A DNA stretch of 23,900 bases, from IMG/VR virus record IMGVR_UViG_3300030451_001031, positions 1 through 23,900 of that record; one strand, 5' to 3'. Below the pieces are notes generated by a model, which saw nothing but the letters and a program-made list of their open reading frames with translations, did no database searches and had not been told where the DNA came from. This stretch comes from a virus. The position numbers and the translations under genes are program-made. Shown piece by piece: positions 1 through 23,900 of the stretch (its first letter is position 1; each line of letters begins with the position of its first letter).

Positions 1-692
1 TTCTCATCAGCATTGTAAGATATCAATTGATCTAGTTTAGACTCTCTACAAACTCTGGCAAACCTGTCGTGATCAAACCCTTTGTGCATTCCACCTTTGT
101 TACCATACAGTGAATCTTTAATATCGTATGGTGGATCTAGATATACAAATGTTTTCTCATCGGTCTCTTCCATCATTCTGGAATAGTCCCAGTTGGTTAT
201 TGTCCAATTTTTAATTAAAAAAGAATAATCAATTAGGTCTTGTGCAATGTTCTCCGTGAACCTCTCTTCACTTGCAATCTTACTGAAACCACCACTAGCA
301 GTCAAACCACTGAAGGAACACCTATTGCAAATATAGAATGAGACTGCATGAAGAAAACTAGTAGGTTCCTCATTGTTGACTCTCTCTTTACTTTCTAAGA
401 ATAGTTTCTTCTTGTCTTTAGTTTCACGTATGCATCTTTGGATTACACTGGTAAGGAAAGTCCCTTCATTCTGAAGGTAATACCAAAAGTTATGAAGGGC
501 ACTATACTTATCGTTGACGTGTATTTTTAAGTGAGGATATTTCTGGGCAATGTACAAGGCAACAGATCCACCACCAAGAAACGGTTCACGATAGTGCGTG
601 TAGTTTCCCAGATACGGAAAGAATGTTTCCAATCTTTTGATTGCCTTGGACTTACCACCAGGATATCTAAGAGGTGTTTTGAAGTAACTCAT
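1..692 (-). CDS. dam: DNA adenine methyltransferase (Dam, D12 class), 3' end cut by window edge
   Basis: This gene encodes an N6-adenine DNA methyltransferase, expected to transfer a methyl group from SAM to adenine, classically in GATC. About 230 codons are visible and the frame is open to the left edge, so the C-terminus is missing. The start MSYFKTPLRYPGGKSKA is the usual opening of D12-class enzymes. It is followed by the SAM-binding motif in EPFLGGGSVAL (near residue 40) and the catalytic DPPY in FVYLDPPYDIKDSLYG (near residue 190). There is no Shine-Dalgarno sequence before the ATG. A sigma70 promoter ends only 7 bases upstream, so the mRNA may be leaderless. The gene lies 21 bp downstream of the MazG-like gene. 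Its role could be protection from host restriction or regulation of phage genes. The family call is firm; the exact target site is inferred. Confidence 0.93.
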   Translation of the reverse strand, partial: MSYFKTPLRYPGGKSKAIKRLETFFPYLGNYTHYREPFLGGGSVALYIAQKYPHLKIHVNDKYSALHNFWYYLQNEGTFLTSVIQRCIRETKDKKKLFLESKERVNNEEPTSFLHAVSFYICNRCSFSGLTASGGFSKIASEERFTENIAQDLIDYSFLIKNWTITNWDYSRMMEETDEKTFVYLDPPYDIKDSLYGNKGGMHKGFDHDRFARVCRESKLDQLISYNADE

Positions 693-699
693 AACACAT

Positions 700-728
700 A
701 TTATAGCACAATATTATATGGTTGTAAA
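700..728 (-). promoter_or_regulatory. sigma70-type promoter of dam
   Basis: On the minus strand, TTTACA (728..723) and TATAAT (705..700) are separated by exactly 17 bp. The -10 box ends 7 bases before the dam ATG, which puts the expected transcription start at or next to the start codon. The promoter overlaps the 3' end of the MazG-like gene. Confidence 0.75.
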
Positions 729-1115
729 GTGCTTTTCTATTAAACTTTTCAGATCTGGTTCTGAGTAATTAGGACCTTTCAACACCTTACCATCTTCTCG
801 ATAGATAGGTTTGCCATCCTCACCCAACTTAGACATGTTAGATCTCTGCACCTCTCGGAAGCATTCATCAAGATCTATACCAAATGCATGACCTGCACCA
901 TAAGTAACATAAAGAATATCTGTAAGAGCATCAGCAATCGCAACCAAATCTTTATCTTCGATAGCATCCCATAGTTCTTCTAATTCTTCTGCTATCAGTT
1001 CTAGTCTTAACTTGCGTGTCTCTTCATCTGGCAACTCAGGGGTCTTCTTCACCTCTTGTCCAAAGGTTTTCATAAACTCTCCGACATGATCGAAGTTTGT
1101 GGTGTAGGCGTTCAT
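714..1115 (-). CDS. MazG-like / phosphoribosyl-ATP pyrophosphohydrolase-like NTP pyrophosphatase
   Basis: This is a 133-aa all-alpha NTP pyrophosphohydrolase-type protein. Members hydrolyse nucleoside triphosphates or related substrates to monophosphates, and phage versions are thought to adjust nucleotide or alarmone pools. The visible signature is the acidic helix pair ELIAEELEELWDAIE (about residues 40-54) followed by ADALTDILYVTYG (about 62-74), which supplies the metal-binding EExxE and D residues. I chose the ATG at 1115 (MNAYTT) because AAGGAG lies 5 bases upstream. A GTG two codons earlier would sit directly on that Shine-Dalgarno. The upstream 68-aa gene ends at the same spot (TGA at 1118-1120). 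MazG genes are common cargo in marine T4-like phages. The substrate cannot be read from the sequence. Confidence 0.85.
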   Translation of the reverse strand: MNAYTTNFDHVGEFMKTFGQEVKKTPELPDEETRKLRLELIAEELEELWDAIEDKDLVAIADALTDILYVTYGAGHAFGIDLDECFREVQRSNMSKLGEDGKPIYREDGKVLKGPNYSEPDLKSLIEKHFTTI

Positions 1116-1117
1116 AC

Positions 1118-1324
1118 TCACTCCTTAAAGTATTGGTTCATTATATCTAGATGATCTTGGTACTTTGCCATTTCTTCTAGTTCTTTCTCAATGGCATCCA
1201 TTATATCTGAGTGCTCACCCACTCCAACAGGATTTGTTAGGTAAACCTCTACGTTCATTCGATGTTTATCTATGTGTGCTTGTGCGTGAGACTTAACTGC
1301 CTTAATCATTTCTGGTCTTAACAT
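1118..1324 (-). CDS. conserved-looking small protein of unknown function (68 aa)
   Basis: I do not recognise this protein. It is 68 aa, charged, with two probable helices (about residues 3-22 and 40-65) separated by a short segment, VEVYLTNPVGVGEHSD. It has no membrane segment, signal peptide or cysteine motif. It sits inside a tight unit: its ATG overlaps the stop of the DoxX-like gene by one base, and its stop lies on the Shine-Dalgarno of the MazG-like gene. GGGAG upstream of the ATG serves as ribosome-binding site. The tight overlaps on both sides and the normal coding composition support a real gene. Confidence 0.7.
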   Translation of the reverse strand: MLRPEMIKAVKSHAQAHIDKHRMNVEVYLTNPVGVGEHSDIMDAIEKELEEMAKYQDHLDIMNQYFKE

Positions 1325-1758
1325 TACGTTCTACTCCCTCTTAGTGCAAAGAATAATCCACCTACCCATAAGAATACGTGTAAGTTATCGTATAATATCA
1401 CGTCCCATAAACTGCTTGGTTGCGATATCCATATAACACCTGTCATGATACAGCACATGACAATGCCACAGAATCTCGTTAGTAAATCCCCCAGATCTTG
1501 AATCCAAAAATCCCAGATAGGAGTGTCATCTATTTTGGAAACCATAATGCCACTGAGCAATAATCCTAAACCTGCACCTAACTCACCATATACAACAAAC
1601 CACCAGACTAAGTAGGGCAGTTCCCATGCTTCTGCATCCTCTATGCTATATGGTAATTTACTCATCCCTTGTTGTAGAAACACAATAGCAAGTGGAATGC
1701 GTAATAACCAGTGACTTAGACAAAAGTTTGGAATTTTATTTAAAATGTTTTTTATCAT
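1324..1758 (-). CDS. DoxX-like integral membrane protein
   Basis: This is a 144-aa membrane protein with about four hydrophobic segments: near residues 17-30, 48-70, 92-112 and 118-140. Segment one, LLRIPLAIVFLQQGMSKLP, matches the opening of DoxX/DoxD-like proteins, where an arginine starts the first helix and a G(x)SK motif follows it. The second helix, YGELGAGLGLLLSG, also fits the family. DoxX proteins are small inner-membrane proteins associated with redox reactions or quinones; a phage role is not established. The start overlaps the cupin stop by four bases (ATGA), indicating translational coupling with the cupin and gene 43. The family call rests on pattern, not on a profile search. 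Confidence 0.7.
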   Translation of the reverse strand: MIKNILNKIPNFCLSHWLLRIPLAIVFLQQGMSKLPYSIEDAEAWELPYLVWWFVVYGELGAGLGLLLSGIMVSKIDDTPIWDFWIQDLGDLLTRFCGIVMCCIMTGVIWISQPSSLWDVILYDNLHVFLWVGGLFFALRGSRT

Positions 1759-2102
1759 GTTTTCTTTCCCGAACTTCTTCGTTTTATATCGTTGTGGTTA
1801 AACTCTGCCCAGTACAGTTCAAATGCAACACCATCTTCCAGTCCTATGAACTGGTGGTAAAGACCAGGTTTGACTTTGGTGTAGTCACCAGGATTGAGGA
1901 TTGTCTCATCAACTAACCCCTGTTCATCCTGCCAGACCTTTACCATCATCTGACCTTCCTCTACATAGAAACCATTCCATTTGAATTCGTGTTTGTGTTC
2001 TGAGCACTCGTACCCCTTCTTGAATTCTATTCTGTGAAATTCAAGGGCACCATTTGCCTCAAGTAATTCTGTTTGTCCCCATATCTTTCCTGCGACTGTC
2101 AT
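1755..2102 (-). CDS. cupin-fold protein
   Basis: This is a 115-aa single-domain cupin. Cupin motif 1 is visible around residues 34-55 ([18 protein letters not shown]), with a His-x-x-His pair as likely metal ligands. Motif 2 is [21 protein letters not shown] (about residues 72-92), with a third histidine. The family includes small metal-dependent isomerases, dioxygenases and sugar- or ligand-binding proteins, so the reaction cannot be inferred. Its ATG overlaps the gene 43 stop (ATGA), and its Shine-Dalgarno GGAGG lies inside the last codons of the polymerase. It is therefore co-expressed with DNA polymerase. The C-terminus is basic (KRRSSGKKT). Confidence 0.82.
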
Positions 2103-4627
2103 GCAAAAAAATCCTCCAAGGTTGCTTGCTCTTCAACATTCCATCCGATTGCGTCTAGAATGAATTTAAGCGGATCGATAAAAGTTTTCTCAAACTGCTT
2201 GTCATAATCTATGTAACGATCAAGACCAAACTCTTTTGGAATCACATCTGGAAATGATATGACATTCTCTTTGATTGTATTTGGCATACGAAGATAACAA
2301 AATTTGATACGACTTCCATTCTCAATTAATTCATATTTGTTAGTGCATTTGTATTGTTTTAGATAATGATTATATAGCAGAGATCCTCTGACATGTATCG
2401 GAGTTCCCTTCTTATAAATCGTCTTTCTTTCATACCAGTCAGTTATGTTAGATACACCACGAGGAAATGCAATTGCCTGTGGTGGTAGAGACTTGAACTC
2501 ACTCTTGAAGTCTTGAATGAATTCTTGAACTTCTTTCTCAGTTGACGATATGATTATCTTAAATGCTTCTTTAAACTTGTTCCGAACAACTTCTGGTGTT
2601 GAAGACTTGACTGCTTCAATGCCCATGATCTTTAGTTTGGGTTCTTCGTACTGGACACCTTCAGAGTTATGAACATTTAGTATATATCTTTTCTTGGCAG
2701 TCCAGATACCTCGATCAGCAATTACCTCACGTGCCATTTCCATTCTGGGTTTGTGACAGTTGAACTTCTTGAACAGATCATCATATGCTTTTGCTAGGAT
2801 AGGTTCGAAGTGTTCCTCTGATATCTTGTCAAGAAACTTTACTGGATCTTTGGGATTGAGTTTCTTTACCACTTCACCAAAGTTTATATACAATGAATCG
2901 GTATCAATCGCAATCACATAATCAACCCCAGATGTTTTCATTATCTTATTCATTTCTAGGTTGATTGCTTTCTCTGCCCACTGGATAACCATCTGACCAG
3001 TGAGGGTAACACCTTCTGCAATTCTTAGATCATAATACTTGAAGTAGCGATTGCCCATCGCACCATACAAAGAGTTCATCAAGATCTTGATTGCCATTTG
3101 CTGATTGTGAAATCTGTTGATCTCTTTTTCTAATTCAAATGTTTTTTCTTTCTGGTATGCCTGTTCTGCCGCAAGCATCTGTTTCTTTATAACTCTACGA
3201 TCATCATAGTAATCAATAATGATCTGTGGAATAACACCATCGATCTTTCTACTGTAGGTAGATCTATTTGTTGCCAGACAGATATCTCTTTCTCTCTGTG
3301 CAGGATGCATCGGATCTCCACCTTCGAAGAATGCGAGGTTGTGTTCTACACCACTTGGTAGATTATCTGGTGGTAGTTTGCCAAGTGTCTCTGGTGACAT
3401 ATTCCACTGGACAATGATGTTTGGATACAGAGAGTTCAAGTCAAACGATACAACCCAATCATGTGCACCGACCTTGGGATCTTTTACGAAACCACCTGCG
3501 AAATCACTTTTCTCTGGTATCTTACTCTTGTAAGCATCTGGAGCAATCTTCATGTTGTTGAGTTTACGATGGATAATAGATTCCCAGATACCAGTAGTCC
3601 CAAAGGTATCCTGATAGTTCACACCACCTTTGTAGGCAACAGTCATTGCCAGTGTAATCAATCCCATCTTATCTTCTAGACGATCAACCAGTTGCACATC
3701 TTTCATATTATAGTCGATATACTTTTGGAAGTCATCTTTGTATAGTTGCTTGAGTGAACCAGATTCTTCATAAGATAGTTTCTTCTCACCAAGCACAACA
3801 TTAGCAATGTGATCCAGTTTGTAGGACTCCTGCTTGCCATAGGCATAACCAAACTTCTGGAACAGTTCAAGATAGTCAAGTGTTTCTATACCACGAAGAT
3901 CATACACACTCTCTTCTTTATTCAGTCTGAAGATCTTACGGTGATCAAACAATCCCCATGGAGAAAACTCTCTGCATCTATCACTACCAAGGATTCTATT
4001 GACTCGATTGATTAGATACGGAATATCAAAGAAGCGAACATTCCAACCAGTGATAACATCTGGCATGTGTTCTGGTTTCTGCCAGTGTGCAAGGAAACTT
4101 GCAAGTAGTTCATTCTCATTAGAACACTTGACGTATACTACTGGTTTGATCAGTGCGGCATCAGCATCATAGTCCTGTAATCCCCACACATAATATATAC
4201 CGTCCTTGTTATTCTTTACCGTGATAGCAAGAACTTTTTGATCTGCTTGTTCAATGTTTGGGAATCCACCTTCATACTCAGTCTCGATGTCAATGGTTGT
4301 TACGTTGATCTTATCACGATCAAACTTAATATCCTTTGGAAATCTTCTGGTGATGTACTGGTGGATGTAGTTACTCATTCCATATATGTTGTACCCTACA
4401 ACATTCTCATACTTTTCCATGAATTCTTTGCACTCTTTCATGGAATCAAAGTCTATGGTAGTAACAGGTGTACCATCAAAACCTCTCCATCCAGTATGTT
4501 TATCTACTGGAACGTAGAGTTGTGGTTTGAACTTTTCTTTTTTGGCGACTGGTCTACCAAGATCATCGTAACCTCGATAGAGAATATAATTACTGTAGCG
4601 AACTACGGATGTGTAAAATGCTGACAT
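2099..4627 (-). CDS. 43: DNA polymerase gp43 (family B, T4-like)
   Basis: This is the replicative phage DNA polymerase with 3'-5' proofreading exonuclease, 842 aa (T4 gp43 is about 898). Exo I is [10 protein letters not shown] (about residues 111-120, catalytic D113/E115). Exo II is TGWNVRFFD (193-201). Exo III is IDYNMKD (304-310). Polymerase motif A is [10 protein letters not shown] (394-403), motif [14 protein letters not shown] (514-526) and motif [12 protein letters not shown] (573-583), supplying the catalytic aspartates. The last residues, TLEDFFA, resemble the short hydrophobic tail that binds the gp45 clamp. A strong sigma70-type promoter with a 17-bp spacer lies just upstream, giving a leader of about 17 bases. 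It is the first gene of a unit running through cupin, DoxX, 68-aa and MazG-like genes. Confidence 0.98.
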
Positions 4628-4650
4628 GCACCCTCCCGAATAACATTTCT

Positions 4651-4679
4651 ATTATACCAGAAATTCGAGAGGATGTAAA
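4651..4679 (-). promoter_or_regulatory. sigma70-type promoter of gene 43
   Basis: TTTACA (4679..4674) and TATAAT (4656..4651) on the minus strand are separated by 17 bp. The -10 box is 23 bases before the gene 43 ATG, and GGGAGGGTG (ending 4-5 bases from the ATG) provides the ribosome-binding site. Confidence 0.82.
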
Positions 4680-4687
4680 GTCTTTTT

Positions 4688-5569
4688 TTAATCGTCAAGT
4701 AGTTTTGCCATGGTCAGAGGACCTGCCACACCATCAGGTGTTAGTCCGTTGTCTGTCTGCCAGAGTTTCAGTGCACGTTCTGTGCCTCTACCGAATACTC
4801 CATCAGCATCTAACCCAAGTGCTTCCTGCATCAACTTGACTCCATCACCACGAGATCCTCTACGTAAGACTCCGATATCATCTAGGATATCATCCTCATC
4901 ATCATCGTCCTCTTCATGTACCTCGAAAGGCATTCCAAGAACTTCCATCGCATTGATATATCGTCTCTGTCGATCTTCCAGACCAATAGATCCACCATTG
5001 ATCTTCTTAGTCATTAGTTTTACGTTGTCACCATCAGCAATGTCATTTAGATTGTTTGTATCCCAGAACCAACATGCACTTTGTATTGCACCGTTGAAGG
5101 ACTGAACATACTCTGCCGCTTCTTCTGCAGTCATACCAATCGAGTCTCCGAAGCGTGAGTAATTTTCTCTGCCAGTCAATTGCTTTAGACCCCGGCCTCG
5201 AAATAACCAACCGTCACCCTCGTGAATGTTCCCCATTTTGTATTTACGGAACTCATCCATGTAGACATAGTTGGCAATCATTTCTGGTTGACGGTGATAC
5301 TCATCAGCATCCCTCTTGGGTGGATCACCAAAGTATCTACCAAAGACAGCACGTAATGCTTTTGCTGAGTAGTTTAGATTTTCTTCTAGTCGTTTGAAGT
5401 TTGCACTCTCGTGTGCACACTGGGACAAGAAGTGGGCAACCCTACGTTCAGTTGTGATTTCGTACATAGGCAATACTTCATACAATGCCGCGTACCATTC
5501 ATCAACCTGTTTGTTGCCAGGTATTATTTCAGCAAGATGATCTCTTGTGAAGTCGAATTCAAAACTCAT
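4688..5569 (-). CDS. endolysin: GH19-like muramidase/chitinase domain plus peptidoglycan-binding domain
   Basis: This 293-aa modular cell-wall hydrolase is expected to cleave peptidoglycan at lysis. The N-terminal GH19 (lysozyme-like fold) domain spans about residues 1-215. It has the catalytic-glutamate motif AHESANFKRLEENLNYSAKA (52-71) and the substrate-cleft block GWLFRGRGLKQLTGRENYSRFG (120-141). A strongly acidic linker (EEDDDDEDDILDD, 219-231) leads into a C-terminal PG_binding_1 domain (RRGSRGDGVKLMQEALG..., 237-293) with the repeating LG-x-DADGVFG and TPDGVAGP signature. There is no signal peptide or membrane segment, so release would need a holin, which is not seen here. AGGAG precedes the ATG. 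It lies between DNA polymerase and hsp20, far from typical lysis genes, downstream of a terminator-like hairpin. Confidence 0.92.
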   Translation of the reverse strand: MSFEFDFTRDHLAEIIPGNKQVDEWYAALYEVLPMYEITTERRVAHFLSQCAHESANFKRLEENLNYSAKALRAVFGRYFGDPPKRDADEYHRQPEMIANYVYMDEFRKYKMGNIHEGDGWLFRGRGLKQLTGRENYSRFGDSIGMTAEEAAEYVQSFNGAIQSACWFWDTNNLNDIADGDNVKLMTKKINGGSIGLEDRQRRYINAMEVLGMPFEVHEEDDDDEDDILDDIGVLRRGSRGDGVKLMQEALGLDADGVFGRGTERALKLWQTDNGLTPDGVAGPLTMAKLLDD

Positions 5570-5580
5570 TTCTATCTCCT

Positions 5581-5608
5581 ATAACAAAGGGCAGGTGTTA
5601 CCCTGCCC
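5581..5608 (-). terminator. candidate Rho-independent terminator after the 56-aa gene
   Basis: There is a perfect 7-bp GC-rich stem (5589-5595 with 5602-5608, GGGCAGG/CCTGCCC) and a 6-base loop. On the minus strand it is followed by TTTGTTAT, a moderately U-rich tail. It sits between the 56-aa gene stop and the endolysin start, so it would separate the hsp20 unit from the endolysin. Confidence 0.6.
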
Positions 5609-5611
5609 CTG

Positions 5612-5619
5612 TATTTATC
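5612..5619 (-). promoter_or_regulatory. possible late-type promoter for the endolysin
   Basis: GATAAATA on the minus strand matches the T4 late consensus TATAAATA at 7 of 8 positions. It lies 42 bases upstream of the endolysin ATG, overlaps the stop codon of the 56-aa gene and precedes the hairpin. Late expression of an endolysin would make biological sense, but one 7/8 match in AT-rich DNA is weak evidence. Confidence 0.35.
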
Positions 5620-5785
5620 GTAGTTTATCCAGTTCTAACATGCACTTCTTTGCTTCCTCATGGTAACCCATACGAGCAAGTTCACTTGCCGCACGAGAGT
5701 AACCAATGACTTCACTGGTTCTAATTATAGAACCCCATAATCCAGATAGAGGGGCGAATACATAAGACATTACTGCTGTAGTCAT
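5615..5785 (-). CDS. small protein of unknown function next to DUF1127 (56 aa)
   Basis: This 56-aa ORF starts with ATG at 5785 and overlaps the stop of the DUF1127 gene by one base (TAATG), the usual sign of translational coupling. The N-terminal part is hydrophobic (VMSYVFAPLSGLWGSII, residues 5-21). It is followed by an amphipathic helix-like stretch, GYSRAASELARMGYHEEAKK (28-47), and a charged end, ELDKLR. I do not recognise it. The coupling to a DUF1127 gene, the plausible codon use and the terminator-like hairpin just behind its stop support a genuine gene. It might be a partner of the DUF1127 protein; that is inference only. Confidence 0.65.
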   Translation of the reverse strand: MTTAVMSYVFAPLSGLWGSIIRTSEVIGYSRAASELARMGYHEEAKKCMLELDKLR

Positions 5786-6015
5786 TACACCCACCCTTTC
5801 ATGTTTGCGTTTACTGGTAACACTTTATCATTATATACAATTCTCGATGAGAGTTTCATATCAGAATCACCACGTGCTATTGAGACAATGTCTCCACGTC
5901 CGATTCCTATGTCATTCAGTTCCGCATCTGTTAAGGCACGTAGTTCCTTTATTGTCTGACGTACTTTAGAATTGAAACGCCACTTACTTACGATTTTTCT
6001 TAAAAAATTTGCCAT
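5785..6015 (-). CDS. DUF1127 (YjiS-like) small protein
   Basis: This is a 76-aa basic protein with the DUF1127 signature TIKELRALTDAELNDIGIGR followed by GDIVSIARG, about residues 22-50. The family is abundant in alpha- and gammaproteobacteria. Some short members are reported to bind RNA or to influence RNA turnover and phosphate physiology. I chose the ATG at 6015 (MANFLRK) because GAGGA lies about 8 bases upstream; the ATG at 6021 (MEMANF) is possible but only 3 bases from it. The start overlaps the end of hsp20 by about 32 bases, so the two are co-translated. A phage copy may act on host RNA metabolism; that is inference. Confidence 0.8.
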   Translation of the reverse strand: MANFLRKIVSKWRFNSKVRQTIKELRALTDAELNDIGIGRGDIVSIARGDSDMKLSSRIVYNDKVLPVNANMKGWV

Positions 6016-6442
6016 TTCCATTTTCCTCGTTTGATCCAATTTCAATCTTACGAGGACGCTTCTCTTCGGGAAGGATAACTTCTAGTTCGACAGTTAGAAT
6101 TCCATCCACCAGATCTGCTCCGTTTACTTCCGTATACTCGGACAGTCTAAATGACTTCTTCCAGTTTCGAGCACTAATTCCTTTATGAACATATAAGTCT
6201 TGATCTCTTCGTGCAGGGCGTTCACCAGTAATGGTGAGGACGTGATCCTTTATCTGAATATCAATATGTTCTTTTCGGAAACCTGCCACTGCAACTTCGA
6301 TGATGAACTTGAGTTCCTCATCCTTCACAACGTTGTGTGGGGGATAGGTATCTTTAGCATGTTTATGAATATTTTCAAGTTGATTAAAGATGTGGTCGAA
6401 ACCAATAAACCCACTACGTGGGTATACAATACTTCTAGTCAT
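5984..6442 (-). CDS. hsp20: small heat shock protein, Hsp20/alpha-crystallin family
   Basis: This 152-aa ATP-independent chaperone is expected to hold unfolding proteins in the cytoplasm. The alpha-crystallin domain covers about residues 40-140. It has the central strand DHVLTITGER (66-75), the stretch RNWKKSFRLSEYTEV (91-105) and the conserved DGILTVELEVILPEEKRPRKIEI (112-134). The short N-terminus with GFDHIFNQLENI is typical of IbpA-like proteins. The C-terminal IxI motif appears as IEIG. Hsp20 genes are known in marine T4-like phages, where a role in virion assembly or host stress has been suggested. AGGAGG lies just before the ATG, and a leader of about 55 bases with a small hairpin separates it from a sigma70-like promoter. 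It heads a unit with DUF1127 and the 56-aa gene. Confidence 0.95.
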   Translation of the reverse strand: MTRSIVYPRSGFIGFDHIFNQLENIHKHAKDTYPPHNVVKDEELKFIIEVAVAGFRKEHIDIQIKDHVLTITGERPARRDQDLYVHKGISARNWKKSFRLSEYTEVNGADLVDGILTVELEVILPEEKRPRKIEIGSNEENGNGKFFKKNRK

Positions 6443-6472
6443 GTTTTCCTCCTATAACTAGCAAGGTTAAAG

Positions 6473-6494
6473 CGACACCCAGTTATTGGCGTGT
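6473..6494 (-). other. hairpin in the hsp20 leader
   Basis: On the minus strand, GACACgCC and GGGTGTC pair through 7 bp with one bulged G around a 7-base loop (positions 6494 down to 6473). It lies about 30 bases upstream of the hsp20 ATG. There is no strong U-tract, so a terminator is unlikely. It may be an mRNA-stabilising or regulatory structure. Confidence 0.35.
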
Positions 6495-6501
6495 CATATA
6501 A

Positions 6502-6530
6502 TATATAAGCATTCACATATCAAATGTCAA
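6502..6530 (-). promoter_or_regulatory. sigma70-like promoter of hsp20
   Basis: A perfect -35 TTGACA (6530..6525) is followed after 17 bp by TATATA (6507..6502); TATATT two bases further is an alternative -10. The -35 sits at the very end of the upstream kinase gene's 3' flank. No heat-shock sigma32-type promoter is apparent. Confidence 0.55.
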
Positions 6531-6535
6531 GAGTC

Positions 6536-7204
6536 TTACCCCTTTTTTCTTTGTGCGTCCATCCACTTTTTGGCGATACCACCTTTGGGTTTAGATCTTG
6601 ACCATGATGCAATTTGTTTGTAAACTTTTAGGGTAGCACCTTTCCAGTTGGCACCCTCTGAGTTATCTACTACAAACATGTTTCTTCTGAACAAGTTTTG
6701 AAACTTACCAATGTTCTTTTGAACGTCTCTCCACATTTTACTTACTTCTGCGTCTGGTAGTTTCCTAGCACGTTTTCTATTTCTAAACAGTGCGTCTTCT
6801 TCTGTTGTGTTAACAAAGATCATTGCAGTCTCATATCCCAATGCTTTGAGATCTCTTGCTTGACCACTAATCTTTTCGTAATTCTTTCCTGTTCCATCTA
6901 TCACCAGACCGAGTCTTCCGTCTATTGCTAACTGCATTCTCTTGCCAGTTAGAGCAACGGCACCCTTTCTAATCTCTTGTCCCTTGGGGGAATAGATATC
7001 GTCTGGTGTTGTCTTTAGTCCTGCTTTTTTCAAAGCATTCTCAAATGCATCGTCTGAGTTAATTACTTTAAAACCTAGTGCGGTGAGTGCGGTCTGACCA
7101 ACAATAAATGATTTGCCAGATCCAGGTCCTCCTGCCAAGAACACTGCTTTAAAGATAGCAGGATCATTGACACCCTCTTCTATGTAACTTGTGAGACGTT
7201 GCAT
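6536..7204 (-). CDS. P-loop kinase / zeta-toxin-like ATPase
   Basis: This is a 222-aa P-loop protein with Walker A FLAGGPGSGKSFIVGQ (about residues 22-37), the opening seen in zeta-toxin and AAA_33-type small-molecule or polynucleotide kinases. A likely substrate or Walker B segment is LGLVIDGTGKNYEKI (99-113). A basic lid, RNRKRARKLPDAEV (141-154), follows, and the end is very basic (KKWMDAQRKKG). Homologues with an unassigned kinase role occur in T4-like phages. It starts 9 bases after the regA stop with AGGA as ribosome-binding site, so it is probably the last gene of the unit 44-grx-62-regA. The substrate is unknown; it could be a nucleotide, a nucleic-acid 5' end or a UDP-sugar. Confidence 0.8.
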   Translation of the reverse strand: MQRLTSYIEEGVNDPAIFKAVFLAGGPGSGKSFIVGQTALTALGFKVINSDDAFENALKKAGLKTTPDDIYSPKGQEIRKGAVALTGKRMQLAIDGRLGLVIDGTGKNYEKISGQARDLKALGYETAMIFVNTTEEDALFRNRKRARKLPDAEVSKMWRDVQKNIGKFQNLFRRNMFVVDNSEGANWKGATLKVYKQIASWSRSKPKGGIAKKWMDAQRKKG

Positions 7205-7213
7205 TCGTATTCC

Positions 7214-7582
7214 TTACTTAGATCCGATATTATATTTTGGGCAAAGTTCCCAATCGTTTTTTTCCTTGTAGGGTATAATCTTTATTTGTCTCATTGGTGC
7301 TAGTGGTTCTACAGTTGAACCTTCGATTGTGATAAGTCCCCAGTCACTCATTAACTGTGCTATCGTGTTTCGTCTAGCAATATCATTCTCTTCTAAATTA
7401 GACTTCTTTCCATCTAATAAAAATAACTCTTTAAAATGTACTATAAAGTACCTACCCTGTTTGTGCAGTATGTGACACGACTGGTATAATTTCTTATCCT
7501 TTCTCGATGCCACTCCAATCCGCGTGAGTGTTTCTCTTACCTTCAAAAAATCATCGGGTTCGTTTAACGTAACCTCTAGCAT
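7214..7582 (-). CDS. regA: RegA translational repressor
   Basis: RegA binds the start regions of early phage mRNAs and blocks their translation. From the ATG at 7582 the protein is 122 aa, the length of T4 RegA. It aligns from the first residue (MLEVTLNEPDDFLKVRETLTRIGVA against T4 MIEITLKKPEDFLKVKETLTRMGIA, from memory) through LYQSCHILHKQGRYFIVHFKE and the end WELCPKYNIGSK. A longer reading from a GTG at 7621, overlapping gene 62, would add 13 residues. I prefer the shorter form for its match to the family, although neither start has a good Shine-Dalgarno. In T4 regA also lies beside 62 and 43; here five genes separate it from 43. Confidence 0.95.
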   Translation of the reverse strand: MLEVTLNEPDDFLKVRETLTRIGVASRKDKKLYQSCHILHKQGRYFIVHFKELFLLDGKKSNLEENDIARRNTIAQLMSDWGLITIEGSTVEPLAPMRQIKIIPYKEKNDWELCPKYNIGSK

Positions 7583-7607
7583 AGATGAAGGTGTCCACTC
7601 TATTATA

Positions 7608-7982
7608 TTATTTTCTTCCACCTTTATAAACCTTCTGTCTCAATATATCAATTTGTTCACTTGTTAGAAGGGTCAAAGCATTACGTGCCTTTTCGTTATT
7701 ATAACCATAATATTCTTTGACAACTTCCACGTCACTGTTAGAATTCGGTTTATCCCACTTGGAGAATCTTTTCCGTTTCCTAACCATATTTATAAGAAAG
7801 TCGTTTTGTAGACGTTTGTCAATATGATGGTTGATGTTCATTTCATTGGCACTCAAGACCGTATCTTGGAAATACGATAGCGACCTGTTTACCATGAATG
7901 GGTCATATGCTTTCTCAGCAAGATCATCAACCATGATATCTTTGTTGTCATTGATTGCGGTTACAAACGAGAATGGGTTCAC
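7608..7982 (-). CDS. 62: clamp-loader small subunit gp62
   Basis: With gp44 this protein forms the clamp loader that places gp45 on primed DNA. It is 124 aa, shorter than T4 gp62 (about 187), as in several marine T4-like phages. Recognition rests on the opening NPFSFVTAINDNKDIM, the segment DPFMVNRSLSYFQDTVLSANEMN (about residues 27-49) and the basic RKRKRFSKWDKP (68-79, compare T4 RGKRYGKWAKL), together with its place between 44 and regA. The start is a GTG that overlaps the glutaredoxin stop (GTGA) and has GAGGA 6 bases upstream. It ends beyond the possible GTG start of regA, consistent with coupled translation. Confidence 0.9.
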   Translation of the reverse strand: MNPFSFVTAINDNKDIMVDDLAEKAYDPFMVNRSLSYFQDTVLSANEMNINHHIDKRLQNDFLINMVRKRKRFSKWDKPNSNSDVEVVKEYYGYNNEKARNALTLLTSEQIDILRQKVYKGGRK

Positions 7983-8266
7983 GACATATCCTCTACACCA
8001 GAGTCCTGCATTGGATATGCACCTCGCATACCACGCATCAACTCTTCGTGTGTAAATTCATTGGTGGGAACCTTATTGACATGATGATCACCAAAATACA
8101 GTTGTGGAACTGTTCGGTGTCCATTTTCTTTTAAAAAGTATTTTGATTCTATATCTTCGCTAATGTTTATAGTTTCAAAATTTATACCCCAAGTGGTTAA
8201 CTTGTTTTTCATAGCATCGCAATAGGGACAATCATCTTTAGTGAATAATCTAAGTGAATTCGACAT
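7979..8266 (-). CDS. glutaredoxin (CPYC)
   Basis: This 95-aa thiol-disulfide oxidoreductase has the active site CPYC in LFTKDDCPYCDAMKNKL (about residues 6-22). The cis-proline and GSH-binding part is HRTVPQLYFGDHHV (50-63). Such phage proteins (T4 NrdC-like) can reduce ribonucleotide reductase, though no nrd gene is visible here. I placed the start at the ATG at 8266 (MSNSLRLF), with AGAGG 9 bases upstream. A longer upstream reading would run deep into gene 44. It overlaps the end of 44 by 17 bases and the start of 62 by 4, so it is embedded in the clamp-loader unit. That is unusual relative to T4, where 44 and 62 are adjacent. Confidence 0.92.
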   Translation of the reverse strand: MSNSLRLFTKDDCPYCDAMKNKLTTWGINFETINISEDIESKYFLKENGHRTVPQLYFGDHHVNKVPTNEFTHEELMRGMRGAYPMQDSGVEDMS

Positions 8267-9179
8267 TTGCCATAACCTCTGTAAGACATGCAACAACGTT
8301 GAGTTCGTGATCAGCAACGAATGCGTTTTTATATTGATAGTCTGCTAGGATTAGAACCAACTGTGGAATCGATTGAGGTTTCACATGATCCTGCATCCGA
8401 TCATAGATGGATCTAAAAATAGCAGACGCATCTGTATCTATATTGTTTACAACCCAAGATCTCATCTTCTTGAAGTTTTTATTCTTGATAGACGAGAATA
8501 GATCATTGTAATTTTTATCTGAAATATTATTTAAGATACCAATATCTATTTTACCAGATAATGAATATCTTTGCAACTCATTTAGTACACGTCTCCAATC
8601 TGGATAGTACTTCATAATAAGTTCTGCTAGTGCAGGTTTATCATAAGGAATACCTTCCTTGTCTAGGATACCCTGAGTCCTGATAAAGAAGTCATTACAT
8701 AGTTGTTGCTTATCTCCACTATTGAACTCATACACACCGCATCGGGAATGTAGAGGTTCAATGATTCTGTTCTTGAAATTACAAGTAAGTATAAACCGAC
8801 AGTTGTTGGCAAACTCTTCGATAAATCCACGAAGGGCAGGTTGGGTAGACTGTGGGTTTAGATAATCTGCCTCATCAAGTATCACAACCTTGATGCCACC
8901 TTGAAGCGAGACAGTACTCGCAAACTGCTTGATCTTCCCACGGAGAGTGTCTATGTTGCCCTCTTCAGATCCGTTGATGACAATATAGTCAAGGTCAAGC
9001 ATATTGCATAGTGCCTTGGCAACTGTTGTTTTGCCAAGACCTGCAGTGCCAGTGAATAACATATTTGGTATCTCACCTGACTCTGCTATCTTATTGAATG
9101 TATCCTTTAACGATTTGTCAAGAATACATTCTTCTATTGTTTGTGGGCGGTACTTCTCCACCCAAAGAAATTGGTTCAT
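8250..9179 (-). CDS. 44: clamp-loader ATPase large subunit gp44
   Basis: This 309-aa AAA+ ATPase is the motor of the sliding-clamp loader. It opens with LWVEKYRPQTIEECIL, typical of RFC/gp44 proteins. Walker A is FTGTAGLGKTTVAKAL (about residues 42-57), Walker B VVILDEADYLN (98-108), sensor 1 RFILTCNFKNRI (128-139) and the arginine-finger SRC motif LHSRCGVYEF (143-152). Its own sigma70 promoter lies 24 bases upstream, and GGAG lies 7 bases before the ATG. It leads a unit with glutaredoxin, 62, regA and the kinase. Confidence 0.97.
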   Translation of the reverse strand: MNQFLWVEKYRPQTIEECILDKSLKDTFNKIAESGEIPNMLFTGTAGLGKTTVAKALCNMLDLDYIVINGSEEGNIDTLRGKIKQFASTVSLQGGIKVVILDEADYLNPQSTQPALRGFIEEFANNCRFILTCNFKNRIIEPLHSRCGVYEFNSGDKQQLCNDFFIRTQGILDKEGIPYDKPALAELIMKYYPDWRRVLNELQRYSLSGKIDIGILNNISDKNYNDLFSSIKNKNFKKMRSWVVNNIDTDASAIFRSIYDRMQDHVKPQSIPQLVLILADYQYKNAFVADHELNVVACLTEVMANVEFT

Positions 9180-9202
9180 TCATATACTCCATCACAAAAA
9201 AC

Positions 9203-9231
9203 ATTATATCAAATTTGAGTGTGAATGTAAA
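9203..9231 (-). promoter_or_regulatory. sigma70-type promoter of gene 44
   Basis: TTTACA (9231..9226), a 17-bp spacer and TATAAT (9208..9203) on the minus strand, with the gene 44 ATG 24 bases further. It lies in the 54-bp gap between the 67-aa gene and 44. Confidence 0.82.
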
Positions 9232-9233
9232 CC

Positions 9234-9437
9234 TTATTCTTCAGTCTCCATGGCGGCATCCTGTTGTAGGTTCTCTACAATAGATATCGTCTGGATTGCT
9301 TGGTCACGTAACTGACCAATGGTAGAGAGTTCTTCTCCCTTGAAACCACCACGTTGAGTAACCGCATCAACTACTGCAACAGTTGAGCGAGATACTTGGT
9401 TAGCAAGTTTCATTAGTTCATCATATTTTTCTGCCAT
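9234..9437 (-). CDS. small protein of unknown function between 45 and 44 (67 aa)
   Basis: I do not recognise this 67-aa acidic, mostly helical protein (MAEKYDELMKLANQVSRST... to METEE). It has no cysteine, membrane segment or known motif. I chose the ATG at 9437 because GGAGTATAAG lies directly before it and it begins one base after the gene 45 stop. A TTG four codons earlier is unlikely. Position and coupling suggest co-expression with the sliding clamp. In T4 the small RNA-polymerase-binding protein RpbA is encoded near this point, between 45 and 46, but I see no similarity. Confidence 0.72.
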   Translation of the reverse strand: MAEKYDELMKLANQVSRSTVAVVDAVTQRGGFKGEELSTIGQLRDQAIQTISIVENLQQDAAMETEE

Positions 9438-9438
9438 C

Positions 9439-10116
9439 TTATACTCCAAATTTTGATGATTTCTCTAGGGCAATACAGTAGCGAACATTTGTATCTGTAT
9501 TCTTGAATTCAGCAATCATCTTGGATGATAAGTTCACTTCATAATTACCAGGTAGGATTTTTAAGTTAGAGATCTTGACAACAAACTTGAAGTCTTGATC
9601 TGGTTTAATTGTGTAAGGCACATCTATTGAATATGTATTAGATGTAGCATTACCTTCATCTAAGACTGAGAGAGTCAACATACCATCGCTAGGTGTGATT
9701 GAAACCTCTGAGTGTCCCAAAGTAGATGCCGCACTTCGCAGTCTGTTCAGTGTGTTTGACTCAAGAGTAAACGACACGTCTGATTCTGGGAAGACAATAT
9801 CTTTCTTTGGAGCGGTTAATGTTTCTTCTGGTGAGAAGAAATACCTTACTTTAGATCGACCACTCTGATCACTAACTGTAACTGACTCTTCAGCAAACTT
9901 TAGATTTGGTTGGTCAACCAATGACAAGACACCAATGAATTCTTTCAAGTCATAGATGCCGATTGTTTGAGGGAACTCATTATCAACTATCGCAGTGGCA
10001 ACGACATTCTTTGCCTCACTGATAGTCCTAATTGTATTACCCTCTTTGATAATTAGATTCGGATTGATATCCGAAAAGTTTTTGAGAACATTTAAGGTTT
10101 GTTCCTGTAGTTCCAT
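9439..10116 (-). CDS. 45: sliding clamp gp45
   Basis: This is the trimeric DNA sliding clamp and processivity factor; it also activates late transcription with gp55 and gp33. It is 225 aa (T4 228). Recognisable blocks are the start LNVLKNFSDINPNLIIKEGNTI (compare T4 LLKNFATINSGIMLKSGQFI), IGIYDLKEFIGVLSLV (about residues 52-67, compare T4 VAIYDLNGFLGILSLV) and the end FKNTDTNVRYCIALEKSSKFGV. It has its own consensus-perfect sigma70 promoter and GGAGTATATT directly before the ATG. The 67-aa gene follows immediately. Confidence 0.96.
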   Translation of the reverse strand: MELQEQTLNVLKNFSDINPNLIIKEGNTIRTISEAKNVVATAIVDNEFPQTIGIYDLKEFIGVLSLVDQPNLKFAEESVTVSDQSGRSKVRYFFSPEETLTAPKKDIVFPESDVSFTLESNTLNRLRSAASTLGHSEVSITPSDGMLTLSVLDEGNATSNTYSIDVPYTIKPDQDFKFVVKISNLKILPGNYEVNLSSKMIAEFKNTDTNVRYCIALEKSSKFGV

Positions 10117-10144
10117 AATATACTCCGTGGGTTAAACTCCAGTA

Positions 10145-10173
10145 ATTATACCACACACTCGACTGAGTGTCAA
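10145..10173 (-). promoter_or_regulatory. consensus-perfect sigma70 promoter of gene 45
   Basis: TTGACA (10173..10168), a 17-bp spacer and TATAAT (10150..10145) on the minus strand match the consensus at all 12 positions. The -35 box overlaps the stop codon of gene 46. The gene 45 ATG is 29 bases downstream of the -10 box. Confidence 0.88.
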
Positions 10174-11879
10174 TACATTTTACTGAAGTTTCTTTCTTTT
10201 CTAAACTCAATCTTTTGTTCGAACTTACCGTCAAGTATGTCTCCCTTATGGGATATTACAAATACATTTGTATCCTCACCAAGAGTGTACAATATCTTCA
10301 ATAGGTTCTCTACACCCTCATGATCCAGTGATGAGTCAAACGTCTCATCTAGGATTAGTAAGTTAGTAGCAACCGAGTTCTTCATCTTGGCAATCTGTCT
10401 CCAAGTAAAGAGAAGTGCCAAGTCGATACGCTGTTTCTCTCCTTCACTGAAAGAGTCGTAAGTAAACGCATCCCTATGTCTTGATCTAATCGTTTCTACA
10501 AATGACTCATCAAGATTAAAGTGGACAAAGAAGTCGAGCACCTGCAAATACTTATTTGTAAGTTGGTTGATTGCAGGTAGATACTGTTTGATTATCTTTG
10601 TTTTTATACCAGTATCTTTTAGCATTTCTCCCATAACAGAATTGTAGTTGTACTGTTCTGATATCTCGAACTTCTCTTCCATGAACGATTGCTTCTCCTG
10701 CTTCATTGATTCACAATCGCTTGTTGCGGCAGTTAGATCCGCAACTACTTCCTTATCCAGAAACCTCTGGTACTCACCAATAGTTTTCTGGAGTGAGGAT
10801 ATCTCTTTATTGTTGTTGGCAATCTCTGAGACCTGCAACCTTAGATCTTTTAGATCCTCGGTGACAAGACTGATTTGTGCTTCGACTCCAACACCTCTTT
10901 CGCCAATTGCTTTCTTGGTAGATGCAAGTCCTCTTGCTTCATGTTTGCATTCGTCTATATTCTTCTTACGCAAATCATCGACAAGTGTTTGTTGGCATTC
11001 TGGGCAGGTATCATTCTCATCATAGAACTTAGCACGTTTCGTGATTGCTCCCATCTGAGTTTTGATATCCTGACTTCTTAGTAGTAGATCTTGCTTTTCA
11101 TCATTGAGTGTCTTCAATGCATTCTCTGCAGTCTCGATCTTAGAGTCAAGATCAACACTTGCTTCAGAGTTTATTTTCTGCAGATCTTCTATGTTGGATT
11201 GTGCATCAGCAATGCGAGACTCGTACTCTTTCTTATTCTCATCAGTCAATGACTTGATGTCTCGAATGTACTTCTCTTGAGTCTCGATCTTGTTTGTCTG
11301 TATGTCAATCTTATAGTTTAGATCCTTCAGTGTATCTGATAGTATCTTTTGTTTTTCTTTTAGTAGTGTATTCATCTTGGAGAATACATTGATATCCAAA
11401 AGATCCTCGATCACATCCCTACGGTGTCCACTCTGTAGTTGCATAAAGGGAATAAAAGAGGAGGAACCCAATACTACAACTTGGTGGAAAGACTTATGAT
11501 TTAGTTTAAGAATGTTTTGTTCGAGGATCTTCTGGTACTCTTTGGCATGAGACGATTGGTTAATCATCACGCCATTCTTGTGGATCTCAAACACATTTGG
11601 TTTGATACCACGTGTTACCACAAAGTTGTTATCACCTATTGTAAACTTTACAATGACCAGTGTACCCTTGCCGTTGATTGAATTGACCAACTGTGCCTTT
11701 GTGATATTTCTATGAGGTTTACCGAACAAAGCAAAAGAGATAGCATCAAGCATAGTGGACTTACCTGCGCCATTATGCCCAACAACTAATGTACTCTTTG
11801 CCTTATCTAACTGAACCTCTGTCCACTTATCACCAGTGGATAGAAAGTTCTTCCAGTTTACCTCTGTAAAATTAATCAT
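10170..11879 (-). CDS. 46: recombination endonuclease subunit gp46 (Rad50/SbcC-like)
   Basis: This is the ATPase subunit of the gp46-gp47 nuclease that resects DNA ends for recombination-dependent replication. It is 569 aa (T4 560). Walker A is VVGHNGAGKSTMLDAISFALFG (about residues 32-53). A long coiled coil (170-440) is interrupted by the zinc hook CPEC (292-295). The ABC signature is SFSEGEKQRIDLAL (476-489), and Walker B is LLILDETFDSSLD (507-519). The start overlaps the gp47 stop by 4 bases (ATGA). It belongs to a unit read from the gene 55 promoter (55-47-46), with each junction overlapping. Confidence 0.97.
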   Translation of the reverse strand: MINFTEVNWKNFLSTGDKWTEVQLDKAKSTLVVGHNGAGKSTMLDAISFALFGKPHRNITKAQLVNSINGKGTLVIVKFTIGDNNFVVTRGIKPNVFEIHKNGVMINQSSHAKEYQKILEQNILKLNHKSFHQVVVLGSSSFIPFMQLQSGHRRDVIEDLLDINVFSKMNTLLKEKQKILSDTLKDLNYKIDIQTNKIETQEKYIRDIKSLTDENKKEYESRIADAQSNIEDLQKINSEASVDLDSKIETAENALKTLNDEKQDLLLRSQDIKTQMGAITKRAKFYDENDTCPECQQTLVDDLRKKNIDECKHEARGLASTKKAIGERGVGVEAQISLVTEDLKDLRLQVSEIANNNKEISSLQKTIGEYQRFLDKEVVADLTAATSDCESMKQEKQSFMEEKFEISEQYNYNSVMGEMLKDTGIKTKIIKQYLPAINQLTNKYLQVLDFFVHFNLDESFVETIRSRHRDAFTYDSFSEGEKQRIDLALLFTWRQIAKMKNSVATNLLILDETFDSSLDHEGVENLLKILYTLGEDTNVFVISHKGDILDGKFEQKIEFRKERNFSKMY

Positions 11880-12937
11880 GCAATTTCCAGTGCCTGTGCT
11901 TCAGTCATGAGTTCTCGCATCTGAATCTTAATCTTGTCCTTGTCCAGATCTGTGTCAACACCATCGATGTAGGAGTCTACAAGTTTTGGCGTATCGTCAA
12001 ACTCAATATTATCATCGTGTACATTTTCACCTGTGAACTCTTGGAAGTTCTCTGCGATCTTTAGTTCGTGTATATTCTCGTTTTGAATACGATCAATAAA
12101 CCGATCAAATAAAAATGTATCCTTCTTATTGACAACCACAACCTTCACAAACTTCTGTTCACATTGTGATACGTCATAGTTATTATAATCCATTTTCTCA
12201 TCATTGTAAAGTACTTTATGAAATAAAGTGTGTGGATTATGTACCTTTTCTATTTCTCTGGTCTCGGTATCTATCACGTGGAAATACTTCTTGTCATGAG
12301 CATCAGACCAGAAGAACTCCATCTGCGAACCAAGGTAGTGAATGTTGTCCATCTGGGAACCAACGTGGAAGTGACCAGTCAGTACCTTCTCGAACTTACT
12401 AAAGATCTTATGATCCATACCATGCACGTTCTTGATACCACGCATCATTTCAAACCCATCGAGTTCTAGATGTGCACCACACCAATCTGCCTGACAGTTC
12501 TTGATGAACTTCATTGTATCGTCATAGTTCTCTTGGTTGATCCAAGGGATCATTGCCATCTTCAAAGAACCATACTCCATAACCTTGGGTTCCATAATGA
12601 TATGGATCTCGTTCATGTAGTAACCCAGAAGTTCTTTCAGAGAATTTAAATCATTTGTATTTTTATAGTAGGTGTCGTGATTACCAGGTATGATATCCAT
12701 TCGCATACCAAGTTCACGCATCGGATCTAGAAATGATTTACGACTGTGGTTCTGTGCCTTGAAGTTCATGAACTTACGATTATCATAATAATCACCAAGG
12801 TGAACAATTTGTTTGACATCATGCTCTTTACAATAAGGAAAGAAAACTTTACTGTAAAAATCAGAAGCATTATTAAGAAAAATATCAGAACTATTTCGGA
12901 TACCGCAATGTGTGTCATTTAATACTGCAACCTTCAT
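11876..12937 (-). CDS. 47: recombination endonuclease subunit gp47 (Mre11/SbcD-like)
   Basis: This is the metallophosphoesterase nuclease partner of gp46, 353 aa (T4 339). The metal-binding motifs are all visible: NDTHCG (D8, H10), HLGDYYDNRKF (D49), PGNHDTYY (N86, H87), the histidine in GAHLELDG (H156) and TGHFHVGS (H189, H191). The ATG overlaps the end of gene 55 by 4 bases and has GGAG about 8 bases upstream. The downstream gp46 start overlaps its stop. Confidence 0.97.
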   Translation of the reverse strand: MKVAVLNDTHCGIRNSSDIFLNNASDFYSKVFFPYCKEHDVKQIVHLGDYYDNRKFMNFKAQNHSRKSFLDPMRELGMRMDIIPGNHDTYYKNTNDLNSLKELLGYYMNEIHIIMEPKVMEYGSLKMAMIPWINQENYDDTMKFIKNCQADWCGAHLELDGFEMMRGIKNVHGMDHKIFSKFEKVLTGHFHVGSQMDNIHYLGSQMEFFWSDAHDKKYFHVIDTETREIEKVHNPHTLFHKVLYNDEKMDYNNYDVSQCEQKFVKVVVVNKKDTFLFDRFIDRIQNENIHELKIAENFQEFTGENVHDDNIEFDDTPKLVDSYIDGVDTDLDKDKIKIQMRELMTEAQALEIA

Positions 12938-13530
12938 TTAAGGAACTCCGACAAATCAGAGTCAGCATGTACTGCACGTTTCTTCCGTTGCTTCTCTTCT
13001 TTGGCATATGCCTTGACTTCTGTATCAAACTCTCTTACTTTGTCTATACGATCTCGGAGAGTATCAACAAAAGATCCCACAACATTCATCGTGTAATCAT
13101 CGCTTAGATCGCCATCAACGAACTGTTCGATACCTGACCTTGTTAGATACTTTAGTTTAATGTCTTGCTGTTTCTTCTCTTTTGCGATCCTACGTAAAAA
13201 CGCATACCACGTTATCTGGGTAAAGTATGCAAATGCATTTGGTTTACCTGTTCTGGTTGCCGCTTCTATGCTATAGTTTTCTATTGCCTTGAGACAGTTC
13301 TCAACTGCATCCATGACCATTTCTTCGCGGTATGTGTAGCGAATAAAATTAGATTTGTGAGACAAACCTTCAGCGATACTAAGAAAACACTGAGCAATAT
13401 AATCTGGTACTTTGGGTATAGTTTTACTTGAAGACTTTGCTTCATTAACTGTCTTTACGTATTCCACGACTGCATTCGAGAAATCTGCGTTATTCACATA
13501 ATGTGCGCTTTTCTTATTCTTTCGTGGCAT
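12934..13530 (-). CDS. 55: late transcription sigma factor gp55
   Basis: This is the phage sigma factor that directs host RNA polymerase to late promoters (TATAAATA) together with the gp45 clamp. It is 198 aa (T4 185). Similarity to T4 gp55 is visible in the opening HYVNNADFSNAVVEY, in LSIAEGLSHKSNFIRYTYREEMVMDAVENCLKAIENY (about residues 51-87) and in GKPNAFAYFTQITWYAFLRRIAKEKK (95-120). The C-terminal tail DLSEFLK matches the clamp-binding tail of T4 gp55 (SLDFLYE) in pattern. Promoter and AGGA ribosome-binding site are clear. An exact late promoter occurs elsewhere in this window, at 16674. Confidence 0.95.
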   Translation of the reverse strand: MPRKNKKSAHYVNNADFSNAVVEYVKTVNEAKSSSKTIPKVPDYIAQCFLSIAEGLSHKSNFIRYTYREEMVMDAVENCLKAIENYSIEAATRTGKPNAFAYFTQITWYAFLRRIAKEKKQQDIKLKYLTRSGIEQFVDGDLSDDYTMNVVGSFVDTLRDRIDKVREFDTEVKAYAKEEKQRKKRAVHADSDLSEFLK

Positions 13531-13552
13531 AATAATATCCTTTCATAACAAT

Positions 13553-13581
13553 ATTATATCAAAATTCAAAGGGAATGTAAA
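13553..13581 (-). promoter_or_regulatory. sigma70-type promoter of gene 55
   Basis: TTTACA (13581..13576), a 17-bp spacer and TATAAT (13558..13553) on the minus strand, 23 bases before the gene 55 ATG. It probably drives 55-47-46. It shares the 154-bp intergenic space with a promoter facing the other way. Confidence 0.82.
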
Positions 13582-13626
13582 ATACTATCTTTTTGTTTTA
13601 AATAAAAAAATAATTTATTTTAGGGG

Positions 13627-13655
13627 TTGACAGAATCATAAAATAGGTGTATAAT
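13627..13655 (+). promoter_or_regulatory. consensus-perfect sigma70 promoter on the plus strand with no gene in front
   Basis: TTGACA (13627-13632), a 17-bp spacer and TATAAT (13650-13655) match the consensus at all 12 positions. Transcription would run into the minus-strand 161-aa gene and then uvsW, that is, antisense. The only ATG nearby opens a 4-codon frame. The predicted 5' end contains the hairpin at 13663-13707. An antisense or small RNA is the natural reading. Confidence 0.7.
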
Positions 13656-13707
13656 AAAAAAGACCCTTTTGAGATGGGGGGATACTAGTGAACCGTCCCC
13701 TTTGGGT
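13656..13707 (-). terminator. candidate terminator after the 161-aa gene
   Basis: On the minus strand, ACCC (13707..13704) can pair with GGGT (13666..13663), and inside it GGGGA (13700..13696) pairs with TCCCC (13682..13678). The structure is followed by C and six T (13662..13656). The internal loop is lopsided, so the structure is imperfect, but the T-tract is convincing. It overlaps the last codons of the 161-aa gene. Confidence 0.5.
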
Positions 13708-14170
13708 TAAAGTGAATCACGTTATTATCGGCAGAGTCGAGAGAGTAAAGTTCTTGATCCGAGATCATTCCCATGTCGTATTTCTCTTGTAGGTACTCCG
13801 CGATTTCTTCTGTTGTCATGTCGGTAGTGTCCATCATGATCTCATCGATGTTGAGATCTTTGTTTTCTCCACGTACCTTCTTGACTCTTTCTATTTCTTC
13901 AAGAGCACTGGTGTAATGATACAACAATGTCTTTGATGGTTCTGTCTCCAGAACTATATGGTCACAGTTCAATACGTTGAGTGTGTTAAGATCATCTTGG
14001 AATGACAACATTGGTTTGAACGAATAGTATCTAATACCATTGTTATAATCTTCTGCATGAAATATCTTCAACATCTTTCGACAAATGATATCACCTTCCT
14101 TGCCGACTGTATCGACAAACTCGCATACTATCTCTTCATTATTTACTAATTTAAATTGTTTTATATTCAT
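13685..14170 (-). CDS. protein of unknown function downstream of uvsW (161 aa)
   Basis: I do not recognise this protein with confidence. The N-terminal half looks beta-rich (MNIKQFKLVNNEEIVCEFVD ..., through about residue 75) and begins like small Sm/Lsm-type beta barrels found in some phage proteins, but that is only an impression. The second half is helical and acidic, with DMTTEEIAEYLQEKYDMGMISDQELYSL (about residues 116-143). The ATG overlaps the uvsW stop by 4 bases, so translation is coupled to the helicase. A terminator-like hairpin covers its 3' end, and a plus-strand promoter points antisense into it. Confidence 0.75.
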   Translation of the reverse strand: MNIKQFKLVNNEEIVCEFVDTVGKEGDIICRKMLKIFHAEDYNNGIRYYSFKPMLSFQDDLNTLNVLNCDHIVLETEPSKTLLYHYTSALEEIERVKKVRGENKDLNIDEIMMDTTDMTTEEIAEYLQEKYDMGMISDQELYSLDSADNNVIHFNPKGTVH

Positions 14171-15657
14171 AAGGGGATCACTGCCGTTTTATAGTTGAAC
14201 TGTTCTTTTTTGTATATTCTTTCTCTCTCCTCTGAGTGTAAGAGAGAATAGTTTTTTCTTTTCTTCCAAGTCAGATCATCAGATATATCATATAACATGG
14301 TTTCTCTTCCATCATCACTTTTTCTTAGACCTCTACCTATTGATTGCAATACTCTTATCTGAGACTTGGACGGTGAGGCAAATATTATATTATGTAAGTT
14401 TCTAATATTTATACCTGTGGAAAAGGTTCCTAGGGATGCAACAACAATGGCACCGTCAGACTTCTCAACAATACCACGGATTGCTTCTCTATCTGAAGTT
14501 GCAGTTTCTCCAGACACAAAGTATACTTTCTGATCTTCTGCTTTATCTCTTATCAGATTATGTAAAGGTTTCCCATGCTTGTCTACATAATTGAATAGCA
14601 CTAGAGTATTCCCCTTGAGATCTAGCGCGAGGTTTCTGATAAATTTATTCCGTCTCTCGTGACCAACGATAAAGTCGATTTCTTCTTGGTAGGTGTTTTC
14701 CCTGTTAGATTCCCGAAACTCGTGTTTATATGAAAGAATGACTCTCCTGATAGTGAGCGCGGCAAGAGTATCGTTATCCTGTAATTGCTTCGTAGTGATG
14801 ACTTTATATATCTTCCCAAATAGACCTTGTAAAACCAACTCATGCGTTTGTGACCCATCTAATGTTCCTGTCGTTCCAAATCTATATTCTGCTTCTGTAC
14901 ATTTGTTCATTATGCTCATCAGAGACTTTGACTTGAACCCATGCACCTCATCTCCAAAGACACAACCAAACTGTTCAAACCAAACCTTCGGCAACTTATA
15001 TATTGATTGCCATGTAGATATCACGATTGCGGCATCTACTGCTTTGTCCTTACCAGAGTAGATCTTATGCATTCCCCCTTCTGGCATACCATAGTTTATA
15101 AAGTCACTATGCATTTGCTCAACCAAAGAAGTAGTAGGAACAATCACAAGAACACGTCCACCTTTTGGAAACGATCTACCGTCTGTTAGCATTGCATACC
15201 AGAACCTAGCAAGTGCATAGATCATGTACGACTTACCAGAACCTGTCGGTGATAATAAGATTGCTCGTTTACGAACTAATGCTTCGCCCACCGCATGGAA
15301 CTGATATTCTCTGAGTGGGAATGGTAAATTTAAATTATTTAAAAATTCTTTTAGTTCTGTAGGTCTGACGTGAGTACGATCATCTGGTTTTCCGTATTTA
15401 CTTTTCTCTAGTAATAGATTGTATTGTCTCTTATCGGAAAACTCTTTTAGGTGGTAGTACAATCCAACAGGTAATGTTCTCTCTCTGAGAGTAAACAAAC
15501 GTATCTTACCATCCCAGATCTTATTGCGATAACTTGGCATGAACTTATAACCAGGTACATAGAACGAGAAGTATTCGTTTAGTTCCTGTGCTGTTCCATT
15601 ATCACATTCAATCTGGAGATCGGAATGATTTAGTTTCCTGACTCGAATTGCTTCCAC
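14167..15657 (-). CDS. uvsW: RNA-DNA / DNA-DNA helicase UvsW
   Basis: UvsW is an SF2 helicase that unwinds R-loops and branched DNA, switching replication from origin- to recombination-dependent mode. It is 496 aa (T4 502). The N-terminal region, including YKFMPSYRNKIWDGKIRLF (about residues 37-55), matches the UvsW DNA-binding domain. Helicase motifs are LREYQFHAV (115-123), Walker A LLSPTGSGKSYM (134-145), DEVH box GDEVHG (235-240), motif III FGTTGTLDG (260-268) and motif VI QSIGRGLRKSDDG (438-450). I use the GTG start (MEAIRV), whose spacing fits T4 MDIKV; it overlaps uvsY by 28 bases and has no clear Shine-Dalgarno. Confidence 0.96.
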   Translation of the reverse strand: MEAIRVRKLNHSDLQIECDNGTAQELNEYFSFYVPGYKFMPSYRNKIWDGKIRLFTLRERTLPVGLYYHLKEFSDKRQYNLLLEKSKYGKPDDRTHVRPTELKEFLNNLNLPFPLREYQFHAVGEALVRKRAILLSPTGSGKSYMIYALARFWYAMLTDGRSFPKGGRVLVIVPTTSLVEQMHSDFINYGMPEGGMHKIYSGKDKAVDAAIVISTWQSIYKLPKVWFEQFGCVFGDEVHGFKSKSLMSIMNKCTEAEYRFGTTGTLDGSQTHELVLQGLFGKIYKVITTKQLQDNDTLAALTIRRVILSYKHEFRESNRENTYQEEIDFIVGHERRNKFIRNLALDLKGNTLVLFNYVDKHGKPLHNLIRDKAEDQKVYFVSGETATSDREAIRGIVEKSDGAIVVASLGTFSTGINIRNLHNIIFASPSKSQIRVLQSIGRGLRKSDDGRETMLYDISDDLTWKKRKNYSLLHSEERERIYKKEQFNYKTAVIPL

Positions 15658-16076
15658 TTGATTATATTACCTATTGTCTGGTGTCGCCAATTAAGATTAT
15701 TTATTATCTCTGTTAAAGTATCGATTACAGTTTTGTAGTACTGTATCTTCTCTTCTGACTTTTGTATCTCTGGATCTGAATCGTAATAGTAATCCATTTC
15801 CCCTTTGAGTATTTTCAACCCATTGAACGGATCTGGTTCCCATCCTTTTTCAGTCAGTTCTTCTTCAGACATCTTACCATTATAATATAACCATTTGTCC
15901 TTTAGCAAAGTCTTCTGTGCAAACTCTGCACGTTTCAACATGAGTTTAAATGTAGAGTGCAGTTCCAGATACTTCGCATGTAGTGCAGGAGTATCTCTCG
16001 ATGCGTCTGCTAACTTCATTTGATTTATCTGGCAGTCCTCTGCCCACATTGCGTGTATTTGCTTTAGGTCAATCAT
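15630..16076 (-). CDS. uvsY: recombination mediator UvsY
   Basis: UvsY loads the UvsX recombinase onto gp32-covered single-stranded DNA. This protein is 148 aa (T4 137). It aligns in layout with T4 UvsY: the acidic helical start DLKQIHAMWAEDCQIN, the central KYLELHSTFKLMLKRAEFAQKTLLKDKWLYYNGKM (compare T4 KWLNKHSSIKKEMLRIEAQKKVALKARLDYYSGRG) and the end NIIKWKQFESGN (compare T4 DMRAFEAGK). Its neighbour uvsW confirms it. No Shine-Dalgarno precedes the ATG, and a sigma70-type -10 box ends only 6 bases upstream, so the transcript may be leaderless. Confidence 0.93.
   Translation of the reverse strand: MIDLKQIHAMWAEDCQINQMKLADASRDTPALHAKYLELHSTFKLMLKRAEFAQKTLLKDKWLYYNGKMSEEELTEKGWEPDPFNGLKILKGEMDYYYDSDPEIQKSEEKIQYYKTVIDTLTEIINNLNWRHQTIGNIIKWKQFESGN
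15698..15705 (-). promoter_or_regulatory. possible late promoter of uvsW
   Basis: AATAAATA on the minus strand (7 of 8 to TATAAATA) lies inside uvsY, 40 bases before the uvsW start codon. T4 uvsW is expressed late, which makes the site plausible, but the match alone is weak. Confidence 0.3.
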
Positions 16077-16082
16077 GAATAT

Positions 16083-16111
16083 ATTATATCACATTATCCT
16101 AGTATTGTCTA
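16083..16111 (-). promoter_or_regulatory. sigma70-type promoter of uvsY
   Basis: TAGACA (16111..16106), a 17-bp spacer and TATAAT (16088..16083) on the minus strand, with the uvsY ATG beginning 7 bases past the -10 box. The -35 overlaps the end of the oxygenase gene. Confidence 0.68.
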
Positions 16112-16662
16112 GTCTTTTCGAATAAGTAGATGTCGATTGGTATTGCTATCCTGAACCTAGAAGTAAATTTGTTTACCCAGTGATAGAGGAACGAAGGAAA
16201 TATCACATAGTCGCCTGTCTTGGGTTGGATAACAAATTCTTTGAAGTGCTTCGCAAACTTCTGATCATATCCTCGGTTTGCATTTGTTCTGGGATCTGTA
16301 AAGATTATCTCCCCACCTTGATCTTCTTCCTCTGCCATTATATAATATACAGAAGAGAACCAAGCACCCATATGATTGTGCTCTGCCATAGCATGATCTT
16401 CTGTCGGTGTCAACCACCCTTTTAACACGCTATGATATTCGTCTAAGTTTACCCCAAAATTTACGTTAGCAAAGTTTCTAAAGTTGGCATATGCCATATC
16501 TTTTAAGTCTTCTATGGGTTTACTTTCGTCATCAAATATGTTATAATTATCACCAATAGTATTTGGGACATTATAGTGAGTGAGAAGGTGATCTTGTATT
16601 GGTTTCATTCCTATATGATTAGAAGAATGTTCAATAGGAGTAGACCATCTGTGATATATCAT
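16099..16662 (-). CDS. 2OG-Fe(II) oxygenase family protein
   Basis: This 187-aa protein has a jelly-roll fold of the 2-oxoglutarate/Fe(II)-dependent oxygenase type, resembling the 2OG-FeII_Oxy_5 group common in marine phages. The iron-binding region AEHNHMGAWFSSVYYIMAEE (about residues 93-112) carries the HxH pair seen in this group. GGEIIFTDPR (116-125) and PKTGDYVIFPSFLYHWVNKFTSRFRIAIP (147-175) supply the distal histidine and the 2OG-binding arginine. The substrate is unknown; peptide or protein hydroxylation and small-molecule oxidation are both possible. GAGG lies 5 bases before the ATG. It is divergent from the radical SAM operon, with 43 bp between the start codons, so it may work with that system or simply border it. 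Confidence 0.85.
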   Translation of the reverse strand: MIYHRWSTPIEHSSNHIGMKPIQDHLLTHYNVPNTIGDNYNIFDDESKPIEDLKDMAYANFRNFANVNFGVNLDEYHSVLKGWLTPTEDHAMAEHNHMGAWFSSVYYIMAEEEDQGGEIIFTDPRTNANRGYDQKFAKHFKEFVIQPKTGDYVIFPSFLYHWVNKFTSRFRIAIPIDIYLFEKTRQY

Positions 16663-16673
16663 TGTAACCTCAT

Positions 16674-16681
16674 TATAAATA
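16674..16681 (+). promoter_or_regulatory. exact T4-type late promoter of the radical SAM operon
   Basis: TATAAATA on the plus strand is an exact match to the T4 late promoter recognised by gp55. The expected transcription start is near 16687. A strong AAGGA Shine-Dalgarno (about 16696-16700) and the ATG at 16706 follow at once. The 43-bp intergenic position, orientation and spacing all fit. Confidence 0.82.
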
Positions 16682-16705
16682 CTCTTTTATATATAAGGAA
16701 CGTAA

Positions 16706-17173
16706 ATGAACTTTAAAGACTTCGAGGATTTCCTGCTATCTGAGAAATGCTTCAAATCACATGACGTATCTATAATACGAGAGGGTGGGTTGCAAGATCA
16801 AATAGACACCCTTCATTATTGGGATTATCAATCTCAAATGGCGAGGCATTTGGCAGAGGAGAAGGTAACAATAAAAGTAGAACAGATGGAACGTCATTGG
16901 AAGTTTGACGATAGAACAATTCATCTATTCTATAACCCAAAGTTCGGACCTACCTTTGATGAACACACAGATCCAGTAGACGTTATTATTGAAGTCAAAG
17001 CAGGATCTAAATCTCTAGAGGTTGACGGTCTAGAAGTAATATTAACAGTCGGGGATAAACTAATGATCCCTGCAGGAACTAAACACAAAGCATTAAATTA
17101 TGAAAAGGCATTAATCGCATCCCATGGCATTGGCGACACAGAAACACTTAATCGCATACATAAAGACCACTGA
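16706..17173 (+). CDS. cupin-domain protein, first gene of the radical SAM operon
   Basis: This 155-aa protein has a C-terminal cupin barrel (about residues 65-150). Motif 1 is around FGPTFDEHTDPVDVIIEVKAG (85-105), motif 2 around LTVGDKLMIPAGTKHKALN (117-135), with histidines H92 and H132 as possible metal ligands. The N-terminal 60 residues are helical (MNFKDFEDFLLSEK, QMARHLAEEK) and unassigned. It has the only strong ribosome-binding site of the operon (AAGGA, 6 bases before the ATG) and follows the exact late promoter. The last 50 bases overlap the next gene. It might bind or oxidise the product or substrate of the radical SAM enzymes; this is inference. Confidence 0.82.
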   Translation: MNFKDFEDFLLSEKCFKSHDVSIIREGGLQDQIDTLHYWDYQSQMARHLAEEKVTIKVEQMERHWKFDDRTIHLFYNPKFGPTFDEHTDPVDVIIEVKAGSKSLEVDGLEVILTVGDKLMIPAGTKHKALNYEKALIASHGIGDTETLNRIHKDH

Positions 17174-18158
17174 GACCTGCAATCTAAATTGCTCCCATTG
17201 TTTTACATCAGGAACTAACGGAAGGAAGATTTACTTCGATCCTGTGAAAACTGCAAACTGGTGTAATCAATTAGACACTGGGGATAATCTCATACATCTT
17301 GAGTATCATGGAGGAGAACCTATGCTTGCTCCAATGAAAGATCTATTGGAGTTCTATGATATTACAAAAGACAATTGGGGTGATCGCTGTACACACGGCA
17401 TCACTACTAACCTGACGTACAAACTAAAAGCAGAACACCTAGACTTCTTCAACAATTGTATCTCTGGTGGATATGTTGCTACTAGTTGGGATTCTAATAT
17501 CAGGTTTGCCAATGATAGACAACTTCGATTGTGGGAAAACAATGTATACACATTAGTACAACAAGGACTAGATGTCAAGTGTTTTATCTCAGTTACCAAA
17601 GATGTTGTCAGTAAACATCCATTAGAGATTGCAGACTACATGGAAGAACTTGGTGTCAGCGAAATATCTTATGAACGTTTGACTCACAACGGTAATGCCA
17701 CATTGAACCCAGACATCTTTCCTCACAATAGAGAACTGGATGCTTGGTGGATGTTAATGCACGAAACTACCAAAAACCATCCAGTAGCAAATGGTTTCTT
17801 GGATTCAGTCTATGCTAAGTTTGACGATAGAAACCAGTTCTTCAACGGAACCTTTTGTAGAGATTGTGAACAAAAGATACACACAATAAATGCAGATGGG
17901 ACAGTGGCAGGATGCCCTAACTCTGCACCTGTAGATTTCTACGGTCATATAGATATGAATGCAAAAGAAGTGAGAACTCTGCCTAAACGAATGGAGATCA
18001 TCTCTTGTGAGATGCATGAAAGAGATGAGAGATGCTACAAGTGTCCAGTGTTTTTATACTGCCACTCTGACTGTCATCAGTTGACTTGGATGGACGATGT
18101 ATGTCCTGCACCTAAAACTCTAATGATGAAACTAGCGAAAGAGAAACAATGGATCTGA
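17124..18158 (+). CDS. radical SAM / SPASM enzyme 1
   Basis: This 344-aa enzyme has the radical SAM motif TCNLNCSHC (C19, C23, C26), which holds the [4Fe-4S] cluster that cleaves SAM, and a canonical GGEP (63-66) for SAM binding. The C-terminus carries a full SPASM-type set. CEQKIHTINADGTVAGC is the C-x(n)-G-x-C part, and CYKCPVFLYCHSDC fits C-x2-C-x5-C-x3-C exactly, with a last Cys in DVCPAP, binding auxiliary clusters. This is the layout of sulfatase maturases and peptide-modifying enzymes (anSME, PqqE, AlbA types). The substrate is unknown. The start overlaps the cupin by 50 bases and lacks a good Shine-Dalgarno, so translation is probably coupled. Confidence 0.92.
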   Translation: MALATQKHLIAYIKTTETCNLNCSHCFTSGTNGRKIYFDPVKTANWCNQLDTGDNLIHLEYHGGEPMLAPMKDLLEFYDITKDNWGDRCTHGITTNLTYKLKAEHLDFFNNCISGGYVATSWDSNIRFANDRQLRLWENNVYTLVQQGLDVKCFISVTKDVVSKHPLEIADYMEELGVSEISYERLTHNGNATLNPDIFPHNRELDAWWMLMHETTKNHPVANGFLDSVYAKFDDRNQFFNGTFCRDCEQKIHTINADGTVAGCPNSAPVDFYGHIDMNAKEVRTLPKRMEIISCEMHERDERCYKCPVFLYCHSDCHQLTWMDDVCPAPKTLMMKLAKEKQWI

Positions 18159-19186
18159 TAATAAAACCAACAGAGGCATGTAATTTCAAATGCTCGTTTT
18201 GTTCTTCGACTGCAATCGATCCGAACAATGCAGGTTTATTGGACATGGACTATATCTTCAGGTTTCTGAAAAGATACCCTGAAACCAAATCTTTGATTAT
18301 CAATGGTGGAGATCCGTTGATGGTAGATCCTAGTTACTATTGGAAACTGATAGAGCATCTAGATGAACACGACTACCCTGCATACATTTCATTCACAACT
18401 AACCTTTGGCCTTTCTATGTAAAACCAGAGAAGTGGGTTGATCTATTCAATCATCCACGTATGGGTGTCTGCACATCTTTTCAGTATGGGGGTGGTAGAC
18501 TCAAAGGAGACTTCAGTGAATTTACTGAGGAAGACTTCTGGAATGTATCAGATGCAATGTTGAAGTACTGTGGAGAACGACCAGACTTTATTGCAGTGAT
18601 TACAGATATGAATGATTATCGTGCTATCGACAATGTAAAACTTGCCAAGGAAATGGATGTAGAATGTAAATTGAATTATGCCATGGCATCTGGTGTTCAA
18701 GGCAATACCTATCGGTTGAGTAAGATGTATAAGACATACGTTGATATCTACGATCAAGGTCTTCATCCTTGGGAATACAATACCAAAGCAATGATGAAGA
18801 GACTTGGTGGTTCTGCGACCAGTTGTCCCCAGAATAGAAAATGTGATGAAGGTATTCGTGCTTTCAATCCTGGCGGTGATTACTATTCCTGTGGTTCACT
18901 TGCAGATGATCTTGACTACGAGATAAACTTCGATGAAGAGATGAACGGTGAGATGCAAACACCATTACAAGATGATCCTCTTATCCAGACTATGAAGATG
19001 GCATGTTATACTTGTCCTATGTTTGAGATCTGTAATGGTTGTAAGAAAACTGTCAGAGACATGAAGAGAGAGGGAACTGTAGAAGAACATTGCAGACAAA
19101 TGAAAACCCTTGCTCCCAGAATATTAGAGATAAATAAAATGAACCCAGACGGTGTGACTCCCTATGTCGATGAATCTGTCCATTAA
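18149..19186 (+). CDS. radical SAM / SPASM enzyme 2
   Basis: This 345-aa enzyme has the radical SAM motif ACNFKCSFC (C11, C15, C18) and NGGDP (52-56) as the SAM-binding GGE-like motif. The C-terminal SPASM-like part has KCDEGIRAFNPGGDYYSC (C-x15-C with a G four residues before the second Cys). It is followed by CYTCPMFEICNGC (C-x2-C-x5-C-x2-C, one residue shorter than usual before the last Cys) and a final Cys in EEHCRQ. The start overlaps enzyme 1 by 10 bases. It resembles enzyme 1 in layout but is clearly a separate paralogue, not a recent duplicate. The substrate is unknown; SPASM proteins usually act on peptides or proteins. Confidence 0.92.
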   Translation: MDLIIKPTEACNFKCSFCSSTAIDPNNAGLLDMDYIFRFLKRYPETKSLIINGGDPLMVDPSYYWKLIEHLDEHDYPAYISFTTNLWPFYVKPEKWVDLFNHPRMGVCTSFQYGGGRLKGDFSEFTEEDFWNVSDAMLKYCGERPDFIAVITDMNDYRAIDNVKLAKEMDVECKLNYAMASGVQGNTYRLSKMYKTYVDIYDQGLHPWEYNTKAMMKRLGGSATSCPQNRKCDEGIRAFNPGGDYYSCGSLADDLDYEINFDEEMNGEMQTPLQDDPLIQTMKMACYTCPMFEICNGCKKTVRDMKREGTVEEHCRQMKTLAPRILEINKMNPDGVTPYVDESVH

Positions 19187-20105
19187 CCCCACCTACTACT
19201 GTAACTTCCGTTGTGACTTTTGCTACTTGACACCAGAACAATTAGGTGATAGACAACAGATTACACTCTCAGTATTAGATCAGAGACTATCAGAAGTCCC
19301 AGAGATAAACCATATAGATCTCTATGGGGGTGAAGTCGGTTTGCTTCGACCAGATTATTTTTATTCGATGAAAGATGTTATTCGTAAATACTACGATGGA
19401 GAAATAAATATAAACACGAACCTCTCTGCTTTCCCTGACTTCTTTAGGGATGATGATATAACATTATCGGTATCATATGACTTTGATGCAAGAGAGAAGC
19501 AACAACATGTCCTCAGTAATATGATGGATGCAAACAAAGAACTTGCTGTTCTAATACTGGCATCCGAAAAGGTATTGCAGATGGATGTGGACTTTATGAT
19601 ATTTACTTTGAACATGGTTTCTAATGTTGTGAGTGTAGAGATAAAACCATACTCGACTAACCAAGCAAACCAACATAATGTAACGCATAAGGACTTCGAA
19701 GACTTTGTTATAAAATGGTTGGAGCACCCAGACAAGAAGTTCCACTTTGAGAATGCCGCTAGAATAGAAGACTCGCTATCTGGTCAATACAATGCATTCA
19801 GTGATGATCATGTTTACATAACACCCAACGGCAGGTTTGGTGTATTAGAGTTTGATAAGAATGACCACGAATACTTTCTTGAACTTGACTCATACGATGA
19901 TTATATAAAGTGGACAGAGAAAGAAAAGACTGACAACGTGTCTGGAATATGTAAGAGTTGTGAATACTTTGGTAAATGTTTGACCGAACATTATAGATAT
20001 GTAAAAGACCTAACACACAGTTGTAATGGATATAAAGGATTATTAGATTATGCAAGAATGGAAAGCAAGATCCAACGCCTACCACTTGATGGAGTCAGTG
20101 TATAA
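19164..20105 (+). CDS. radical SAM enzyme 3 with reduced SPASM-like end
   Basis: This 313-aa enzyme has the motif YCNFRCDFCYL (C13, C17, C20) and YGGEV (54-58). The C-terminal cysteine set is reduced. CKSCEYFGKC fits C-x2-C-x5-C and a later Cys in THSCNGY follows. The upstream pair found in enzymes 1, 2 and 4 is missing: the equivalent stretch VYITPNGRFGVLEF has no Cys. It may bind one auxiliary cluster or only a partial one. The start overlaps enzyme 2 by 23 bases; MSMN or MN two codons later are both possible, and neither has a strong Shine-Dalgarno. The substrate is unknown. Confidence 0.9.
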   Translation: MSMNLSINPTYYCNFRCDFCYLTPEQLGDRQQITLSVLDQRLSEVPEINHIDLYGGEVGLLRPDYFYSMKDVIRKYYDGEININTNLSAFPDFFRDDDITLSVSYDFDAREKQQHVLSNMMDANKELAVLILASEKVLQMDVDFMIFTLNMVSNVVSVEIKPYSTNQANQHNVTHKDFEDFVIKWLEHPDKKFHFENAARIEDSLSGQYNAFSDDHVYITPNGRFGVLEFDKNDHEYFLELDSYDDYIKWTEKEKTDNVSGICKSCEYFGKCLTEHYRYVKDLTHSCNGYKGLLDYARMESKIQRLPLDGVSV

Positions 20106-20448
20106 AGATGATTTAGAAGGAGTGCCAATAAACTTCAGACCAGATACAGTTGTGGAAGACGCACTACTACATTTCAATATAAAGGTGCACGACTGGATCT
20201 ACCCTGCTAAGTCTTACTTCGTTGCTATCTGTTATGCCAAATGGATAGAGAAAGATTTCAAAGAAGACTTTTATACAGTGCTAGACGATGCTGATCTGAT
20301 CCCGAAAGATCCATACTTTCGGAGATACAGTCAAGACAAGGAAACATATGATGCGATTTTGAAAAGATTAGAATTCAACGAGGACAAGGGTATGTGCCCA
20401 GATGTCCGAGAGTATTACCACGAGGAAATGCTGTTTGACAAACTTTGA
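20050..20448 (+). CDS. 132-aa protein of unknown function inside the radical SAM operon
   Basis: I do not recognise this protein, and no enzyme motif is visible. It is acidic and aromatic-rich, with FRPDTVVEDALLHFNIKVHDWIYPAKSYFVAICYAKWIEKDFKEDFY in the middle (given in full here only to residue 75) and a tail rich in Tyr, Glu and Asp that ends in DKL. It contains two cysteines (CYAKW, MCPDV). AAAGGA lies 7 bases before the ATG, a good ribosome-binding site. It overlaps enzyme 3 by 56 bases and enzyme 4 by 47. Being the only non-enzyme besides the cupin, it could be a substrate, a recognition partner or a scaffold for the radical SAM enzymes. This is inference. Confidence 0.78.
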   Translation: MQEWKARSNAYHLMESVYKDDLEGVPINFRPDTVVEDALLHFNIKVHDWIYPAKSYFVAICYAKWIEKDFKEDFYTVLDDADLIPKDPYFRRYSQDKETYDAILKRLEFNEDKGMCPDVREYYHEEMLFDKL

Positions 20449-21499
20449 CTTTACAAAAGTCTTACTGGAGAAGAAGAGACCGAACATAGGTGAGATAGAA
20501 CTCACGCTATTTGAGAACTGTCACCTGAACTGTGCTTTCTGTCACCACGACAAGAAATCGACAGTTGGTCTTTCTCGTGAGGGAATGTTCTCTAAGATAC
20601 CTCTTGTTGAGGATCACCTGAAGAAAATGCAGGGGATGGTTAAGACGTGCCAGATCAATATGGTTGGGGGTGAACTATTCCAAGACAGGATCTCTGATTG
20701 GGCATATGATGTCTATTATGATATGCTGATAGAGATAAAGAAATTGTACGATAAATACGAACAAGAAATAAAAGTTGTTTGGGTAACATCGTTTCAATTT
20801 AGTAAGAGAGACAAAGTACAAAAACTCCTAGATGATTTGAATGAAGCAGATATACCATCCTATATTATTTGTTCCTATGACTTTGATGGTAGACCAGTAC
20901 GAGGACCTTACGGCAAGAACATAGAATACTTTGCCGACTACATTACGTCAATCAATATGGTTGCAACGGTTCCGTCTATAGAAAGGTTTATGAAAGATGA
21001 CGATGAGTATTTTCACTATCTCTATAGTAAGTTTGATAATTTTTACTTTGACGATTATATTCCTGATAAAGGTTTCGACCATCTTATCCCATCTGATAGT
21101 CTCTACCTTGATTTCCTCACCTTCATATTTCATAATTATCCCGACATTAACCCTATTAGTGATCTTATAAAGAATGAGAATAACCACATGCATTGCATGG
21201 CATTGAACAAGGTTACCATCTTTCCGAACAATAGTATATCAAACTGCAGGTGGGATCGCTACACTAAATCAGATTTCAACACACCACTGAACCGACAAGA
21301 CAATGCCAGTATGATGCAAGCATACATGGATGAACACGGTTGTCTTTCTTGTAAGTGGTGGGATAAGTGTGGGTTTAGATGCTACACACAATGGGACTGG
21401 AAGAACCGAGAAAGAGATCTACCTGACTGCGTAATGCGAATGTGGTTTAATTACATGGATCGAATAAAGTCTGGGAAGACACAACTGGTAAGTGCGTGA
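20402..21499 (+). CDS. radical SAM / SPASM enzyme 4
   Basis: This 365-aa enzyme has the motif NCHLNCAFC (C40, C44, C47) and VGGEL (88-92). The C-terminal SPASM-like region is complete: HCMALNKVTIFPNNSISNC (about x16 between the cysteines), then CLSCKWWDKCGFRC (exact C-x2-C-x5-C-x3-C) and a last Cys in LPDCVM. It has a longer N-terminus than enzymes 1-3. The ATG at 20402 has no Shine-Dalgarno; a TTG at 20435 preceded by GAGGA is a real alternative start. The last 49 bases overlap the convergent gene on the other strand. The substrate is unknown. Confidence 0.92.
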   Translation: MSESITTRKCCLTNFDFTKVLLEKKRPNIGEIELTLFENCHLNCAFCHHDKKSTVGLSREGMFSKIPLVEDHLKKMQGMVKTCQINMVGGELFQDRISDWAYDVYYDMLIEIKKLYDKYEQEIKVVWVTSFQFSKRDKVQKLLDDLNEADIPSYIICSYDFDGRPVRGPYGKNIEYFADYITSINMVATVPSIERFMKDDDEYFHYLYSKFDNFYFDDYIPDKGFDHLIPSDSLYLDFLTFIFHNYPDINPISDLIKNENNHMHCMALNKVTIFPNNSISNCRWDRYTKSDFNTPLNRQDNASMMQAYMDEHGCLSCKWWDKCGFRCYTQWDWKNRERDLPDCVMRMWFNYMDRIKSGKTQLVSA

Positions 21500-22476
21500 T
21501 GCTTCATGTAACTGATGACCCCTTTGTCAATACACGTCATCTGTTTGGGACACATCGCACATTGTTCTGTTTCTGCAGTATATTCTAATTGATTTAAAAA
21601 TTGATCTTCTTTCACCTTCGTCCAAGAATTAATATTCCATTCTTCCTTGACTTCGAACTCATCAGTTCCTATCATGACAATGTCGTAGACAAATGGTGTC
21701 CAGAAAAATCTCTCGTTGCAGTAAGTAAAGTTTAGTTCTAAAGATCCACCCTGTGCCTGATCAGCAATTGTCTTGGGGTACATGTCGTGACTGAAATCAT
21801 AACTCTTCCATTTCTCAATCATATGCTTTTGCACTTTACTCTTGGGTGCGCGAAAGAATGATGGGTTGAGTTGTAGTATCGTATCAAAGTATCTGTCTGT
21901 CACCTTCGATAGATCTAGAACCTTTTCATTGTCTTCGTCATCATTACCCATATTGTAAACGAAATAATAGTTTAGGTCATCTTCGAATAGGTTGAGCATG
22001 TTGAGTCTTGACTGAAGACTTCCCCAGACAACAGGATGTTCTACGACCACATTACAGTCGTACATAAAACCTTCCTTCTTGGGTATACTGTTTAGTAGAT
22101 CTATAACCCTAAGATCTATTTGTTCTGATAGAGTTGTTACGAATTGTATTGTAGTTACCTTAGATAAACATTCACGAAATATTTCATCTTGTAACAATTC
22201 TAGAACATTATTGTTACCGAATATATCAGTAGGTCCGATATTGATTGTAGAAACTCGGTAACCGTTTTCATTGAATAAGTCGATAGCATCATTGAGTCTT
22301 TGAAAATCCCCTACGTTAGATCCTAGTTTATTTACGAAACAACCTTTACACTTGAACTCGCAACCAGACAAGATCTCACAGTTGAACTGCACCTTGATCT
22401 CGTGTCCTTCACTAAAACTAAGATCAAAGTCTTTGTCTGCTTGTGCGTGGGATTTGTTATCAGTAACTATTCCCAT
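21451..22476 (-). CDS. radical SAM enzyme 5 (GPTD subgroup)
   Basis: This 341-aa enzyme has the motif GCEFKCKGCFV (C39, C43, C46). Where most radical SAM proteins have GGE it has IGPTDIFG (80-87), shared with enzyme 6. The C-terminal cysteines are CAMCPKQMTC (C-x2-C-x5-C) and a distant Cys in LTSCVF, a shortened SPASM-like pattern. I chose the ATG at 22476 (MGIVTD), preceded by GAGG at 6 bases, over a TTG 18 bases upstream. It overlaps enzyme 6 by 17 bases, and its last 49 bases overlap enzyme 4 on the other strand. The substrate is unknown. Confidence 0.9.
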   Translation of the reverse strand: MGIVTDNKSHAQADKDFDLSFSEGHEIKVQFNCEILSGCEFKCKGCFVNKLGSNVGDFQRLNDAIDLFNENGYRVSTINIGPTDIFGNNNVLELLQDEIFRECLSKVTTIQFVTTLSEQIDLRVIDLLNSIPKKEGFMYDCNVVVEHPVVWGSLQSRLNMLNLFEDDLNYYFVYNMGNDDEDNEKVLDLSKVTDRYFDTILQLNPSFFRAPKSKVQKHMIEKWKSYDFSHDMYPKTIADQAQGGSLELNFTYCNERFFWTPFVYDIVMIGTDEFEVKEEWNINSWTKVKEDQFLNQLEYTAETEQCAMCPKQMTCIDKGVISYMKHHALTSCVFPDFIRSM

Positions 22477-23605
22477 AATAAACCTCATCGTCAAATAGTT
22501 GTATCACGTCTTTATTTAGAATACATTCTTTCCTGTTCTCGAATACTGTTTCCATTACTCTGGGGACAAGTCGGTGAGAACATATATTTAAATACTTACA
22601 GGTATGGCACTCTGTCAACTGAGAGTTTTGAATTTGGTGGTTGACAATCCAGTGCTTATGTTCTAATATACGATCCACTATATCACCACCTTGGGTAATG
22701 TCAATAAGAAAAGCATCATTGTATATCTGTGCATTCTCGTATATAAAAGGTGCCATGAACATTCTTCCATTGTGTATGTTTATCACGGAGTAGTGGAATG
22801 CTTTATGGGAAACGTCACCTTGTAGGAAATGAAATTTTGTTTTAAATCTTTTTTCGTCAGTAGATAACTTCGTGAGCATGTCGTTCCACTCGAATAGTTT
22901 CTCTCCATGCTTTGGACTGTGGTCAAATGATCTCACTACGGACGGTAAGATCTCTATCACTGTTTGGTATTCTTCTCTGACTAAATCAATCGCATCATAG
23001 ATCATATCTTCGATACCGTCAACTATATTCGTTGCCATAGATATCTCATAGTTAAGACTTGACTCCTTAAATGTTTCGATACGATTATCGAGTGCTCTCC
23101 TATACTCTTTATCGTAAAGAAGTCTTTTCACATCTAATGCCACCTGTACGTCCCAAGACTTAACCACGCTCCCCACCAGTGACTTTTCTATTTTACGGAT
23201 CTTTCCCTCTATATCTTTTTCAGATAACGAACCAAGGATAGAACAATTGTGTTGAACATTGCGATTATCTTCAGGCATCATCATGATACCTTCTGCCAGT
23301 TTGACTTCTTCTATAATCGTCTCTAGGTTTTCTGCACCATAGAAGTCGGTAGGACCGATGACAAGATCATCCAATACAATGTCCTCTCTACCCATAAGTT
23401 CCTTTGCGAGTTCCCAGAAAAGATGAATAGAGTACGGACTCCAGTTGCCCTTACGTTTGACAAAGCAACCAGGACACATATAGGAACAACCCTCAAGTAT
23501 CTCTAACTGAGGTTGTATCTTATACTGGGACATGGCAGAGATAGCAGTAAACTCTTCAAGTCTATTCCCATCAACTACAATCTTTTTCCATTCGTCATTT
23601 AACAT
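22460..23605 (-). CDS. radical SAM enzyme 6 (GPTD subgroup)
   Basis: This 381-aa enzyme has the motif GCSYMCPGCFV (C40, C44, C47) and VIGPTDFYG (82-90) in the place of GGE. The C-terminus carries CHTCKYLNIC (C-x2-C-x5-C) and a further Cys 16 residues later (RKECIL). The stretch before it (SVINIHNGRMFMAPFIYE) parallels RFFWTPFVYD of enzyme 5, so the two appear to be paralogues throughout. The ATG overlaps the preceding gene by 11 bases with no Shine-Dalgarno, suggesting coupled translation. The substrate is unknown. Confidence 0.9.
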   Translation of the reverse strand: MLNDEWKKIVVDGNRLEEFTAISAMSQYKIQPQLEILEGCSYMCPGCFVKRKGNWSPYSIHLFWELAKELMGREDIVLDDLVIGPTDFYGAENLETIIEEVKLAEGIMMMPEDNRNVQHNCSILGSLSEKDIEGKIRKIEKSLVGSVVKSWDVQVALDVKRLLYDKEYRRALDNRIETFKESSLNYEISMATNIVDGIEDMIYDAIDLVREEYQTVIEILPSVVRSFDHSPKHGEKLFEWNDMLTKLSTDEKRFKTKFHFLQGDVSHKAFHYSVINIHNGRMFMAPFIYENAQIYNDAFLIDITQGGDIVDRILEHKHWIVNHQIQNSQLTECHTCKYLNICSHRLVPRVMETVFENRKECILNKDVIQLFDDEVYYGNSY

Positions 23606-23900
23606 AAGATATATTCTTTATTCTTTCTAGTTCTGGATCATTATCTTCTGTCACCAAGAACTTCTTTCGATATCCTCGTTTATCATTCTCTACGCTGTAA
23701 CCATCCCATTGATACATTGTCTGTGCAGGTGCATTGTAATTGTGTATGTTGTTTAGCATATTCTCTTTCGGTGCAATGCAATGCTTGACTCCCAGATAAT
23801 CTCGTAATAGAATTATCTTACGGTTGTAGCAACTAAAGAACAATGGACAGTCTTCACACTCTGTACCCTTTGCTCTATTTATTTGTGACTCAGTTATTGG
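23595..23900 (-). CDS. C-terminal part of a probable seventh radical SAM protein, cut by window edge
   Basis: The frame is open from the right window edge to the stop at 23595, giving 101 visible residues of a larger gene; its start lies outside. An apparent start at a TTG (23843) would be an artefact, because the coding sequence continues upstream through TECEDCPLFFSCYNR. That stretch gives C-x2-C-x5-C followed by another Cys 16 residues later (VKHCIA), the same spacing as in enzyme 6. I therefore read it as the SPASM-like end of another enzyme of the same subgroup. The last 60 residues (PAQTMYQWDGYSVENDK...) are an extra tail not seen in enzymes 5 and 6. The radical SAM motif itself is not visible. 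Confidence 0.72.
   Translation of the reverse strand, partial: PITESQINRAKGTECEDCPLFFSCYNRKIILLRDYLGVKHCIAPKENMLNNIHNYNAPAQTMYQWDGYSVENDKRGYRKKFLVTEDNDPELERIKNISYVK

Follow-up and report, generated by a model that had tools for sequence, protein, structure and literature searches.

Phages probably build a chemically altered protein linked to their tail fibres, by a route that has not been described before. A cassette encoding four to nine radical-chemistry enzymes adjoins the fibre genes of many large phages and of some predatory bacteria. It comes with a small protein, roughly 100-360 aa long, that ends in the 16-residue pattern CHx[S/N/A]CHx[S/N/A]CHx[S/N/A]R[G/S]RR. The evidence that this tail is the substrate of the enzymes is strong, and a role of the product in the virion is probable. 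The initial annotation of a 23,900-nucleotide stretch of viral DNA (hereafter the window) had proposed an undescribed pathway modifying a late-made virion protein or peptide, and a universal candidate substrate, a fibre neighbour and late promoters now lend support to that proposal.

The enzyme cassette

The cassette and its divergent neighbour occupy the following positions of the window:

16099..16662 (-): O, 2OG-Fe(II) oxygenase, divergent neighbour of the cassette (PF13759, E 1.5e-14)
16674..16681 (+): T4-type late promoter TATAAATA, exact match, 25 bp upstream of the cupin start
16706..17173 (+): A, cupin, 155 aa (Cupin_2, E 3e-5; JmjC_2, 22.3 bits, cut-off 22; phrog_8014)
17124..18158 (+): B, radical SAM/SPASM-type enzyme, 344 aa (CNLNCSHC at residue 19; phrog_1802, E 6e-53)
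18149..19186 (+): C, radical SAM enzyme, 345 aa (PF04055, 33.7 bits, above cut-off; CxxxCxxC at residue 11)
19164..20105 (+): D, radical SAM enzyme, 313 aa (PF04055, 28.3 bits; phrog_1802, E 3e-36; CxxxCxxC at residue 13)
20050..20448 (+): E, conserved partner, 132 aa (phrog_20737, E 5e-36)
20402..21499 (+): F, radical SAM/SPASM-type enzyme, 365 aa (CHLNCAFC at residue 40; phrog_1802, E 8e-21)
21451..22494 (-): G, divergent radical SAM enzyme, 347 aa (CEFKCKGC at residue 45; AF2 model)
22460..23605 (-): H, divergent radical SAM enzyme of the G family, 381 aa (CSYMCPGC at residue 40; C-terminal CxxCx5C...C)
23595..23900 (-): I, third radical SAM enzyme of the G/H type, truncated by the window end to its C-terminal part

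The six complete genes (B, C, D, F, G and H) that had been singled out for an N-terminal CxxxCxxC all possess it at the residues listed. The seventh, I, shows only its C-terminal cysteines within the window, and its full-length copy in a contig of the same species (L009:15447-16604, 385 aa) has CHHKCPGC at residue 34. The cupin and the 132-aa partner likewise proved to be real and correctly placed. Across loci, CxxxCxxC is present in 157/159 B, 119/119 C, 96/96 D and 117/117 F proteins, and in 209/216 members of the G-H-I family. A profile search with PF04055, which the initial annotation had suggested as a check, gave a divided answer: C lies above the cut-off of 29.5 bits, whereas D (28.3 bits) and B (22.3 bits) fall below it, and F is weak. 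All four match a single phage family, phrog_1802 (E about 1e-20 to 1e-53), and the families of F and B match one another by profile (probability 99, E 4e-19).

G, H and I belong to a single divergent family, in which PF04055 matches 7 of 44 members (E<=0.01). By profile, its relation to B and C is weak (probability 4-5) and that to D stands at probability 79; the question was settled by structure. The predicted model of G (AF2; pLDDT 84.5, pTM 0.87) has a radical SAM barrel, and its best PDB matches in Foldseek were CteB (5why, probability 1.00), followed by viperin, SpeY and anSME. CteB is a sactipeptide maturase, and the modelled fold of the G family is thus nearest to that of a peptide maturase. 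Sequence searches returned no credible solved relative of the G family, of the substrate or of the cassette-associated f24.

Towards their C-termini the enzymes show a SPASM-like arrangement of cysteines, but they score below the 27-bit cut-off of the TIGR04085 SPASM model (B 24.6, C 18.4, F 15.8 and H 14.9 bits). Among NCBIfam models, the best relatives of B are the cyclophane maturase AmcB and PapB, and that of C is the dynobactin maturase DynA. All are far below their equivalog cut-offs (DynA 39 against 450 bits, AmcB 37 against 425, PapB 32 against 340), as is DarE (24 against 650).

Contigs of the same species from other samples share 98.8-99.6% (about 99%) DNA identity across the cassette. 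Recurrence of the same arrangement in several samples at this identity excludes an assembly chimera with bacterial DNA, and dozens of other phages carry the same enzyme set. The six, probably seven, radical SAM genes counted at the outset are all present, but the set is larger, with nine in the same species. To the right of the window, contigs L010 and L146 encode a radical SAM enzyme of 348 aa, f18, f19, a radical SAM enzyme of 401 aa, two tandem substrate genes whose proteins end CHxSCHxSCHTSRGRR, and a fibre of 565 aa. By profile comparison, f18 and f24 are one family (probability 98); a similar union of f19 and f25 was not supported (probability 0.5).

Elsewhere the cassette keeps a recognisable plan. 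The cupin holds a conserved position at its head, the O family is found in most cassette loci, and the partner E occurs in most phage loci and also in Bdellovibrionota. C is the most conserved member, with 52-59% identity in cultured jumbo phages. In some phage lineages, a B12-type radical SAM enzyme and 2OG oxygenases take the place of the G/H-family set.

The candidate substrate

The motif tail was found together with the cassette in all of the phage groups sampled, cultured jumbo phages included, and 163 distinct proteins end in the 16-residue CHxSCHxSCHxSRGRR-type pattern. Association was examined from both directions. Among loci gathered by enzyme C alone, and then asked only for CH..CH..CH, all those that reach far enough carry the motif tail. 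Conversely, a scan of viral contigs for the motif only, counted over loci of at least 3 kb, placed radical SAM genes no more than four genes away in 123 of 126; the other three loci are truncated, and the cassette is present on their contigs. In the larger motif set, invariance of Cys, His and Arg was imposed by the scan pattern, and the loci fetched with C are free of such imposition for the Ser and RGRR positions only. The third residue of each repeat is exclusively S, N or A, though the scan pattern permitted many others.

Upstream of the tail, the substrate proteins are highly variable in sequence and have a predicted folded domain. Foldseek found no match to this fold below E 0.001 in PDB or BFVD, so the place of the protein in the virion is read from gene order only. 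A ribosomally made precursor with a conserved core segment adjoins modifying enzymes, as in RiPP systems, and we consider it very likely that the motif tail is the substrate of the cassette radical SAM enzymes.

Fibre genes and late promoters

In the window's species, the two substrate genes lie directly downstream of a tail-fibre gene, in the order core-like, capsid-like, tube-like, 150-aa gene, fibre, substrate, substrate, radical SAM. More broadly, a fibre gene lies no more than five genes upstream of the substrate in 67 of 77 phage loci, and in the remaining ten no fibre was recognised upstream. B immediately precedes the substrate in 82 loci, and a fibre does so in 29. Cassette-linked fibres match tail-fibre PHROGs, and their types differ between loci (FIB, f72 and S74-pilin).

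Late expression, which had been proposed from TATAAATA located 25 bp before the cupin, is supported by T4-type late promoter sequences ahead of both the enzyme operon and the substrate genes. Such a promoter lies upstream of A in 33 of 50 loci with the divergent layout and upstream of 31 of 142 substrate genes, and is rare before other cassette genes. Judging by gene order, the product is probably part of the fibre or of the virion; the role in lysis that had also been entertained is without support.

Distribution in jumbo phages and predatory bacteria

The set is present in cultured jumbo phages of Agrobacterium, Sinorhizobium, Burkholderia and Pseudomonas. Four such phages, searched whole, have exactly one motif each, and a control genome has none. 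In Sinorhizobium phage Phosso the motif gene occupies L006:7940-8860, and in Agrobacterium phage Atu_ph07 the motif protein is gp170. Outside phage-like contigs the motif was found only in Bdellovibrionota, in 9 of 369 genomes, where the loci comprise B, C, D, E, F, f24 and the motif protein. Pilin-like proteins with a Peptidase_S74 tail-fibre chaperone domain adjoin all six bacterial loci that have flanks. PF13884 was detected in four of these neighbours (E 8e-13 to 8e-17), with S74 at their C-terminus and not in the substrate; they start pilin-like, N_methyl being above its cut-off in one and near it in another. The bacterial substrate proteins, read by eye, have no obvious signal peptide at their start. 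Homology between the bacterial companion gene and the C-terminus of the phage fibre was only suggestive (E 0.009, probability 4), and was not adopted.

Discussion

These findings suggest, with reasonable confidence, a late-expressed phage pathway in which the radical SAM cassette modifies the CHxS tail, and the product serves fibre-based recognition or attachment. In this arrangement the fibre gene comes first, and one or two substrate genes follow it, either immediately or with the cupin and B in between. The core enzymes B, C, D and F may act on the CHxS tail, together with five G/H-family enzymes in the window's lineage, or with a B12-type radical SAM enzyme and 2OG oxygenases in others, while E, f24/f18 and the cupin may assist. 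The modified protein would then work with the fibre to recognise or attach to the host. Ring formation within each His-x-Ser unit is a possible but rather doubtful form of the chemistry. A radical-chemistry attachment module in which a fibre-associated recognition protein bears a ring-containing, three-CHxS tail, and which is exchanged between phages and predatory bacteria, is a broader possibility that we take seriously without favouring it.

A short conserved C-terminal core beside radical SAM maturases also recalls the maturation systems of RiPPs (AmcB, PapB, DynA and the anaerobic sulfatase maturase), which likewise pair radical SAM/SPASM-type enzymes with a small protein of invariant C-terminus. 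It might be supposed, then, that the phage peptide, once modified, is cleaved off and set free to act as an antibiotic, toxin or signal, instead of being retained on the fibre; the distant relatives AmcB, DynA and DarE make antibiotics, and the lineages with B12-type enzymes and 2OG oxygenases resemble heavily modified RiPPs. However, the conserved gene set has no recognisable protease, immunity gene, exporter or other transporter (although a host gene, or a phage gene lying elsewhere, might supply cleavage and export), the would-be leader is a predicted folded domain of variable sequence, and late promoters and adjacency to fibres fit poorly with release. The present system differs further in scoring far below all family cut-offs, in its four to nine radical SAM genes per locus, in the location of the substrate in a fibre locus, and in its presence in viruses, and we judge a released peptide improbable. 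Alternatively, the Cys-His repeats of the tail could simply bind metal, as an unmodified fibre tip, with the enzymes acting elsewhere, for example on the fibre. T4 gp37 has iron sites, and invariant Cys-His pairs beside a fibre would suit metal coordination in a trimer. Yet in phages and bacteria alike the motif stays with the radical SAM genes even though the fibre types differ, and neither the invariant RxRR end nor the S/N/A position is needed for metal binding, which leaves this account quite unlikely.

The capacity of radical SAM enzymes to form C-C and thioether links, and the direct adjacency of fibre and substrate genes in the window's species, might instead point to crosslinking of the motif protein to the fibre or another virion protein, the tail being an anchor and not a recognition tip. 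Known radical SAM peptide maturases act, to our knowledge, within one chain, and no inter-chain link is shown in the data at hand; we therefore give crosslinking little credence. Least credible is the auxiliary-metabolism reading that has been put forward for phage radical SAM sets (PMC2853527, PMC5332604), whereby they would boost host metabolism or Fe-S chemistry. Such sets do serve other ends too, since Campylobacter phage CP220 has 11 radical SAM genes and no CHxS motif in its whole genome, and so was set aside as a carrier of the same system. Here, however, no cassette enzyme is close to a metabolic family in NCBIfam, the enzymes are constantly paired with a fixed peptide motif, in Bdellovibrionota as in phages, and late promoters are present. 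Modification of the CHxS tail for use with the fibre remains our preferred account.

The initial annotation knew of no phage system with so many radical SAM enzymes. This has to be narrowed, as clusters of such genes were reported in Campylobacter phages and read as metabolism (PMC2853527), in a T4-like ocean virus with 12 radical SAM genes (PMC5332604), and in host-recognition clusters of pelagimyophages (PMC7029224). In these reports the clusters were read as metabolism or left open, and the literature searched contained no substrate for phage radical SAM genes. CP220 and CPt10 resemble the phages described here in combining about a dozen such genes with T4-like genes (PMC2853527). The pelagimyophage cassettes and the 12-gene ocean virus, with radical SAM genes among fibre genes, are possibly the same system in part, although no substrate or function was proposed there (PMC7029224, PMC5332604). 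The phage-like MAT fibres of Bdellovibrio similarly have an S74 chaperone in predatory bacteria, whereas the cassette neighbours have a pilin-like N-terminus, and the MAT study makes no mention of radical enzymes (PMC10769870).

The present system also resembles the His-Xaa-Ser (Hxs) systems, reportedly the work of Haft and Basu, in joining repeated His-x-Ser in a small protein to several radical SAM genes, but each repeat here is C-H-x-S. An assignment to Hxs was rejected: HxsC scored 22.8 and 17.9 bits where 267.9 is required, and none of seven substrates matched HxsA.

Since 2010 it has been asked why some large phages hold as many as a dozen radical SAM genes, and a candidate substrate can now be offered. 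For enzymology, the system yields a large set of radical SAM enzymes with a likely target peptide; the motif of 16 residues, the order of the genes and the cultured phages are further starting points. If the proposed pathway is correct, phages build virion parts whose chemistry goes beyond the twenty amino acids, predatory bacteria use this kit next to phage-like fibres too, and both may rely on it for attachment.

Results

The window, 23,900 bases long, comprises an entire IMG/VR virus record. Genes in its left two thirds lie on the minus strand and read, from their ORFs, as T4-type replication, recombination and late-transcription functions; two phage ORFs, judged by eye, resemble a small heat-shock protein (5984-6442) and a cell-wall hydrolase (4688-5569). 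The remaining genes, and their continuation in contigs L009, L010, L011 and L146 of the same species, are as follows.

From 16706, plus strand: A, cupin; B, C and D, radical SAM (rSAM) enzymes; E, 132-aa partner; F, rSAM enzyme
Converging on A-F from the right: G, H and I, divergent rSAM enzymes, I being cut at the window end
Beyond the right edge: rest of I (385 aa); rSAM, 348 aa; f18 family protein, 245 aa; f19 family protein, 362 aa; rSAM, 401 aa; two small genes; fibre protein, 565 aa

Neighbouring ends within A-F overlap by 10-56 bases. Relative to the Pfam radical SAM cut-off, C scores above, D just short and B below, while B, C, D and F each have a hit to the phage family phrog_1802. 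G, H and I belong to a separate divergent family characterised by an invariant CxxxCxxC and, towards the C-terminus, a CxxCx5C...C set; Pfam recognises 7 of 44 members as radical SAM proteins. For G, the AlphaFold model (pLDDT 84.5, pTM 0.87) is structurally closest to CteB, a sactipeptide maturase that forms thioethers, followed by viperin, SpeY and anSME. The cysteine motif, the family matches and the G model together bear out the six rSAM genes, and a seventh, that the initial annotation had counted in the window.

L009, L010 and L011 align with the window over 6-16 kb at 98.8-99.3% identity, and L146 and L010 share 99.7% identity where they overlap. Upstream of the 565-aa fibre gene lie a 150-aa gene and, by eye, tail tube-, capsid gp23- and core gp22-like genes; the right-hand gene order in these overlapping contigs thus places nine rSAM genes between the replication region and the structural genes. 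The two small genes encode proteins with the C-termini ICHTSCHTSCHTSRGRR and VCHTSCHSSCHTSRGRR.

These ends exemplify a motif, here termed the CHxS tail, of three CHx(S/N/A) units followed by R[G/S]RR. Enzyme C served as the sole query for collecting related loci, which were searched in six frames for CH..CH..CH, leaving the rest of the sequence free. In each locus one or two proteins matched, solely at the extreme C-terminus, and every match ran on through two further residues and R[G/S]RR to a stop. A codon-level version of the pattern identified at least 120 such stretches among viral contigs. Each unit in a set of 163 distinct proteins carries only Ser, Asn or Ala at the third position, where the pattern permitted many residues, and the second position is free. 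The parts preceding the tail are highly divergent, with lengths near 120-140 aa for the window's group and mostly 170-260 aa elsewhere. The window-species protein is modelled as a folded alpha/beta domain (pLDDT 79.5 overall) with a less certain tail (50-60 at the end); no match to this protein was found among known structures. A four-unit variant with Asn throughout at the third position (CHSNCHSNCHSNCHTNRSRR) adjoins a very divergent cassette in a 231-kb virus contig (L117:8108-8878). Tandem candidate substrates of unequal length (309 and 260 aa; L152:11753-13464) occur outside the window's group, so the duplication is old or arose more than once.

Among distinct phage loci spanning 3 kb or more, 123 of 126 have an rSAM gene no more than four genes away from the motif gene; the three exceptions (L190, L114, L159) are cut loci, and the cassette is present in other loci of the same contigs (L061, L064, L020). 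Immediately upstream of the candidate substrate is B in 82 loci and a fibre gene in 29, and f24, one family with f18 by profile, follows it in 82. Where at least 2.6 kb of upstream sequence is available, a fibre gene occurs within five genes upstream in 67 of 77 loci. These fibres match tail-fibre PHROGs, one of them scoring weakly (22.8 of 25 bits) for an autoproteolytic end of the Peptidase_G2 type. Loci from other groups than the window's usually run fibre, cupin, B, substrate, f24, f25, F, (B12-rSAM), oxygenases, C, oxygenase, D, E. Among the 55 loci that hold substrate, B, C and D, F is present in 54 and E in 44, with 4 to 9 rSAM genes per locus. Expansion to nine via G, H and I is a trait of the window's T4-like group, whereas other lineages carry a B12-type rSAM (KedN5 relative) and 2OG oxygenases; tailoring therefore varies around a constant core. 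Phage B12-binding rSAM proteins related to KedN5-type C-methyltransferases (L061:6638-8554 and family 33, in L076, L077 and others) are part of the cassette in many lineages other than the window's group.

The T4 late promoter consensus TATAAATA lies 25 bases upstream of the cupin start, although with three found in the window against 1.8 expected, a single site is close to chance. Across loci, the consensus occurs near cupin starts in 33 of 50 divergently arranged loci and near 31 of 142 substrate starts, and is rare near B (0/119), C (1/93), D (0/85), E (0/62), F (3/102) and the G family (1/162). From this distribution the enzyme operon and substrate look to be expressed late, as virion parts are.

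Among cultured jumbo phages, the cassette set was found in Atu_ph07, Phosso, FLC6, FLC8, SURPRISE13 and pPa_SNUABM_DT01. Direct inspection showed the motif in Atu_ph07, Phosso, SURPRISE13 and pPa_SNUABM_DT01, and each of these four genomes, searched in full, contains exactly one CH..CH..CH site and no site for the backward control pattern; FLC6 and FLC8 encode a protein that is 88% identical along its entire length. The annotated neighbours in SURPRISE13 are a virion structural protein, cupin, rSAM and 2OG oxygenases. Two genes within its rSAM cassette (L007, 10855-12032) are annotated as dihydrofolate reductases, and are possibly reductases of the pathway. Campylobacter phage CP220 has 11 rSAM genes and the CHxS motif was not found in its whole genome, hence the system is not in every rSAM-rich phage; five adjacent CP220 rSAM genes (FN667788.1, 70696-77391) may serve another substrate.

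A scan of one genome per species (84,980 species) returned 16 motif stretches. Nine motif-bearing genomes, all metagenome bins, belong to one phylum, the predatory Bdellovibrionota (9 of 369 members searched); their titles name Bacteriovoracaceae, Bdellovibrionaceae and Halobacteriovoraceae, and one of the nine, 'bacterium isolate 1_bin.12', was placed in the same phylum. Stretches outside it mostly show phage gene order, and L216 stops at the motif. The bacterial loci comprise B, C, D, E, F, f24, oxygenases and the motif protein, some with B12-rSAM or G-type enzymes. Their flanks look chromosomal; that of L237 includes a putative cbb3 oxidase operon. The C proteins from bacteria group as a single clade of four sequences (support 97/92). 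A Peptidase_S74 protein and a conserved companion gene adjoin the cassette in all six loci with enough flank, a count taken in cassette neighbourhoods. In L236, L237, L238, L224, L239 and L245 these S74-domain proteins, some pilin-like N-terminally, stand in tandem with the companion; each of four checked against Pfam has a pilin-like N-terminus or S74 domain. They could form a fibre held by a pilin-type anchor. Phage tail spikes have S74 as their chaperone, as do the mosaic adhesive trimer fibres that Bdellovibrio uses for prey recognition (PMC10769870).

Discussion

The rSAM cassette described here, very likely a modification system, is real and widespread. Large phage rSAM sets were noted in 2010 (PMC2853527) and 2017 (PMC5332604), and in 2020 within a host-recognition cluster of pelagimyophages (PMC7029224); rSAM genes are listed without function in jumbo phages (PMC8066314, PMC11898562, PMC5468394), and radical enzymes go unmentioned in a survey of 224 jumbo phages (PMC7824862). 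The freely accessible journal papers that were searched do not mention the CHxS motif. Among described systems, Hxs comes nearest in pairing rSAM genes with His-x-Ser repeats, but its models give no match here. As far as could be searched, then, the suggestion of an undescribed modification pathway is supported.

Linkage and motif conservation strongly support the CHxS-tail protein as the substrate of the cassette. Gene order and promoter sequences suggest that expression of the fibre, substrate and enzymes is probably late, whereupon the tail would very likely be acted on by B, C, D and F. The constant adjacency of B to the substrate suggests that B acts first or binds it. The best relatives of B and C, albeit distant, are AmcB and DynA, which bond the side chain of an aromatic residue or histidine to the residue located two places further along. 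Ser, Asn and Ala have in common a beta carbon bearing hydrogens, which argues against serine-oxygen chemistry; together with the matching H-x-S/N/A spacing, this would fit a ring that might close at that beta carbon. The modified protein would then work together with the fibre, which is a probable role. In some T4-like phages the gene after the long fibre encodes an adhesin, and the motif protein takes that position in the window's group. The pairing of rSAM enzymes with a target peptide is known logic; the novelty is that it occurs at the fibre loci of phages and in bacterial predators.
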